A stretch of DNA of 64,000 bases, from assembly GCF_012030425.1 (NCBI RefSeq), contig NZ_JAAUVN010000004.1, positions 62,001-126,000 of the forward strand, written 5' to 3'. The notes beneath the pieces were generated by a model. That model was not told the origin of the DNA and searched no databases. It was given only the letters and a program-made list of their open reading frames with translations. Position numbers and translations under genes: made by a program. Positions 1 to 64,000 of this stretch are shown one piece after another (the stretch's first letter is position 1; each line of letters begins with the position of its first letter). Source of the DNA: Sphingobacterium sp. B16(2022) (GTDB taxonomy: Bacteria > Bacteroidota > Bacteroidia > Sphingobacteriales > Sphingobacteriaceae).

Positions 1-371
1 TGTGTAGGATCATGTGCGATAAAAAAAGCTTCTAACAAGGTATCGAATGATATTTTCTTGGGGTCATACAAAACATTGATCACTTCAGCATGTCCTGTAC
101 TCCCTGTACTGACTTGGCTATATGATGGATTCTTCGTTTCTCCTCCAGCATAGCCTGAAATAACTTGCTGTACACCATCAAGTGTTTTAAATTGAGCTTC
201 AACACACCAAAAACAACCTGCTGCAAATGTTGCCGTATCTACAAGACCATTCTGATGATCTGGCAACTGTTCAAATGATTCCGGTTCCTTTTTAGCAATA
301 TTAGATTGACAGGATAACAATGCATTGCTTGTTACCAAAAGTACAAGCATAGCGATATATTTATGTACCAT
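1..371 (-). CDS. msrA: Peptide-methionine (S)-S-oxide reductase MsrA, lipoprotein form, 3' end cut by window edge
   Basis: Reduces methionine-S-sulfoxide in proteins and peptides back to methionine. About 123 codons are visible from an ATG at 371; the gene runs off the left edge. The N-terminus is a lipoprotein signal (hydrophobic stretch ending LLSC, Cys about residue 20), so the enzyme is probably anchored in the envelope. The MsrA active-site motif GCFWC follows near residue 52, then the family segments GYAGG, STGHAE and VLYDP. It lies downstream of sod on the same strand behind a hairpin terminator, which fits an oxidative-stress neighbourhood. The identification is firm; only the C-terminal half is unseen. 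Confidence 0.93.
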   Translation of the reverse strand, partial: MVHKYIAMLVLLVTSNALLSCQSNIAKKEPESFEQLPDHQNGLVDTATFAAGCFWCVEAQFKTLDGVQQVISGYAGGETKNPSYSQVSTGSTGHAEVINVLYDPKKISFDTLLEAFFIAHDPT

Positions 372-391
372 CTCTATAACCCTTAAATTAA

Positions 392-426
392 AAAAGCGGT
401 AAAATGTTATCATTCTACCGCTTTTG
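392..426 (-). terminator. Intrinsic terminator after sod
   Basis: An inverted repeat AAAAGCGGTA / TACCGCTTTT with additional inner pairing is followed on the minus strand by a T-run. It lies between the sod stop and the msrA start, so it should end sod transcripts. Confidence 0.8.
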
Positions 427-447
427 TTTCGCTACTAAAATTAAAAA

Positions 448-1056
448 CTATTTAGCGGCAGCATAATTTTTCGCTACTGTATCCCAGTTGATGACATTGA
501 AGATCTCTTCTAAATATGCAGGACGTTTATTTTGAAATTTTAAGTAATATGCATGTTCCCAAACATCAATACCTAAAATAGGTGTACCTTTAACTTCAGC
601 CACATCCATCAATGGATTATCTTGATTAGGTGTCGATGTTACTTGTAATTTACCTTCTGCATTTACAATTAACCAAGACCAGCCAGAACCAAAACGTGTA
701 GCTCCTGCATTTTGCAATTGTGTTTTCAATTCTGCAAAAGAACCAAATGTTTCATTGATTTCCGTTGCCAATTCACCAGTTGGCTCACCACCAGCATTTG
801 GACCTAATACTGTCCAAAATAATTTGTGGTTATAGTGACCACCACCATTATTACGTACTGCTGCAGGATATCTACTGATATTTTTAACGATATCTTCTAA
901 AGATAAGTTCTCAGCTTCTGTTCCAGCAATTGCCTTATTTAAATTATCTACATATGCTTGATGATGTCTATCATGGTGGATTTCCATAGTAGCTTTATCA
1001 ATATGTGGTTCTAATGCGTCTGACGCGTAAGGTAGCGCTTCTAATACAAATGCCAT
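448..1056 (-). CDS. sodA: Superoxide dismutase, Mn/Fe family
   Basis: Converts superoxide to hydrogen peroxide and oxygen, probably in the cytoplasm since no signal peptide is seen. At 202 residues it has the usual length. Metal ligands visible are His27, the second-helix His in [10 protein letters not shown] (about residue 78), and Asp and His of DVWEHAYY near the C-terminus. Gly-Gly-His and the NQDNPLM segment resemble Mn-type or cambialistic enzymes more than strict Fe-SODs, but metal choice cannot be fixed by sequence. It is monocistronic: a TATATTTG promoter box lies upstream and a hairpin terminator downstream. The symbol sodA is chosen on the Mn-like residues; sodB is possible. Confidence 0.95.
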
Positions 1057-1096
1057 AATTATTATTTTTTATGTTTATTTAAAGATTGTTTCTATG

Positions 1097-1104
1097 CAAA
1101 TATA
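1097..1104 (-). promoter_or_regulatory. Putative -7 box of the sod promoter (TATATTTG)
   Basis: TATATTTG on the minus strand matches the Bacteroidota -7 consensus TANNTTTG about 40 bases upstream of the sod ATG. No clear TTTG element is seen at the -33 position. Confidence 0.5.
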
Positions 1105-1156
1105 ACGTTTAATATACCTTTATGTTTCGTTTTGCGATTAAATAATCACTAAGCTT

Positions 1157-1624
1157 TTAACGTTTTTGACGAAAAAATGATTTAACAAGTTCAGCACATT
1201 CTTCCCCCAACTTACCATGCTCTACAATTGTTTTGGGATGTAAAATTTTATCATGAAATAGAGAATATCCTCTTTTTTCATCTTGAGCTCCATATACAAT
1301 TCGGCTGATATGTGTCCAATAAGCCGCACCTGCACACATTACGCATGGTTCTACAGTCACATAAAGTGTGCAGTCGACCAAATATTTACCTCCCAAATGA
1401 TTTGCAGCAGCCGTAAAGGCTTGCATCTCGGCATGGGCTGTTACATCATTTAGACGCTGTGTCAGATTGTGCCCCCTACCGATAATATTACCTTTATGCA
1501 CAATTACCGCCCCTATGGGCACCTCCCCTGCGGCTAATGCTAATTTTGCTTCCTTCAATGCTTGCTGCATAAAAAAATCGTCAGCATTGTCTACAGATGT
1601 TCCTTCAAAATCGATATACCGCAT
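1157..1624 (-). CDS. Nucleoside deaminase, TadA/CDA family
   Basis: A zinc-dependent deaminase of the cytidine-deaminase fold, 155 residues. The catalytic HAE motif (HAEMQAF, about residues 64-70) and the zinc-binding PCVMCAG motif (about residues 93-99) are intact. The PCxMCxGA form and the spacing fit tRNA-specific adenosine deaminase TadA, which makes inosine 34 of tRNA-Arg. Related guanine or cytosine deaminases share these motifs, so the substrate is an inference. The ATG at 1624 follows the csaA stop by one base, so it is the last gene of a CsbD-like-csaA-tadA run. Confidence 0.85.
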   Translation of the reverse strand: MRYIDFEGTSVDNADDFFMQQALKEAKLALAAGEVPIGAVIVHKGNIIGRGHNLTQRLNDVTAHAEMQAFTAAANHLGGKYLVDCTLYVTVEPCVMCAGAAYWTHISRIVYGAQDEKRGYSLFHDKILHPKTIVEHGKLGEECAELVKSFFRQKR

Positions 1625-1625
1625 T

Positions 1626-1964
1626 TTACATTAATTTTGCACCATTAGGCACTTTTTTTTCTACAGTTGTTAAAATGATATCCCCGTTGTCATCAGCAAA
1701 ACCGGTAACTAAACATTCCGAGAAAAAATTTGCGATCTGCTTCTTGGGGAAATTAACAATAGCAACAATTTGCTTACCTAGTAATTCTTCTTTACTGTAA
1801 TGCACTGTGATCTGAGCACTACTTTGCTTTATTCCCAATTCATCACCAAAATCAATCGTTAACTGATAAGCTGGTTTTCTTGCTTTTGGAAAATCGGCCA
1901 CATTTAGTATAGTACCCACTCGCATATCCACTTTTTCAAAATCAGTCCAAGATATTTCTTCCAT
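1626..1964 (-). CDS. csaA: CsaA-type tRNA-binding / chaperone protein
   Basis: A 112-residue stand-alone tRNA_bind (OB-fold) protein. It begins with the family signature WTDFEKVDMRVGTI and contains the VNFPKKQI and SECLVTGF segments typical of CsaA, and ends in the usual PNGAKLM form. Members bind tRNA and have been linked to chaperone and secretion support; the role in Bacteroidota is not settled. It overlaps the stop of the CsbD-like gene upstream by one base and is followed immediately by the deaminase gene, so the three are probably co-transcribed. Confidence 0.9.
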   Translation of the reverse strand: MEEISWTDFEKVDMRVGTILNVADFPKARKPAYQLTIDFGDELGIKQSSAQITVHYSKEELLGKQIVAIVNFPKKQIANFFSECLVTGFADDNGDIILTTVEKKVPNGAKLM

Positions 1965-2179
1965 TACAAACGATTACTTTCGATACTACTTAGTGACTTG
2001 GCCAGTGTAAATAAAACATATTCTCGATTGCGGTGTAATTTTGCCATCAAATGGTTAATCAATTTTTCTTCTTGATTTTCTTCGAAAACTAAATCTTCAT
2101 CACTTAGATGATTATATTTTCTTTTTATTTTTTCTTTTGCTGTAATCCAATCAAATGTTGTTATTTTAAGTCCCATCAT
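1964..2179 (-). CDS. Small CsbD-like stress protein (tentative)
   Basis: 71 residues, charged and helical, no signal peptide. The pattern WxxAKEKIKRKYNHLSDEDL, then a charged turn with EE and LINHLMAKL, resembles the CsbD/YjbJ general-stress family, although the usual Gly in the middle is missing. Two consecutive ATGs (2179, 2176) could serve as start. Its stop codon overlaps the csaA start by one base, which suggests translational coupling. The family call is from pattern similarity only. Confidence 0.55.
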   Translation of the reverse strand: MMGLKITTFDWITAKEKIKRKYNHLSDEDLVFEENQEEKLINHLMAKLHRNREYVLFTLAKSLSSIESNRL

Positions 2180-2262
2180 TTTTTAGGTATAAAATTTGCT
2201 GTTATTTTTGAAACTTGTTCAAAGTTTAGTTAAAGATACAATTTATATAGAAAATAAAAGTT

Positions 2263-2856
2263 ATGAAGAAAATTTTACCTGCATTACTATTAATTTGTGG
2301 TAGTGTTGCTACTGCAAATGCACAATTGTTACCAGGAGTAGAAATTGGTTTAAAGGGTGCCTTAAACTTTTCTAAATTTAAAAGTGATGGTAAGTATTTC
2401 AATTCAGACAACAAAGCAGGATATCAAGCAGGTTTGTATGGGCGTGTTGGTGTATTAGGTTTTCATGTGCAACCGGAGATTTACATTACAGGCAAAAATA
2501 CTACGATTAAAGCTGAAGGAGGAGAAACAACGGATGTAAAATTAACCACAATAGACATCCCAGTATTATTAGGAAAACGTTTTGGTTTAGGACCAATTGG
2601 AGCAAGAATCCAAACTGGACCAATATTTTCTTTTAAAGTAGATGATAAACAAGATAAGATAATTCCTAGTTTAGATCCAAATAGCTACAAAAAGAATGGT
2701 ACATCTTGGGCATTTGGTGTCGGTGCTGATGTTTCAAGTCTTCGTGTTGATCTACGTTATGAAATGGGACTAAGCAAAATCAACAACAGTAGCCAAGCAA
2801 ATCCAAAAATTAACATGTGGAGTATAGGATTAGGCTATCGTTTATTTAGTTTATAG
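2263..2856 (+). CDS. Outer-membrane beta-barrel protein, PorT/OmpX-like
   Basis: 197 residues starting with a signal peptide that ends ANAQ (about residue 21). The body consists of alternating hydrophobic and polar segments and finishes in an aromatic strand (WSIGLGYRLFSL), typical of small 8-strand outer-membrane barrels in Bacteroidota (porin-like / PorT family). The function is unknown; such barrels rarely act as true porins. It is divergent from the CsbD-like gene and ended by a hairpin terminator. Confidence 0.8.
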   Translation: MKKILPALLLICGSVATANAQLLPGVEIGLKGALNFSKFKSDGKYFNSDNKAGYQAGLYGRVGVLGFHVQPEIYITGKNTTIKAEGGETTDVKLTTIDIPVLLGKRFGLGPIGARIQTGPIFSFKVDDKQDKIIPSLDPNSYKKNGTSWAFGVGADVSSLRVDLRYEMGLSKINNSSQANPKINMWSIGLGYRLFSL

Positions 2857-2876
2857 TACTTTTCAATCAAATTATA

Positions 2877-2909
2877 AAAGGCTCGTTATCAAAAATAGCG
2901 AGCCTTTTT
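2877..2909 (+). terminator. Intrinsic terminator after the barrel gene
   Basis: The stem AAGGCTCG / CGAGCCTT, extended by TTAT/ATAG-like inner pairing around an A-rich loop, is followed by five T residues. It isolates the barrel gene from sdhC. Confidence 0.8.
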
Positions 2910-2982
2910 CAATAGCGGTTTAGAATAGTTCTAAATTACTTCTTTTTCTTGTCAAAATTGTATCATATTTAATATCAAATAG

Positions 2983-2990
2983 TAAATTTG
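2983..2990 (+). promoter_or_regulatory. Putative -7 box of the sdhCAB promoter (TAAATTTG)
   Basis: TAAATTTG fits TANNTTTG and lies 27 bases before the sdhC ATG. An ATTG lies 22 bases further upstream, a little beyond the usual -33 spacing. Confidence 0.5.
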
Positions 2991-3017
2991 CCTAATTAAA
3001 TTAAATTACAAAGAATA

Positions 3018-3788
3018 ATGAGTAAATCAAAGCCAGTTTTAAGTTCTTCAATCGGGAAGAAGCTAATCATGAGCTTAACGGGACTTTTCTTATGTACGTT
3101 CCTAATTGTTCACTTGATTGGAAACTTGCAGTTATTTAAAGATGACGCGGGTTTAGCGTTCAACAAGTACGCCTATTTCATGACGCATTTTACACCTATC
3201 AAGGTTGTGTCTTATTTATTGTATGCTTCGGTGATTATTCACGTGATCTATGCAATCGTGATTTCATTAAAAAATAAGGCTGCTCGTCCTATTGGATATG
3301 CATCTTATGATGGAAGCGCAAACAGCAAATGGAACTCACGTAATATGGGTATTTTAGGTACTGTTATCTTAGTATTCTTGGCGACGCACATGTCAAACTT
3401 TTGGTGGAAATACCATAATGATCAAACACCTTATATCGAATATCGTACCGATCTGTCGAATGGTGTAACGACTCATCAAGAGATCCAAGCGTCAGATTTT
3501 CATGATTACTCAGTCGTTGTTGAAAATGGCGTTGAAATCGTAAAAGCACGTGACTTGTATAAGCAGGTAGACTTTGCATTTAAAAACGTTGCTTTAGTAG
3601 CATTATACGTAATTGCAATGGCTGCTTTAGCATTCCACTTGATTCACGGTTTTCAATCTGCTTTCCAAACAGTTGGATTCAATCACAAAAGATACATTGG
3701 ATTGGTTCAATTTATTGGAGTATGGGTATTTGGAGTAGTTATTCCAATTCTTTTTGCAGCGATGCCATTATATTTCTATTTCCGTTAA
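3018..3788 (+). CDS. sdhC: Succinate dehydrogenase / fumarate reductase cytochrome b subunit
   Basis: The membrane anchor of a type B succinate:quinone oxidoreductase, 256 residues with about five membrane spans. It starts SSSIGKKLIMSLTGLFL, typical of Bacteroidota SdhC. Conserved His residues in the spans (HLIGN, THFTPIK, IIHVIY, THMSNFWW, HLIHGFQSAFQ) can bind the two haems b and form the menaquinone site. Like other type B enzymes there is a single fused anchor protein and no SdhD. It is the first gene of sdhCAB, with 53 bases to sdhA. Confidence 0.95.
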   Translation: MSKSKPVLSSSIGKKLIMSLTGLFLCTFLIVHLIGNLQLFKDDAGLAFNKYAYFMTHFTPIKVVSYLLYASVIIHVIYAIVISLKNKAARPIGYASYDGSANSKWNSRNMGILGTVILVFLATHMSNFWWKYHNDQTPYIEYRTDLSNGVTTHQEIQASDFHDYSVVVENGVEIVKARDLYKQVDFAFKNVALVALYVIAMAALAFHLIHGFQSAFQTVGFNHKRYIGLVQFIGVWVFGVVIPILFAAMPLYFYFR

Positions 3789-3841
3789 CAATATTTTAGG
3801 ATGGTGCTATAAGGCACGATCTAATAAATAAAATATAAGAT

Positions 3842-5776
3842 ATGTTAGATTCAAAAGTACCTGCGGGGCCATTGGCCCAAAAATGGTCAAAACATAAATT
3901 TGAAATGAAGCTGGTTAACCCTGCTAACAAACGTAAATTTACAATTATCGTTGTTGGGACAGGATTGGCAGGAGCTTCTGCAGCTGCTTCTTTAGCAGAG
4001 TTAGGTTACAATGTAAAGACTTTCTGTTATCAAGATTCACCTCGTCGTGCGCACTCAATCGCGGCACAAGGTGGTATTAATGCTGCAAAAGATTATCAAA
4101 ATGACGGTGACTCTGTTTTCCGCTTATTTTATGATACTATTAAAGGTGGTGATTACCGTGCTCGTGAGGCAAACGTTTATCGTTTAGCAGAAGTATCGAC
4201 TAACATCATCGATCAATGTGTGGCTCAAGGTGTTCCTTTTGCTCGCGAATATGGTGGTTTATTAGATAACCGCTCATTCGGTGGTGCGCAGGTATCACGT
4301 ACATTCTATGCGCGTGGTCAAACAGGACAACAATTATTATTAGGTGCATACTCGGCTTTAAACCGTCAAATTCATAAAGGTAAAGTAAAATCATACACTC
4401 GTCATGAAATGCTTGACCTTGTTAAAGTTGATGGACAAGCTCGCGGTATCATCACTCGTGACCTAGTAACGGGTAAAATCGAATCACATGAAGGTCATGC
4501 TGTATTATTGTGTACTGGTGGATACGGTAACGTTTTCTTCCTTTCGACTAATGCAATGGGATGTAATGTAACTGCTGCTTGGAGAGCTCACAAACGTGGT
4601 GCTTTATTTGCAAATCCTTGTTATACTCAAATTCACCCAACTTGTATTCCTGTTACTGGTGATCATCAATCAAAATTAACTTTGATGTCAGAATCATTGC
4701 GTAATGATGGTCGTGTATGGGTTCCGAGAACAGTTGAATTGGCACAAAAACTTCAAAAAGGAGAACTGAAAGCTGTTGATATCAAAGAGGAAGATAGAGA
4801 TTATTTCCTAGAGCGTAAGTACCCATCTTTTGGTAACTTAGTACCTCGTGATGTGGCTTCTCGTAATGCTAAAGAAGCAGTGGATGAAGGCCGTGGTGTT
4901 GGTAAAACAGGTGTTGCTGTATTCTTAGATTTTGCAGAAGCAATCGGTCGTTTGGGAGAAGATACTGTACGTGAAAAATATGGTAACTTATTCGATATGT
5001 ATTACCAGATTACGGACGAAAACCCGTACAAACAACCTATGCGTATCTACCCTGCTGTTCACTACACTATGGGTGGTGTATGGGTTGATTATAACTTAAT
5101 GACAACTGTCCCTGGATTATATGCGTTAGGAGAATGTAATTTCTCTGATCACGGAGCAAACCGTTTAGGAGCTTCTGCTTTGATGCAAGGATTATCGGAT
5201 GGTTACTTTGTAATTCCTTATACTGTTGGAGATTACTTAGCAAACTTAGGTTCTTTTGCCCCTATTGATAAAAATCATCCTGCTTTCGAAGAAACTCGTA
5301 AAGAGGTTGAAACTAGAATCAATGCGCTATTAGCGTTGAATGGTACTAAAACTGTGGATGATCTTCATAAAGAGTTAGGTTTGATCATGTGGGAATACTG
5401 TGGTATGGCCCGTACAGCTGAAGGATTAACTAAAGCTAAAGGATTGATCCAAAACTTGAAAAAAGAATTCTGGTCAAATGCCAAGGTATTAGGTGAAAAT
5501 GAAGAGTTAAACATGTCTCTTGAAAAAGCTGGCCGTGTTGCTGATTTCATCGAATTGGGTGAATTAATGGTTGATGATGCATTGAATCGCAGAGAATCTT
5601 GTGGTGGTCACTTCCGCTTAGAGTCTCAAACTGAAGAAGGTGAAGCTTTACGTATTGACGAAGAGTTTACTTACGTATCTGCTTGGGAATTCAAAGGTGA
5701 AAATCAACCAGAAGTTCTTCATAAAGAAGAGTTAGTTTTCGAAAACGTTAAATTAACACAAAGAAGTTATAAATAA
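3842..5776 (+). CDS. sdhA: Succinate dehydrogenase / fumarate reductase flavoprotein subunit
   Basis: 644 residues. The FAD-binding [17 protein letters not shown] motif lies near residue 38, followed by the covalent-FAD segment [15 protein letters not shown]. The substrate loop ([15 protein letters not shown]), the catalytic Arg region ([12 protein letters not shown]), HYTMGG and the [10 protein letters not shown] segment are all present. It oxidises succinate to fumarate and passes electrons to SdhB on the cytoplasmic face of the membrane. The length and the divergent N-terminus are those of type B enzymes. A strong stem-loop follows before sdhB. Confidence 0.97.
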
Positions 5777-5777
5777 T

Positions 5778-5810
5778 ATCAATTGACTACTTTATTAGTA
5801 GTCAATTGAT
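5778..5810 (+). other. Perfect stem-loop between sdhA and sdhB
   Basis: A 14-base-pair perfect inverted repeat (ATCAATTGACTACT / AGTAGTCAATTGAT) around a five-base loop TTATT begins two bases after the sdhA stop. There is no T-run after it, so it is more likely an mRNA-stabilising or processing element than a full terminator. Confidence 0.7.
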
Positions 5811-5827
5811 GACTCAATATTATTATT

Positions 5828-6601
5828 ATGAGTGCACATATGAATTTAACGCTAAAAGTTTGGCGTCAAAAAAACGATAAATCTAAAGGTCAATTCGTAA
5901 CTGTACAAGCAAATGATATCGCCGATGATATGTCATTCTTAGAAATGCTTGATATCGTAAATGATGAATTGACTCGCAAAGGAGAGGATCCTATTTACTT
6001 TGATCATGACTGTCGCGAAGGTATTTGCGGAATGTGTTCATTAGTGATCAACGGACGTCCACACGGACCAAAATATGGTATCACTACTTGTCAATTACAC
6101 ATGCGTTCATTCCACGATGGACAAACAATTGTTATTGAGCCTTGGAGAGCAGCTGCTTTTCCAGTTTTAAAAGATTTAGCGGTAGATCGTACATCATTTG
6201 ACCGTATCCAACAAGCGGGTGGTTATACAAACGTAAATACGGGTGGTGCACAAGATGCAAATAACATTTTGATTCCAAAACGTATTGCGGATGAGGCTTT
6301 CGAGTCTGCGACATGTATCGGTTGTGGGGCTTGTGTTGCAGCTTGTAAAAATGCTTCAGCAATGCTTTTTGTTTCTGCTAAAATATCTCAATTCGCGTTA
6401 TTACCTCAAGGTCAAACAGAACGTTATGAGCGTGCTCAGGCGATGGTTGATCAAATGGATGCAGAAGGATTTGGTAACTGTACTAATACTGGCGCTTGCG
6501 AAGCGGAATGTCCTAAAGGTATCAAATTGACTAATATCGCTCGAATGAATCGCGAGTACCTAGGTGCTAAGCTTTTTAGAGAAGAGGATATCCACGGATA
6601 A
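5828..6601 (+). CDS. sdhB: Succinate dehydrogenase / fumarate reductase iron-sulfur subunit
   Basis: 257 residues. It carries the [2Fe-2S] ligands in [17 protein letters not shown] (about residues 59-75) plus the later Cys of TTCQLH. The [4Fe-4S] ligands are in [16 protein letters not shown] (about residues 160-175), with the [3Fe-4S] Cys and further ligands in [13 protein letters not shown]. It links the SdhA flavin to the haems and quinone in SdhC. It is the third gene of sdhCAB and is followed by a strong terminator. Confidence 0.96.
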
Positions 6602-6621
6602 AAGAATATCACTTTATAGAT

Positions 6622-6655
6622 AAGTCCTTACAATCTTTTTGTAAGGACTTTTTTT
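6622..6655 (+). terminator. Intrinsic terminator after sdhCAB
   Basis: The stem AAGTCCTTACA / TGTAAGGACTT with a short T-rich loop is followed by a T-run. It ends the sdh operon before the histidine kinase gene. Confidence 0.85.
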
Positions 6656-6694
6656 ATATATTTATATATTCAATCTCAATAAATAGATAATATA

Positions 6695-9600
6695 GTGCCG
6701 ATATCCTCCAAAATAAGAATTTTACTTATACTGCTGACGCTAAGCTTTATCGTTACTGCTATTACTTTACAAAAGTCTATTACTAGTAAAGATATCTTAA
6801 ATTTTGAAACCGCCAATCTAGAATCTAAAATTCATGAAAAAGAAGAAGTAATTGATGAATTATTTGCGGATCCAATTATTTTAAAAACATTCAAAAATGC
6901 AGAAAAATATCCTGAGCAGTCATATCATATACTTGAAAAGTATAATAAAGATGAGGGAATCGCACTTTTTATTTTTAAAAACCATGAACTTCTACTCTGG
7001 AGTACAAACCTATTTGTACCCCTAACTGATGCTGGACTCAAAAATCCGGTCAACTATATCGCGACTAATGATCGCTCATTTGTTGTTAAAAAAAAGGAGA
7101 TCGGAAATACGACAGTTTTAGCCTATGTTATGGTTAAAAAGTATTTCAACATTAATAACGAATATTTCACTAAAGCATTTTCGCCTTTAATAACAAAGAG
7201 TACAAACATCGAAATTGCTGATTATGATGATAATGTAAGCATCAAAAATATTTACAGCAAAGACAAAACTTACTTATTTTCTATTAAACTAAAATCTGGT
7301 CAGGTACAAAATATTTTTAGTATCCTTCAAACACTCTGCTGGATACTCGCTGCAACATGTTTTATCACTTTAATACATAATCTCGCGAAACTACTCGTAA
7401 ATAAGGAAAAAATAATACCTGGAATTTTACTCTATCTTACAGCATTAATTGTTTTACGTTATCTAGACCTTAATTCTAATTGGTTGAATATCCATGCTAA
7501 TTTGGGCATATTTAATCCTAAAAATTATGCCTATAACTACCTTTTTCCAAATATCTGGGGACTACTTATTACAGTCTTTTTCATATTTCTTTTCATATTA
7601 TTTCTATATAATATCAAAGACTCATTTTCAATTGAGAAGTATCTGAAAAAGAAAGGCTCAAAAATAATCTTTGCAGTTCTTTCCATCCTAAGTGTCTATT
7701 TCTTCTTTACTATTCTTTACAGAACTTTAGGTACACTCATTACACACTCCACTACAACTGTGGTAGACTTCACAAAACTTGTTGAGCTAAATATATTTAC
7801 ATGGATCGACCTTTTTATTATGTGCGTAAGTCTCGTCACATTAATATTATATATCGATCTGGTTATTTCTAATATAAAAAAATTACAGATATCAGATACG
7901 GTATTAATTAATATACACTTGAGTTGTCTCATCTTATTTATTTTGATAGGGACTTCATTAAGTGAAAATAATGGGCTCGTTAATATCCTACTAGCACTTA
8001 TAATATTAATAAGATCATTCAATTCGTTTCTAAAAAAGAAGTTCAGACTAGCTACACATATCATCGTTATCATTCTTTTATCTACAATCTTTTCCATTTA
8101 CCATGGACATTTCTTCAAAATGAAAAAACTGGAGAACATGAAGCTTTTTATCAGCAATTTAGAAGCAGAAGATGACATTAATGCTATTTCATTATATACT
8201 GAAATTGAAAAAGATATTTTAAATGACGAGCAACTCAAACATTTATTTAAAATAAGTTTACCAAACACCAGTACACAAACCATAAGTGAATACATTGAAA
8301 AAAAATATCTTAGTGGGTATCTTTCTAGATATGAATTTTTGGGATTTTACTACAATAACAATAAGGAACTTGCTCCTTACAAAAACAATAAAGTAGATGA
8401 GTACAGAGAAAAAGTTATTAAAAACTCGTTAAAGATTAGTAATAATTTCTACAGATTAAACAGCGAACTGGGAACTCATGAGTATTTTTCTATTATCAAT
8501 ATTCAAATTGATAAACAAAACACTGTCTCACTATACCTTAATCTAAAGAATAGATCATTCAATTACAGCCTGCCTTATCCGGACATACTAGTTGATTCCA
8601 GATTAAATAAAATGGAGGCACAGTCATTTAATAATAGTTCCATCGCATTGTTTAAAGATGGGAATTTAGTGACCCAATATGGAAAATATAACTACCCAAG
8701 TCATGACAATGGTTATCCGAAGAAATTGGGAGAATATATTAATTTGGATAGTAGGGATGATTATTTTCATATCATGTACAGGCCTAATAACTATACTACT
8801 TTTTTAGTTAGTTATCCAAAAGAGACACCATGGGAATATTTAGCTACCGCATCATTTTTATTTCTGGTTATTTTTATCTTTTTTTCTATCTCTTCCAGTG
8901 TTAGATATGGCTTTAAAATTTTAAAGAATAAATCATTCAAAATCAGAAGCATAAAGTACCATTTCCTTTTTTTAGTAAATAGTATACAATACAGTTCCAG
9001 AATACAAACATTGTTTATATCTTCCATCGTGCTGGCAATTTTGATCTCTGGAATTATATCTTTCGTAAGTATAAGTATGCAACTTTCGTATAATAATACT
9101 TTGGAAAGAGAAAAGACTGTAACAGATATTAGTAAAAGACTTGAAAGTATAGTCAGTACAGCGTCTACTGCTGAAGAAAAAGAAGAAAGACTGATCTATT
9201 ATCTGAAATTATTATCAGAATCGCTTTCAAAAGATTTTTCACTCTATTCAAAATCGGGTCGTCTATTATTCAGTTCACAACCCAAGATTTATGATTTAAA
9301 TATTTTATCAACGTTTATTAACCCGAGTGCATTTAGAAAACTCTCCCTTCTTAAAAAATCAGAGACTATTGAAGAGGAGGTTGTTGGTGATTTTAAGTAC
9401 GAATCCAGTTATGCAACTATTAGAGATGAAAACTATGCTACTATAGCGTATCTGGGTATACCGAATTTTAATGCACAGAAAGATGATAACTTAAATAAAA
9501 ATCTACTTTTAAATACATTAATTAATATCTATTCTCTAATAATAATTGGATTTGGTTTTTACGCTGCTTTTGTTGCGAATAAAATCACAGAACCTTTAAA

Positions 9601-10438
9601 TTTGATCAGTAAAAAAATAGCCCAAACAAATCTTGGACAACAAAATGAACCTTTATTTTGGCAACGCAATGATGAGATTGGGGGTCTTATTAAAGAATAC
9701 AATTTAATGATATTAAAACTTGAGGACTATGCAAATAAAATAAAGGATAATGAAAGGGAGTCTACCTGGCGAGAAATGGCACAGCAAGTTGCTCATGAGA
9801 TCAAAAATCCACTGACACCAATGAAACTTGGGATCCAACAATTGACAAAATCTTATTATGATAACGATGCAAAATTTGAGGAGCGTTTTAAACGTATCAC
9901 CGCATCTTTTATTGAACAAATCAATAGTTTAACCCATATAGCTAAAGAATTCTCAGCCTTTGCAAAATTGCCAGATACTAAATATGAAAAGGTCAATTTG
10001 GTGGAAAAAATTAATAAATCAATTGCAGTATATAGTCAAAATCCGCATGCTCAGATTCAATTAATGAATCAAACAAATCAGGCTCCTATATTTGTAGAAG
10101 CTGACCGGGATCAATTATTAAGAACGTTTAATAACTTACTGAAAAATGCTATTGAAGCAGGTTTTGGAAAAAGGAAAATAAAAATTGATATCAGCATTTC
10201 AAATGGAGAACATGATACATACATTATTAAAATAAAGGATAACGGACTAGGTATTCCACAAGAAATGCGGGCAAAAATCTTTGAAATTAACTTTACGACT
10301 AAAAGCTCCGGAACGGGACTTGGGTTAGTTTTTGTTAAGAAAACAATTGAAGCCATGGGTGGAACTGTAAAATTCGATTCTATAGAGGATCAGGGAACGA
10401 CATTTCAAATTACTGTACCGAAATACAGAGGTTCATAG
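6695..10438 (+). CDS. Very large NtrY-like sensor histidine kinase
   Basis: 1247 residues from a GTG start that directly precedes the first membrane span (about residues 8-26). An extracytoplasmic region (27-205) is followed by about eight membrane spans (213-470), a second extracytoplasmic region (475-710), spans near 714-735 and 770-792, a third sensor region, and a span at 942-965. Next come HAMP, the H-box AHEIKNPLTPMKLG with His1034, the N-box LLKNAIEAG, DNGLGIP and the ATP lid GTGLGLVFVKK. The kinase end is complete. The combination HAMP plus HEIKNPLTPM resembles NtrY-family kinases. No response regulator is adjacent, so partner and signal are unknown. Confidence 0.88.
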   Translation: MPISSKIRILLILLTLSFIVTAITLQKSITSKDILNFETANLESKIHEKEEVIDELFADPIILKTFKNAEKYPEQSYHILEKYNKDEGIALFIFKNHELLLWSTNLFVPLTDAGLKNPVNYIATNDRSFVVKKKEIGNTTVLAYVMVKKYFNINNEYFTKAFSPLITKSTNIEIADYDDNVSIKNIYSKDKTYLFSIKLKSGQVQNIFSILQTLCWILAATCFITLIHNLAKLLVNKEKIIPGILLYLTALIVLRYLDLNSNWLNIHANLGIFNPKNYAYNYLFPNIWGLLITVFFIFLFILFLYNIKDSFSIEKYLKKKGSKIIFAVLSILSVYFFFTILYRTLGTLITHSTTTVVDFTKLVELNIFTWIDLFIMCVSLVTLILYIDLVISNIKKLQISDTVLINIHLSCLILFILIGTSLSENNGLVNILLALIILIRSFNSFLKKKFRLATHIIVIILLSTIFSIYHGHFFKMKKLENMKLFISNLEAEDDINAISLYTEIEKDILNDEQLKHLFKISLPNTSTQTISEYIEKKYLSGYLSRYEFLGFYYNNNKELAPYKNNKVDEYREKVIKNSLKISNNFYRLNSELGTHEYFSIINIQIDKQNTVSLYLNLKNRSFNYSLPYPDILVDSRLNKMEAQSFNNSSIALFKDGNLVTQYGKYNYPSHDNGYPKKLGEYINLDSRDDYFHIMYRPNNYTTFLVSYPKETPWEYLATASFLFLVIFIFFSISSSVRYGFKILKNKSFKIRSIKYHFLFLVNSIQYSSRIQTLFISSIVLAILISGIISFVSISMQLSYNNTLEREKTVTDISKRLESIVSTASTAEEKEERLIYYLKLLSESLSKDFSLYSKSGRLLFSSQPKIYDLNILSTFINPSAFRKLSLLKKSETIEEEVVGDFKYESSYATIRDENYATIAYLGIPNFNAQKDDNLNKNLLLNTLINIYSLIIIGFGFYAAFVANKITEPLNLISKKIAQTNLGQQNEPLFWQRNDEIGGLIKEYNLMILKLEDYANKIKDNERESTWREMAQQVAHEIKNPLTPMKLGIQQLTKSYYDNDAKFEERFKRITASFIEQINSLTHIAKEFSAFAKLPDTKYEKVNLVEKINKSIAVYSQNPHAQIQLMNQTNQAPIFVEADRDQLLRTFNNLLKNAIEAGFGKRKIKIDISISNGEHDTYIIKIKDNGLGIPQEMRAKIFEINFTTKSSGTGLGLVFVKKTIEAMGGTVKFDSIEDQGTTFQITVPKYRGS

Positions 10439-10494
10439 CAAAATATTCGTCATCATAGGGCGGAATTTAGATGACCAATATACGAAATGCGTGG

Positions 10495-10533
10495 AAAAAA
10501 ATAAGGAGTTCAAATTGAACTCCTTATTTTTTT
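10495..10533. terminator. Bidirectional terminator, perfect 19-bp inverted repeat
   Basis: Between the convergent kinase gene and the coiled-coil gene lies a perfect inverted repeat with A-run and T-run flanks (AAGGAGTTCAA / TTGAACTCCTT core, single central base). It can act as an intrinsic terminator on both strands. Confidence 0.85.
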
Positions 10534-10567
10534 ACCGTATGACTCGTAATAAATAACGTATATAGTA

Positions 10568-11494
10568 CTATTTCAATACAACCGTTGATCTTCCCATGAT
10601 AGCATTGTCGGCATACAAAAGAACAGTATAAGCTCCCTTAGTGAACTTCTTATCATCTTTCCAATATAATGAATATTCTTCACCATGATTGGTAAACTCT
10701 ATTGTGCTTTTAAAAGTATATTGAAGTTTTTCACTATGTGCATAAAAAGTATTGTCATCCTGATTGATAATAAGATTACCTTGCGGATCAATAATACGTA
10801 CAAAAATATCCTTTTTCCCCACTTTTGCAAGGGTATTATCTGCAATATTAAAATTTATACTTAATTTATCAACTCTCTTTGCCCTTTCCTCTACTTCAAC
10901 TTTATCGTTTCTTTTTTCCTGTAGTCCATAAACCGCAATATTAGAAACTTTGATAGCTGCAGCGACATTTACCTTTGAAGCTAAATTTGTATTTGAGCTT
11001 TCCAAATTACTAATCTTAGTGGAGGAAGCTGAGACTTCTTTTTGTAATAAGCTATTCTTCTCCGCTAGAATTTTATTTTCCTGAATAAGTCTATTAACAT
11101 CCAAACTAAAATATGCAACTTCACTTTTCAACGAAGTAATTGTCGACTGAGCATGATCAATATCACTCTGTGACAATTGTTTCTGTGCTAATTTAGTTCG
11201 TAAATCTATGATTTTTTTTCTTGCATTTTGTTCTTTCTCGATTAAAGGAGGAGATAATTGAATATTTTCAATTTTCATTTTATCGAGCTCTGCTTCAATA
11301 CGATCGATCTCCACTTCAAGGTTCTCTTTTTCAACCGTTAGTGCATAGACCTTCTCTCCTGAAGACTTAAATTTAACATAAAAATAAACATTTGTGACAA
11401 CAAGCGCCGCGATTGCTATGATAAAAAAATAAACTTTTGATGTATTTTTCTTAATCTCTTCCTGCTTATTACCTTTTACTAATTCAGTTTCCAT
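10568..11494 (-). CDS. Membrane-anchored coiled-coil protein with C-terminal beta domain, unknown function
   Basis: 308 residues. A short Lys/Glu-rich cytoplasmic N-terminus is followed by one membrane span (about residues 22-42). A long heptad-rich coiled coil comes next (about 50-175, with repeated Leu/Ile and Glu/Lys). The C-terminal domain of about 110 residues is beta-rich (segments KKDIFVRIIDPQGNLI, YTFKSTIEFT, EEYSLYWKDD, GAYTVLLYAD) and looks like an immunoglobulin-type sandwich. No catalytic motif is seen. The topology suggests an envelope scaffold or tether. I do not recognise a named family; PilO-like and KfrA-like coiled-coil proteins are loose comparisons only. Confidence 0.7.
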   Translation of the reverse strand: METELVKGNKQEEIKKNTSKVYFFIIAIAALVVTNVYFYVKFKSSGEKVYALTVEKENLEVEIDRIEAELDKMKIENIQLSPPLIEKEQNARKKIIDLRTKLAQKQLSQSDIDHAQSTITSLKSEVAYFSLDVNRLIQENKILAEKNSLLQKEVSASSTKISNLESSNTNLASKVNVAAAIKVSNIAVYGLQEKRNDKVEVEERAKRVDKLSINFNIADNTLAKVGKKDIFVRIIDPQGNLIINQDDNTFYAHSEKLQYTFKSTIEFTNHGEEYSLYWKDDKKFTKGAYTVLLYADNAIMGRSTVVLK

Positions 11495-11657
11495 TACCCT
11501 TGAATTCCATTTATATTTGACTTATTAAGTCATAGTAGATACATGTGTACAACAAATATTATTCCAAATTTAAATTTTAACAATATTAAAAAAATAATAT
11601 CTTAAGTCTTAAGGACTGCTTTTGAACATTTCAAGGTTAAAGCGTCTCAAAGCTTAA

Positions 11658-12143
11658 TTAGGACTGTTTTTTCACAATCATTAAATTACTCATAATCACT
11701 TCCTTAATAAGGTTATCAAAATGAATCTCTGTTTCGAAATGACCAATATATTGCTGTACTAAATGTTTTTCTATTGTTCGATTCACATCAATTGAAACAG
11801 AGGATCGATCTTCAATTTTAACGACAGTTTGTCCAAATTTTATATATTCTTTGTCTATCTTCAACAGGTCCAATCGTTCCTCATCAATATCAATAATTAC
11901 ACCCTTCTCTAATTCTCCTCTTCCACAGAATTCTATTTCTACCCCCAATTCGGCAAAGCTCATTCTTATCAAATCACGTATGGTAATATCTTTGGCTATA
12001 TATTCCTCCCCAAAATTAAATTGAGATTTTTCCATCCAATATAAATGAGCAGATAAGTCCTTGATATATATTCTATTTTCTAGACCAAGAGCGATAAGAA
12101 CCACCTCCCTTATAATTTTTTGTACAATATTTTTTTCGATCAA
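11658..12143 (-). CDS. Orphan C-terminal half of GDP-mannose 4,6-dehydratase (no Rossmann domain)
   Basis: 161 residues aligning with about the last 165 residues of Gmd. IVQKIIREVVLIALGLENRI matches the Gmd segment VTRKITRAIA..GLE..LYLG. EEYIAKDITIRDLIRMSFAE plus LGVEIEFCGRGELEKGVII matches Gmd DFVIATG..SVRQFVEMA..LGI.L.F.G.GVEEKGIVV. GQTVVKI and the end HFDNLIKEVIMSNLMIVKK match the Gmd C-terminal helix. The NAD-binding GxxGxxG domain and the catalytic Tyr-Lys half are absent, the RDWGHAKDYV segment is rewritten with a deletion of about 12 residues, and the YFRP motif is lost. The reading frame is open but begins at TTG with no ATG. It cannot be a dehydratase; it may be a binding remnant or a repurposed domain. 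Confidence 0.6.
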   Translation of the reverse strand: MIEKNIVQKIIREVVLIALGLENRIYIKDLSAHLYWMEKSQFNFGEEYIAKDITIRDLIRMSFAELGVEIEFCGRGELEKGVIIDIDEERLDLLKIDKEYIKFGQTVVKIEDRSSVSIDVNRTIEKHLVQQYIGHFETEIHFDNLIKEVIMSNLMIVKKQS

Positions 12144-12195
12144 AGTACTGTTTCTAAAATTAGAAAATTTGTTAAATAAAAAATTTTAAACAAGT

Positions 12196-12219
12196 AAAGC
12201 TATAGTTTCCTATAGCTTT
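12196..12219 (-). terminator. Hairpin after the lipoprotein gene
   Basis: A perfect 10-bp stem AAAGCTATAG / CTATAGCTTT has a GAAA tetraloop on the minus strand. A T-rich stretch follows only after several bases, so it may be a weak terminator. It lies between the lipoprotein stop and the Gmd-like gene. Confidence 0.55.
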
Positions 12220-12241
12220 ATCTATCTTCAAAAAGGATATC

Positions 12242-12799
12242 TTAATTTACTCTTGAAAAAGTGAATACTAAATATGCTTCGCCATTTGTAATGGTTACCG
12301 GCATACGCATAACTAATTTACTAGCGTCTGAGTATGATAAATCTAAACGGTAGCCTGTAGTAACATTTTTAGCTTTATCGCCCGCATAAATCTTTTTAAA
12401 CTGAAACTGTGGTTGTCCGTTATTCTTTCCTGGATTGAATATAGACCATATAATATCTCTGGAAGCACCAGGGGCACATAATTTACCGTCTGCTGAAAAT
12501 GAGATGTTTCCTTTACCATTACCAGGCAATGTCCAAGTACTTCCGATAAAGCATTCAGCAGGTGCTTCTTCAAATACACTTTTAATGGTATAAGATGCGG
12601 GTAAATTCTCGCGATCAATAGTGTTTAAAACCCAAGTTCCTTTTACAGCTCCTTTCCAGTCAGAGGCACTAGGCCCTGTAGACATCGCAGTAGATGAAGA
12701 ACTAGATGCTGTTCCTTTTGGTTGCATGCTACAAGCCGAAAAAAGAAACAAACTCAACATGAGAGTTGTGATAGATAAAAGAACTCGATTCATATTCAT
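12242..12799 (-). CDS. Lipocalin-like lipoprotein, unknown function
   Basis: 185 residues. A type II signal peptide ends FSAC (Cys23), followed by a Ser/Thr-rich linker to about residue 45. The mature domain starts WKGAVKGTWVLNTIDRENLP, resembling the opening strand of lipocalin-like domains in Bacteroidota lipoproteins. It continues through predicted beta strands to KLVMRMPVTI and YLVFTFSRVN. The function is not known; lipid or ligand binding is only a fold-based suggestion. It is transcribed divergently from the small membrane protein at 12850. Confidence 0.72.
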   Translation of the reverse strand: MNMNRVLLSITTLMLSLFLFSACSMQPKGTASSSSSTAMSTGPSASDWKGAVKGTWVLNTIDRENLPASYTIKSVFEEAPAECFIGSTWTLPGNGKGNISFSADGKLCAPGASRDIIWSIFNPGKNNGQPQFQFKKIYAGDKAKNVTTGYRLDLSYSDASKLVMRMPVTITNGEAYLVFTFSRVN

Positions 12800-12849
12800 T
12801 AATTTTATAGTTACTTATTGTATTTTTGCTGTAAATATAACAACAAATC

Positions 12850-13182
12850 ATGATTGAGACATCCAAAAATCATACCATTAGTAAGATTGTAGCAAAATCA
12901 CTATTGCGTCTTTTCGTTTTACTTTTAGCACTAGCTTCTGTTCCTATACTATCGAATAAGGGAACCCAGTCTAATTTAGATGCTAAACACGTTGCATTTC
13001 CAAATGAAATGGCAGTAGTTGCTCCTGCATTGCTCTTTATCATTTTTGTAGTTTTACTGATTGTCATGTTAAAAAACAAATATTTAAGAGTCGATATTAA
13101 TTGGCAATTCTCATTATGCACGATTTTCCTATTGATCTACTTAATTCTATTATACTCCCGTATATATCCCCTAATAGCATAA
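12850..13182 (+). CDS. Small three-span membrane protein, unknown function
   Basis: 110 residues with three hydrophobic spans (about 17-33, 54-76 and 86-107) separated by short polar loops. The layout is similar to DUF4293-type proteins of Bacteroidota, but I cannot confirm the family. The ATG at 12850 is 50 bases from the divergent lipoprotein start. It precedes the flippase-like gene with an 82-base gap, so the two may be co-transcribed. Confidence 0.6.
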   Translation: MIETSKNHTISKIVAKSLLRLFVLLLALASVPILSNKGTQSNLDAKHVAFPNEMAVVAPALLFIIFVVLLIVMLKNKYLRVDINWQFSLCTIFLLIYLILLYSRIYPLIA

Positions 13183-13264
13183 TCCAAATAAATACAATAT
13201 CATTAATCAAATTAATATCTTTGAGAATTAATGAATAAAGTCAAAACATAGACTTAAATATCTA

Positions 13265-14176
13265 ATGAATAAAAAACTAATTTGGAAAATTGTTAAGAAT
13301 ATACTGAAAGTAGTTGTTACTGTTGCTGCTCTTTATTGGGTATTTAGTAAGGTTTCTATCCAAGATCTAAAAGATGCTCTATTAAAATCAAATCCGCTGT
13401 TCCTTTTATTCGCATTTTTAGCATATGCCATCTCAATACTAATATCATCATCTCGCTTACTTAGCTTCTTAACTGCAATCGGACTTCATGTTTCTGAGAG
13501 ATATAATTTTAAACTTTATCAACTTGGCTTGTTTTATAATCTTTTCTTGCCTGGAGGTGTTGGAGGTGATGGATATAAAATATATTTTCTTCGAAAAAAG
13601 TATAGTATTAAAGGTCGAAAGTTACTTGGAGCATTATTCTTTGACCGATTAAGTGGTCTGTGGGCGTTATGTTTAATAATTGCGGCATTAATCATTTTTA
13701 TGCCTCAACTTGGAATTCCTAATTACTTAACAATTTTAGGATTTATCTTGGGTACAACGCTTTATTATTTTTTGGTAGGCAAATTTTTCAATGATTTTAA
13801 GGCAAATTTCATCAAAACACATCTAAAAGCAATAGGTGTACAGTCAATGCAAGTAATTGCTGCTATTATGATATTATACGCCCTAGGCTTTGATGGAAAA
13901 TTTTCTCCTTATCTCTTTCTCTTTCTCGCTTCTTCATTAGTGGCAATAATTCCATTTTCCGTTGGAGGATTGGGTATGCGAGAGCTAGTTTATATGTGGG
14001 GAGCTAATTTTTTTCACCTTGATTCACATTTAGCTGTCTTGATTAGTCTACTATTTTATATTATATCGGCATTCATGGCCTTTACTGGTTCGTACTACAT
14101 ATTTCATCCCTCTGCTTTAGGGACCGAAAAATTACCATCTGTTAAAGAAATAGAAGAATCTCAGACGGAAGATTAA
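13265..14176 (+). CDS. Flippase-like integral membrane protein (UPF0104 / LPG_synthase_TM family)
   Basis: 303 residues with about seven to eight membrane spans. It shows the family segments YQLGLFYNLFLPGGVGGDGY (residues 84-103) and FSVGGLGMRELVY (about 234-246). These are characteristic of the MprF-flippase-like UPF0104 family, which moves lipids or polyprenyl-linked material or supports glycolipid synthesis. It is followed after 10 bases by the SDR gene, so the two are probably co-transcribed. A second family member lies at 22112-23089. Confidence 0.85.
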   Translation: MNKKLIWKIVKNILKVVVTVAALYWVFSKVSIQDLKDALLKSNPLFLLFAFLAYAISILISSSRLLSFLTAIGLHVSERYNFKLYQLGLFYNLFLPGGVGGDGYKIYFLRKKYSIKGRKLLGALFFDRLSGLWALCLIIAALIIFMPQLGIPNYLTILGFILGTTLYYFLVGKFFNDFKANFIKTHLKAIGVQSMQVIAAIMILYALGFDGKFSPYLFLFLASSLVAIIPFSVGGLGMRELVYMWGANFFHLDSHLAVLISLLFYIISAFMAFTGSYYIFHPSALGTEKLPSVKEIEESQTED

Positions 14177-14186
14177 ATAAATAAAC

Positions 14187-14894
14187 ATGGCAAATATTAT
14201 AATAACAGGAGCAAGCAGTGGAATTGGGTTTGAAGCTGTATTGGATCTCACGGCAAAAAAAGAAAATAATGTTATCGCACTTGCTCGATCTGCAGATAAA
14301 CTAAAGCGCCTTCACGAAATTGCTAAGGATTTGAATTTCGACGGGGGTAATTTATATCCAGCTCAGTTTGATATTGTTTATGATGATTATCAAACCTTAT
14401 TACCATTTATCAAATCAAAATTTGAACAGGTAGATATCCTGATCAATAATGCAGGGGTGCTTATCAATAAACCTTTTATGGATAGTTCATTGGAAGAAAT
14501 TGCATCGATGTTTCAAACCAATGTATTGGCACATGCTAATATGATTCAACATATCGTCCCTTTAATGCCCGAAGGATCTCATATTCTCAATATAGGAAGT
14601 ATGGGCGGTTTTCAAGGCTCTTCCAAGTTTAGTGGCTTAGCGGCTTATTCTTCTAGTAAAGCAGCGTTGGCAGTATTAACAGAGTGCTTGGCTGAAGAAT
14701 TTAAGGGTAAAGGTATCCGCGTAAATTGTCTTGCTCTTGGATCTGCACAAACTGAAATGTTTGAAGCAGCTTTTCCAGGAATAGAAGCTGGTAAACTCGC
14801 TTTTGAGATGGGAAGATATATTGCAGAATTTGCCCAAAATGGACATCAATATTATAATGGTAAAATTCTACCTGTAGCATTAACAACTCCTTAA
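14187..14894 (+). CDS. Short-chain dehydrogenase/reductase (SDR)
   Basis: 235 residues, classical SDR fold. The NAD(P)-binding motif GASSGIG lies at residues 8-14, NNAG at 87-90, and the catalytic Ser138 (NIGSMGG), Tyr154 and Lys158 (YSSSK) are all present. It is a cytoplasmic oxidoreductase of unknown substrate. Its position 10 bases after a flippase-like gene suggests a linked envelope or lipid function, but this is not demonstrated. A terminator shared with the convergent GH2 gene follows. Confidence 0.88.
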   Translation: MANIIITGASSGIGFEAVLDLTAKKENNVIALARSADKLKRLHEIAKDLNFDGGNLYPAQFDIVYDDYQTLLPFIKSKFEQVDILINNAGVLINKPFMDSSLEEIASMFQTNVLAHANMIQHIVPLMPEGSHILNIGSMGGFQGSSKFSGLAAYSSSKAALAVLTECLAEEFKGKGIRVNCLALGSAQTEMFEAAFPGIEAGKLAFEMGRYIAEFAQNGHQYYNGKILPVALTTP

Positions 14895-14916
14895 TAAAAA
14901 AGTCTCAAAAGTAGCG

Positions 14917-14949
14917 TGCCCCCAGAAAGTGTTAAACTTTTCGGGGGCA
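14917..14949. terminator. Bidirectional terminator between SDR and GH2 genes
   Basis: The stem TGCCCCC / GGGGGCA, with inner GAAAGT / ACTTTTC pairing and a short loop, lies between two convergent stop codons. T-richness is modest. Confidence 0.7.
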
Positions 14950-14967
14950 TTGCACAAAGATGCTTTT

Positions 14968-17175
14968 TTATAAACCAATATGTTCATTTTTATTGGATTT
15001 CGGTCCATCTTTACTGATTGCCTTTGGGTTATCTTTCAAGTAATGCCAAGTAATCTTATCTTCAAATTGTTGACCTTTACTTGATGCTTTTACCTGGATA
15101 ATATTATCTCCTTCTTTCAATTTAACATTTTGAAAAATATAATGGACATCAGTTTCTCCGATAACAAAGTTCTTTTCCTCAACACCATTGACCAACAAAG
15201 TAGGTGTTCCTAAATTAGAATAAACTGTCACCGGAGTAATCTCGTTTACTCTCTCAATAACACGTCTTTGTGTCAGATATAATACAGGTTCTTTACTCCA
15301 GTTAGCTTTATACCAATAAAAAGGATCTTTCTTGAGTTTTCTATCAAACGTAACCAATCCTTTGTAATTCCTTGGTTCAACATTGAGTGCTGTAATCGGA
15401 GTAGCAAAGTCAAATGTATTCCAAAGATAAGAGGCCAAAAAGATCGGATGTCTTTTTATCGTTCCCCAATGTATTTCATGGAACTTTGTTGAAAATTCTT
15501 CAGGAAAAAATGCTGGATTCACCCATTGATTACCTACATCTCCAACAACCTCTTGTTGATGACTAGGATTAGCCTCGGCTCCATACTCTGAAAAAATAAT
15601 TTTATAATCTTTAAAATCTTTTGAGATTTGATCTGCCCACTTATCAACATCACGAATAACGCCATTATACCATCCGAAATAATGATTGATTCCCTGTATA
15701 TCTGCATTATTATTTACAGCATGGTTGATGACATTATAGCCGCTCACTTGCACCGTATAGCGATATGGATCTTCGGTCTTAGCTAAATCATTTAATTTTG
15801 TCGTTAACTCGATTGTGTACGCATTAGGCGTATAAACCTCATTATGGAGACCCCATGTATAAATAGAAGGATGATTATAGTTTTGTCTTATAAGTTCTGT
15901 CAATTGCTGTTTTGCATTTGCTTCCTCTAAGGTCGTTACACGATTAACAAATGGGATTTCTGCCCAAACAATAAATCCAATACTATCGCATTTTTCATAG
16001 AAGTATGCAGATTGTTGATAATGAGCTAATCGAATCGTAGTTGCTCCAATTTCCTTGATGATAGCCAAATCTTCATCATGATCAGCATTTGATAAAGCGG
16101 AGCCCTTTCCCCATCGATCCTGATGTCTTGTTACTCCATACATTGGATACTTAATATCATTCAAAAAGAATCCCTCTCCTGTTCTTAATTCAAATTTTCG
16201 TAAACCTAGAGGCTGAATCACTTCATCTAGTACAGTATTTCCATCAACAAGCTGTGTAACTACTTTATATAGATATGGGTCCTCCAGACCTTGCCATAAA
16301 TGTGGATTTGTTAAATTAAAGTCTTGCATTACTTCTTGTCTACCCTGCGGAAGTAAACGATATTTTTTTATATTCTTGGCTTTCACAGCGCCGTTTTGTT
16401 CAAAAATCGTTGACACCACCTGTAAATCTCTTGCGTCATGATTTTTATTTTCAAGTTTCACTTTTAAATTTATTGATGCACTTTTTTTATTAACGTCCTT
16501 TTGACTTATATATACTCCTGAAGAAGCATAATCGGATACTGCAATATTAATCTTATCCGTCACAATAAGTTCAACCGGACGATAAATACCACCATACATA
16601 GGGAATAGCGTATGATTGACTGGTATTACTTGTGGAGTTGCTTCATTGTTAACTTTTACAAGAATCTCATTTTCAACTCCAAATTTCAACATATTAGTCA
16701 ATTCCAACACGAATGCCGAATAGCCCCCTTGATGTCTTCCCACAATCTGATAATTACCATTTATAGCTGACGCATCATAAACTACATTTCCCTTTTCCTT
16801 CTTCGCAGGCAACGGTGAATTATTAATGTAAACTTCTGTGTTTGTATTTACACCTTCAAATTTTACAAAAATGCGCTTACCATTCCAAGAAGATTCGGGA
16901 ATAAAAGTTTTACGATAATAGGCATCTCCTACATAAAATTTTTCATTAGATGTAAATCGATCATTACGTACTTGCATATCTTTTGAGTTCCATGTATGGG
17001 GAACAGCTATAGATTGCCATGTTCCAGAAAAAACATTCCCATACTGTAAGAGATCTGTAGTAAAGGGGCCCTTTTTGAAAGCCCAATCTTGATTGAAAGA
17101 AATAACTTCTCTAGAAAAGGAAACTGAGGTTAAAATTGTTAAGAAAAATAAGGTGACGATTGCCTTGAAATTCAT
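14968..17175 (-). CDS. Glycoside hydrolase family 2, secreted beta-galactosidase-like
   Basis: 735 residues from the ATG at 17175. I chose it because it begins the signal peptide MNFKAIVTLFFLTILTSVSF; an ATG at 17220 would add 15 residues with no signal character. The order is sugar-binding jelly-roll (about 25-210), Ig-like domain (220-330) and TIM barrel (330-650). The acid/base Glu446 is in WGLHNEVY and the nucleophile Glu530 in SEYGAEANP. A C-terminal beta domain holds a short DUF4982-like segment (LVNGVEEKNF). It hydrolyses a beta-galactoside or related beta-glycoside in the periplasm; the exact sugar is uncertain. No SusCD pair is adjacent. Confidence 0.88.
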   Translation of the reverse strand: MNFKAIVTLFFLTILTSVSFSREVISFNQDWAFKKGPFTTDLLQYGNVFSGTWQSIAVPHTWNSKDMQVRNDRFTSNEKFYVGDAYYRKTFIPESSWNGKRIFVKFEGVNTNTEVYINNSPLPAKKEKGNVVYDASAINGNYQIVGRHQGGYSAFVLELTNMLKFGVENEILVKVNNEATPQVIPVNHTLFPMYGGIYRPVELIVTDKINIAVSDYASSGVYISQKDVNKKSASINLKVKLENKNHDARDLQVVSTIFEQNGAVKAKNIKKYRLLPQGRQEVMQDFNLTNPHLWQGLEDPYLYKVVTQLVDGNTVLDEVIQPLGLRKFELRTGEGFFLNDIKYPMYGVTRHQDRWGKGSALSNADHDEDLAIIKEIGATTIRLAHYQQSAYFYEKCDSIGFIVWAEIPFVNRVTTLEEANAKQQLTELIRQNYNHPSIYTWGLHNEVYTPNAYTIELTTKLNDLAKTEDPYRYTVQVSGYNVINHAVNNNADIQGINHYFGWYNGVIRDVDKWADQISKDFKDYKIIFSEYGAEANPSHQQEVVGDVGNQWVNPAFFPEEFSTKFHEIHWGTIKRHPIFLASYLWNTFDFATPITALNVEPRNYKGLVTFDRKLKKDPFYWYKANWSKEPVLYLTQRRVIERVNEITPVTVYSNLGTPTLLVNGVEEKNFVIGETDVHYIFQNVKLKEGDNIIQVKASSKGQQFEDKITWHYLKDNPKAISKDGPKSNKNEHIGL

Positions 17176-17237
17176 AATAATAAAATAAAGGTTTTGTTCA
17201 ATAGTATCCATCATAAACACGATGATGGAGTGTAAAA

Positions 17238-17266
17238 CAAAGATATAAACCTAATTGTATTACAAA
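17238..17266 (-). promoter_or_regulatory. Putative promoter of the GH2 gene (TTTG-N17-TATCTTTG)
   Basis: On the minus strand TTTG is followed by 17 bases and TATCTTTG, matching the Bacteroidota -33/-7 pattern. The predicted start site lies near 17231, upstream of both candidate ATGs. Confidence 0.6.
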
Positions 17267-17414
17267 GAAGAATTGACTTTACTAGAAAACTACATAGAAG
17301 TTAATATTGAGCAAAAAAATGCTGTAGCATCACAGAAAACCAATTTACAACGTTATCGTACTTTTACTAAAATAGAGATGATGTCACTTAAATAATACTA
17401 ACTACAGGTTACTA

Positions 17415-18776
17415 TTATAAGCTTTTTATCCATTTAACTACATCATTCAAGACTTCACTATTCATGGTTTCACTAATATGCTCATACTCTGAAACAGCCC
17501 CAGTTGTCGATTTTTGAAATAAGTGATTCAATCCTTCATATTTCTTTAGAACTGTTTTTGGATTATATGGTAGATTATTCTTTAAACTTTTTAGATTTTG
17601 GTCAGCAGGAACCTGAACATCTAAACTCCCAAATGCGGCATAAACCGGCACTGTAATTTTTTTAATAAAAGGAATGGGATCAATCCGCATGAAATATCTA
17701 TAAGATGGCAACAAGAGTGTCTCTAATTCCAATTTACTCGATGAATTCAATTTTGCTGGATCTATTTTCATATTATCAAGAATCATTGCCATAGCCTCCA
17801 TATGCGGCCTATTACTTTTAACAACCTCAAAATTCCTTTTATTAATCTCTTTGGCATGTGATAATGCTAGTTCTGACATGCCTGCTACTTTACCAATGCG
17901 ATATAGCTGTGATACCATTAGAGAGTCGATAGGAATGGCTGGACCTGCCAAAGAAACAATAAAAGAAAGCGCCGGAAATTTTTGTCCAGCCAACAATTCT
18001 GCGATTAAACCACCCTCACTATGCCCGATAATACCAATTTTGCCGGGATCTACATTTGGTCTTTCTTTTAGAAAATCTATTGCTGCCATTGCGTCTTTAC
18101 TGAAATTCTCAATTGAGGCATTTATAAAACTTCCTTTTGAAAGTCCGACCCCCCGATCGTCGTAGCGAAGAACAACAATATTATTTTTTGTTAAAAAATC
18201 TGATAATATTCGAAAAGGTTCATGTCCCATTAATGTTTCATTGCGATCCTGGGGACCGCTTCCTGTCACTAAAACTACTGCAGGGAATTTACCTTTTTGT
18301 CTAGGTGTGGTTAAGGTGCCACTTAATAGGACATCATCATATTTATTTCTAAAATTGACATCTACTGTATCGTATGAATAAGGAGGAAAAACACGTTGAG
18401 ATCTTATTGTCTTGATATTATTAGGGGTTACCTTTATTTTCATAAGATCTAACTTGGCTCGAAATGTCCCTTGTTGAAACTCACCACCTATTAAATCATC
18501 CCGTTCCATTTTCCCGATATAACTAATTCCTCCTTCAATCAGTACTTCGATTCCGTTACCATTAACGTTTGCCTTCGCGGGAATGCCAAAGGCTCCCTGA
18601 TCTGGACTATCCGCTGTTGCCTTCCATACACCATTTTCCTGAGATAAATGAATTATAAAAACCAAACTGGAATGTCCTACTTGCAAATTACCTTTCCAGT
18701 CCCCTACGAAAGTTTGGGAAAAAGCAGTTATTGTTATAAACAACAGGAGAAATGTACCAACTATTTTTTTAATCAT
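17415..18776 (-). CDS. Secreted alpha/beta hydrolase (S9/dienelactone-hydrolase-like)
   Basis: 453 residues with signal peptide MIKKIVGTFLLLFITITAFS. An N-terminal beta domain (residues 22-115) is followed by an alpha/beta hydrolase domain. The nucleophile is Ser253 in GHSEGG, with the probable acid in GSLDVQVPADQN and His in GLNHLFQ. RYDDRGVGLS and VLVTGSGPQDRNE are typical of the esterase/peptidase group annotated as alpha/beta fold hydrolases in Bacteroidota. The substrate is unknown. The start codon overlaps the end of a decayed membrane-protein gene, so it was probably the last member of the operon starting at 20113. Confidence 0.82.
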   Translation of the reverse strand: MIKKIVGTFLLLFITITAFSQTFVGDWKGNLQVGHSSLVFIIHLSQENGVWKATADSPDQGAFGIPAKANVNGNGIEVLIEGGISYIGKMERDDLIGGEFQQGTFRAKLDLMKIKVTPNNIKTIRSQRVFPPYSYDTVDVNFRNKYDDVLLSGTLTTPRQKGKFPAVVLVTGSGPQDRNETLMGHEPFRILSDFLTKNNIVVLRYDDRGVGLSKGSFINASIENFSKDAMAAIDFLKERPNVDPGKIGIIGHSEGGLIAELLAGQKFPALSFIVSLAGPAIPIDSLMVSQLYRIGKVAGMSELALSHAKEINKRNFEVVKSNRPHMEAMAMILDNMKIDPAKLNSSSKLELETLLLPSYRYFMRIDPIPFIKKITVPVYAAFGSLDVQVPADQNLKSLKNNLPYNPKTVLKKYEGLNHLFQKSTTGAVSEYEHISETMNSEVLNDVVKWIKSL

Positions 18777-19352
18777 TATATGTAATAAAAGAGAATAAAG
18801 AAGATAAAGCTTCCATTAACATTACAACAAGTACCAAAATCAAGCCATTATAATTTTTTTCTATTTATAACAGTAGGAAATCCTTTAAATAAGTAAATAG
18901 AAGAAATAGATCAGCAAGCAAAGGCTGAGAATAACACCAAAAAAGGGATAATTCAATCTGCTTTATCAACATTTTGGTTACCCAGTGGATTTACTACATT
19001 CTGGAAATTAAATCTACTATCGGGTTTAGCCATTTAGTTGTATTTAATAAAGCCATACAATAAATGACAGACCTTGCAACCAATACGGTTATTAGCATAT
19101 CTATAAATCTCAGACTCGAATTCAATATTTTTCAAACTAGAAATATAATGATTGATAATAAAGATGTTGTTAAGATATTGTGATATAATAATTGTAAAAA
19201 GCTAGCCTTGTTGGATTTAAAACTCATCATCCCAGGAAAGGAATCTCCTAAAAACAAGCTACAAAAGCACCGATTATAAACGAAATAAGACCAATAGATA
19301 AGAGTTTTGTCTCCGAAAGATTATCAAATGGATTTAAAAGTATTTTATTCAT
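18769..19352 (-). pseudogene. Decayed polytopic membrane-protein gene (YIP1-like), frameshifts and stops
   Basis: This stretch has no intact gene, but pieces of one membrane protein can be read in shifting frames on the minus strand. It opens MNKILLNPFDNLSETKLLSI then a hydrophobic span before a stop. A second frame gives a stretch ending LTTSLLSIIIFLV. Next comes RFIDMLITVLVARSVIYCMA ending at 18994. Then FSAFA and SIYLFKGFPT, and finally GLILVLVVMLMEALSSLFSF down to 18769. The ATG at 19352 overlaps the stop of the PH-like gene and the last stop overlaps the hydrolase start, exactly as an intact operon member would. About 194 codons are implied. The YIP1-type family is remembered, not searched. 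Confidence 0.7.
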
Positions 19353-19845
19353 AGTCCTTATTTAAAATTTCTTGATTAACCTTAGAAATGATCGTATTGA
19401 GTTCGCATTTCTTTTGGGTACCTATCAAAAGTCTAGACCCGCTTTTAAAGATCAATTCCAACCCATGTGATCCTTTGGTATTATAGGCTTTACCTTTTCT
19501 TCCAATGCGATACCCCCAACCTCCATAGTCGTATATAGGATTATAATCCTTTACAGAAACCTGTGCTACTTCTGACCAAGGAATAAATTTACTTTTCAAT
19601 AGAAAGGGAAAGAAGTGAATCATAATTCCTTGAGAGTTTATTGTTGTTTTTAATTTAATGAACGAAAATATAATAATAATAGCAGCAATAATCCAAAACC
19701 CAGGATTTACACTTAATTCTTTGAAATTACCATCTTTTATATCATTCCATTCATAATTTAAAGTCGATAATAATAAAAAGACGATCAAAATCACCATCCA
19801 CCAACTCCAAAAAGACTGTTTCTCTTTAAAAACCATACTAATCAT
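19345..19845 (-). CDS. Two-span membrane protein with PH-like domain
   Basis: 166 residues. Two closely spaced hydrophobic spans (about 14-30 and 50-66) precede a C-terminal domain of about 95 residues with the bacterial PH-like pattern (INSQGIMIHFFPFLLKSKFI, PWSEVAQVSV, GLELIFKSGSRLLIGT). The function is unknown. It overlaps the upstream zinc-ribbon/HTH gene by eight bases and the downstream pseudogene by eight bases, indicating tight translational coupling. Confidence 0.72.
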   Translation of the reverse strand: MISMVFKEKQSFWSWWMVILIVFLLLSTLNYEWNDIKDGNFKELSVNPGFWIIAAIIIIFSFIKLKTTINSQGIMIHFFPFLLKSKFIPWSEVAQVSVKDYNPIYDYGGWGYRIGRKGKAYNTKGSHGLELIFKSGSRLLIGTQKKCELNTIISKVNQEILNKDYE

Positions 19846-20113
19846 TATTTTTTAAACCCAACAACTTATCAATAAGATCATCTAACTTATTTCTTACGGT
19901 AGGATAACTCTTGCCTAATTGATTTGCCATCTCTTTCAGACTTCCTGATTTTAATAAAAACTCAAGTACAAAATCCTGTTCCTCAAGAGTTAATTGCGTC
20001 CAAATTGGCAACATAAATTTACCGCTAACCTCAGTATTGCATGAAGAACAAGTTAATTTACTGACATCTAATTTTGTATCACAGCTAGGGCATATGTTTG
20101 GAAATTTTTTCAT
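19838..20113 (-). CDS. DUF2089-type zinc-ribbon / helix-turn-helix protein
   Basis: 91 residues from the ATG at 20113; a longer reading from 20176 adds a hydrophobic stretch without family support. Two CxxC pairs (CPSC, CSSC, about residues 7-26) form a zinc ribbon. The helical segment LTLEEQDFVLEFLLKSGSLK and MANQLGKSYPTVRNKLDDLI form a helix-turn-helix, matching DUF2089. These are probably small DNA-binding regulators. It is first in the operon with the PH-like gene, the decayed membrane protein and the hydrolase, so it may control them. Confidence 0.8.
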   Translation of the reverse strand: MKKFPNICPSCDTKLDVSKLTCSSCNTEVSGKFMLPIWTQLTLEEQDFVLEFLLKSGSLKEMANQLGKSYPTVRNKLDDLIDKLLGLKNND

Positions 20114-20258
20114 CTCTTCTATAAATATAAATATTATTAATAATAATATAAATTTTATAAAAGTATTATTAAACATAATTTAAAATATGAGCGATCAATA
20201 ATTATTCGTAAAGTATATTAATAATTATATTTGCTGTAAATAATTATTAGATTTAAAC

Positions 20259-20996
20259 ATGAAGAAGATTATTGGATTTATTCTGACACCCATTTTTTAT
20301 TTCTTTTTTGCCTTGTGCCTTTTAGTTTTTCACCCTATACAATGGTTGAGCCTAAAGTTTGGCGGATATACAGCACATAAAAAGAGTGTCGATATTCTTA
20401 ATTTCTTTCTCACCTATTGCAATATTTTGCTGTTTAATACGATATCTTTTACTGATAATAAAAACATTCCAACCGGACAGCCCATTATTTTCGTTGCAAA
20501 TCATCAAAGTACATTTGATATACCGGCTATGATCTATTTTCTGCGAAGATTTCATGGAAAATTCATTTCAAAAATAGAACTAGCGAAGGGAATTCCAAGT
20601 ATTTCCTTCAATTTGAAACATGGTGGGGCAGCAAATATTGACCGTAAGGACTCAAAACAGTCTATCGGTGAAATATTAAAACTTGCAAATAATATGAAGA
20701 CCAAAAACTGGTCAGCTTTTATTTTCCCGGAAGGTACTCGCACTCGAGATGGTAAAATGAAGCCTTTTCATGTTGGCGGAATAGCTACATTATTAAAGAA
20801 AAATCCCGATGCACTAATTGTTCCTATCGCAATAAATGGTTCATATGAAATGACTAAAAATGGCTTATTTCCTCTTACACCCTTTGTCAAAATGAGCTGG
20901 GAAGTTTTAGATCCTATTAATAAAACTGATAAAACTTTGGAAGAAATAGTATTAGAAGCTGAACAGAAGATCCGTTTAAAAGTCAAAAATGGTTAG
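20259..20996 (+). CDS. plsC: 1-acyl-sn-glycerol-3-phosphate acyltransferase (PlsC family)
   Basis: 245 residues. It transfers an acyl chain to lysophosphatidate to make phosphatidate in membrane lipid synthesis. The acyltransferase motifs are present: NHQSTFD (motif I, about residue 76), the Arg block AANIDRKDS (motif II), FPEGTRTRDG (motif III) and VPIAINGSY (motif IV). An N-terminal hydrophobic anchor (about residues 5-28) places it at the cytoplasmic membrane. It stands alone on the plus strand, ending one base before the convergent glycosyltransferase gene. Confidence 0.92.
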   Translation: MKKIIGFILTPIFYFFFALCLLVFHPIQWLSLKFGGYTAHKKSVDILNFFLTYCNILLFNTISFTDNKNIPTGQPIIFVANHQSTFDIPAMIYFLRRFHGKFISKIELAKGIPSISFNLKHGGAANIDRKDSKQSIGEILKLANNMKTKNWSAFIFPEGTRTRDGKMKPFHVGGIATLLKKNPDALIVPIAINGSYEMTKNGLFPLTPFVKMSWEVLDPINKTDKTLEEIVLEAEQKIRLKVKNG

Positions 20997-20997
20997 A

Positions 20998-22131
20998 TTA
21001 TTTAACCTGCCGACCTTTCCAATCATATTTACCGATATTACCAAGTATACCAATATACACGAGGTATATTATATGAAACGAGGAAAGAATTGGTAAATAC
21101 CGCATTAACTCCTCTCTCTTAGAAAACTGAGTTAAGGGTTGAATAAATAGATATTCAACTATGATTTTAGCGATTAATACTACCAAAAAAGTAAAAAGAT
21201 AGGAATAATGATAAAATAAACCTACGATAAGACAGGTAAGCATACAAAAGTTGAATAACCAAATTGTGATTCCGAGTAACACAATTGCTTTATTTTTATA
21301 TTTTGTACTCTTAGAAGCCCAACGCTTCCGCTGACTTATAAATGACCTAATTGTAGGCTTAGCATCGGTATAAACCACTGCATCTGTAGATTTACAGAAT
21401 CCTATTTTATGTGGATATTTTGCAGCAACTTTATGCAAAAATAATTCATCATCACCAGATGCTAATTCATCGATACCGGCAAATCCACCCATTTCATAAA
21501 AAATATCTTTTCGATATGCCAAATTTGCTCCGTTGCAAGTTGTCGGATTTTTATTACCAATACCTGCTGCGCCTAAGCCTATTAAATATAAAAACTCAAG
21601 TGTTTGAAGTCTTTCAAAAAATGATTTCTCTTCTGAATACACTACAGGAGAAGATAAAAGATATAAGTCTTGAGTTTCAAAATAGCTAATGATTGTCATT
21701 AACCAATTTTCACCCATCCTACAATCAGCGTCAGTTGTAACAATGATCTCTCCTGTACATAAATCAATAGCCTTCGCTATAGCAAGCTTTTTATATGAAT
21801 TCAATTTATTGCTCTCATTCAACTGAATTAATTGTACTCCTCTGTGCGCGTAGGACAATACAACATCACTTGTCCGATCAGTAGAATGGTCATCGATTAC
21901 AATTAATTCAAACTGTTCAGGTGGAAATTTTTGATTAAGTACAGCATCAATAGTACGTGCTATACCATTTTCTTCATTACGTGCAGCTATAATAATAGAA
22001 ATACGTTTGACCGGTAAACAGTTCGATATTACAGTTGGTATTTCAAACCAACCTTTCCGCATATACAGAACCAGAGCGATATACACAATCGCCAATATTA
22101 TCGTAATAAAACTAAGACTTAGAATCACCAA
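20998..22131 (-). CDS. Family 2 glycosyltransferase, membrane-bound
   Basis: 377 residues. A membrane span at the N-terminus (about 4-24) precedes the GT2 catalytic domain. SIIIAARNEENGIARTIDAV and VIDDHSTDRT bind the nucleotide, the DxD-type metal site is in TTDADCRM, and the acceptor motifs are SGDDELFLHK and QRKRWASK. Two to three C-terminal spans follow. It is probably processive or adds sugar to a lipid acceptor. There is no ATG before the first span; the start is TTG at 22131 or GTG at 22128, both overlapping the end of the flippase-like gene. The pair is probably one functional unit. Confidence 0.87.
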   Translation of the reverse strand: MVILSLSFITIILAIVYIALVLYMRKGWFEIPTVISNCLPVKRISIIIAARNEENGIARTIDAVLNQKFPPEQFELIVIDDHSTDRTSDVVLSYAHRGVQLIQLNESNKLNSYKKLAIAKAIDLCTGEIIVTTDADCRMGENWLMTIISYFETQDLYLLSSPVVYSEEKSFFERLQTLEFLYLIGLGAAGIGNKNPTTCNGANLAYRKDIFYEMGGFAGIDELASGDDELFLHKVAAKYPHKIGFCKSTDAVVYTDAKPTIRSFISQRKRWASKSTKYKNKAIVLLGITIWLFNFCMLTCLIVGLFYHYSYLFTFLVVLIAKIIVEYLFIQPLTQFSKREELMRYLPILSSFHIIYLVYIGILGNIGKYDWKGRQVK

Positions 22132-23089
22132 AAAAATTTATTTTCAAAACAAAAATAGAACCTAAAACAGCTGGAAGTATCAAATTAACGAACCAAATAC
22201 AAGAAACAATTGCCATCACGGCTAGTTCTTGATTTGTGATATAACTATAAAGATTACCTGCAACAAAACTTCTTACACTAAAATCAAAAATATCCAATGT
22301 CGGTAATGCGGCCTGCACAAAGAAAAGAATAAATATCATCAAAATCATTGCCACGAATGGTAATTCTGGTAAAATGACCAACATTAAAATAATGTACTGA
22401 GAAGTAAAAATGATAAATCTTGCCAACGATATCAATATGACAACAAGCAATTCCTTAAAAGTATACTCTTCCAAAATAGAAAAGAAAGGTTTGATACGTT
22501 CTAGAAATTTAATTCGACCAACCAATAAATCAATCCAATGCACATTAAAATAAAGTACTAAAAAACCTGTCGCATACAATATTGCTAATAACCAAATTCC
22601 AAACTCTATAGAAACCGGAGTATCCATATAAGTACATGCAAACCAAGCAATACTTAAAGCACCAGCTATACTGGTTAATACAAGTTGTGCAAATAACCCA
22701 ACTCCCATTGCTATAGCACCTTTTGCTCGATTTTCAGGTTTCAAAAACAAAACACGACCTCCATATTCACCAATCCTATTTGGAGTAAAAATAGCCCATG
22801 TTAATCCACTAAATACCGATTGAAATGCACGTCCAAAAGATATTCTTTCAATTCTAATAGCCAAATATTGCCATTTTACAACTTCAAGCATCCAATTAAC
22901 AAACATCAAGAACACGATTAAGCTAAATGTCAACCAGAAATAATGAGGATCTATACCTGCGATTAATGTTTCAAACTTCAGAAGATTTTTAGGATCGGAT
23001 AATTGTTGATAAATATACCATCCAGCAAAAGCTAGTACCGCAATTTTTATCAATATCCCGCTATATTTTTTTTGAACCTTTGTTAGCAT
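22112..23089 (-). CDS. Flippase-like integral membrane protein (UPF0104 family)
   Basis: 325 residues with about eight membrane spans. It has the family segments SVFSGLTWAIFTPNRIGEYG (residues 90-109) and ALPTLDIFDFSVRSFVAGN, the counterpart of the GVGG and GGLGMRE motifs. It overlaps the downstream GT2 gene by 20 bases, so the two are translationally coupled. A role in handling a lipid-linked sugar made by the GT2 protein is a context-based inference. It is a paralogue of the gene at 13265. Confidence 0.83.
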   Translation of the reverse strand: MLTKVQKKYSGILIKIAVLAFAGWYIYQQLSDPKNLLKFETLIAGIDPHYFWLTFSLIVFLMFVNWMLEVVKWQYLAIRIERISFGRAFQSVFSGLTWAIFTPNRIGEYGGRVLFLKPENRAKGAIAMGVGLFAQLVLTSIAGALSIAWFACTYMDTPVSIEFGIWLLAILYATGFLVLYFNVHWIDLLVGRIKFLERIKPFFSILEEYTFKELLVVILISLARFIIFTSQYIILMLVILPELPFVAMILMIFILFFVQAALPTLDIFDFSVRSFVAGNLYSYITNQELAVMAIVSCIWFVNLILPAVLGSIFVLKINFFGDSKS

Positions 23090-23212
23090 TTATCAATTTT
23101 GGACACAATGTTACTAAATATTAATCAAAGCTAAAGTTATTTTATGGCAATATTAGTATCCATTACATCTTCATTTTTGAATCGTTACGAAATAAAAAAT
23201 GTAATATTGCAC

Positions 23213-23779
23213 ATGCAGAAGGAGAAAGCAAAAGAGAGAATTATTTTAGGTATTGACCCCGGAACAGCTGTTCTAGGTTACGGAATCATACGTGAACAAG
23301 GAAACAATATCAGTCTCATTACTATGGGAGTCGTGAAAATGGGGCATCTTGATGACCATGCTCTGAAACTCCAACGTATATTTAAAAAAACTACTGCTTT
23401 AATAGAGGAATATAAACCGGACAGTGTTGCATTAGAAGCTCCATTTTATGGAAAAAACATACAAGTAATGTTGAAATTAGGAAGAGCACAAGGTGTCGCT
23501 ATGGCCGCCGCATTAAATTTTGATATTCCTATATTTGAATATGCTCCACGAAAAATAAAGCAATCAGTAACTGGAAATGGAAATGCAACCAAAGAGCAAG
23601 TAGCAGGCATGCTCAAATCATTATTAAAATTTAATGAAAGCCCTGAATTTTTAGACGCAACAGATGGATTAGCTGTTGCTGTTTGTCATTCCTTTCAAAA
23701 AAATGCGACCTCCGAAACTGGCAAAAGTTACAGTGGTTGGAGTGCATTTGTAAAAGATAATGAAAAAAGAATCAAGTAA
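23213..23779 (+). CDS. ruvC: Holliday junction endodeoxyribonuclease RuvC
   Basis: 188 residues from the ATG at 23213. A longer open frame from 23144 adds 23 residues unlike any RuvC N-terminus. Together with RuvAB it cuts Holliday junctions in recombination repair. The acidic residues are visible: Asp15 in ILGIDPGTAVLGYGI, Glu in ALEAPFYGKN, and the pair in DATDGLAVAVCH. KQSVTGNGNATKEQV is the family DNA-contact segment. It ends one base before the convergent kinase-like gene, with no room for a terminator. Confidence 0.95.
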   Translation: MQKEKAKERIILGIDPGTAVLGYGIIREQGNNISLITMGVVKMGHLDDHALKLQRIFKKTTALIEEYKPDSVALEAPFYGKNIQVMLKLGRAQGVAMAAALNFDIPIFEYAPRKIKQSVTGNGNATKEQVAGMLKSLLKFNESPEFLDATDGLAVAVCHSFQKNATSETGKSYSGWSAFVKDNEKRIK

Positions 23780-24823
23780 TTATAGCTGTACTTGCCTTAT
23801 AACATTTTTCACATTTAATTCAACAATATCAGTCATCGATTTACACTTCAAATACTGTTCACTTGAATGAGAAATTGCATAAGCTTCACGCAATTGTTTT
23901 ATATTTTCCTCTGTCGATAATTGTTGGGTTTTTGATGCGTCCCTAAGGTCAGCGATCCGATGCCTTTCACTACGTACACGATGTACAATAGATGATCGCT
24001 CTTCTTGTTGATATTGAGAAACCGTTTTTTCTGTCAAATGTTCCATTGAAAGTTGCACATAAGGAAAGTTTTCTTTGAAAAATTGTGGCATGTACACTTT
24101 TGGATTGCCTTCATAAAATTGCTGGTCAAAATCAATAGCTCGAATTCTGAATTGAAAATCGTCAAAATCTGGAGTTATTTGTACGACGAAATTATAAGCG
24201 CGCATATCACCTAACAAAGTAATTATGCAACGTTCGTTAAATTTAACAAACTCCTTAGAAATACGTGTTAGATTATAATCTGGTGTATACATCCGTTGCT
24301 TGGCAAAAGTATCACCAGGGATTCCAACAATATGTTCCTCAACCAAAGTTTCATTATCGACCATATAATTTACCTGATTTGGCGATAAGATTTCCTCCAA
24401 TTCTAAGCCATAAATACGAGATGCATCAGCTTGCTTAATATAAAAATAATCATAAACATCATTCAGTCGGTTTACAATACGAATTCGAAAAGGCCTTGTA
24501 TTACCAAACGCACAATACTCAACACGATCAATATACTTATGTTGCACAATACGGGTATTACCCGATGCCTTTAATTTAGCATATATTACTTTCAAACCTT
24601 CATATAAATGATCAATCAGATATGGTGGATATAATGGCGTTTCCCAAAAAGTGTCGTTACCGTATTTATCCAATACAGGTATAGTTTCAGTAAAAGATAA
24701 AAGATCCTTATAAGTAATAGGAAGCTTTGCATCACGTTGATATAGTCTCAAGTATTTATGTAATCCCTCTCCTACTGCAAAAATGGGTTTCTTCCTTGAA
24801 ATTTTAACATCTTCTATTTCCAT
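23780..24823 (-). CDS. Uncharacterised protein with atypical-kinase-like motifs
   Basis: 347 residues from the ATG at 24823; an open frame up to 24871 adds 16 residues. I do not recognise a named family. The central region reads LLGDMRAYNFVV and then, 20 residues after the Asn, AIDFDQQFYEGN. The D-x4-N followed by DFD spacing is that of the catalytic loop and metal-binding DFG site of kinase-like folds (HipA, CotH, PI-kinase types). VEEHIVGIPGD upstream could be the hinge region. The C-terminus is charged and helical. No signal peptide is seen. It converges on ruvC. Function as a kinase is a hypothesis. Confidence 0.6.
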   Translation of the reverse strand: MEIEDVKISRKKPIFAVGEGLHKYLRLYQRDAKLPITYKDLLSFTETIPVLDKYGNDTFWETPLYPPYLIDHLYEGLKVIYAKLKASGNTRIVQHKYIDRVEYCAFGNTRPFRIRIVNRLNDVYDYFYIKQADASRIYGLELEEILSPNQVNYMVDNETLVEEHIVGIPGDTFAKQRMYTPDYNLTRISKEFVKFNERCIITLLGDMRAYNFVVQITPDFDDFQFRIRAIDFDQQFYEGNPKVYMPQFFKENFPYVQLSMEHLTEKTVSQYQQEERSSIVHRVRSERHRIADLRDASKTQQLSTEENIKQLREAYAISHSSEQYLKCKSMTDIVELNVKNVIRQVQL

Positions 24824-25043
24824 AAATATCTTTTTAAAATCAAATGCCAATAGCAATAAAAATCTATACAAAATTTGTTATTTAAATATCACATTAACAA
24901 TATGTATATAAAATTTTTACTAAATTTACATAGATAAACCAACAAATCTTAGTATTTTTGAAAAATTTAAAAATTTAATCCGATACGACTATTTGGTAAT
25001 AAATTATCGGTTTGGGTTAACTTAATTAATAACAGCACTTTTA

Positions 25044-25517
25044 ATGGAAAACAACTATTCTAATTACGATTTAGACAATCTTGATATTCAGATATTATCA
25101 ATTTTGATGAATGATGCGTCTATTCCTTATACAGAAATAGCAAAAAAGTTAATTGTATCTGGTGGCACTATACATGTACGCATGAAAAAAATGGAAGAAC
25201 TAGGTATTATTAAAGGATCCAACTTAATTATTAATCCTCAGAAAGTTGGTTTCGATATCACTGCCTTCTTAGGGATTTACCTTGAAAAAGGATCTCAATA
25301 CTCTGATGCTGTTGCTCAATTAAAAGAAATTAAAGAAGTCGTTGAATTACATTACTGCACGGGACAATATAGTATTTTTGCAAAAATAATCTGTCGCGAT
25401 ACTGTACACCTGCGTAAAGTATTAAATGAAGATATACAATCTGTACAAGGAATTCAGCGTACTGAGACTATTATATCTCTTGAAGAGAGTATAAAAAGAC
25501 AGATTAGTTTAGTCTAG
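25044..25517 (+). CDS. Lrp/AsnC family transcriptional regulator
   Basis: 157 residues. An N-terminal winged helix-turn-helix (DNLDIQILSILMNDASIPYT, EIAKKL, GTIHVRMKKMEELGII, about residues 10-62) precedes the RAM/AsnC ligand-binding domain (about 70-155) with the VVELHYCTGQYSIFAKI strand. Such regulators usually bind amino acids. It sits next to the convergent arginine/proline operon, which makes arginine- or proline-responsive control of that operon attractive but unproven. It is closed by a 56-base perfect palindrome. Confidence 0.92.
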   Translation: MENNYSNYDLDNLDIQILSILMNDASIPYTEIAKKLIVSGGTIHVRMKKMEELGIIKGSNLIINPQKVGFDITAFLGIYLEKGSQYSDAVAQLKEIKEVVELHYCTGQYSIFAKIICRDTVHLRKVLNEDIQSVQGIQRTETIISLEESIKRQISLV

Positions 25518-25528
25518 TCTAAATTATT

Positions 25529-25584
25529 AATCGTATAAACAAAAAAGCACAAAATATATTTTGTGCTTTTTTGTTTATACGATT
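25529..25584. terminator. 56-base perfect palindrome, bidirectional terminator between lrp-like gene and argE
   Basis: Every base from 25529 to 25584 pairs with its partner (outer ATCGTATAAAC, inner AAAAAAGCACAAAAT). It carries A/T runs on both sides and overlaps the argE stop codon at 25575-25577. It can form an intrinsic terminator on either strand. Confidence 0.9.
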
Positions 25585-26639
25585 TTTTCTAAAATATTAA
25601 TATAATCGTCAATGCCTTTCCTAATTTCATCCAAGAAAATAAACTCATCGGCCATATGCGATCGTCCGGAGAAGCCCGGTCCTAACTTCACAGAAGGTAT
25701 CCGCAACAATGCTTGATCACTCATTGTAGGAGAGCCATAAGTCTTTTTTCCAAGACTAACACCTGACAAAACAAGAGGATGATCTTCTGGAATAGAAGAT
25801 GAATTTAAACGTGTTGAACGAGCATGGACATCAGATTGTACATGTAGTTTTATTATTTCTAATGTTTCTTCATTACTGTATGCATCTGTTGTTCTAACAT
25901 CGACAACATAATCGCAAGTTGCGGGAACAACATTATGTTGAACACCACACTGAATCATCGTCACGGACATTTTAATGGGTCCTAATTTATTTGATTCACG
26001 CTCAAACTGGTAGGATCTAAACCATTCGATATCTGCTAATGCATTATATAAAGCATTTTCTCCCTCATCTCGTGCAGCATGGCCTGATATGCCATGAGCA
26101 GTGCAATCTAATACCATTAGGCCCTTTTCTGAGATCGCTAAATCCATTAAAGTTGGTTCTCCTACTATAGCAAAATCTAAAGTTCCTAAATCTGAAACAA
26201 TTGATTCAATTCCACATTTACCGGAGATTTCCTCTTCAGCAGTAGCTGCTAAACAAAAATTATATTTTAAATCTTTGTCTTCATAAAAATGTAGAAAAGT
26301 TGCAATCAAAGAAACCAAACATCCACCTGCATCATTACTTCCTAATCCATAAAGCTTTCCATCTACTATATCTGGAGAAAATGGATCTCTTGTATAACCA
26401 GTGTTTGGTTTTACAGTGTCATGATGTGAGTTCAACAGTATCGTAGGTTTATCGGTACTATACCATTTATTATAAACCCAAATATTATTTGCTTTTCTGT
26501 AGGGAACAATTCCTTTCGCAGTAAAGAATTGTGCTATTATCGTTGCAGTTTCTTCTTCCTCTCTACTAAAAGAAGGGGTACGTATTAAAGACTTTAATAA
26601 GGCTAAACTTTCTTCAAATAACTCAACTCGATTATTCAT
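25575..26639 (-). CDS. argE: M20 family N-acyl-ornithine / acyl-citrulline deacylase
   Basis: 354 residues, M20 metallopeptidase family. Metal-binding residues are visible in LLNSHHDTVKPN (His72/73, Asp74) and GSNDAGG (Asp103), with the catalytic Glu pair in AATAEEEISG (135-137) and the dimerisation domain in the middle. In this cluster it should remove the acyl group from N-acyl-citrulline (or N-acyl-ornithine) late in arginine synthesis. It overlaps proC by eight bases and is the last gene of the operon argD-argF'-argB-proC-argE. The acyl group is probably succinyl, by inference from argF'. Confidence 0.88.
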   Translation of the reverse strand: MNNRVELFEESLALLKSLIRTPSFSREEEETATIIAQFFTAKGIVPYRKANNIWVYNKWYSTDKPTILLNSHHDTVKPNTGYTRDPFSPDIVDGKLYGLGSNDAGGCLVSLIATFLHFYEDKDLKYNFCLAATAEEEISGKCGIESIVSDLGTLDFAIVGEPTLMDLAISEKGLMVLDCTAHGISGHAARDEGENALYNALADIEWFRSYQFERESNKLGPIKMSVTMIQCGVQHNVVPATCDYVVDVRTTDAYSNEETLEIIKLHVQSDVHARSTRLNSSSIPEDHPLVLSGVSLGKKTYGSPTMSDQALLRIPSVKLGPGFSGRSHMADEFIFLDEIRKGIDDYINILEKIV

Positions 26640-27435
26640 TGTAGAGGCCTCCAGCTTTTTGTGCAGACAATTTTATTCCTTTAATAAATGCGGAACTGAA
26701 ACCATGGTGTTCCATTTCATTAAGCCCTGCAATAGTACACCCCTTAGGCGAAGTCACCTTATCAATTTCACTTTCAGGATGTGATTGAGTTTGCAATAAT
26801 AAATCTGCGGCACCTTTTGCTGTCTGAACAGCCATTTTAAGAGCATCATGCGCATGAAAACCAATTTCTACTCCACCCTGTGAAGCTGCTCGTATAGCTC
26901 TCAAGAAAAAAGCAATACCACAAGCACATAATGCAGTAGCAGAAGTCATTAAATCTTCGTTAATAACTACAACTGCGCCCACCGTTTCAAACATAACTTC
27001 TACATCCTTCACAATATCTGAAGGTGCATTATCAGTTGCAATACATGTCATCGACTGACCAATTGCAATTGCTGTATTTGGCATTGCCCTTACGACCAAT
27101 GCATTTACACCAAGCACTTCTTTTATATCAACGCAACTTACCCCAGATACAACAGATACAAAAACCTGATTAGAACCTTGAACTATCGGAGCTATTTCTT
27201 CCAAAACTTTTCGTAATTGTTGAGGTAAAATTGCAAAGACAATAATATCGGCATCTCTAACTGCTTCGATATTACTATCTGTAACAACAAAACCATCTTC
27301 CCTTTCTTGATTTAAGGCTTTAATATTACGTCTTGTTAAAGTGATTTGATCCGCATTACAAAACTGATTTTTTACTAATCCTTTTGCAAGAGACAAACCA
27401 ATATTCCCCGTTCCGATAATGGTAATTCTTTTCAT
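26632..27435 (-). CDS. proC: Pyrroline-5-carboxylate reductase
   Basis: 267 residues. It reduces pyrroline-5-carboxylate to proline using NAD(P)H. The N-terminal Rossmann motif is IIGTGNIGLSLAKGL (about residues 5-19). The central FAILPQQL and VRAMPNTAIAIGQ are typical of ProC, and the C-terminal segment KVTSPKGCTIAGLNEME holds the substrate-binding loop (family form SPGGTT). It lies inside the arginine operon, 10 bases after argB and overlapping argE, so proline and arginine synthesis are expressed together. Confidence 0.93.
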   Translation of the reverse strand: MKRITIIGTGNIGLSLAKGLVKNQFCNADQITLTRRNIKALNQEREDGFVVTDSNIEAVRDADIIVFAILPQQLRKVLEEIAPIVQGSNQVFVSVVSGVSCVDIKEVLGVNALVVRAMPNTAIAIGQSMTCIATDNAPSDIVKDVEVMFETVGAVVVINEDLMTSATALCACGIAFFLRAIRAASQGGVEIGFHAHDALKMAVQTAKGAADLLLQTQSHPESEIDKVTSPKGCTIAGLNEMEHHGFSSAFIKGIKLSAQKAGGLYNE

Positions 27436-27445
27436 GATTAAAATT

Positions 27446-28243
27446 CTATTTTAAGGTCAAACAAGTGCCAAATTGGCCCTGTTGGAATAAGTGCAAATTA
27501 TTGGCATGACCAATATACACATTCCGAACACCTTTTTGTATAGCATCGAATGCATTTTGCAATTTTGGTACCATTCCATCATGAATAACACCGTCTTCCT
27601 TTAACTGTAAAAATTCGTCGGCACGGATTGAATTAATTACAGACTGTTCATCATTGATATCTTTAAGTACACCATTTTTTTCAAAACAATATACTAGAGA
27701 TGTATCATATAATGATGACAGCCCAACAGCTAAAGCTGATGCGATCGTATCTGCATTGGTATTTAAAAGTTGTCCTAAACCATTATGAGTTATTGCAGAA
27801 AATACAGGAACAAATCCCGCTTCCAAAAATTTCTTAATAGAAGCAGTATTGACAGAATCGTGCAAAATATCCCCGACAAAGCCGTAATCAATATCTTTAA
27901 CAGGTCGCTTTATTGCTTTAATTGTACCTCCATCCGCACCACTTAAACCAATAGCATCACATTGTAAAACTTGAAGCTTTGCAACAATATTTTTATTAGT
28001 TAAACCCGCATACACCATTGTAACAACCCGCAACATTGCTTCATCTGTAATTCTTCTGCCTTCCACCATCTTAGCTTCAATTCCCAAATCTGTTGCAATA
28101 CGTGTCGCAATCTTTCCTCCTCCATGCACTAAGATTTTTTTGCCAGGCAAAGCCGCAAATTTTTCCAAAAATGAGTCTAACAATACTTCATCATCGATAA
28201 TATTGCCACCAATTTTTATAATATTAAGGCCACTATTTGACAT
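27446..28243 (-). CDS. argB: N-acylglutamate kinase (ArgB)
   Basis: 265 residues from the ATG at 28243. An open frame extends to a TTG at 28264, but the ATG is preferred since family members start just before the first beta strand. It phosphorylates N-acylglutamate. The IIKIGGNIID strand binds phosphate, KILVHGGGK is the second glycine-rich loop, GRRITDEAML binds substrate, and LLNTNADTIA contributes the catalytic Asp region. The acyl group may be succinyl in this pathway. It lies 39 bases after argF'. Confidence 0.93.
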   Translation of the reverse strand: MSNSGLNIIKIGGNIIDDEVLLDSFLEKFAALPGKKILVHGGGKIATRIATDLGIEAKMVEGRRITDEAMLRVVTMVYAGLTNKNIVAKLQVLQCDAIGLSGADGGTIKAIKRPVKDIDYGFVGDILHDSVNTASIKKFLEAGFVPVFSAITHNGLGQLLNTNADTIASALAVGLSSLYDTSLVYCFEKNGVLKDINDEQSVINSIRADEFLQLKEDGVIHDGMVPKLQNAFDAIQKGVRNVYIGHANNLHLFQQGQFGTCLTLK

Positions 28244-28282
28244 CTTTCTCTCTAAATCTTCCAAAATAATTTATTTACAGAC

Positions 28283-29254
28283 CTATTTATTTTTTTCTAA
28301 GCTTTCAAGCATACGTTTTAAAACAACCTGTGCAGCCCATACACGATTACCAGCTTCCTTAATGACCAAAGAATTAGGCCCATCAAGTACCTCTGCGGAT
28401 AATTCTAAATCACGTCTTACTGGTAAGCAATGCATAACCTTTGCGTCATTTGTTAACGCTAATTTCTCATTATCAATTAACCAATTTTCAATAACTGGAT
28501 ATACTTCACCATATTCCTCATAAGAAGACCAATTCTTAACATAAACAAAATCTGCATTTTTGAGACTCTGATCTAGATCATTTGAAATCTTCGCACCCTC
28601 AGTAAACTCTTCAGACAATTGATATCCCTCTGGATGTGCTATAGTGAAATCGACCAAGCCTTCAACCTGCGCTTGACACATCCACTCTGAAAAAGAATTT
28701 GGTACCGCTTGTGGCAAAGCTTTTACATGTGGTGCCCACGCTAAAACAACCTTTGGTTTTTCTGTGACTTTATATTCACTTATTGTTATAATATCAGTTA
28801 AACTCTGTAAAGGATGGCGGGTTGCACTTTCCAAAGACACAACTGGAACACCACAATATTCGATAAACTTATTAAATAAATCTTCAGAGTAATCCTCATC
28901 CCTATTTTTCAATTTAGGAAAAGAACGTAAGCCCAAAATATCACAATACTCACCCATTACCGCTGCGGCCTCACGGATATGTTCAACAGTAGTTCCGTTC
29001 ATTACGACACCATCTTGAGTCTCCAATGCCCATCCATCTTTATCCATATTCATAACCATGACATTCATTCCTAAATTCATAGCTGCTTTTTGAGTACTTA
29101 AACGTGTGCGCAAACTTGGGTTTAAAAATACCAGACCCAATGTTTTGTATTTGCCCAAACTTTCCAAAGTGTTAGGGTTAGCTTTCAACTCCATTGCTTC
29201 TTTAACTATTTCAGAAACACTAGCAACATCTTTAACTGAAAAAAACTTTTTCAT
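28283..29254 (-). CDS. argF': N-acyl-ornithine transcarbamylase, predicted N-succinylornithine type
   Basis: 323 residues. It transfers carbamoyl from carbamoyl phosphate to N-acyl-ornithine. The carbamoyl-phosphate motif is LNPSLRTRLST (residues 44-54, the variant of STRT), with HPLQSLTD and the catalytic MHCLPVRR. It has the WAPHVKALPQAVPNS segment of the acyl-ornithine group rather than true ornithine transcarbamylases. At the specificity position (Pro90 in the Bacteroides fragilis succinyl enzyme, Glu92 in the Xanthomonas acetyl enzyme) it has Val90. Published mutants at that site (Glu to Val, Pro, Ser, Ala) favour succinylornithine, so the succinyl substrate is predicted. Confidence 0.9.
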   Translation of the reverse strand: MKKFFSVKDVASVSEIVKEAMELKANPNTLESLGKYKTLGLVFLNPSLRTRLSTQKAAMNLGMNVMVMNMDKDGWALETQDGVVMNGTTVEHIREAAAVMGEYCDILGLRSFPKLKNRDEDYSEDLFNKFIEYCGVPVVSLESATRHPLQSLTDIITISEYKVTEKPKVVLAWAPHVKALPQAVPNSFSEWMCQAQVEGLVDFTIAHPEGYQLSEEFTEGAKISNDLDQSLKNADFVYVKNWSSYEEYGEVYPVIENWLIDNEKLALTNDAKVMHCLPVRRDLELSAEVLDGPNSLVIKEAGNRVWAAQVVLKRMLESLEKNK

Positions 29255-29275
29255 ATATTTATCTTATTCAAAAAA

Positions 29276-30409
29276 CTAACCTTCCAAAATTTCTGTAAAA
29301 GCCGTTAAAAATTGATCGGCCATTTCTTTTGTTGTATTTAATGCGGGCAATAAGCGTATTACAGTAGGCTTTGCTTCACCTGTAAATATTCTATGCTTTT
29401 CCAACAGATCTTTCCTTACATGCGCTAATTCACTAGGTAAATCAATACCTATCATCAGTCCTCTTCCTCTTACTTCAGAAATTTGATCAAACTTGCGTAA
29501 TTCTTCAATTAAATAAGATCCAACAGTCGCTGCATTTTGAATTAAACTATCCTGTTGAATAACTTCTAAGACAGCAACAGCGGCTGCACAAGCCAAATGA
29601 TTTCCCCCAAAAGTAGTTCCCAGCATACCGTATGATGCCACAAATTTTGGAGCGATGCTAATTGCACCGATAGGAAAACCATTACCCATACCTTTTGCCA
29701 TAGTATAAATATCAGCTTCTATCCCAGAATAATCATGAGAATAAAACAAACCAGAACGGCCATAACCACACTGTACTGAATCAGCGATAAATACAGAAGC
29801 ATATTGATCGCAGAGTGTGCGTATCAGACGAAGAAATGAAACAGACGCTTCCCTTATGCCACCAACACCCTGTATACCTTCAATAATCACCGATGAAATT
29901 TCCTCGCCATAATTTTTGAAAGCATTAGATATAGCATCTTCATCATTAAAAGGTAAGAAAATGACGTTATCAGTCTCATTGACAGGAGCAATAATATTTG
30001 GATTATCAGTACAAGCTACTGCCAAAGATGTACGACCGTGAAATGCCTTTGAAAAAGCAATCACTTTTTTTCTTGAATTATAAAAAGAAGCCAACTTTAA
30101 CGCATTTTCATTTGCCTCTGCACCTGAATTACATAAAAACAAATGATAATCCTCTTTCCCAGAAACTTTACCTAATAATTGAGCTAATTCACGCTGAATA
30201 GGAATCTCCACAGAATTCGAATAAAATCCAATTTGATTTAATTGTTCTGTGATACGTTGAACATAATGTGGATGCGTATGACCAATTGAAATCACAGCAT
30301 GACCACCATATAAATCCAAGTAAGGATTTTCTTCGGCATCCCACACCGTTGAGCCCTGTGCTCTTACAATATTGATTGGATTAATGGGATAAACGTTAAA
30401 TAAGTCCAT
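29276..30409 (-). CDS. argD: N-acyl-ornithine aminotransferase (class III PLP enzyme)
   Basis: 377 residues from the ATG at 30409. The open frame continues to 30691 but enters the rplQ terminator and coding region, so the longer form is not real. A PLP-dependent transaminase converting N-acylglutamate semialdehyde to N-acyl-ornithine. It shows YLDLYGGHAVISIGHTHP, the phosphate-binding SGAEANENALK, FHGRTS, IADSVQCGYGRSG and the PLP lysine in TMAKGMGNGFPIGA. It is the first gene of the operon, 21 bases before argF', with a TATATTTG box upstream. Confidence 0.93.
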   Translation of the reverse strand: MDLFNVYPINPINIVRAQGSTVWDAEENPYLDLYGGHAVISIGHTHPHYVQRITEQLNQIGFYSNSVEIPIQRELAQLLGKVSGKEDYHLFLCNSGAEANENALKLASFYNSRKKVIAFSKAFHGRTSLAVACTDNPNIIAPVNETDNVIFLPFNDEDAISNAFKNYGEEISSVIIEGIQGVGGIREASVSFLRLIRTLCDQYASVFIADSVQCGYGRSGLFYSHDYSGIEADIYTMAKGMGNGFPIGAISIAPKFVASYGMLGTTFGGNHLACAAAVAVLEVIQQDSLIQNAATVGSYLIEELRKFDQISEVRGRGLMIGIDLPSELAHVRKDLLEKHRIFTGEAKPTVIRLLPALNTTKEMADQFLTAFTEILEG

Positions 30410-30458
30410 TGATAATGAATAAATAATTAAATGAGAAACATAAGTCCGATATGCATTG

Positions 30459-30466
30459 CAAATATA
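30459..30466 (-). promoter_or_regulatory. Putative -7 box of the arg operon promoter (TATATTTG)
   Basis: TATATTTG on the minus strand matches TANNTTTG and lies about 50 bases before the argD ATG, just after the ribosomal operon terminator. No clear -33 TTTG is seen, which may mean activator dependence. Confidence 0.5.
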
Positions 30467-30494
30467 GCTAAGTCTTCCTAAAAATCCGTTAAAA

Positions 30495-30527
30495 ATAAAA
30501 AAGCCTATCATTTTCATGATAGGCTTT
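30495..30527 (-). terminator. Terminator of the ribosomal superoperon
   Basis: A perfect 12-bp stem AAAGCCTATCAT / ATGATAGGCTTT with a GAAA loop on the minus strand is followed by TTTTTTATTTTT. It lies just after the rplQ stop. Confidence 0.9.
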
Positions 30528-30548
30528 ATATCTAAAAAAATTAAAGAA

Positions 30549-31046
30549 CTAGTCTTTGTTTTCTTCTTCTGTAGACGCAGTAACATCCGTTTCAGCTGGA
30601 GCTTCTTCAGTTGTATCAGCTTTCTTCTTAGAAGTACCACGACGACGAGTTGCTTTTTTCTCAGTAGCAGCTTTAGCACCGTAAATTTCATTATAGTCTA
30701 CCAATTCGATAAATGCCATTTCAGCGTTATCACCTAAACGATTTTCCATTTTGATAATACGTGTATAACCACCTGGACGATTAGCTACTTTTTCCGAAAT
30801 TTCACGGAACAAGATAGTAACAGCCTCTTTATCTTTTAAGTAAGCGAAAACAGTACGACGAGAGTGAGTCGTATCGTTTTTAGATTTAGTAATCAAAGGC
30901 TCAACATATTTACGTAACGCTTTAGCTTTTGCTAAAGTTGTTGTAATACGTTTATGTTTTACTAATGACGTTGCCATGTTAGCTAACATTGCCTTTCTAT
31001 GGCTGTCAGTACGACCTAAGTGATTTACTTTTTTTCCGTGTCTCAT
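30549..31046 (-). CDS. rplQ: Ribosomal protein L17 (bL17) with long acidic tail
   Basis: 165 residues against 127 in E. coli. The conserved domain occupies about residues 1-116 ([12 protein letters not shown] start, [19 protein letters not shown] region). It is followed by a tail of about 45 residues rich in Lys/Arg then Glu/Thr/Ala, ending EENKD, which is common in Bacteroidota L17. It surrounds the 50S exit-tunnel side. It is the last gene of the ribosomal superoperon, after rpoA, and a strong terminator follows. Confidence 0.95.
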
Positions 31047-31064
31047 TTTTAATTTAATTTTAAT

Positions 31065-31099
31065 GTATATACCGTCTCTTCACAGAGGGAATTATATAC
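31065..31099 (-). other. Stem-loop between rpoA and rplQ
   Basis: Outer stem GTATATA / TATATAC and inner stem CTCT / AGAG around a TCAC loop fill the 71-base gap. There is no T-run, so it may be a processing or stability element. Confidence 0.5.
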
Positions 31100-31117
31100 A
31101 AGCCGCTTATTAATATA

Positions 31118-32110
31118 TTAATCTTCGTCTAACTTATATTTAGACAAGTTCATTCCAAATGATAAACCTTTCGATTTAACCAATTCTTGGATTTCGCTTA
31201 ATGATTTTTTACCGAAGTTTCTGAATTTCAACATATCTGCTACGTCATAAGTAACTAATTCAGATAGTGAGCGAATATCAGCAGCTTTCAAACAGTTCAA
31301 TGCGCGAACTGATAGATCTAAGTCAACTAATTCCATTTTCAAAATTTTACGCATATGTAAAATTTCTTCATCAACAACTTTAGTTTCCTCTTTAGTCTGA
31401 GACTCAAGAAGCATATTCTCATCAGAGAATAAGATAAAGTGTTGAATTAAGATTTTAGCAGCTTCTTTTAAAGCTTCTTCTGGATGAATCGAACCATCTG
31501 TAGAAATATCTAACAACAATTTCTCGTAGTCAGTTTTTTGTTCTACACGGTAGTTCTCAATGGTAAATTTAACATTCTTAATCGGAGTAAAGATCGAATC
31601 AATCGCGATTAATCCTACAGGACCATCAACGACTTTATTCTCATCAGCATTTACATAACCACGACCTTTAGCTACGCTCAATTCTACTTCAATTGTAACC
31701 GAGCTATCCATGTTACAGATAACCAAATCAGGATTTAATACTGTAAAGTTGTTTGAGAATTTTGTGATATCACCAGCTGAGAATTGCTCTTGACCATTGA
31801 TTACTACAAATATCTTTTCGCTATCACCTTGATCACCAGTTTTTTGAAAACGTACTTGTTTCAAATTCAAAATGATCTCCGTAACGTCTTCAACTACACC
31901 TTTGATAGTTGAAAATTCGTGCGAAACGCCTGAAAACCTTATCGACGTAATTGCATATCCTTCTAATGAGGACAATAAAATACGGCGCAAAGCATTACCA
32001 ATGGTTACACCAAAACCAGGCTCCAATGGACGAAATTCGAACGTACCATCAAAATCTGTAGATTTTTGCATGATAACTTTATCCGGTCTTTGAAATGCTA
32101 AAATTGCCAT
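31118..32110 (-). CDS. rpoA: RNA polymerase alpha subunit
   Basis: 330 residues, the usual length. The N-terminal dimerisation domain has [20 protein letters not shown] at residues 26-45 and the assembly segment around [17 protein letters not shown]. The C-terminal domain has [20 protein letters not shown] and the helix-hairpin-helix [20 protein letters not shown], which contacts promoter UP elements and activators. It lies between rpsD and rplQ as in most bacterial alpha operons. Confidence 0.97.
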
Positions 32111-32201
32111 TTATTTCTTTTTAAAGTTTTTGTAATAATACTTGCAATACAATAGAATATGCATAATCCATAATGGACTATGCATATTGCTACTTTATTT
32201 A

Positions 32202-32810
32202 TTATTTAGAGTATAACTCTACGATTAAGTTCTCTTTGATATTCTCAGGAATGTCAGATCTCTCAGGGAAACTTAAAAAAGTACCTGTAAGTTCTTTTGC
32301 ATTCCACTCCAACCATGAGTATTTGTTGATAATTCTACCAGCAACTGAATCAGTGATTGTTTCAAGAGTTTGAGAACGCTCACGAACAGCGATTACATCA
32401 CCTGGACGTAAGCTATATGATGGAATGTTAACTAATTCTCCGTTAACAGTAATGTGTTTGTGCGATACTAACTGACGTGCAGCAGAACGAGTAGGGGCAA
32501 TACCTAAACGGTACACCGTGTTATCTAAACGAGCTTCTAATAATTTCAAGAAGATCTCCCCTGTAATACCTTGTTTTGAGGCAGCTTTAACAAACAAATT
32601 AGCGAATTGACGCTCTAACACCCCGTAAGTGTATTTTGCTTTTTGCTTTTCTAACAACTGAATAGCGTATTCAGATTGTTTACCTCTGCGTTTAGATGCT
32701 CCATGTTGTCCAGGAGGATAATTCTTTTTTTCTAACGCTTTATCTGGGCCGAAAATCGGCTCTCTAAATTTACGGGCAATTTTGGACTTAGGTCCTGTAT
32801 ATCTAGCCAT
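32202..32810 (-). CDS. rpsD: Ribosomal protein S4 (uS4)
   Basis: 202 residues. A primary 16S rRNA-binding protein of the 30S body, also implicated in fidelity and in translational control of the alpha operon in E. coli. [15 protein letters not shown] begins the N-terminal domain, which lacks the CxxC zinc cluster. The S4 RNA-binding domain has [20 protein letters not shown] and [19 protein letters not shown]. It lies 58 bases after rpsK and 91 before rpoA. Confidence 0.97.
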
Positions 32811-32868
32811 TTTTTTTCTCTTAAAGTATCTATTAGCCTTTAGCTAATGAATCTTATCTTTAACCTAA

Positions 32869-33258
32869 TTAAACTCTTCTACGTTTTGGAGGACGACAAC
32901 CGTTGTGAGGAAGTGGTGTGATATCTTTGATAGTAGTCACATCGATTCCAACAGTTTGTAATGTTCTGATAGCCGACTCACGTCCAGCACCAGGTCCTTT
33001 TACGAATACTTCTACTTTGCGTAGACCTAAATCGTATGCAACTTTTCCACAGTCATTTGCTGCTTGTCCTGCCGCGTACGGTGTATTCTTTTTAGACCCT
33101 CTAAAACCCATTTTCCCAGCACTTGACCAAGAAATAGTTTGACCTTGATTATTAGTCAAAGTTACAATGATATTATTAAACGTAGCATTGATGTGTGCTT
33201 GACCAACAGGCTCAATAACAACAATACGTTTTTTTGCAGCTTTTTTAGTTTTAGCCAT
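32869..33258 (-). CDS. rpsK: Ribosomal protein S11 (uS11)
   Basis: 129 residues, same length as in E. coli. It sits on the 30S platform near the mRNA exit and pairs with S18. The family signature [18 protein letters not shown] and the C-terminal [12 protein letters not shown] are complete. It lies 10 bases after rpsM. Confidence 0.97.
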
Positions 33259-33268
33259 TTCTTAATTT

Positions 33269-33646
33269 TTATTTAGTAGCCTTTTTCTTGTTTGCAACTG
33301 TCTTACGTTTACCCTTACGAGTACGAGAGTTGTTTTTAGTGCGTTGACCACGAACTGGTAAATGCTTACGGTGACGTAATCCACGGTAACAACCGATATC
33401 CATTAAACGTTTAATGTTTAATTGAATTTCAGAACGTAAAGCACCTTCCACTTTAATCTCATCAGAAATCAAAGTACGAATTGCTGCTAACTGATCATCA
33501 TTCCAATCTTGAACTTTAATGTCATGACTGATTTCCGCCTTATCTAAGATAAGCTCTGCTGTTGTACGACCGATACCAAAAATGTAGGTAAGGCCGATAA
33601 CACCCCTTTTGTTTTTAGGTAAGTCAATACCTGCTATCCTTGCCAT
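33269..33646 (-). CDS. rpsM: Ribosomal protein S13 (uS13)
   Basis: 125 residues (118 in E. coli). It contacts the 50S subunit in intersubunit bridges at the 30S head. It has [20 protein letters not shown], the helix-hairpin-helix [14 protein letters not shown] and the tRNA-facing tail [16 protein letters not shown]. It follows rpmJ by 27 bases and precedes rpsK. Confidence 0.97.
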
Positions 33647-33673
33647 ATATGTTTAGCGATTATTTTTAAATAA

Positions 33674-33790
33674 TTAACCCTGACGTTGTTTGTACTTAGG
33701 GTTCTTTTTGTTGATTACAAAAACTTTTCCTTTGCGACGAATGATCTTACAATCAGCGCTACGTTTTTTTATTGATGCTCTTACTTTCAT
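33674..33790 (-). CDS. rpmJ: Ribosomal protein L36 (bL36), zinc-free form
   Basis: 38 codons: begins [20 protein letters not shown] and ends NPKYKQRQG. It binds 23S rRNA near the L7/L12 side of the 50S subunit. The canonical zinc ligands (Cys11, Cys14, Cys27, His32) are Ser, Cys, Asn and Tyr here, so zinc cannot be bound in the usual way. This zinc-independent version is common in Bacteroidota. It lies between infA and rpsM, the conserved position. Confidence 0.95.
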
Positions 33791-33835
33791 GATTTTAATA
33801 TTTTCAAAAGCTTGCACTATCAGACTACCAATCCG

Positions 33836-34054
33836 TTATTTATAACGGTATGTGATACGTCCTTTAGTCAAATCATAAGGAGACATTTCTAATTTAACTT
33901 TATCCCCAGGCAAAATTTTGATATAGTGCATACGCATTTTACCAGAAATATGAGCAATGATTTCATGCCCATTTTCCAATTCCACCCTAAACATAGCATT
34001 AGAAAGTGCCTCTCTAATTATTCCATCTTGTTCAATTGAGGCTTGTTTAGCCAT
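33836..34054 (-). CDS. infA: Translation initiation factor IF-1
   Basis: 72 residues, a single OB-fold. It binds the 30S A site during initiation. The family pattern is complete ([60 protein letters not shown], ending RITYRYK). A promoter-like element lies in the 74-base gap to map, so IF-1 and the genes after it may also be transcribed separately from the upstream ribosomal genes. Confidence 0.97.
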
Positions 34055-34099
34055 ATATTCTTGATTATTATTTTGTTAAATAGCCTGCAAACAGGAGTG

Positions 34100-34128
34100 C
34101 AAAGATATATAAAATAATTGAAAATCAA
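34100..34128 (-). promoter_or_regulatory. Putative internal promoter before infA (TTG-N18-TATCTTTG)
   Basis: On the minus strand GTTG is followed by 18 bases and TATCTTTG, a full match to the Bacteroidota pattern. The predicted start lies near 34093, about 40 bases before the infA ATG and just after the map stop. Confidence 0.6.
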
Positions 34129-34911
34129 CTATTTTTCACCTAAAACTTTCTCTACATGTTCAAATGTCAACAGCACATCGGGTTCACCTTTTCGAATAGC
34201 GACCATTTGCTCGAAGTGCGCCGACAGTTTACCATCAACAGTACTTACTGTCCATCCGTCATCCCAAAACTTCACGCCTGCCTTTCCTGCGTTGATCATT
34301 GGTTCAATACAAATAACTAAACCAGACTCTAGCTTAGCACCAGCACCACGTTTACCGTAGTTTGGCACCTCAGGTTTTTCATGTAAATGAAAACCGACAC
34401 CATGTCCAACTAATTCTCGTACAATACCAAAACCATATTTAGAAACATGTTCCTGTATAGCTGCACCGATATCTCCAACACGTTTTCCAGCTACAGCTTG
34501 CTCTATGCCTTTGTACATAGATTCTTTTGTTACATCAAGTAACAGCTGCGCTTCTTCAGTAACATTACCCACACCAAAAGTGTAGGCTGAATCACTAATA
34601 AAACCGTTTAGATTTACGCCACCGTCAACAGAAACAAGATCTCCATCTTTGATTATATAATCACTTGGAAATCCATGAACGATCTGATCGTTAACAGAAA
34701 TACAAAGTGAGTATGGAAATCCATGATAATTAAGGAACGCAGGCGTACCACCATTATCATGGATAAACTCGTAAGCTAACTTATCAAGAGATAAGGTGGT
34801 GATGCCAGGTTTAATAACCTTAGCAACTTCACCAAGCAATTGCGAAAGTACATTTGCAGACAAACGCACTTGCTCTATTTCTTCCTCTGATTTATAATAT
34901 ACTTTAGACAT
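34129..34911 (-). CDS. map: Type I methionine aminopeptidase
   Basis: 260 residues. It removes the initiator methionine from new proteins. The substrate His is in FLNYHGFPYSLCISVNDQIV. The metal ligands Asp are in SVDGGVNLNGFISDSAYTF, His is in GHGVGFHLHEKP, and Glu in VICIEPMIN and HFEQMVAI. The short N-terminus makes it type Ia. It lies 9 bases after secY, a common bacterial arrangement. Confidence 0.96.
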   Translation of the reverse strand: MSKVYYKSEEEIEQVRLSANVLSQLLGEVAKVIKPGITTLSLDKLAYEFIHDNGGTPAFLNYHGFPYSLCISVNDQIVHGFPSDYIIKDGDLVSVDGGVNLNGFISDSAYTFGVGNVTEEAQLLLDVTKESMYKGIEQAVAGKRVGDIGAAIQEHVSKYGFGIVRELVGHGVGFHLHEKPEVPNYGKRGAGAKLESGLVICIEPMINAGKAGVKFWDDGWTVSTVDGKLSAHFEQMVAIRKGEPDVLLTFEHVEKVLGEK

Positions 34912-34920
34912 CTAAAGAAT

Positions 34921-36258
34921 TTAAATTGCCGACTGATCTACACCCTCAACTGACGCAGGAGTTCTTCCTTTTATACGTCCAGTTTTCATTAATCCGTCAT
35001 AGTGACGCATCAATAAGTGGCTTTCAATTTGTTGCAAAGTATCCAACACAACACCTACCAAAATCAATAAGGACGTACCTCCGTAGAAATGCGCAAATTG
35101 ATTATTAATACCGAATAAACTTGCAATAGCAGGTAATATAGCAATAATCGCAAGGAAAATTGCTCCCGGGAATGTGATATTTGAAATCACACGATCAATA
35201 AAGTTACTTGTTTCTAGACCTGGTTTGATACCTGGAACAAATCCACCATTTTTCTTCATATCATCAGACATCTGCTGAGGATTAACCATAATTGCTGTAT
35301 AGAAAAATGTAAATGCTATAATCAAAACAGCAAAAGTTACATTATAAGCAACAGATGTATAGTTACTCAACGATGTTAAGAAATCAGACTGAAGATTAGG
35401 GAAAAATTGACCCAAACTCATTGGCACAAACATAATCGCTTGCGCGAAAATGATTGGCATTACACCAGCAGCATTAACCTTTAATGGTATATACTGTCTT
35501 ACTCCACCCACTTGTTTGTTTCCAACAATCTTCTTTGCATATTGAACAGGAATCTTACGAACTCCTTGTACAATTAAAATTGTAAATACAACGACAAAGA
35601 ACAAAGCTAAAAACTCCAATAATAATGGAATTGGTCCACCACCACCTTTACTCATACGTGATACCCACTCCGCAGTAATACCACTTGGCAATTGTGCGAT
35701 AATACCAGTCATAATGATCAAGGAAATACCATTACCAATACCTTTATCAGTAATCTTTTCTCCTAGCCACATTACAAACAAAGTACCCGCTGTCAAAACT
35801 ATTGCAGTAAGAATAGTGAACATAGGATCTGCTAATGTTTTCGCAGCAGGCTCAATTTGAGTTCTAACATACGCAAACGCTTGAAGCAAAGTAATCGCTA
35901 ACGTTAGATAGCGCGTAATTTGATTCATTTTAGTACGACCACTTTCACCCTCTTTCTGCATTTTTTGGAAATAAGGAACCGCGATGCCCAATAACTGAAC
36001 AACAATGGATGCCGAGATATAAGGCATTACACCCAATGCAAAGATAGCTGAGCGAGAGAATGACCCCCCTGCAAACATATCTAGCAACCCAAGTAATCCT
36101 TCTTTTTGACCGGAAGCCAAAGCTTGAGGATTAACTCCAGGTAATACAATATGACATCCAATACGGTAAATCAGAAGAAATAGCAACGTATTCAAAATAC
36201 GTGTACGTAAATCGTCTATTTTCCAAATATTGGTTAAGGTTGTGATTAGTTTCTTCAT
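34921..36258 (-). CDS. secY: Protein translocase channel subunit SecY
   Basis: 445 residues with ten membrane spans. It forms the SecYEG pore for secreted and membrane proteins. The plug and lateral-gate region starts GLLGLLDMFAGGSFSRSAIF, ALGVMPYISASIVVQLL is span 2, and GNGISLIIMTGI and the cytoplasmic loop KIPVQYAKK are conserved. The C-terminus is extended slightly (GRTPASVEGVDQSAI). It starts three bases after the rplO stop. Confidence 0.97.
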   Translation of the reverse strand: MKKLITTLTNIWKIDDLRTRILNTLLFLLIYRIGCHIVLPGVNPQALASGQKEGLLGLLDMFAGGSFSRSAIFALGVMPYISASIVVQLLGIAVPYFQKMQKEGESGRTKMNQITRYLTLAITLLQAFAYVRTQIEPAAKTLADPMFTILTAIVLTAGTLFVMWLGEKITDKGIGNGISLIIMTGIIAQLPSGITAEWVSRMSKGGGGPIPLLLEFLALFFVVVFTILIVQGVRKIPVQYAKKIVGNKQVGGVRQYIPLKVNAAGVMPIIFAQAIMFVPMSLGQFFPNLQSDFLTSLSNYTSVAYNVTFAVLIIAFTFFYTAIMVNPQQMSDDMKKNGGFVPGIKPGLETSNFIDRVISNITFPGAIFLAIIAILPAIASLFGINNQFAHFYGGTSLLILVGVVLDTLQQIESHLLMRHYDGLMKTGRIKGRTPASVEGVDQSAI

Positions 36259-36261
36259 TTA

Positions 36262-36708
36262 TTAAAGTTTAACAATAGAACCGCCTGCTGCTTCAATAGC
36301 TGCTTGAGCAGAAGCCGAGAACGCATGTGCTGTAACTTCAACTTTTGCTTTCAACTCACCACGACCCAAGATCTTAACTTTATCTTTCTTAGCTACTAAT
36401 CCATGAGCAACTAATTCTTCCAAAGTTACAATAGTCAAATTATGCTTCTCAACTAATTCTTGCAAAGCATCTAAGTTTACACCATTATACTCTACGCGGT
36501 TTAAGTTTTTGAAACCAAATTTAGGCACACGACGTTGCAAAGGCATTTGACCACCTTCAAAACCGATCTTTGTACTATGACCTGAACGAGAACCTGCTCC
36601 TTTGTGACCACGTGTAGAAGTACCACCGCGACCAGAACCTGTACCACGACCAATACGTTTACGATTTTTTACGGAACCTTTTGCAGGTCTTAAATTACTT
36701 AAGTTCAT
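36262..36708 (-). CDS. rplO: Ribosomal protein L15 (uL15)
   Basis: 148 residues. A late-assembling 50S protein near the peptidyl-transferase region. The Gly/Arg-rich N-terminus (KNRKRIGRGTGSGRGGTSTR, GHKGAGSRSG) threads into rRNA, and the C-terminal domain ends AAIEAAGGSIVKL. It is separated from rpmD by a 114-base gap containing two hairpins and is closely followed by secY. Confidence 0.96.
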   Translation of the reverse strand: MNLSNLRPAKGSVKNRKRIGRGTGSGRGGTSTRGHKGAGSRSGHSTKIGFEGGQMPLQRRVPKFGFKNLNRVEYNGVNLDALQELVEKHNLTIVTLEELVAHGLVAKKDKVKILGRGELKAKVEVTAHAFSASAQAAIEAAGGSIVKL

Positions 36709-36724
36709 TTTAAAACTAAATTGT

Positions 36725-36813
36725 GTTAGGCCTTCGCTTTCACTAAACAGGTCCTAACTATTAAAAAATTGATTGATAGCAAGTAATGGAAAAGACCCTA
36801 AAGCCCTTTCCAT
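36725..36813 (-). other. Two stem-loops in the rpmD-rplO gap
   Basis: The first is GTTAGG-CCT / AGG-T-CCTAAC with a one-base bulge (36725-36758). The second is ATGGAAA / TTTCCAT around about 14 bases (36786-36813). On the minus strand an A/T-rich stretch separates them. They may control the rplO-secY part of the operon. Confidence 0.45.
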
Positions 36814-36822
36814 ATGCTAATA

Positions 36823-37002
36823 TTAAATAGTGCTGATAGCTACTAAGTGATTCACTTTTCTCACCATACCAATGATAGCAGGTGTAGCTTCAACTTCTAC
36901 TGAGTGATTGATTCTTTTCAACCCTAATGCCTCAATAGTTTTCTTTTGGCGCTCGCTTCTGTCGATAACGCTCTTTATCTGGGTGATTTTAATTTTTGCC
37001 AT
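36823..37002 (-). CDS. rpmD: Ribosomal protein L30 (uL30)
   Basis: 59 codons: begins MAKIKITQIKSVIDRSERQK, continues KTIEALGLKRINHSVEVE and ends VNHLVAISTI. It matches the bacterial L30 fold and length. It lies between rpsE (5-base gap) and rplO, its conserved position. Confidence 0.94.
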   Translation of the reverse strand: MAKIKITQIKSVIDRSERQKKTIEALGLKRINHSVEVEATPAIIGMVRKVNHLVAISTI

Positions 37003-37007
37003 GATAA

Positions 37008-37526
37008 TTAACCGTTAAATACTTTGTTTAAATCGACACCGCGGTGCTGTGCTACTGTGTACGCATCACGCATATTAGCTAAAGCGTCAATAGTTGCCTT
37101 TACCACGTTGTGTGGGTTAGATGAACCTAATGACTTTGCTAATACGTCTTTAATACCTGCAGATTCTAATACGGCACGCATTGCACCACCTGCTAAAACT
37201 CCTGTACCTGCGATTGCTGGTTTAATCAAAACTGAACCACCTGAATATTTACCATATTGAGCGTGAGGAACAGTACCTTTGATAATAGGAACTTTAACTA
37301 AGTTTTTCTTAGCGTCATCAATTCCTTTCGTAATTGCTTCAGTAACCTCTTTCGCTTTACCTAAACCGAAACCAACGATGCCGTTTTCATCACCTACAAC
37401 CACGATTGCAGAGAAACTGAAAGTACGACCACCTTTAGTAACTTTAGCTACACGTTGGATACTTACTAAGCGATCTTTTAATTCAATCTCGCTTGATTTT
37501 ACTCTTTTTATATTGCTTAATGCCAT
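37008..37526 (-). CDS. rpsE: Ribosomal protein S5 (uS5)
   Basis: 172 residues (167 in E. coli). It lies at the mRNA entry of the 30S subunit and affects fidelity. The double-stranded RNA-binding segment [20 protein letters not shown] and the C-terminal domain ([39 protein letters not shown]) are intact. It lies 11 bases after rplR. Confidence 0.97.
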
Positions 37527-37537
37527 TTCTTCTATGA

Positions 37538-37891
37538 TTAAAAGTCTAAACCGCCTTCGCGAGCACCTTCAGCCAAAGATTTGATACGGCCATGGTATAA
37601 GTACCCATTACGGTCAAAAACTACTTTACTAATTCCAGCTGCAACTGCTTTTTCTGCAACCAATTTACCTACTGCTTTTGACTGCTCAACTTTGTTGCCT
37701 GAAGCAGCAAAATCTTTTGAAGTGCTAGAAGCTGACACTAATGTCTTTCCTGCAACATCATCAATAATCTGAGCGTAGATACCTTTATTACTTCTAAAAA
37801 CTGACAAGCGTGGACGCTCTGTTGATCCAGCCAGGTGTTTTCTGATTCCTTTTTTGATTCTCTCTCTACGAGATGCTTTATGTCCTGCCAT
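37538..37891 (-). CDS. rplR: Ribosomal protein L18 (uL18)
   Basis: 117 residues, same length as E. coli L18. It binds 5S rRNA with L5 in the central protuberance. It shows [20 protein letters not shown] and the C-terminal [20 protein letters not shown]. It lies five bases after rplF. Confidence 0.97.
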
Positions 37892-37896
37892 GGTTA

Positions 37897-38451
37897 TTAT
37901 TTTTTAGCTGATTTACCTGCTTTTCTTCTTAATACTTCACCTACAAACTTAATACCTTTACCTTTGTATGGCTCTGGTTTACGGAAACCGCGGATTTTCG
38001 CTGCAATTTGACCGATTAATTGTTTGTCGATAGATTCCAAAGTGATAGTAGGATTTTTACCTTTATCTGCAGTAGTTGTTGCTGTAATTTCCTTTGGCAA
38101 CATAAATACAATCTGGTGAGAGAAACCTAAAGTTAACTCTAATACATTACCAGTACATGCTGCACGGTAACCTACACCGACTAATTCTTGAGTAGTTTTG
38201 TATCCTTCAGTTACACCGACAACCATGTTGCTCAATAGAGAGCGGTATAATCCGTGTAATGCTTTGTGTCTTTTTTGATCTGTAGCACGAGTTACAACGA
38301 TGTTACCATCTTCTTGAGCAACTGTAATGTCACGATCAACTTGTTGTGTTAATTCACCTTTAGGGCCCTTTACCGTAACTAAATTCTTGTCAGATACAGT
38401 CACCGTTACACCAGCAGGTATAGCGATAGGCGCTTTTCCAATTCTTGACAT
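37897..38451 (-). CDS. rplF: Ribosomal protein L6 (uL6)
   Basis: 184 residues with the two repeated alpha/beta domains. It contacts 23S rRNA near the sarcin-ricin loop and elongation-factor site. It begins [20 protein letters not shown] and carries the C-terminal signature [12 protein letters not shown]. It lies 20 bases after rpsH. Confidence 0.97.
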
Positions 38452-38471
38452 TTCTTTGTGATTTTCCTAGA

Positions 38472-38870
38472 TTAATAAACGTAACATAAAACTTCACCAC
38501 CAACATTTTGTAAGCGAGCTTCTTTGTCTGTCATAACTCCTTTAGAAGTTGACAAAACAGCGATACCCAAACCATTCAAAACACGAGGCATAGTCTCAAC
38601 ACTTGCATACTTTCTTAAACCAGGTTTACTCACACGTGTCAACGTACGAATAGCCGAGATCTTGCTAATAGGATTGTATTTCAAAGCAATTTTAATTGTG
38701 CCTTGAACTCCAGTCTCTTCAAATTTGTAATTAGCAATGTAACCTTTATCAAAAAGAACTTTAGTAATTTCTTTTTTAAGGTTCGATGCAGGAATTTCAA
38801 CAACCCTGTGGTTGGCCTTAATGGCATTCCTTACTCGTGTAAGGTAATCCGCTATTGGATCTGTATTCAT
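38472..38870 (-). CDS. rpsH: Ribosomal protein S8 (uS8)
   Basis: 132 residues. A primary 16S rRNA binder and, in E. coli, the autogenous repressor of the spc operon. It starts MNTDPIADYLTRVRNAIKAN and has the C-terminal GLGIAVLSTSKGVMTDKEAR signature ending GGEVLCYVY. It is separated from rpsN by 137 bases with a terminator-like hairpin and a second stem-loop, the largest gap between genes of this operon. Confidence 0.97.
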   Translation of the reverse strand: MNTDPIADYLTRVRNAIKANHRVVEIPASNLKKEITKVLFDKGYIANYKFEETGVQGTIKIALKYNPISKISAIRTLTRVSKPGLRKYASVETMPRVLNGLGIAVLSTSKGVMTDKEARLQNVGGEVLCYVY

Positions 38871-38899
38871 TATATATAAAATTGTGACAACGGTTTCCT

Positions 38900-38914
38900 T
38901 CCCAACCTTTGGGA
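38900..38914 (-). other. Small stem-loop upstream of rpsH
   Basis: A six-pair stem TCCCAA / TTGGGA with a three-base loop, flanked by GGT...ACC outer pairing, lies about 30 bases before the rpsH start. It is a candidate part of an S8-linked regulatory leader. Confidence 0.4.
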
Positions 38915-38944
38915 CAGACCTTTTATCGATTAATAAATTTTAAC

Positions 38945-38984
38945 GTAAAAAACCCTAGCAAATCTTATATAAGATTTGCTGGGG
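38945..38984 (-). terminator. Terminator-like attenuator inside the spc operon (rpsN-rpsH)
   Basis: A perfect 24-base palindrome AGCAAATCTTAT / ATAAGATTTGCT is extended by CCC/GGG and followed on the minus strand by GGGTTTTTT. All features of an intrinsic terminator are present, although the operon continues with rpsH. Confidence 0.75.
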
Positions 38985-39007
38985 CAAAATTACTTATTTT
39001 TTTGATA

Positions 39008-39277
39008 TTACCAAGAAGCTTTTTTAACCCCCGGGATCTTACCGTCTAACGCCATCTCACGGAATGTAACACGAGAGATACCGAATTGACGCATATATCC
39101 TTTAGGACGTCCTGTTAATTTACAACGGTTGTGTAAACGAACTGGAGAAGCATTCTTAGGTAATTTATCTAATGCAGCATAATCACCAGCAGCTTTTAAC
39201 GCAGCACGTTTGTCAGCAAATTTAGCTACTAATTTAGCGCGTTTTACTTCGCGAGCTTTTAATCCTTCCTTAGCCAT
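39008..39277 (-). CDS. rpsN: Ribosomal protein S14 (uS14), zinc-free long form
   Basis: 89 residues. It stabilises the 30S head. It is the longer zinc-independent form: the two CxxC pairs of the 61-residue type are absent and one Cys (in [12 protein letters not shown]) remains. The end is complete ([18 protein letters not shown]). It overlaps rplE by eight bases. A terminator-like hairpin follows. Confidence 0.96.
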
Positions 39278-39839
39278 TGTTATTAGTATTTTGATTTTTA
39301 AATGGTAAACCGAATTGTTTCAACAATTCTAAAGCCTCAACATCGTTTCCTGCGCTAGTCACGAAAGTGATGTCCATACCTTGAATTTTGTTGATTTTAT
39401 CAATGTTGATCTCAGGGAAAATGATTTGCTCAGTAATACCTAAGTTGTAGTTACCTCTACCGTCGAAACCTTTATCATTGATACCACGGAAGTCACGAAT
39501 ACGTGGAAGTGATACAGCGATTAAACGATCTAAGAACTCATACATGTTGTTATCACGCAAAGTAACACGTGCACCAACAGGCATACCTTTACGTAATTTA
39601 AAGTTTGAGATATCTTTTTTCGATTTAGTTGCAACAGCTTGTTGACCAGTAATTAATGTTAACTCTGAAAGAGCATTATCAATTAATTTCTTATCTGAAG
39701 TAGCAGCACCTACACCTTGTGAAACAACGATTTTCTCAAGCTTAGGAACCTGCATAACACTTTTATACTGGAATTTTTCTTTAAGTGCAGTACGGATTTC
39801 CTCCGCATATTTCACTTTTAATCTTGGTACGTAAGTCAT
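39270..39839 (-). CDS. rplE: Ribosomal protein L5 (uL5)
   Basis: 189 residues (179 in E. coli). It binds 5S rRNA and contacts P-site tRNA. It shows [36 protein letters not shown] and [20 protein letters not shown]. Its ATG overlaps the rplX stop, and its end overlaps rpsN. Confidence 0.97.
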
Positions 39840-40186
39840 TATTTAATTTCCTCCCCTGATTTTTTTGCTACACGAACAATTTTACCATCTTCGTTAACTT
39901 TACGACCTACACGTGTAGGAGCTCCTGTTTTAGGATCAATGAAAGCTAAGTTAGAAATATGGATAGCTGCTTCTTTTTCAATAATACCACCATTAGGATT
40001 AGCCGCACTTGGTTTAGTGTGTTTTTTGATGATATTAGCGCCTTCTACAACAGCTCTATTAGCATCCACTAAAACTTGCAATACTTTTCCTTGAACACCT
40101 TTAGAGTTACCAGCGATAACTTTCACTAAATCACCTTTTTTGATCTTGATTTTGTGTGTAGTTGTTGTTGTTTTTTTGTATGCCAT
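39839..40186 (-). CDS. rplX: Ribosomal protein L24 (uL24)
   Basis: 115 residues. An early assembly initiator of the 50S subunit with a KOW motif ([20 protein letters not shown]). A Thr/Lys-rich N-terminal extension precedes it, and a Lys-rich end follows [11 protein letters not shown]. It lies two bases after rplN and overlaps rplE. Confidence 0.96.
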
Positions 40187-40188
40187 AA

Positions 40189-40557
40189 TTATAAAACCTC
40201 CGGTGCTAGTGATACAATTTTCATGAACTGTTTCTCACGTAATTCTCTAGCAACTGGGCCAAAGATACGTGTACCACGTGGTTCATCATTATTATTTAAT
40301 AATACTGCAGCATTGTCATCAAAACGAATATAAGAACCATCTTTACGACGAATTTCTTTTTTAGTTCTAACAACTACAGCTTTAGAAACAGTACCTTTTT
40401 TTACGTTTCCTGAAGGTAAAGCGCTTTTGATGGTAACAACAATTTTATCACCTATCGAAGCATAACGCTTACCTGTGCCACCTAACACACGGATTACTAA
40501 AACTTCTTTAGCTCCGCTGTTATCAGCAACATTTAGTCTTGATTCCTGTTGTACCAT
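40189..40557 (-). CDS. rplN: Ribosomal protein L14 (uL14)
   Basis: 122 residues. It lies at the subunit interface (bridge B8) and at the RsfS contact site. It begins [20 protein letters not shown] and ends with [16 protein letters not shown]. It starts one base after rpsQ, in conserved order. Confidence 0.97.
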
Positions 40558-40558
40558 G

Positions 40559-40813
40559 TTATTTAGCTCTTTCTAATATTTCTACTAATCTCCAATTCTT
40601 AGTCTTACTCAGCGGACGAGTTTCCATAATTAATACCGTATCGCCGATACCACAGGTATTAGTTTCGTCATGAGCAGTAAATTTAGTAGTTTTTTTAACG
40701 AATTTACCATAGATAGGGTGTTTCACTTTACGCTCAACCTTTACTACGATAGATTTCTCCATTTTATTGCTAACTACTAAGCCGATTCTTGTTTTTCTTA
40801 ATTGTCTTTCCAT
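40559..40813 (-). CDS. rpsQ: Ribosomal protein S17 (uS17)
   Basis: 84 residues, same length as E. coli. An OB-fold primary 16S binder in the 30S body. It carries [20 protein letters not shown] and [20 protein letters not shown]. It lies 12 bases after rpmC. Confidence 0.96.
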
Positions 40814-40825
40814 TTCGACTTTAAT

Positions 40826-41044
40826 TTATGCCTCAGAGGCTGTTTCTTTTTTAGCAGCAGCTTTACGAGCAGTCAACTCTGTACTAAGACGAGCGATTTC
40901 TCTACGAGCCGTTTTGATTACATTAGGGTTCTCAATTGCAGAAACAGCATGTGCAAATTTCAATTTGCTAAGGGCAGCTTTCTCTTGTACTAAACGAGCA
41001 GCTAGATCCTCTGTTGATAATTCTAAAATTTCTGAATTTTTCAT
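40826..41044 (-). CDS. rpmC: Ribosomal protein L29 (uL29)
   Basis: 72 residues, two helices, near the exit tunnel and SRP/trigger-factor site. It opens with the family pattern MKNSEILELSTEDLAARLVQ. The C-terminus is an Ala/Lys-rich extension (TARKAAAKKETASEA). A strong stem-loop lies in the 92-base gap after rplP. Confidence 0.95.
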   Translation of the reverse strand: MKNSEILELSTEDLAARLVQEKAALSKLKFAHAVSAIENPNVIKTARREIARLSTELTARKAAAKKETASEA

Positions 41045-41086
41045 TTTATTTCAGTTGTTATATTGGGTTATCATTAGTTTATATAT

Positions 41087-41113
41087 AGCCTTAGGAGTAA
41101 CGGTCCTAAGGCT
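41087..41113 (-). other. Stem-loop between rplP and rpmC
   Basis: A perfect 10-bp stem AGCCTTAGGA / TCCTAAGGCT with a seven-base loop. On the minus strand the T-run comes before the stem, not after it, so it is not a standard terminator for this operon. Confidence 0.6.
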
Positions 41114-41136
41114 AAAAAAATGATATTACCAACGAT

Positions 41137-41559
41137 TTATGCTTCTACGTAATCTCTACGTATAACAAACTTAGTTTGAACCGGAAGTTTCTGAGCAGCA
41201 AGGCGTAAAGCTTCTTTAGCAATTTCTAAAGATACTCCTTCTGCTTCAAATAACATACGGCCTGGGCGGACTACGGCAACCCAGTATTCTGGAGCTCCCT
41301 TACCTTTACCCATACGTACCTCTGCAGGTTTTTTAGTAACAGGTTTATCAGGGAAGATACGGATCCAAACTTGACCTTCACGTTTCATGTAACGTGTCAC
41401 TGCAATACGAGCTGCCTCGATTTGACGGCTTGTGATCCATGCTTCCTCCAATGATTTGATACCGAATGAACCGAAAGCTAACTCTGCTCCACGAGAAGCG
41501 TTACCTTTCATACGTCCTTTCTGCATCTTTCTGAACTTTGTTCTTTTTGGCTGTAACAT
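41137..41559 (-). CDS. rplP: Ribosomal protein L16 (uL16)
   Basis: 140 residues. It organises the tRNA acceptor-stem sites of the 50S subunit. It begins [20 protein letters not shown] and shows [19 protein letters not shown] and the [19 protein letters not shown] segment. Both flanking gaps (to rpsC and rpmC) contain stem-loops. Confidence 0.97.
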
Positions 41560-41570
41560 GTTCGTTATCT

Positions 41571-41605
41571 ATTTTAATCCCGCCAGAGACGGGATATATT
41601 AAAAT
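41571..41605 (-). other. Stem-loop between rpsC and rplP
   Basis: Inner stem ATCCCG / CGGGAT and outer stem ATTTTAAT / ATTAAAAT lie within the 57-base gap. It is a candidate processing or pausing element; no T-run follows. Confidence 0.5.
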
Positions 41606-41616
41606 CTTATTATTAA

Positions 41617-42408
41617 TTAATCTCTTTTTGCACCACGGTTGTTTCCACCACGATTATTGTTTCCACCACGACGGTCACCACCACGACCACCTTTACGGTT
41701 GTCACGGCGATCAGCACCACCTTCGTTTCCACCACGCGTTTTCACACCAGAAGCTTGACCAATGTTTGGAGATAAGTCACGTTTACCGTAAACCTCACCT
41801 TTACAGATCCAAACTTTGATACCGATTTTACCGTAAGTAGTTAATGCTTCAGCTAATGCATAGTCGATATCAGCACGTAATGTGTGTAAAGGAGTTCTTC
41901 CTTCTTTGTACTGCTCAGAACGTGCCATTTCAGCACCACCTAAACGACCAGAACACATTACTTTGATACCTTCAGCACCCATACGCATTGTCGAAGCTAT
42001 TGTAGTTTTCATTGCACGACGGAATGAAATACGAGCCTCTAATTGCTTAGCGATACCTTCAGCTACTAATTTTGCATCTAACTCAGGACGTTTGATCTCG
42101 AAAATGTTAATTTGAACATCTTTCTTAGTGATTTTCTTTAACTCTTCTTTAATCTTATCAACTTCCTGACCACCTTTACCGATAACGATACCAGGTCTTG
42201 CTGTATGAATAGTTACTGTGATACGTTTTAAAGTTCTTTCAATAACAACTTTTGCTACACCACCTTTTGCTATACGAACAGAAAGATATTTTCTAATCTT
42301 TTCGTCTTCTACTAATTTATCGGCATAGTTTTTTCCTCCGAACCAATTAGAATCCCAACCTCTGATGATTCCTAATCTGCTACCTATTGGATTTGCTTTT
42401 TGTCCCAT
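41617..42408 (-). CDS. rpsC: Ribosomal protein S3 (uS3) with Gly/Arg/Asn-rich tail
   Basis: 263 residues against 233 in E. coli. The KH domain and C-terminal domain are conserved ([54 protein letters not shown]). From about residue 225 a low-complexity tail follows, with alternating GG, RR, RG and NN (for example [10 protein letters not shown]), ending GAKRD. S3 lies at the mRNA entry channel, so the tail could contact mRNA or the polysome surface; that role is inference. Confidence 0.96.
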
Positions 42409-42419
42409 TTCTCAATAAA

Positions 42420-42854
42420 TTAGTTTTGTTCAACGTTAGATTTACTGTCAACGATCAAAGTAACATGGTTCGAACGTTTACGAATTCTGTAACCGCGACC
42501 TTGAGGAGCTGGACGTAATCTTTTCAATTGACGACCACCTGCTACTGATACTTCTTTAACGTATAATTGACTATCTTCAACTGATTTACCTTCGTTTTTA
42601 GCTTCCCAGTTTTTAATTGCAGATAATAATAATTTCTCTACACGGATTGCTGCTTCCTTGCTTGTATGCTTCAAAATATATAAAGCACTCTCTACTTTCT
42701 CGCCACGAATTAAGTCCACTACTAAACGCATCTTACGAGGTGAAGTAGGGCAATTTAATAATTTGGCAGTAGAAGCTCCTCCTATTTGAGCTTTCTCTTG
42801 CTCTTTGCGCTGTTTTATTAAAACAGACTTTTTAAGTTTTTTTGTTGCTTCCAT
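42420..42854 (-). CDS. rplV: Ribosomal protein L22 (uL22)
   Basis: 144 residues (110 in E. coli). The extra length is mostly a Lys-rich N-terminal extension ([20 protein letters not shown]). The core has [20 protein letters not shown], and the tunnel-reaching beta-hairpin contains [19 protein letters not shown]. It lies six bases after rpsS. Confidence 0.96.
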
Positions 42855-42860
42855 TACCTA

Positions 42861-43127
42861 TTATTTTTTCTTTTCTGCGTGGCCTCTGAATGTACGCGTA
42901 GGAGCGAATTCGCCTAATTTGTGACCTACCATGTTTTCCGTTACATAAACAGGGATAAATTTATTCCCGTTGTGCACTGCAAAGGTATGACCAACAAAAT
43001 CAGGAGAAATCATTGATCTGCGAGACCATGTTTTGATAACTGACTTTTTGTTAGTTTCATTCATAGAAAGAACTTTTCCTTCTAAGTTGTGATCGATATA
43101 AGGACCTTTTTTAATTGAACGAGCCAT
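42861..43127 (-). CDS. rpsS: Ribosomal protein S19 (uS19)
   Basis: 88 residues, at the 30S head next to S13. It opens [20 protein letters not shown] and carries [20 protein letters not shown] and [16 protein letters not shown]. The ATG overlaps the rplB stop. Confidence 0.97.
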
Positions 43128-43954
43128 TATTTTTTCCTTCTCTCAATGATGTAACGATTCGATGTTTTCTTCTTGTCGCGTGTTTTGAAGCCTTTAGCTA
43201 AAACACCTGTGCGTGAACGAGGCTGACCTCCTGAGGTACGACCCTCACCACCACCCATAGGGTGATCGACAGGGTTCATAGCTACACCACGAACTCTTGG
43301 ACGACGTCCTAACCAACGGTTACGACCAGCCTTACCTAACACTTCAATTCTTCTATCGTGATTAGATACCGAACCGATTGTAGCCACGCAAGTCAATAAG
43401 ATCATACGTGTTTCACTTGAAGGTAATTTAATAATAGCGTATTTACCATCACGAGCAGATAATTGCGCATAAGTACCAGCCGAACGAGCGATTGAACCAC
43501 CTTGACCAGGGTTCAACTCAATGTTATGGATGATAGAACCCAATGGAATATTTGCTAATGGAATAGTATTACCTACTTCTGGGGCAACTTTTTCACCTGC
43601 TACTACAGTCATTCCAACTTTTAAACCAGCTGGAGCGATGATGTAACGTTTCTCACCATCAGCATAATGCAATAATGCAATACGTGCTGTACGGTTTGGA
43701 TCGTACTCAATTGTAGCTACTGTTGCAGGGATATCTTTTTTATCGCGTTTGAAATCTATTAATCGGTATACTTTCTTGTGTCCCCCACCGATGTAACGCA
43801 TAGTCATTTTACCGGATTTATTACGACCGCCCGATCTTTTGTTGCTTCCAACTACTAATGATTTTTCAGGAACATTAGTTGTTACGTCAGAATAGTCAGC
43901 GCCTACTCTGAAACGAGTACCAGGGGTTACCGGTTTGAATCTTTTAACTGCCAT
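43127..43954 (-). CDS. rplB: Ribosomal protein L2 (uL2)
   Basis: 275 residues. Needed for peptidyl-transferase activity and subunit association. The functional segment [20 protein letters not shown] with its essential His is intact, as are [17 protein letters not shown] and the basic C-terminus. It is six bases after rplW. Confidence 0.98.
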
Positions 43955-43960
43955 CTCTAA

Positions 43961-44251
43961 TTATATAGTACTGTAAAAGTCAATAGTTTCGCCATCTTTA
44001 ATTGTAATGACAGCTTTTTTATACTTAGGAGCTCTACCAGATACGAAACCTGCTTTTGTGTAACGGCTTTTTGCTTTACCTGCTACTACTGCAGTATTAA
44101 CCGCAAGAACAGTAACACCAAACATAGCCTCAATAGCTGTTTTGATCTGAATTTTGTTAGCTCTGTGATCTACTTTGAAAGCATAACGGTTTAATTTTTC
44201 CGTTAAAAATGAAGCTTTCTCAGTTAAGATAGGTTTTTTAATAATGTCCAT
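43961..44251 (-). CDS. rplW: Ribosomal protein L23 (uL23)
   Basis: 96 residues. It forms part of the tunnel exit that binds trigger factor and SRP. MDIIKKPILTEKASFLTEKL is the family start, followed by NKIQIKTAIEAMFGVTVLAV. It starts one base after rplD ends. Confidence 0.96.
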   Translation of the reverse strand: MDIIKKPILTEKASFLTEKLNRYAFKVDHRANKIQIKTAIEAMFGVTVLAVNTAVVAGKAKSRYTKAGFVSGRAPKYKKAVITIKDGETIDFYSTI

Positions 44252-44252
44252 A

Positions 44253-44882
44253 TTACTTAGCTAATGCCTCCTCCAAAGTTTTAAGCGAACCTGTAGTAAA
44301 TAATAACTTAGCCGCATTTAATACATCATATGTATTTAATTGATCTACAGTTGTTACTTTTACTTTTTTCAAGTTTCTGCTTGATAAATAAACGTTATTA
44401 TCTTGCGCTGATAAAACCAATAAAGTTTTCTCATCTGCTACATTCAAAGCATTTACAAAAGCAACATAATTTTTAGTTTTGATTGAGTCAAATTTAACTT
44501 CATCCAATACTACAACATTGTTATCAATTGCTTTGTAGCTTAACGCTGATTTACGTGCTACTTGTTTCAATTTTTTATTCAATTTGAAACTGTAATCACG
44601 TGGTTGAGGACCGAATACACGACCACCACCATTAAACAATGGAGATTTGATAGAACCCGCACGAGCACCACCAGTACCTTTTTGTTTGTGTAATTTACGA
44701 GTTGAACCCGCGATTTCATTACGTTGTTTAGATTTGTGAGTTCCTTGGCGTTGATTCGCTAAGTATTGTTTCACGTCCAAATAGATCGCATGATCGTTAG
44801 GCTCTAACCCAAATACCGACTCAGGAAGTTGCACCTTGGCACCTGTTTCTTTACCTGATAAATTTAAAACTTTAACTTCCAT
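44253..44882 (-). CDS. rplD: Ribosomal protein L4 (uL4)
   Basis: 209 residues. The tunnel-reaching loop (KGTGGARAGSIKSPLFNGGG) is present, and the globular domain includes LSYKAIDNNVVVLDEVKFDS. In E. coli L4 also represses the S10 operon through its leader. Here rplD lies three bases after rplC, and a leader hairpin is present upstream of rplC, so similar feedback is possible. Confidence 0.97.
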   Translation of the reverse strand: MEVKVLNLSGKETGAKVQLPESVFGLEPNDHAIYLDVKQYLANQRQGTHKSKQRNEIAGSTRKLHKQKGTGGARAGSIKSPLFNGGGRVFGPQPRDYSFKLNKKLKQVARKSALSYKAIDNNVVVLDEVKFDSIKTKNYVAFVNALNVADEKTLLVLSAQDNNVYLSSRNLKKVKVTTVDQLNTYDVLNAAKLLFTTGSLKTLEEALAK

Positions 44883-44885
44883 TTC

Positions 44886-45503
44886 CTATTTGTCTACAAC
44901 TACATAAGAACCTTTAGCTCCTGGGATGGAACCACTAACAACGATTAGGTTTTGATCAGCATAAACTTTCAAAACTTGTAAGTTTTGAACTTTAATTCTG
45001 TCACCACCCATACGACCTGCCATACGCATACCTTTAAATACACGTGAAGGCCAAGAAGCCGCACCAATTGAACCTGGAGCACGTAATCTGTTGTGCTGAC
45101 CGTGAGTCGCACCACCTACACCACCAAATCCATGACGTTTCATTACACCTTGAAAACCTTTACCTTTAGAAGTACCGACTACGTCAACATACTCCCCTTC
45201 TTCAAATAGTGTAACGTCAACTACGTCACCAAGTTGTTTTGCATCTGGGAAAGTTTTAAACTCTACCAGCTTACGCTTAGGCGTTGTATTTGCTTTCGCA
45301 AAGTGCCCTTTTAAAGAATTCGTTGTGTTCTTTTCTTTAGCTTCATCGAAGCCAAGTTGAACAGCAGCGTAGCCATCTTTCTCTTCCGTACGTATCTGCG
45401 TAACCACGCACGGACCAGCTTGAATAACAGTACACGGAATGTTTTTTCCCTCTGCATCAAACAGGCTTGTCATTCCTACTTTTTTTCCAATAATACCTGA
45501 CAT
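44886..45503 (-). CDS. rplC: Ribosomal protein L3 (uL3)
   Basis: 205 residues. An early 50S assembly protein near the peptidyl-transferase centre. [20 protein letters not shown] opens the protein, and the long loop includes [20 protein letters not shown] and [20 protein letters not shown]. It is the first gene of the ribosomal superoperon in this window; rpsJ, usually directly upstream, is absent, and a promoter lies 78 bases upstream. Confidence 0.97.
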
Positions 45504-45531
45504 GTTGTAAATTAATTAATTAAAAGTCCAT

Positions 45532-45549
45532 CGAAGCAGTAGGGCTTCG
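45532..45549 (-). promoter_or_regulatory. Leader hairpin of the rplC operon
   Basis: The stem CGAAGC / GCTTCG with a six-base loop lies in the predicted 5' leader, about 30 bases before the rplC start. It is a candidate site for ribosomal-protein feedback. Confidence 0.45.
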
Positions 45550-45580
45550 CTCAAGACGTATTTCCCCCAATAAGGGATTG

Positions 45581-45611
45581 CAAAAGTACGAAGAAATTTC
45601 TAACTACCAAA
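45581..45611 (-). promoter_or_regulatory. Promoter of the ribosomal superoperon (TTTG-N19-TACTTTTG)
   Basis: On the minus strand TTTG is followed by exactly 19 bases and TACTTTTG, an exact match to the Bacteroidota -33/-7 consensus. It predicts a transcript start near 45574 with a leader of about 70 bases before rplC. Confidence 0.75.
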
Positions 45612-45813
45612 TTATTAGCACATTATTTTTTTATTTTTTTGTCTAGATCGAATATTTAAAAAACTAACTAATCGAGATATTAAAATAAATTGAGAAATAA
45701 CAAGAACAGTAAGTGAGCATCCTAATTCAATAATATATAATAAGAAGATAAATTATCAGAGCTTAATGGGAAATAATAAGATATTATACAACCAATACAA
45801 ACATAAAAAACTC
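45612..45813. other. AT-rich gap between the rplC promoter and the PUL terminator
   Basis: About 200 bases with no open frame of note, no recognisable rpsJ remnant, no repeat and no RNA gene that I can see. With the flanking promoter and terminator it makes the only intergenic stretch over 300 bases without a gene or pseudogene. Confidence 0.5.
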
Positions 45814-45850
45814 AAAAAAACTATCCAGAGCATATAAGCTGCGGATAGTT
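45814..45850 (-). terminator. Terminator after the first GH88 gene
   Basis: The stem AACTATCC / GGATAGTT around about 16 bases is followed on the minus strand by seven T residues. It ends the left half of the PUL. Confidence 0.75.
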
Positions 45851-45877
45851 CATGTGCCTTTTTAAATTAACAATAAT

Positions 45878-47152
45878 CTACATTTTAATGACAGACTGCC
45901 CATCCAACAGTCTTTTATATCGGACTAAAGCTTCTACATAATAATAGTCCGCATAAGTCAAGGGAACGTCAACTTCTGTCTCATGTGGAATAGATCCCAC
46001 ACTATGTTTCAGTATATAACCACCAGCTTCCTTATACTCCGCCTTATAAGGTTTAGAAGATAATGACCGCAACATTTGTTCTGCTTTGACAATATATAAT
46101 TGACTTTCAGCCCCATCAGTATATTGAGCAAGTTCCAATAAAGCAGAAGCCATTACAGCAGCAGTTGATACATCACGCAGATCTTTCTGTTTGTAATATT
46201 TACTTGAAGCACTTAATTTATTTTGATCCATGTCCCAGTACGGAATTAAATCTTGGGGCAAATTTGGATGATTCAAATAAAAATTTGCAATATTTCGTGC
46301 CTGTCGTAGATATTTTTGATCCTTAGTTTCTCTAAACATCATGGTATATCCATACAAACCCCAGGCTTGGCCTCTAGACCAAGCTGATTCATCAAAAGCC
46401 CCTTGCGCAGTCTTCTTCGAGATTATACTTCCATCCTTACTGTTATAATCAACAACATGATAAGAACTATAGTCTTTTCTATAATGATTGATCATTGTTG
46501 CATCCGCATGTTTAATTGCGATGTCAGCATAACTTGAATTACCTGTCATCTTGGATACCTCAATTAAAAACTCTAAATTCATCATATTATCTATAATAAC
46601 CGGATAAGTCCAAGATTGCCCATCCCAATTCTTACCACCATCCCATGATCGAATAGTTTTTGTCGCATCCTTATAACGTGTAGCCAAAGAAGCAGCACCT
46701 GTACTCAGCACATTCTTATAAGCACTAGAATCATTTGTCAATCTTAATGCATTTCCAAAACTGCAGTAAAGCATAAAACCCAGGTCATGCGTACCTTTAT
46801 TATTCTTTTCTTTTTCTAAATATTTCAACTTTCGTTTAGCCTCATCTAACAATTTCGTATCATTCGAATATTCGTAAAGATACAATACAGTACCTGGATA
46901 AAAACCAGAACACCACCAACTAGACCCCCAATTCACATATTTACCATTTTGGAAAGTCGTAGGAATATCGGCTTCTTTAACAGAAGCAGCGAGGTAACTA
47001 ATTTGTTTTTTTGCATCTTCCAGATTTTCATTCACAAAAGCTGAATCAAGGTTTAACTTATTCTTGGCAAGCCCTCTTTTAGTCTGGCACGAAACCCCTT
47101 GAAGAGCAAATCCTACTATTCCAAATAGGATTAAATAATTTCGAATGTTCAT
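45878..47152 (-). CDS. Glycoside hydrolase family 88, unsaturated glucuronyl hydrolase (first copy)
   Basis: 424 residues with an N-terminal export signal and a Cys at 22 that may be lipidated. It removes the 4,5-unsaturated uronic acid left by polysaccharide lyases. The two GH88 catalytic aspartates are visible: Asp123 in GTHDLGFMLYC and Asp188 in VIIDNMMNLEF. Aromatic and Arg segments WWCSGFYPGT and ESAWSRGQAWGLYG line the site. The (alpha/alpha)6 barrel is complete. It is the last gene of the susC-susD-DUF2264-GH88 run. A paralogue lies at 57876. Confidence 0.9.
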   Translation of the reverse strand: MNIRNYLILFGIVGFALQGVSCQTKRGLAKNKLNLDSAFVNENLEDAKKQISYLAASVKEADIPTTFQNGKYVNWGSSWWCSGFYPGTVLYLYEYSNDTKLLDEAKRKLKYLEKEKNNKGTHDLGFMLYCSFGNALRLTNDSSAYKNVLSTGAASLATRYKDATKTIRSWDGGKNWDGQSWTYPVIIDNMMNLEFLIEVSKMTGNSSYADIAIKHADATMINHYRKDYSSYHVVDYNSKDGSIISKKTAQGAFDESAWSRGQAWGLYGYTMMFRETKDQKYLRQARNIANFYLNHPNLPQDLIPYWDMDQNKLSASSKYYKQKDLRDVSTAAVMASALLELAQYTDGAESQLYIVKAEQMLRSLSSKPYKAEYKEAGGYILKHSVGSIPHETEVDVPLTYADYYYVEALVRYKRLLDGQSVIKM

Positions 47153-47176
47153 TTAAAACGTTATTTTTTTGAGTTT

Positions 47177-48445
47177 TTAATAATTTACATAATAATCTTT
47201 CGGAAACTGTTCCGCATTCCAGCACTTTTGCGAAGTCCATTTTTCTGGACTACAAGTCCAAAATTCATCATTAGCCGGCAATCCGAGAGGAAGGAAGGAT
47301 AAAGAAGCTACATACATAGAGCCAGCATTCGTATAGTAATCTGCCAAATTCTGCTGCTGGTCACCAACTACTCCCATACTAAGCCATCCAGAAGGTGAAA
47401 AAGTCTTATCAATATAAATATGTCTCAGTATTGCAGTTAAGGCAGCTCGCACCTGACCCATAGAAATATCCTCTGGCAGCCTATTTTCAAGAGCCACTGC
47501 AGCCAAGGGTTGAAAAGCAGCATTCTTATATGTTGAAGAGCGACCAACTACCATATAATAACCTTCTGGGGAAATCATGCGTTCCAAGTGATGTGCATAT
47601 CGTTGCATCCTTTTATAAGCACGATCAAACATTTCTTTGTATTTCTTATCTACGTTTATATTATGGCGCAGTGCTTCAACCTGCATATTGTGAATAACGT
47701 AACCATTGTAATGATCGAAACTAAAGTGAGCACCATCACTATACCACCCATCGCCCACATACCATTCTGTATCAAATTTATTTACAGCATAATCTATTTT
47801 TTCTCGTGCGCACTCCTCACCGGTATAATGTAAAAACGTCTCAGTCATGGCCGCAAAAAGCAACCAATTACTTTCATTAGGTTTAATTTTACGTAGTAGT
47901 TTAAATTCTTCGACAACCCTTTTCTTTGTTACCTGATCCAATGGTTCCCACAGTACCTTGGGTGCCCTTAGAAACGCAAGGGCGAGATGTGCTGCATCTA
48001 CCAGTGTTTGCGATGAAGGACCTCGCCATGTAAAATAATCCGGGGATTGAGGATCTACACCATATTGAATCCCCAATAAGGCCTGATCACGTAATTTTTC
48101 ACGTAGCTTTCCTTCTTCGGAGCTGTCATCAGGTAAAGCCAGCCAAGGGGCCATACCTGCCAGCAGTCGACCGAAAGCCTCGAGGTATCCAACGCCCGGA
48201 TCTCTACTGTCAAAAGTAGGACTTACCTCCATCGGCATCTTTTTGCGCCATTGCTGTTTACTGATATTATCCAATATAGGTGTAGCCATCTTGCTTAGTA
48301 TTGAAACCCAATAAGCACGGTCATTCCCTGCATAACTTATGCCTTCATCAGATAAAACACTTGCCTTCGCCCCTATTGGCAACGATGCCGTCAATGCACC
48401 AACGCCAGCACCGCCTAACAATTTTAATACAGATCTTCTCTTCAT
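47177..48445 (-). CDS. DUF2264 family protein, Tat-type signal, probable carbohydrate-active enzyme
   Basis: 422 residues. The N-terminus MKRRSVLKLLGGAGVGALTA has a twin-arginine and hydrophobic region, so export by Tat is likely. The body matches DUF2264 (RAYWVSILSKMATPILDNIS, GYLEAFGRLLAGMAPWL, NWLLFAAMTE, YSDGAHFSFDHYNGYVIH). It is rich in paired helices, suggesting an (alpha/alpha)6 barrel. My recollection, not checked, is that some DUF2264 proteins are beta-glucuronidases (CAZy GH154), which would fit a uronate PUL. It lies 24 bases before GH88. Confidence 0.82.
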   Translation of the reverse strand: MKRRSVLKLLGGAGVGALTASLPIGAKASVLSDEGISYAGNDRAYWVSILSKMATPILDNISKQQWRKKMPMEVSPTFDSRDPGVGYLEAFGRLLAGMAPWLALPDDSSEEGKLREKLRDQALLGIQYGVDPQSPDYFTWRGPSSQTLVDAAHLALAFLRAPKVLWEPLDQVTKKRVVEEFKLLRKIKPNESNWLLFAAMTETFLHYTGEECAREKIDYAVNKFDTEWYVGDGWYSDGAHFSFDHYNGYVIHNMQVEALRHNINVDKKYKEMFDRAYKRMQRYAHHLERMISPEGYYMVVGRSSTYKNAAFQPLAAVALENRLPEDISMGQVRAALTAILRHIYIDKTFSPSGWLSMGVVGDQQQNLADYYTNAGSMYVASLSFLPLGLPANDEFWTCSPEKWTSQKCWNAEQFPKDYYVNY

Positions 48446-48535
48446 CGATAATGGTTTATAAATAATGTATGCTCAACAAGCTCACATAAAACACTAAAAA
48501 TCTTTATTTTAATATAGAAAAACAAACTAAAAAGA

Positions 48536-48573
48536 ATCAATCGCTCTAGCAAACGATTACACAAGCGATTGAT
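48536..48573 (-). terminator. Attenuator-like hairpin between susD and DUF2264 gene
   Basis: A perfect 10-bp stem ATCAATCGCT / AGCGATTGAT around an 18-base loop is followed on the minus strand by a T-rich stretch. It may lower expression of the enzyme genes relative to susCD. Confidence 0.55.
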
Positions 48574-48605
48574 AACAGTTTCTTTACAGAATGAATTTAT
48601 TTCCA

Positions 48606-50456
48606 TTAATTATTCCAGCCTGTATTCTGTGTTAGACTAGGATTTCGTTGCCTTTCTAACTCTGGGATAGGCCATACCAGTAGTTGGTCTCCCAAATAGG
48701 TATACCTATCTACGATTCCGCCCCATGGTTGTTTGTTCCCCGCATTACCGCTAAAAACTTGATCTTTGAGGGATTTCCACCGCAATTCGTCAAAGTAAAT
48801 AACCCCTTCCCCAAACAGCTCTCTTCTACGTTCATTACGGATACGACTAGTAAGATCTGCTTTATCTTTAACCGTGGTAACAGCCGAACTATTTAAAAGT
48901 CCTACCCCGGCCCGCGTTCGTACTTCATTTACTTTGGCCACCGCTGCTGCTTCCTGTCCTTTTTCATTAAGTGCCTCTGCCCACAATAACAGCACATCTG
49001 CATAACGGATCACTGGATAATCTATATCACCAGCTACACGACTCGGAATAGATGGTTTTCCACCTTCGTACACAAATTTACGCGGGATATAAAAAAATCT
49101 CGGTTGATCGTCAGTGCGCAGATCAAACACATTATTAAATTCTTCAATATGTGGCCATCTCGATGTAAATGTCTGATCAGCTCCGAGATTTGTCCCAACA
49201 AAAGTTGAATAAGGGAGAATAACATTTGCACTTAAGCGTGGATCACGATTGTCGTAGGCCTTTTTTAATCTTTCCTCATTGCCATTAGGCAAATAAAGTT
49301 TAAAATCCAATCCTCGTTTCGGGTCAATAAGGTCAGTGTATTTCGACGGCTTTTTATTTGCTTCAGCTACCTGTTGTACATTATTACGGATAAAGTATAT
49401 CTCTCTTTTGTCAGGTGCCATCGCATTATAACCAGGGATTACGTCATCCCAACTAAATTTGCTACCATCTTTGTTCTCGTATAAATCTACAAAATCCGGA
49501 CTGACCATGTAGGTATTCCAATTGGAGCCAAAAGCGGAGCGGCTTCCGAAACTGAATTGTGTTGTCGATCCAAAGTTGTCCAAAGCGATATTCTGAATTG
49601 AGAAAATCATCTCATCTGACTTTTCATTGGCGACAGTAAATAATGTCTTATAATCTGGGAACAACTGGTGTCCGGCATCTTTAACTGACTGAAAATCTGC
49701 GATTGCTTTATCCCAATCTTGTAGATACATATAAACTTTACCTCGTAGTGCGTATGCTGCTGATCTCGTAATACGACCAAAATCTTTACTTCCTGCGGGC
49801 AACTTTGCTGGTAAATTCGTCTCAGCGATAGATTCCGTCAGATCTTTCAAGATAAAATCCCAAACTTCCTTTTCTGTATTTCTGGGTTTGGTTGCTTCAT
49901 TGTAGTTAATCGGTGTATCATATAATGGCACCCCTCTATACAACTGATTCAACCGATAATAATAGAATGCTCTTAGGAATTTAACCTCCGCAAGCAAACG
50001 CGCTTTCTTCTCAGGGGCCGATGGCGAAATATTTGTTAATCCATAGATAGCATCATTCGCGCGGTGAACACTCTCATATAGTTCTCTCCAAACATCCGCA
50101 AAAAGTGAATTTGAAGTATTCGTGGAGGCATTTAATAGAGGATCTCCACCTCTTGGAATCAACGTGTTGGATAAACGGTCATACTGATAGAGCTCCCGAT
50201 TATTTGTGCCACCAGTTGCATATCCAAAACGTAATGCTTGATACACACCGTTTACACCAAGATCAGTATAGTTGTCCGTTGTCCACATTTTATCCTCTGG
50301 AACTTGGGTATTCGAACTAATATCCAATAGATCTTTTTTACAAGACCCCATAGTTCCCAGTAAAATTGCAAGCGCAGATATACGCCACATATATTTATTA
50401 TATTGTTTACAGTATGCAGACAATCTTTGTTTTTCGATATTTAGTATCTTCTTCAT
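48606..50456 (-). CDS. SusD/RagB-family outer-membrane glycan-binding lipoprotein
   Basis: 616 residues. The signal region ends GTMGSCKKD, giving a lipidated Cys at 39; a shorter start at residue 23 is possible, but the long form keeps an 11-base spacing from susC. It has the SusD helical TPR fold with RRSAAYALRGKVYMYLQDWD-type repeats and the C-terminal SusD signature (DYPVIRYADVLLLWAEALNE; RIRNERRRELFGEGVIYFDE). It captures an oligosaccharide at the cell surface for the SusC partner. It is downstream of susC in the same transcript. Confidence 0.95.
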   Translation of the reverse strand: MKKILNIEKQRLSAYCKQYNKYMWRISALAILLGTMGSCKKDLLDISSNTQVPEDKMWTTDNYTDLGVNGVYQALRFGYATGGTNNRELYQYDRLSNTLIPRGGDPLLNASTNTSNSLFADVWRELYESVHRANDAIYGLTNISPSAPEKKARLLAEVKFLRAFYYYRLNQLYRGVPLYDTPINYNEATKPRNTEKEVWDFILKDLTESIAETNLPAKLPAGSKDFGRITRSAAYALRGKVYMYLQDWDKAIADFQSVKDAGHQLFPDYKTLFTVANEKSDEMIFSIQNIALDNFGSTTQFSFGSRSAFGSNWNTYMVSPDFVDLYENKDGSKFSWDDVIPGYNAMAPDKREIYFIRNNVQQVAEANKKPSKYTDLIDPKRGLDFKLYLPNGNEERLKKAYDNRDPRLSANVILPYSTFVGTNLGADQTFTSRWPHIEEFNNVFDLRTDDQPRFFYIPRKFVYEGGKPSIPSRVAGDIDYPVIRYADVLLLWAEALNEKGQEAAAVAKVNEVRTRAGVGLLNSSAVTTVKDKADLTSRIRNERRRELFGEGVIYFDELRWKSLKDQVFSGNAGNKQPWGGIVDRYTYLGDQLLVWPIPELERQRNPSLTQNTGWNN

Positions 50457-50467
50457 GTATCTTCGTA

Positions 50468-53400
50468 TTAAAATCCAAAATTCAACCCAAAAGCATATTG
50501 CTTCATTGTAGGATATTTTGCTCCAGCTCCAATTTCAGGATCTGCACCAGGGAATTTCGTAAACATCAGCAAATTCTCACCAGAGAAATATACCCGTAAA
50601 TTGCGCACATGTAATCTTTCAGTAAGTTTACTGTTAAAGGTGTAGCCTATCTGCAAATTTCTCAGTTTTATAAAATCTGCATCATAGAGGTAGAAATTAT
50701 TGGCAACATTGTTAATTGTCTCTCCATTGTATTTAAGACGCGCATAAGATCCACTTATATTGGTTCGCGAATCGCTAGGATTAGCTGGATCATAAAAATA
50801 ATGGTCATCTGCAACTCGTTTAGAAATACCGTTACCATCACGGACAATGTTGTTACTATAACCTTCATCGTTCCAATAATATTGTAATTTTCCTTCCCCT
50901 GACCAGAGCATCTGTAGATCAAAACCTTTGTAAGAAAATCCTAAATTGATACCATAAATATATTTGGGAATGTTAGATGTCCCTGTAAAATCTTGATCAT
51001 TCTCATTTCCATAGACCTTATCTCCGTTGAGATCAGCATACAAAAAATCGCCATAATACAATTGTTCAACCCCCAGTTTATTTACAGGTGAGAAGCTGTA
51101 TCCCGCTGTTTGCATATCCTGCACCCATTTGTAATCAGCTTCCGTGCGGATCATACCATCCCGAGGTCCGCCATTAGGATTTACAGCCCCGCCATTAGCA
51201 TAATAGCTACCATCACCTTTGTAACGCTGTCTCAAAAAATATTCCTGAAACATGTGCCCTTCGAGATTCCGCTGATTGGTACCTACCGCATTTGAAACCT
51301 GTCCGATATTTGTGCTGTAAACATTTGTACCATTGACGTCATTCCAGCCTCTGACTAACTGACCTTTGAGCTTTGTTACTTGGTTTTTATTGTAAGCAAA
51401 GTTACCTCCGATATTATAGCTGAATTCTCCGATCTTGTCTTTCCACGTCAAATTAAGTTCAATACCACTGTTACGCATCGCAGCCGAATTAACAATCGGC
51501 GCACCCGTAGTGCCTGTGGTCAGTGGCAATTGCTCCGGTACCAATATGCCTGATGTTAATTTGTTGTAATAATTCAACTCGACATAGGCTTTATTTCGAA
51601 AAGTCGCAAACTCCAATCCCACTTCTCTATTTTCACTCTCTTCCCAGGCCAATAATCTATTCCCAAATTTGCTCAACTCCAAACCACCGACTTGTGATCC
51701 ACCAAAGGAGTATCCTGCATTGCCGTAGAAAGCAAATGCAGGTAAATAATTTTCTCTAGCCGGATCGCTATTATTCATATCATTCCCCAATTTACCCCAA
51801 GACCCACGAAGCTTTACATTTTGGACATATGGTTCAAGACCTTTCATAAAAGACTCTCTTGAAAGCAACCACCCCAAACCCACGGATGGGAAATAGCCCG
51901 CTTGAAGATCCTTTCCAAATTTGGAAGATGCATCTCTTCGTAAACTAAATTCGACAAGATATTTGCTGTCAAAGTCATAATTTACACGGCCAAAAAAGGA
52001 GCGCATACTTGTTTCGTATTCGTTGCCATCAATAGCATTCATTTCATTCGCCGTACCGATGTTGGAAATCGTTGGATCTATGCCCCCCCTTTTTGAAGCC
52101 GAGAAATTATACCATTTTGTCTTGAATTCATTATGCCCCAATAGTGCTCCGATATTATGTTTACCGATGCTGGTTTCATAACGAAGGACGTTATCGAAAG
52201 TGAGTGTACGAAGGTTTTCGTACCCCTGCGATAGTACTTGCGTGGCGGCAACGCCTTTGGGAAAGACGATTTTATTCGTCTCAAAGCTATATTTATCAAC
52301 TGGGATTGAGCTGCCTGTTTGTTCACGGAATCGCGTTTGGTAATTAAATTTGGTTTCGAATGTCAATCCATTAATGATCTTTACATTTGCGAAAATAGTC
52401 GAGTTAAAATTCGACACTTTATCCATCCCCTGCGGTTCATAGAGATATTGCATCAAATTGTTCAATTGGGTGGATTCTTCGGCGGCCACAGCTCCACCAA
52501 ATCGACCATCATACATCGGATAAACCCCTGGAGTAGATTGTCGCAAGAAGTTATACAAATTGTCAACATTCGCCTTTTTCCGGTCTTCAGTTGATGCAAA
52601 CATATTGGTTCCAATTGTCAAGCGATCTCCGATTTTAGTACTTAGGTTTGTCCTCAGTTCGTATTTCTTTGCGCCCGTATTTTTCATAATACCGGGATTA
52701 TCAAAGATCCGACCCGAAAGCATATAATTGGTCGATTCAGAACCTCCCGTTGCTGAAATATTATGGCTTTGAATCCAGCTCGAATTATAAATCCAATCTG
52801 TCCAATCGGTATTTGGGTAAGCGATATAATTAGGTAGGCCAGATGCAGCTAGTACACCATTGGGATCGGCATTGGCTTTTCGCCAAAGATCAAGTGTAGA
52901 TTCAGCAAATTTTGCAGGTTTTCCCAAATTAAATGTCCCCTCATTCATAAGCTCCATGTGACGCACATAATCTGACACAAACTCAGGAGTTCCCATCGGT
53001 TTGGTTCGGGACAAGATACCGGAGTAGTTAAGTTGTGTTTTTTGATTTGCCTTTCCCTTTTTTGTTGTAATCAGAATAACACCATTACCGGCACGCGTTC
53101 CATAGATAGAGGCCGATGATGCATCCTTTAATACTGAGATGCTTTCAATATCATTGGGATTCACCGCATCCATTGAACCAGGTATACCATCGATAACAAC
53201 TAAGGCATCCGAATTATTGAGTGTCCCTATACCACGAACCCGGATTGTAGCGCCGTCAGCTCCCGGTCTACCCGTGCTTTGTTTGACTTGTACCCCTGCT
53301 GCTACACCGCTAAGCGCCGTTGAAACGTTTGTGACGGGTCTGTTTTCAATCTGTTTTGTATCAACGGTACTCACTGATCCAAGCAATTTTTCTTTCTTTT

Positions 53401-53740
53401 GCTTACCATACCCCACAACAACAACCTCATCAATCGCCGAGCTGGCACTTTCCAACGTTACATTAATGGCATTGCGGCCATTTAGTACAATCTCTTGATT
53501 TTGGTATCCTACATAAGAAATTACTAGCGTTGCGTTAGGGTTCACAGATAAGGAATATGTTCCCGATCCATTTGTGGAAGTAGCGAGCGTCCCCCCCTTC
53601 TCACGAATTGTTACACCTGATAATGGTGTTCCTTGACTGTCTTTGATTTGTCCCGTTACATTTACTTTCTGCTGGGCGTGAACTGTACCTACAGAAAATA
53701 GTGTCATCGCGGACAATCCTATTGCGTAAAACTTAGCCAT
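50468..53740 (-). CDS. SusC/RagA-family TonB-dependent outer-membrane transporter
   Basis: 1090 residues. Signal peptide to AQQ (about residue 23), carboxypeptidase-regulatory-like domain (about 26-105), TonB box and plug (DEVVVVGYGKQKKEKLLGSV, RVRGIGTLNNSDALVVIDGI, GVILITTKKG; about 115-235). A 22-strand barrel runs to the end (YPTMKQYAFGLNFGF). With SusD it imports the PUL glycan using TonB energy. It is transcribed away from the divergent HTCS regulator, which most likely controls it. Confidence 0.95.
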   Translation of the reverse strand: MAKFYAIGLSAMTLFSVGTVHAQQKVNVTGQIKDSQGTPLSGVTIREKGGTLATSTNGSGTYSLSVNPNATLVISYVGYQNQEIVLNGRNAINVTLESASSAIDEVVVVGYGKQKKEKLLGSVSTVDTKQIENRPVTNVSTALSGVAAGVQVKQSTGRPGADGATIRVRGIGTLNNSDALVVIDGIPGSMDAVNPNDIESISVLKDASSASIYGTRAGNGVILITTKKGKANQKTQLNYSGILSRTKPMGTPEFVSDYVRHMELMNEGTFNLGKPAKFAESTLDLWRKANADPNGVLAASGLPNYIAYPNTDWTDWIYNSSWIQSHNISATGGSESTNYMLSGRIFDNPGIMKNTGAKKYELRTNLSTKIGDRLTIGTNMFASTEDRKKANVDNLYNFLRQSTPGVYPMYDGRFGGAVAAEESTQLNNLMQYLYEPQGMDKVSNFNSTIFANVKIINGLTFETKFNYQTRFREQTGSSIPVDKYSFETNKIVFPKGVAATQVLSQGYENLRTLTFDNVLRYETSIGKHNIGALLGHNEFKTKWYNFSASKRGGIDPTISNIGTANEMNAIDGNEYETSMRSFFGRVNYDFDSKYLVEFSLRRDASSKFGKDLQAGYFPSVGLGWLLSRESFMKGLEPYVQNVKLRGSWGKLGNDMNNSDPARENYLPAFAFYGNAGYSFGGSQVGGLELSKFGNRLLAWEESENREVGLEFATFRNKAYVELNYYNKLTSGILVPEQLPLTTGTTGAPIVNSAAMRNSGIELNLTWKDKIGEFSYNIGGNFAYNKNQVTKLKGQLVRGWNDVNGTNVYSTNIGQVSNAVGTNQRNLEGHMFQEYFLRQRYKGDGSYYANGGAVNPNGGPRDGMIRTEADYKWVQDMQTAGYSFSPVNKLGVEQLYYGDFLYADLNGDKVYGNENDQDFTGTSNIPKYIYGINLGFSYKGFDLQMLWSGEGKLQYYWNDEGYSNNIVRDGNGISKRVADDHYFYDPANPSDSRTNISGSYARLKYNGETINNVANNFYLYDADFIKLRNLQIGYTFNSKLTERLHVRNLRVYFSGENLLMFTKFPGADPEIGAGAKYPTMKQYAFGLNFGF

Positions 53741-53851
53741 ACTTTAGGAAATTGGTTTTATAATTAAAAATTGGTTATTTAACAAGCTCAAAATTGATTA
53801 AGTGCGGTCATTTATTAGGGTGATTTTTATAAATATTAAGGGGTAAAATCT

Positions 53852-53859
53852 TAAATTTG
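53852..53859 (+). promoter_or_regulatory. Putative -7 box of the HTCS promoter (TAAATTTG)
   Basis: TAAATTTG fits TANNTTTG, 22 bases before the HTCS ATG, in the 141-base divergent region shared with susC. No clear -33 element is seen. Confidence 0.4.
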
Positions 53860-53881
53860 ATGGTATAACCTCTATTCATCT

Positions 53882-56800
53882 ATGAATTTCCTTGTAAAAC
53901 AGATCCAAAACATGATCATTATCGCATGGCTACTTTGCCCATTTATGTCTTGTTTGGCCCAGAATTTCAGTTTTGAAACACTAACACAGGACAATGTATT
54001 AGATAAACAGGCGGTATTGAGTATCGCTCAAGATAAAAATGGAAAACTTTGGTTTGGAGGAGGTCCAAATCTGTTTATTTATGACTCACAGAATATTATA
54101 AACCTTCGAGTTCAGGATAGCGTATTCAACAAATTAGATTATATCAACAAGATTTGTATAAACGACAATAATGATCTTTTTATAGCTACCTCTACTCAGG
54201 TATTTATTTTCAATATAGACAAACGAAAGCCTCTCCTAAAAAGAGGAAAGCCCTTTATCGAGAAAGTCCTTATCTCAGACATACAAATTCTATCCTCCCA
54301 TATTTTCTTATGTACAAATAGGGGTCTATATATAGCTATTCCCGCCTCAGGCTCTTATGATTTTAAATTAATTTTAGACCGTCCTCATACACAAACTATT
54401 GTTCAAACAGGAGCAGACTCCTATACAATAGCTAGCGCTAACGGTATCGAATCATTTACCTATAAAAACAAGCGGCTATCTGAAACCCGCAACCTGGGCT
54501 TACCACAGTTACCACTAAAGGAACGAATCTTTAGTACGATGTATGTGAAAGATAACACGCTTTGGGTAGGGACAAAACTACATGGTCTATTTCTGTTTAA
54601 TTTTTCCAGTCAAAATTGGAAAAATCTAACGGAAGGAAATAGTAATCTCTTAAGCAATAATGTTCGTAAAATCATTAAAAACACAAATGGAGAACTATTA
54701 ATTGGCACATTGAAAGGTCTTTCCGTTTTCAATGGATCCCCTGTTTTCACAAATTACAAACATAATACATCCATCAAAAACTCCCTCAGCCAGAACTCGA
54801 TTTATGATATCTTTGTCGATAATCAAAAAGTAGTCTGGTTAGGAACATATTTTGGGGGTATCAACGCAGTTTATCCTGATTTTATCCCTATACAAACCTA
54901 CTCTACACGTTCGCTATTAAGTCAACAGTTGAATAGTGATATCGTGGGTAGTTTTGCCGTTTCCAAGAATGCTGCTTGGATAGGCACTGAAGAAGAAGGA
55001 ATCAATAAAATTGATAAAATTACGGGGAATACTAGTCCACAACCCCAATTTACCCGATCAAACCTGATAAAAGACCTCTATGTCCGGGATGAAAAATTAT
55101 ATGCCGCACAATATGGTGGAGGCTACTCCATCATTGACCTAAAATCGGGCAACACCAAAAATTATCTCCTCGAAAAGGATCTCTTAAACCTCAAAAACAA
55201 TATTTATAGCATTTACGTGGATCCAGCACAACGAATCTATCTAGGCACAAATAAGGGACTTTACATTGCGGAACAGGAAAAACCACTACAGTTTGATTCC
55301 TCACTAGCAGCAAACACAATAGATGAGATACAGGCAGATGATAAACAACAGATTTATTTCCTGCAATCAGGAAAGCTATTTCGAAAAAAGACTTTTAGCG
55401 CTACTGTCCGATCCATAAAGCAAATTGACTCACTGTACATCAATGGATTTTATGTCGCGCCCGATGGCAATATCTGGCTTACCTCGAAAGGGGATTTATA
55501 TCATTTCGATGTTAAGGATAATGTGACCCTTAAAGCCCATTTTCCCAATAACACCCTAGGTTGGCCCGTCATGATCGACAAACATTTCTGGATCAGCAGC
55601 AAAAATGGACTGATTTTCTTCGATCCAAGCACAAAGTATCATACTGTCCTTAATCAGTATGATGGTCTCCCTGTTAAGAATATGCAAGGGGCTAAGGTCT
55701 ATAGCAGCGAAGCCGGATTTTTATTCGTGACTACATTGAATGGTTTAGTTTCGATCGACACCCGAAAAATCACTTTCAATCAGAAAAAACCGAATGTGCT
55801 TTTTAGAAATATATTCCTTCAAGATACACCCTTAAACTATGGTCGCATCCAGCAAGGTGATCAACCCAATAACTATACGTTGCAATTACTTTATGACGAG
55901 AATTTTATAACGGTCAATTTTTCGAGTTCCAATTTTATCAAACCACAGAAAAATAGATATCGGTATAAGCTCGAAGGTTTTGATAAAGGTTGGATAGAAA
56001 CCAATACACCAAGTGTCAGATATACCAATATTCCCGAAGGACAGCATACACTCAGTGTATATGCCAGCAATAATGATGGCATCTGGAGCAGTACCCCACT
56101 ACAAATACACATTGTTATAAAACCTCCGCTCTGGAGAACATGGTGGGCCTACCTCTTATACGCCGGACTATTTACACTCGGGGTACACTTTGTCATTAAA
56201 TTTGTTGTGGAACGCGAGATGCTGATCAATTCCGAAAGAGAACAGGAAAAGAAAATCAAATTCTTCACACAAATTTCGCATGAGATCCGGACTCCGCTCA
56301 CCCTGATCATGTCACCTCTGGATGAAATCATTACCGAAACAGCCAACTTATCGACTACCCAATCTAAGATAAAACGGATTAAAAAGAATACAGCTAAATT
56401 ATTGGGGGTAGTTAACGAACTACTTGATTTCAAAAAATTTGATGACAAGCACTTCATCTTGAAACAGAGCGATATCCCCTTCAGGGAATATATTGAAGAC
56501 ACATTCTATCTCCTCAATGATCTTGCCCAGAATAAACATATCAATTATTATATCCGACAATTGGATGCCGTAGGGTTACAATCCATAGACGCTATTCAAT
56601 TTGACAAGGTCATGTTCAATCTATTGTCAAACGCCATTAAGTATACACCCGAGAATGGCACAGTTTATCTTGAGCTCCTTGAGAGCGAAGACAACATCAT
56701 TATCAACATCGTTGACAACGGGATTGGCATCGCAACGGACAATCAATTCAAGATTTTTGAAGAATATTATCGGGAGGAACAAGCAAATGACAGTATAGGT

Positions 56801-57763
56801 ACTGGCATCGGACTAGCCTTAACCAAGCAGATTGTCCTACAGCATCAAGGAGAGATCCGTTGCTTTACCATGAAAGATGAAAAAGGAGAATGGACGGTTT
56901 TCAACCTACGTTTACCGAAGCTATCAAAAGTCAGCATGTCCGCTCCTAAAGACTCCCTGATGACCATTATAGATGAATCAAATTCAACAACTCCGACATT
57001 ATTAGGCAGATCTTTGCAACGGACCATTCTCATTGTCGAAGACAATAGAGAGCTTTTGGATACCATAGTTCATTTGTTTCAGGATAGCTATACCGTCATC
57101 ACGGCTGTCAATGGAGAAGATGCCTTATCGAAAGCGCAAGAGTATATTCCTGACTTGATCTTATCTGATCTGATGATGCCTTATATGAATGGAACCCAGT
57201 TATGCCGGGCAGTAAAAACAAATATCGCAACCAGTCATATTCCTGTTATCCTGTTGACTGCAGTGACAGACAGTGAATCACAGACACAGGCCCTACAATA
57301 TGGAGCAAACATCTATCTAACAAAACCTTTTGACAATAGGCTGTTGTTTCTATCTGTGCAGAATCTCATAGCAATCAGTCATAAAAAGAGCAAGGAATTT
57401 CAGGTCAAAAAAACAGATTTCGACAATGAACTGGATGCTAAATTTATTGCTACATTAGATCAACTGATCGAAGATAATATGCAGTCGGATGACTTTGATG
57501 TTAATTTTATCTCCCGAAAGATGGGTATGAGCACACCTATTATTTATCGAAAGCTCCGGGCGATATCCAACCTTTCTATCAATAATTATGTGAAGATGTA
57601 CCGGCTTAACAGAGCGAAGGAGTTGCTAAAATCTTCGATGAATGTCAGTGAGGTAGCCTATGCAGTCGGATTTTCTGAAAGAAAGTACTTTAGCAGGGAA
57701 TTTAAGAAACAATTTGGGTATAATCCATCACAGCAAATAGCAGACTCCTACGAAGATAATTAA
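53882..57763 (+). CDS. Hybrid two-component system sensor-regulator (HTCS) of the PUL
   Basis: 1293 residues. A signal/anchor precedes a periplasmic two-propeller sensor of Reg_prop repeats (about 35-690; repeats such as GKLWFGG, NTLWVGT, KVVWLGT, AAWIGTEEEG) and a Y_Y_Y domain (about 695-760). One membrane span (about 765-785) follows. Then come HisKA with His800 in ISHEIRTPLTL, the ATPase (LLSNAIKYTPENG, DNGIGI), a receiver with Asp1096 in LSDLMMPYMNG, and an AraC-type DNA-binding domain (to 1293). It binds a glycan fragment and activates the divergent PUL genes. Confidence 0.95.
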   Translation: MNFLVKQIQNMIIIAWLLCPFMSCLAQNFSFETLTQDNVLDKQAVLSIAQDKNGKLWFGGGPNLFIYDSQNIINLRVQDSVFNKLDYINKICINDNNDLFIATSTQVFIFNIDKRKPLLKRGKPFIEKVLISDIQILSSHIFLCTNRGLYIAIPASGSYDFKLILDRPHTQTIVQTGADSYTIASANGIESFTYKNKRLSETRNLGLPQLPLKERIFSTMYVKDNTLWVGTKLHGLFLFNFSSQNWKNLTEGNSNLLSNNVRKIIKNTNGELLIGTLKGLSVFNGSPVFTNYKHNTSIKNSLSQNSIYDIFVDNQKVVWLGTYFGGINAVYPDFIPIQTYSTRSLLSQQLNSDIVGSFAVSKNAAWIGTEEEGINKIDKITGNTSPQPQFTRSNLIKDLYVRDEKLYAAQYGGGYSIIDLKSGNTKNYLLEKDLLNLKNNIYSIYVDPAQRIYLGTNKGLYIAEQEKPLQFDSSLAANTIDEIQADDKQQIYFLQSGKLFRKKTFSATVRSIKQIDSLYINGFYVAPDGNIWLTSKGDLYHFDVKDNVTLKAHFPNNTLGWPVMIDKHFWISSKNGLIFFDPSTKYHTVLNQYDGLPVKNMQGAKVYSSEAGFLFVTTLNGLVSIDTRKITFNQKKPNVLFRNIFLQDTPLNYGRIQQGDQPNNYTLQLLYDENFITVNFSSSNFIKPQKNRYRYKLEGFDKGWIETNTPSVRYTNIPEGQHTLSVYASNNDGIWSSTPLQIHIVIKPPLWRTWWAYLLYAGLFTLGVHFVIKFVVEREMLINSEREQEKKIKFFTQISHEIRTPLTLIMSPLDEIITETANLSTTQSKIKRIKKNTAKLLGVVNELLDFKKFDDKHFILKQSDIPFREYIEDTFYLLNDLAQNKHINYYIRQLDAVGLQSIDAIQFDKVMFNLLSNAIKYTPENGTVYLELLESEDNIIINIVDNGIGIATDNQFKIFEEYYREEQANDSIGTGIGLALTKQIVLQHQGEIRCFTMKDEKGEWTVFNLRLPKLSKVSMSAPKDSLMTIIDESNSTTPTLLGRSLQRTILIVEDNRELLDTIVHLFQDSYTVITAVNGEDALSKAQEYIPDLILSDLMMPYMNGTQLCRAVKTNIATSHIPVILLTAVTDSESQTQALQYGANIYLTKPFDNRLLFLSVQNLIAISHKKSKEFQVKKTDFDNELDAKFIATLDQLIEDNMQSDDFDVNFISRKMGMSTPIIYRKLRAISNLSINNYVKMYRLNRAKELLKSSMNVSEVAYAVGFSERKYFSREFKKQFGYNPSQQIADSYEDN

Positions 57764-57824
57764 AACACAAAAGGGATTAAATATTTGAAAAAAGATTGTA
57801 GGCAGGGTACGAATAGATTTAAAA

Positions 57825-57858
57825 GTAACAAAGGCGCCTAAATGGGAGCCTTTGTTAC
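57825..57858. terminator. Hairpin between HTCS and second GH88 gene
   Basis: The perfect stem GTAACAAAGGC / GCCTTTGTTAC around 12 bases lies between two convergent stop codons. T-runs are short on both sides, so strength is uncertain. Confidence 0.65.
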
Positions 57859-57875
57859 CTTTATCTTTACTGTAT

Positions 57876-59126
57876 TTACTTCGCGATTTCCTTAATCATT
57901 GGTTCACCATCCAAGATCCTTTTATAGCGCACTAATGCTTCTACATAATAGTAATCAGCATATGTCAGTGGTACATCAATCTCCGAATTTAAAGGAAGTG
58001 CCCCCACACTATGTTTTAATAAATAACCGCCATTTGTCCCATAAACTGCTTTATAAGGTTCTTTGGATAAATTAGTAAGCATTGTCTCTGCATTAGAAAG
58101 ATAAAGGGCAGATTCCTTACCTTTTGTATATTGAGCCAATTCAAGTAAAGCAGATGCATACAATGTGGCTGCCGAAACATCCCGAAGATCTTTTTTAGCA
58201 TACATCTTACTAGATTGATCAATCTTATCTTTATCAAAATCCCAATAAGGAATTAAATCTTGAGGCATATTCGGATGATTCAAAATATATTTCGCAATAT
58301 GTCTAGCTTGATTTAGAAATTCCTTTTTATTTGTTTCTCGATACATCATCGTATACCCATAAAGCGCCCAACCTTGGCCTCTAGACCATGCGGATTCATC
58401 ATAAGCACCTTGGTGCGTTTTTTTTCCAATAACTTTGCCGCTATTCACATCATAGTCAATAACATGATATGAGCTATAATCTTTCCTAAAATGATTTTTC
58501 AATGTTGTTTCCGCATGCTTTATAGCCAAGTCATAATATTTCTTATTACCAGTCATTTTTGAAACCTGCGCCAAAAACTCTAAATTCATCATATTATCAA
58601 TGATAACGGGATAATGCCAAGGTTTGTGATCCCAAGACCGAATTGTTTTTGTTCTCTCATTAAAACGAGAAGCAAGAGAAGCAGCACCTGTAACTAATAC
58701 ATCTTTATATTTCGCAGAATCGCCGGTCAGACGTAAACCATTGCCGAAACTACAAAACAGCATAAAACCTAGATCATGTGTACCTTTATTATACTTTTCT
58801 TTCTCCAAATTAGGTAATTTCTCTTTTACATTTTTTAATAATTCCTGATCTTGAGTCCCTTCATATAAATACCAAAGTGTACCAGGATAAAATCCAGAAC
58901 ACCACCAACTGGATGATGAAAAGATCTCTTTATTATTTTCAAAAGTTTTAGGAAATTTTCCATTGGGTGTTGCATTTGCCAAGACTTTAATTTGGAGAGC
59001 TGCGTCATTCAAATTCTGCTGAATAAACTCTTTCGATAATTTCAGATCCCGGGATTGACCTTGAACAGTACATATTCCTAAAACAGAACATAATACCATG
59101 ATAATCTGTCTTTTCAATTTCATCAT
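57876..59126 (-). CDS. Glycoside hydrolase family 88, unsaturated glucuronyl hydrolase (second copy)
   Basis: 416 residues with signal peptide (cleavage after about VQGQ, residue 24). The catalytic aspartates are Asp118 in GTHDLGF and Asp177 in VIIDNMMNLEF, and WWCSGFYPGT and ESAWSRGQGW are shared with the copy at 45878. The two are close paralogues along their full length, but differ in loops: this copy lacks a short insert near the second Asp. It is the last gene of the right-hand enzyme run, 14 bases after the lyase gene. Confidence 0.9.
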   Translation of the reverse strand: MMKLKRQIIMVLCSVLGICTVQGQSRDLKLSKEFIQQNLNDAALQIKVLANATPNGKFPKTFENNKEIFSSSSWWCSGFYPGTLWYLYEGTQDQELLKNVKEKLPNLEKEKYNKGTHDLGFMLFCSFGNGLRLTGDSAKYKDVLVTGAASLASRFNERTKTIRSWDHKPWHYPVIIDNMMNLEFLAQVSKMTGNKKYYDLAIKHAETTLKNHFRKDYSSYHVIDYDVNSGKVIGKKTHQGAYDESAWSRGQGWALYGYTMMYRETNKKEFLNQARHIAKYILNHPNMPQDLIPYWDFDKDKIDQSSKMYAKKDLRDVSAATLYASALLELAQYTKGKESALYLSNAETMLTNLSKEPYKAVYGTNGGYLLKHSVGALPLNSEIDVPLTYADYYYVEALVRYKRILDGEPMIKEIAK

Positions 59127-59140
59127 AATTTACAATAATC

Positions 59141-61078
59141 TTAATTCGCTATTATTTTATATATCACTTGATTCCTTAATTCCATACTTTTAATTAAAAC
59201 ATTCATTTTATAAAGCATTCCACCCCACACTTTAATCAATCGTGGATCCTCGATTTCCTTATTTTCTAAAGAAAAAGTAACAGTTTCCCTTTCGAAATTT
59301 ATAAAGACTTTTTTCCCATTATGCAATTGTAAGAAAAAGCCATCCTTTAGTAACTGAGGTTTTATTTTAGATATGAAACTAATCGATTGTGGTTTTTTAA
59401 ATTCCTCCAATTGATACTGTTCTTCTACCCTGATTTCATTATTTCCTGCATGCATCTTGATAGTTCGTATCCAAGATTGTACTGCGGCTTCTTTAGGATA
59501 AGCCTTCGCAACATTGACACGGTATTGAGCAGTTTCATTATTAGTTATATACTCGACATCCTCCGCATGATAAGACCTTCCATCCTTTTGCTGTATTCCA
59601 TTTATAATAGGAAGATTATGCCATTGCGATTGCATATTCCACAATGTATAGCGATTCCTACTAAAAGTTTCTTTGGTATAAGTTCCCACACCTACATCAA
59701 TTAAAACTGGCGTCGAATCCAAATAGAGCATATAGCTTCCAACATCATTATGATTATGGCTTACCCCATTATTACTTCCTATCGTAGCCAAGAATAAATT
59801 ACCCTTTTTATTTAAACTCCGCATAGTTGCCTGTCCCAAACTCTCATAAAAATGAAATTGGGGGGCTATAAAGTCTTTTCGATGATTACTTAATTCATTA
59901 TAAATAGACGCATGCATTAAAAAATCCTGTACTGTTCCTAATGACATACTTGGTGATTTTAGAGTTGTCAAATAGCTTGCGTATGCTTTTAGATTATCAT
60001 CATTATATAAAGTACCATAAGCCCATATTTTAGCAGGATAGGGTACTTGTATCGCCTCTGCATCTGCGAAATTGATGTATCTATTTCTGTAAATGTGAGA
60101 ATTCAAGATATAGTTGCCAATATTAAATAATTTATGTTCCTCCTTAAATGTCACCTCTCCATCCGACACATCCTCTAACCACAACAACATCTGTCCAAGT
60201 TCACCACCAGCATGTAGCCAATAAGAGGGCCCCTCTTCACACGCACCATCTTCAGCGTAAGAGTCAATAAATTTATCCGCACTATGAGCCAATTTCTGAA
60301 TAATCATCTTCAATCTAGAAGCATCTTCTTCCACTAACAATGCTACTTTAAGAACATTGGTGTTGATCCAAATATTCCAGTTATTAACCATATTGTTTGA
60401 CTGAAGCGCCATCCACCAAAAATCATCTCGGGCTAAATAAGGATTTATAATACGGCCCTGTAAGACATCTTTCAATTTTTTAGTAATCATAGGAGAAATT
60501 TGGTTTAATTCATCTCCCAACAATAAATAAACCATCGCCAGATCAGCTGCTACCCGACCTGCTCCTAGATCAATATAATCATCCAGTGGATCAGGCAAAC
60601 CAATTCCAGATTTTTGCACTACAATATGTGCAGGACTTACCCAAGTACTTTCTTCCATCATTAACCAGAGGCCATTTATAATCTGCGGAATAAAACGTCC
60701 CTTTCCCTCAACCAATTCTCCTATAACCAAATGCGATACAATACTCCTGCGTGTATTAATATCATCCTCGTAGCGAGTTCTGTTTCCATCAGTCTTATAT
60801 TCAAGATATTTTGTAGCTAACAATGATGGCCAAGTAAATGAATTCGCATCCTCTGCAACTTTTATTATGTGAGACTTTTCCAATATTGATAGCGCTTGAA
60901 TAGCTTTGTTCCATTCATTTTTCTTTTCCAACCGCCAGTCATCAATACGATTAATCGTATTTGTCAAAACTGCACCTGAAAGATGCCGCTCTAAGGTGTG
61001 TTGTCCAAGTGCATTAATTTGCAACATAACAAAAAAGAGAAACATTAAAATTTTATAGCATTTTCTACTTCTTCTCAT
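59141..61078 (-). CDS. Heparinase II/III-like polysaccharide lyase
   Basis: 645 residues with signal peptide (ending about NALGQ, residue 26). An (alpha/alpha) toroid (about 30-400) carries NNWNIWINTNVL (232-243) and EEGPSYWLHAGG (281-292). The beta-sandwich holds the conserved SHNHNDVGSYML (440-451) and WHNLPIING (486-494). Tyr286, His289 and His443 are candidate catalytic and metal residues by comparison with heparinase II. It would cleave a uronate linkage and create the unsaturated end used by GH88. The PL family and substrate are not certain. It overlaps the GH95-like gene by 14 bases. Confidence 0.87.
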   Translation of the reverse strand: MRRSRKCYKILMFLFFVMLQINALGQHTLERHLSGAVLTNTINRIDDWRLEKKNEWNKAIQALSILEKSHIIKVAEDANSFTWPSLLATKYLEYKTDGNRTRYEDDINTRRSIVSHLVIGELVEGKGRFIPQIINGLWLMMEESTWVSPAHIVVQKSGIGLPDPLDDYIDLGAGRVAADLAMVYLLLGDELNQISPMITKKLKDVLQGRIINPYLARDDFWWMALQSNNMVNNWNIWINTNVLKVALLVEEDASRLKMIIQKLAHSADKFIDSYAEDGACEEGPSYWLHAGGELGQMLLWLEDVSDGEVTFKEEHKLFNIGNYILNSHIYRNRYINFADAEAIQVPYPAKIWAYGTLYNDDNLKAYASYLTTLKSPSMSLGTVQDFLMHASIYNELSNHRKDFIAPQFHFYESLGQATMRSLNKKGNLFLATIGSNNGVSHNHNDVGSYMLYLDSTPVLIDVGVGTYTKETFSRNRYTLWNMQSQWHNLPIINGIQQKDGRSYHAEDVEYITNNETAQYRVNVAKAYPKEAAVQSWIRTIKMHAGNNEIRVEEQYQLEEFKKPQSISFISKIKPQLLKDGFFLQLHNGKKVFINFERETVTFSLENKEIEDPRLIKVWGGMLYKMNVLIKSMELRNQVIYKIIAN

Positions 61079-63215
61079 AAACTACTGCTCGAGAGCCCTT
61101 ATTAAGTGTAAAAACAATTATTCCATCAAGATCTATTTCATACTTACCCTTCCCTTTAATCACAATCATTGGAGTCAATATCCCCGATTCAACTCTAATT
61201 GTACCCGTATGTTGACTTTCGATCTCCACAGTTTGCGTTATACCATTTTTCCTCTTTGCAGAAACCAGAAAAGCTCCATCAGTCAAAAATCTTTTAAAAG
61301 AAATATCCTTCCAGGCAGTAGGTACAGCGGGAAAAATTCTTAATTTTCCATTCCAATATTGTAAGCACAGTTCTTGGATGCTTGTCATTGCTGCTAACGG
61401 GGTTTCAATTACTGGTCCCGACTCGGCATAAAGCGTATTCTTTTTAATATAAGATTTTAATAAATTATCAAGAGACGCTAAGGCATCATCTCCCCTTCCC
61501 ATCATGGCATACATCGATGCAGCACCAGTAAATGAATAACCTTGCAAGAACTGATTTTTACTCTGCCAATACTTAATTGAACGCTCAATCAAAACTCTAT
61601 TTTCCTTTTGATCCCAATTAATTTCATAAAAAGGATAGATCATCATTAAATGCGAATAATGTCTATGTGACTCACCATAAGGAACATCCTTAGCTATCAA
61701 ATAACCGTTTACCCCTTGTGGAAAATCGACCAAATTTTCGAGTACATCGAGCCATCGATCATATAGAGGATCTTTCCTATTCTTTTCATAATCTAGCTCG
61801 ATGAGTGATCTAAGCCCCCATCTCAGAATAGCTAGATCATAATTCGTATCATAAGCATACCCATATTTATATTCTGGCGAATAAGTTTTAACAGCGATAT
61901 GATATTTTCCTGATTCATTTTTTTCTAATAGATGCAAATAATAATTAACAGCCTCTTTAAGTAAGGGAAATAAGCGGTCATATACCTCTTCCTGCATGCC
62001 ATAGCGATAGTAAGAATAGTAGCTATGCAATAACCAAAGCAAGTTGCCAAGTTCTTTTTCACCATCAGAAGCATCGGAAATTGAGACTCCCTTCTCTAAG
62101 AGAACAGGACTCCAGAGATCGTTCGCAGATGAGCGCCCAATAGCAATGCTATTATAACGATAAGCCACAGGAACATTTTCTCTCAAATTGGAGACATTCT
62201 GATCAATCATTTGAATTAAAGAATTCGCGATATCAAGATGGTTTGACGTGAAAACAGGAGAATATGTCAATTGCATATTTAAGTTCATCCAGTAAGCTGG
62301 CCAAGGAGTAACGCTCGTCCATGGCCCCTGCAAATCTATTGCTGGCTTATTTGTTCTGGTGGCACTTGCTAATTTATACAACTGCATATCATAAAAACGC
62401 TGATAAATTTTATCTGGTAATGACAAAGAAGAAGCACTATAATAATTACGCCACCAATTTTGGTGTTTATCCAAGGCTATAGTAATATCTTTAGAATCAA
62501 AATGATCAACATAATCAATTGTTTCTTTTAGATAGCTCTTGTTAACCTGATTATATCCAACCGAGACAACATAAACATCATTGTACATACCGAGCATTTT
62601 CTTATATACAGTTGCATAGCCACCGCCAGCTAATAACTCTTGATTATAAAAAGAAAATCCCTTACTAGTGCCTGATTTTCCCTCAGGATTGCGAGTATAA
62701 TAAGTAGGTTTTTGTGTATAATCAAATTTCATACGGGGACTGATAGCAGAATCCGGACACCAGTCAAAAGAGTAGTTCCCATGGTAGTCCTTTTTAATGA
62801 CTTCAATGAGTATAATATTATCATCAGACAGTGTTGTCGTTTTAATATGCAACATACCATCCGAAGTCTTAATATTCGTTTGAGAATAAGCTTGCTGAAT
62901 AAAAATATCACCACCTATACTATCAATGTCCACATTAAGGTTTATAGAAAAATGCCCTAGTGACAGACGAGCTTTATCAAAAAGCTTTTCACGATTTTTT
63001 TCACGATGATCATAAATATCCGTTCTACCAATATCTATACGTACAGCTTGTGAAGATTTCAAATAGGTCATCGTTCCTAATAAACCATTCCCCGTGAATA
63101 CCCCTTCGTAAATATTTTTACCCAACTGAGGAATATGAAATATTGGTTTGTCTTGACCCTGAGCACGACAAATAACACATAAGATTGAAATAAAAAAAAT
63201 ATATAAATTCCGCAT
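61065..63215 (-). CDS. GH95-like (alpha/alpha)6 glycoside hydrolase, divergent catalytic site
   Basis: 716 residues with signal peptide (to about RAQGQ, residue 21). The N-terminal beta-sandwich starts GKNIYEGVFTGNGLLGTMTY. The helical barrel has LQGPWTSVTPWPAYW followed by NLN (Asn311, Asn313), SPEY with Glu448, and HRHYSHLMMIYP (517-528), all counterparts of GH95 motifs. The GH95 motif QIDGNFG that supplies the essential Asp is replaced by VIETPLAA (Glu604). A C-terminal beta domain follows. GH95 enzymes release alpha-L-fucose or alpha-L-galactose; here the sugar is unknown. It is the first gene of the right-hand enzyme run. Confidence 0.82.
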   Translation of the reverse strand: MRNLYIFFISILCVICRAQGQDKPIFHIPQLGKNIYEGVFTGNGLLGTMTYLKSSQAVRIDIGRTDIYDHREKNREKLFDKARLSLGHFSINLNVDIDSIGGDIFIQQAYSQTNIKTSDGMLHIKTTTLSDDNIILIEVIKKDYHGNYSFDWCPDSAISPRMKFDYTQKPTYYTRNPEGKSGTSKGFSFYNQELLAGGGYATVYKKMLGMYNDVYVVSVGYNQVNKSYLKETIDYVDHFDSKDITIALDKHQNWWRNYYSASSLSLPDKIYQRFYDMQLYKLASATRTNKPAIDLQGPWTSVTPWPAYWMNLNMQLTYSPVFTSNHLDIANSLIQMIDQNVSNLRENVPVAYRYNSIAIGRSSANDLWSPVLLEKGVSISDASDGEKELGNLLWLLHSYYSYYRYGMQEEVYDRLFPLLKEAVNYYLHLLEKNESGKYHIAVKTYSPEYKYGYAYDTNYDLAILRWGLRSLIELDYEKNRKDPLYDRWLDVLENLVDFPQGVNGYLIAKDVPYGESHRHYSHLMMIYPFYEINWDQKENRVLIERSIKYWQSKNQFLQGYSFTGAASMYAMMGRGDDALASLDNLLKSYIKKNTLYAESGPVIETPLAAMTSIQELCLQYWNGKLRIFPAVPTAWKDISFKRFLTDGAFLVSAKRKNGITQTVEIESQHTGTIRVESGILTPMIVIKGKGKYEIDLDGIIVFTLNKGSRAVVYEKK

Positions 63216-63293
63216 AAATAGGGTTCAATTGGGCTCTAAAATGTACTTTTTTTAGTAGACACACAAGAGAAACTTACGAAATCGTTTGAGAAG

Positions 63294-63356
63294 ATAATCA
63301 TGAAAAAAGGGTAATAATGGTTTCAGAAACCATTATTACCCTTTTTTCATGATTAT
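63294..63356. terminator. 63-base perfect palindrome, terminator before the GH95-like gene
   Basis: Two 31-base arms pair perfectly around one central base (outer ATAATCATGA, inner GGTAATAATGGTTTC). A/T runs flank the arms. It should stop transcripts coming from the CoA-binding gene on the minus strand before the PUL. Confidence 0.88.
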
Positions 63357-63403
63357 TTAATAAGGATCATAGATCCAATAATAAAACAATTAGATCAATC
63401 CAC

Positions 63404-63763
63404 TTAATACTGTCCTGTACTTAAAAGAACCAATGTACAAGCATTTTCAGTATTAATACCTATTGCACCTGCAAGTGCTTCTAATTCCGCATTTTCAGCT
63501 CCAGGATTAAAAATAATCCGCTTTGGCTTTGTTTCTAAAATATAATCCAAATAGCTTTTTTGATTTGCTGCGCCAACATACATAGTAATGGTATCAATAT
63601 CCGTGTGAATAAGTCCCATAGGTTCTATTTCGACACCAGCAACTTCACCCTTCTTAAGCCCAACATTCACAATATCATGTCCATATTGCTTCAATTTATA
63701 GGCTGCTTTATACGAATACCTTTCTGAATTAGTACTCGCTCCTATTATTAGCGTTTTTTTCAT
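63404..63763 (-). CDS. CoA-binding domain protein (YccU-like)
   Basis: 119 residues, a single Rossmann-like CoA_binding_2 domain. It begins KKTLIIGASTNSERYSYKAA and shows GHDIVNVGLKKGEVAG and KPKRIIFNPGAENAELEALA, the normal family segments. Its role is unknown; these small proteins resemble the CoA-binding part of succinyl-CoA synthetase. It starts 14 bases after the serine-hydrolase gene, so the two may form an operon, closed by the long palindrome. Confidence 0.88.
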   Translation of the reverse strand: MKKTLIIGASTNSERYSYKAAYKLKQYGHDIVNVGLKKGEVAGVEIEPMGLIHTDIDTITMYVGAANQKSYLDYILETKPKRIIFNPGAENAELEALAGAIGINTENACTLVLLSTGQY

Positions 63764-63777
63764 AACTACTTATTTTA

Positions 63778-64000
63778 TTAAACATCATCAGCCACATTAC
63801 CAGCATCATTATATATTCCCTTTCTTAAGATAGGCATCCCTAAAATTTTATACAATTCATCCAATTTAACTAAGCTACCATTAGTCATATTCGATAAAAG
63901 TACAATCGTAACGTTATTTTTTAGATCCCTAACATACAAATTGCGAAATCCGTGCCACCATCCAGTATGATAGATTATTAGATCATTATTTCTGTGAAAA
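63778..64000 (-). CDS. C-terminal part of a serine hydrolase (beta-lactamase-related), truncated by window edge
   Basis: About 73 codons are visible, entering from the right edge and ending at 63778. The segment IIYHTGWWHGFRNLYVRDLK holds the H-T-G triad corresponding to the KTG box of class C beta-lactamases and penicillin-binding-like esterases. It is followed by NNVTIVLLSNMTNGSLVK. Family members are usually exported esterases or D-amino-peptidases. The Ser-x-x-Lys part lies outside the window, so activity cannot be judged. Confidence 0.8.
   Translation of the reverse strand, partial: FHRNNDLIIYHTGWWHGFRNLYVRDLKNNVTIVLLSNMTNGSLVKLDELYKILGMPILRKGIYNDAGNVADDV

Follow-up and report, generated by a model that had tools for sequence, protein, structure and literature searches.

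What remains of an enzyme gene once its catalytic half is gone, and can the remainder be of use to the cell? The question is raised by a frame of 161 codons in a stretch of 64,000 nucleotides of DNA from the soil-type bacterium Sphingobacterium sp. B16(2022) (hereafter, the window). A preliminary description had taken this frame for a free-standing part of GDP-mannose 4,6-dehydratase (Gmd; TIGR01472/PF16363, EC 4.2.1.47), namely its C-terminal half, and had considered it to be either a relic of recent date or a domain put to new use in binding or regulation. The frame is present as described, with its TTG start, and lies on the minus strand, which had been left unstated (Table 1). It is open for 175 codons, the TTG being the putative start of the 161-codon version, and just 98 bp separate this codon from the upstream gene, in agreement with the claim that no N-terminal remnant lies upstream. 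The 104-nt stretch that holds the stem-loop between the two genes folds with z = -4.0, and the stem-loop is probably the terminator of the upstream gene.

Table 1. Features of the orphan frame and its surroundings in the window.
Feature	Position	Strand	Description or basis
Stand-alone Gmd C-terminal-domain protein (orphan)	11658–12143	-	161 aa, TTG start, TAA stop; frame, TIGR01472, fold
Retained segment, residues 54–111 (TIRDLIRMSFAELGVEIEFCGRGELEKGVIIDIDEERLDLLKIDKEYIKFGQTVVKIE)	11811–11984	-	dN/dS contrast, alignment, pLDDT 86–96
N-terminal helix and short strand, residues 1–30	12054–12143	-	Counterpart of TRKITRAVAKIALGLQDRLYLGNL in intact Gmd
C-terminal helix, residues 142–160	11664–11720	-	Counterpart of last Gmd helix
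Cys73 codon	11925–11927	-	Ser to Cys site within segment
Stem-loop between upstream gene and orphan	12195–12220	-	11-bp stem
Membrane-anchored coiled-coil protein	10568–11494	-	308 aa; downstream neighbour
Lipocalin-like lipoprotein	12242–12799	-	185 aa; upstream neighbour in the window's clade

A long-type Gmd gene reduced in place

Sequence profiles, a structure database and a predicted fold all identify the orphan as a C-terminal piece of Gmd. The NCBIfam model TIGR01472 (gmd) matches orphan residues 6–154 with its positions 195–339 of 342 (E = 8.9e-6), at 25.1 bits, far under the curated cut-off of 415 bits and short of full length. In the PDB, a sequence search finds Escherichia coli Gmd (1db3) at E = 1.8e-4. 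An AlphaFold2 model, for which the input was the window protein and 51 relatives in an alignment made up mostly of intact enzymes, reached a pLDDT of 77.2 and a pTM of 0.77, with blocks of 86–96 over residues 51–110; its top Foldseek matches are all Gmd, the best being 1db3 (E = 1.4e-8). Both the profile search and the structure prediction, which had been proposed as checks, are therefore positive, and the likeness to Gmd is far beyond chance because relatives hold the same piece in the same slot.

The orphan shares with Gmd common descent, a gene slot and the C-terminal fold elements, including the conserved stretch TVRDFVRMAFAELGIEIEFSGKGEQEKGVIIDIDEERL..IKFGQTVVK. However, it comprises 161 residues compared to about 385, starts past the NAD(P)-binding N-terminal domain (TGxxGxDG) and, as had been noted in essence, lacks the catalytic Tyr/Lys pair (YxxxK) and the RDWGHA and Y(F/Y)RPTEV contacts in an alignment with Gmd. 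Conservation is also differently distributed, being concentrated in a segment that ranks among the enzyme's less conserved regions. This segment is the conserved core common to all catalytically dead copies and to the short stand-alone proteins (minis) of other genera, and the C-terminal helix occurs in clade A and G160 but in only some of the minis, most of which lack it.

In other Sphingobacterium species, the slot upstream of the coiled-coil gene (308 aa) that also flanks the orphan is occupied by an intact Gmd of ~385 aa, and Parapedobacter displays the same order, Gmd then coiled-coil gene. Since intact Gmd holds the same slot in other species, the orphan is the ancestral gene reduced in place, a worn-down long-type Gmd, this type being defined by a C-terminal substrate domain with EF[S/C]GKGxxE[K/R]GV[I/V]IDxDExRxxxLxIxxxxIKFGQTVVK.

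Erosion and selection within Sphingobacterium

The short form is found in the same slot in G000 (the window's genome), G082 (same species), G011 and G044, and the frame is open in all three relatives. In G104 (L061, 1845–2972, plus strand), the copy is Gmd-like and full-length (375 aa), with a ruined active site (YxxxK to YALSQ, RDWG to RKWG, YRPTEV to SPLKV), but its segment, TIREFIRLSFAELGIEVEFCGRGEQEKGVIIDIDEERL..AIKFGQTVVK, is intact; judging from these motifs, it would be a natural full-length intermediate, a pseudoenzyme. Clade B (G002, G036, G080, G084, and G087, together with G122) has proteins of 289–303 aa in the slot, most of them barely or not recognised by Pfam and NCBIfam, in which the segment is still plain. 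The G122 copy (L040, 3857–4682, minus strand) is split into frames of 170 and 84 codons, which may reflect a genuine break or, this assembly being fragmented, an artefact of assembly; it is the sole split frame that emerged when relatives were examined for stops and frameshifts. Finally, in clade C (G034, G107, G019, and G105) the slot is empty, its gene having been cleanly lost from these four genomes. In a tree of the neighbouring gene, clade A groups with G104 and clade B lies far off with intact species between them, so the erosions in clades A and B are independent. Among the intact in-slot Gmds of the genus, 79 of 80 have Ser at residue 73 and none has Cys, and Cys stands in the segment of 9 of the 11 dead Sphingobacterium copies, from both clades; the minis of Mucilaginibacter retain Ser at this site.

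The coiled-coil protein has a C-terminal beta-rich region and belongs to no clear Pfam family. Its gene is single-copy and is the constant neighbour of Gmd, intact or eroded, throughout Sphingobacterium and Parapedobacter. Just downstream of it, G036 carries a frame of the group II intron reverse transcriptase/maturase type (L033, 56–1204, minus strand). In the G083 assembly neither the in-slot gene nor the coiled-coil gene was found; an IS200-like transposase gene (L196, 377–790, plus strand) and a contig end stand at the expected position, so that this genome, which had resembled a case of co-loss, was left out. It could be proposed that the orphan is the partner of the membrane-anchored coiled-coil protein, as the two genes adjoin in all Sphingobacterium and Parapedobacter loci with an in-slot Gmd or remnant. 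However, the coiled-coil gene persists in clade C without any Gmd remnant, and no homologue of it was found in the Gmd loci of Mucilaginibacter, Pedobacter or Olivibacter, which removes this partnership as a general explanation; we consider it improbable.

Selection was assessed from Nei–Gojobori (NG86) counts, a crude estimator at such divergence. For the pair G011–G044, dN/dS is 0.09 in the segment, compared to 0.82 and 0.72 in the stretches preceding and following it, respectively, and the nonsynonymous contrast between segment and flanks is significant (Fisher p = 1.6e-6). The remaining dead pairs follow the same pattern, with pN of 0.12–0.31 within the segment and 0.34–0.66 outside; the within-species pair G000–G082 is too close to be informative. 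In intact enzymes, pN is 0.18 in the segment and 0.10 in the remainder for G047–G048, and 0.044 and 0.018, respectively, for G048–G003. In intact Gmd the segment is thus under ordinary or even lax constraint, yet in the dead copies it is the tightly constrained portion. The comparison of synonymous and nonsynonymous change, also among the proposed checks, hence reveals purifying selection on the segment, and outside it the orphan evolves fast, near neutrality in some comparisons.

These data bear on the choice that the preliminary description had left between a relic and a reused domain. The rates outside the segment (dN/dS of 0.7–0.8 in one pair and, from few changes, 1.9 in another) are those expected of a plain relic whose frame is open by luck. 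The segment itself, at 0.09, is under purifying selection, frames are open across diverged species, and the same piece has been retained in separate lineages, where its recurrence is independent. In a rough neutral simulation taken to 0.5 substitutions per site, <0.1% of runs ended with an open frame. In another genus, g46, all 23 of the 23 stand-alone copies inspected are open. A plain recent relic, with neither purifying selection nor intact frames in relatives, is ruled out on these grounds and we regard it as highly improbable; the other half of the proposal, reuse, stands in the form of a conserved non-catalytic protein.

The conserved entity could also be DNA or RNA, if the segment harboured a promoter, RNA element or antisense gene. 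In two relatives, antisense frames of 68–80 codons do overlie the segment. In the window, none of the antisense frames listed over the orphan reaches 60 codons, and no Rfam family was found in the window, so that both an antisense gene and an RNA element were rejected. Because most dead pairs have nearly saturated synonymous sites in the segment (pS 0.55–0.96), it is the protein and not the DNA that is under constraint, which leaves this explanation with hardly any credibility.

Stand-alone copies in other genera and the catalytic Gmd

The same stand-alone domain, which it had been proposed to look for elsewhere in the Sphingobacteriaceae, is present in other genera. When 150 genomes of the family were surveyed with the segment, short frames of 92–172 aa emerged, in which a helix before LYLGNL is followed by the segment and both the RDWG middle and the YRPTEV tail are missing. 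We defined minis by the N-terminal helix and EF[SC]GKG..E[KR]GV[IV]ID...FGQTVV in a frame of <200 codons that lacks this middle and this tail. By alignment the window orphan belongs to this group, and its genome, like theirs, is without a long-type full Gmd.

Among 150 genomes of genus g46, 146 have exactly one segment match (E ≤ 1e-9), which lies in a full-length frame in 123 and in a frame of <200 codons in 23. The segment is never found twice in a genome with a match; it is either inside a full Gmd or alone, so that minis and full-length long-type Gmd are mutually exclusive. The 23 minis share a conserved operon slot, with the exception of one located elsewhere. With putative family assignments, the order in this slot is DUF2480-like, DUF3108-like, DUF3109, (rmlA), mini and often dxs, and that in named Mucilaginibacter genomes with an intact long-type Gmd is DUF3109, Gmd, dxs. 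From this shared order we infer that g46 is Mucilaginibacter, and since sister species carry intact Gmd in the same slot, the minis have also been reduced in place. The mini pairs tested have a dN/dS of 0.10–0.18. Further cases are a stand-alone copy in G160, from another genus, and a protein of 208 aa in G238 that adjoins a polysaccharide export gene. In two near-complete genomes of g46, G401 and G265, there is no segment copy at E ≤ 1e-9, and among the matches listed from a class-wide search, none from beyond the family was a convincing stand-alone copy. No literature on such stand-alone Gmd fragments was found.

Ordinary broken Gmd genes, such as those of G194 (L203) and G252 (L201), resemble the orphan in being truncated or split. 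They differ from it in that the YFRPTEV tail is kept, the damage amounts to one disruption or a plain truncation, and there is no helix-plus-segment architecture; they were not counted as minis, nor was G147 (L202), where the contig ends.

The window genome has a second Gmd (C28, L002), which is intact, full-length and short-type, carries all motifs and lies beside the GDP-fucose synthase gene (fcl). The second Gmds that were read in Sphingobacterium clades A and B are likewise without the long segment. A catalytic Gmd above the curated cut-off is present in 15 of 16 mini-bearing genomes, and the 16 catalytic Gmds that could be read, from 14 of these genomes, are all short-type, without the EKGVIIDxDE insert. 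The exception is G369, which has a mini and in which neither Gmd (E ≤ 1e-40) nor Fcl (E ≤ 1e-30) was detected; this genome is 95% complete, so either may have been missed. The persistence of the mini in G369 without Gmd or Fcl is suggestive, not proof. Conversely, at the threshold used, several other genera yielded short-type matches alone and not a single mini.

Since a catalytic Gmd of the short type, devoid of the long segment, accompanies the mini in nearly all genomes that have one, the orphan might act as a regulatory pseudo-subunit, binding the short-type enzyme to regulate or stabilise it. There is a precedent for a non-catalytic paralogue controlling an enzyme of GDP-mannose: GMPPA is such a paralogue, which regulates GMPPB (PMC11228364). 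The orphan resembles GMPPA in being a retained non-catalytic relative of a GDP-mannose enzyme, an analogy of function only, as GMPPA belongs to a different enzyme family, can still bind its ligand and acts alongside an active partner, whereas the orphan domain persists even in G369, which has no detectable Gmd. This genome, together with the genera that have only short-type matches, makes a direct role as a Gmd subunit less likely and also weakens the idea that the mini complements short-type Gmd in trans. Moreover, the full long segment occurs in one copy per genome, which argues that the short-type enzyme does not depend on it everywhere. Overall, a pseudo-subunit appears unlikely, even slightly more so than the sensor considered below.

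Another candidate role is that of a metabolite sensor, in which the domain would have kept or newly acquired a site for a nucleotide sugar, for example that of Gmd feedback by GDP-fucose, and would signal to another protein. Human GMDS has an allosteric site for a product analogue (PMC8640046), in line with such a sensor, and most minis share an operon with another nucleotide-sugar gene, rmlA (loci L197, L198, L230–L232, L263, L265, and L267). However, the GDP-contact motifs RDWG and YRPTEV are lost, the mini remains in G263, G355, and G422 after rmlA has gone from the slot, which also led us to reject a partnership with RmlA, and the pathway itself is seemingly missing in G369. We therefore consider a sensor unlikely as well.

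A proposed second, non-catalytic function of Gmd

The reading that we favour, and hold to be somewhat probable, is that the orphan is a remnant of a long-type Gmd, reduced in place and kept for a second, non-catalytic job of the segment. The second, short-type Gmd beside fcl would have taken over the dehydratase activity, after which the catalytic part of the old long-type gene may have decayed or been deleted, and the domain that bears the segment would have been retained by purifying selection for this other job, one that would need neither NAD, nor an active site, nor the GDP-fucose pathway. The job may consist in binding: the orphan would be a small cytosolic adaptor or regulatory protein, and its conserved strand-loop-strand face would dock on another protein, probably from the nucleotide-sugar or cell-envelope machinery. 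This job is not needed everywhere, as the slot has been emptied in clade C, G401 and G265 have no copy at the threshold used, and several genera show nothing but short-type matches.

More generally, it is likely that the Gmd of the Sphingobacteriaceae is bifunctional, with a C-terminal segment that would have an undescribed function unrelated to GDP-fucose, and a gene that has repeatedly been pared down to ~95–170 residues. The moonlighting of metabolic enzymes is usually discovered by accident at the bench; here, it would have been mapped by repeated gene erosion. The catalytic half was lost several times and the same 60-odd residues were left, which locates the second function to a small, expressible piece, one that database models of Gmd see at best as a weak fragment (25 bits, the cut-off being 415). 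A textbook nucleotide-sugar enzyme would thereby gain a new function open to testing, with a gene of about 95 codons as the handle and, if the bifunctional reading is true, this function would be important enough to outlast the replacement of the enzyme.
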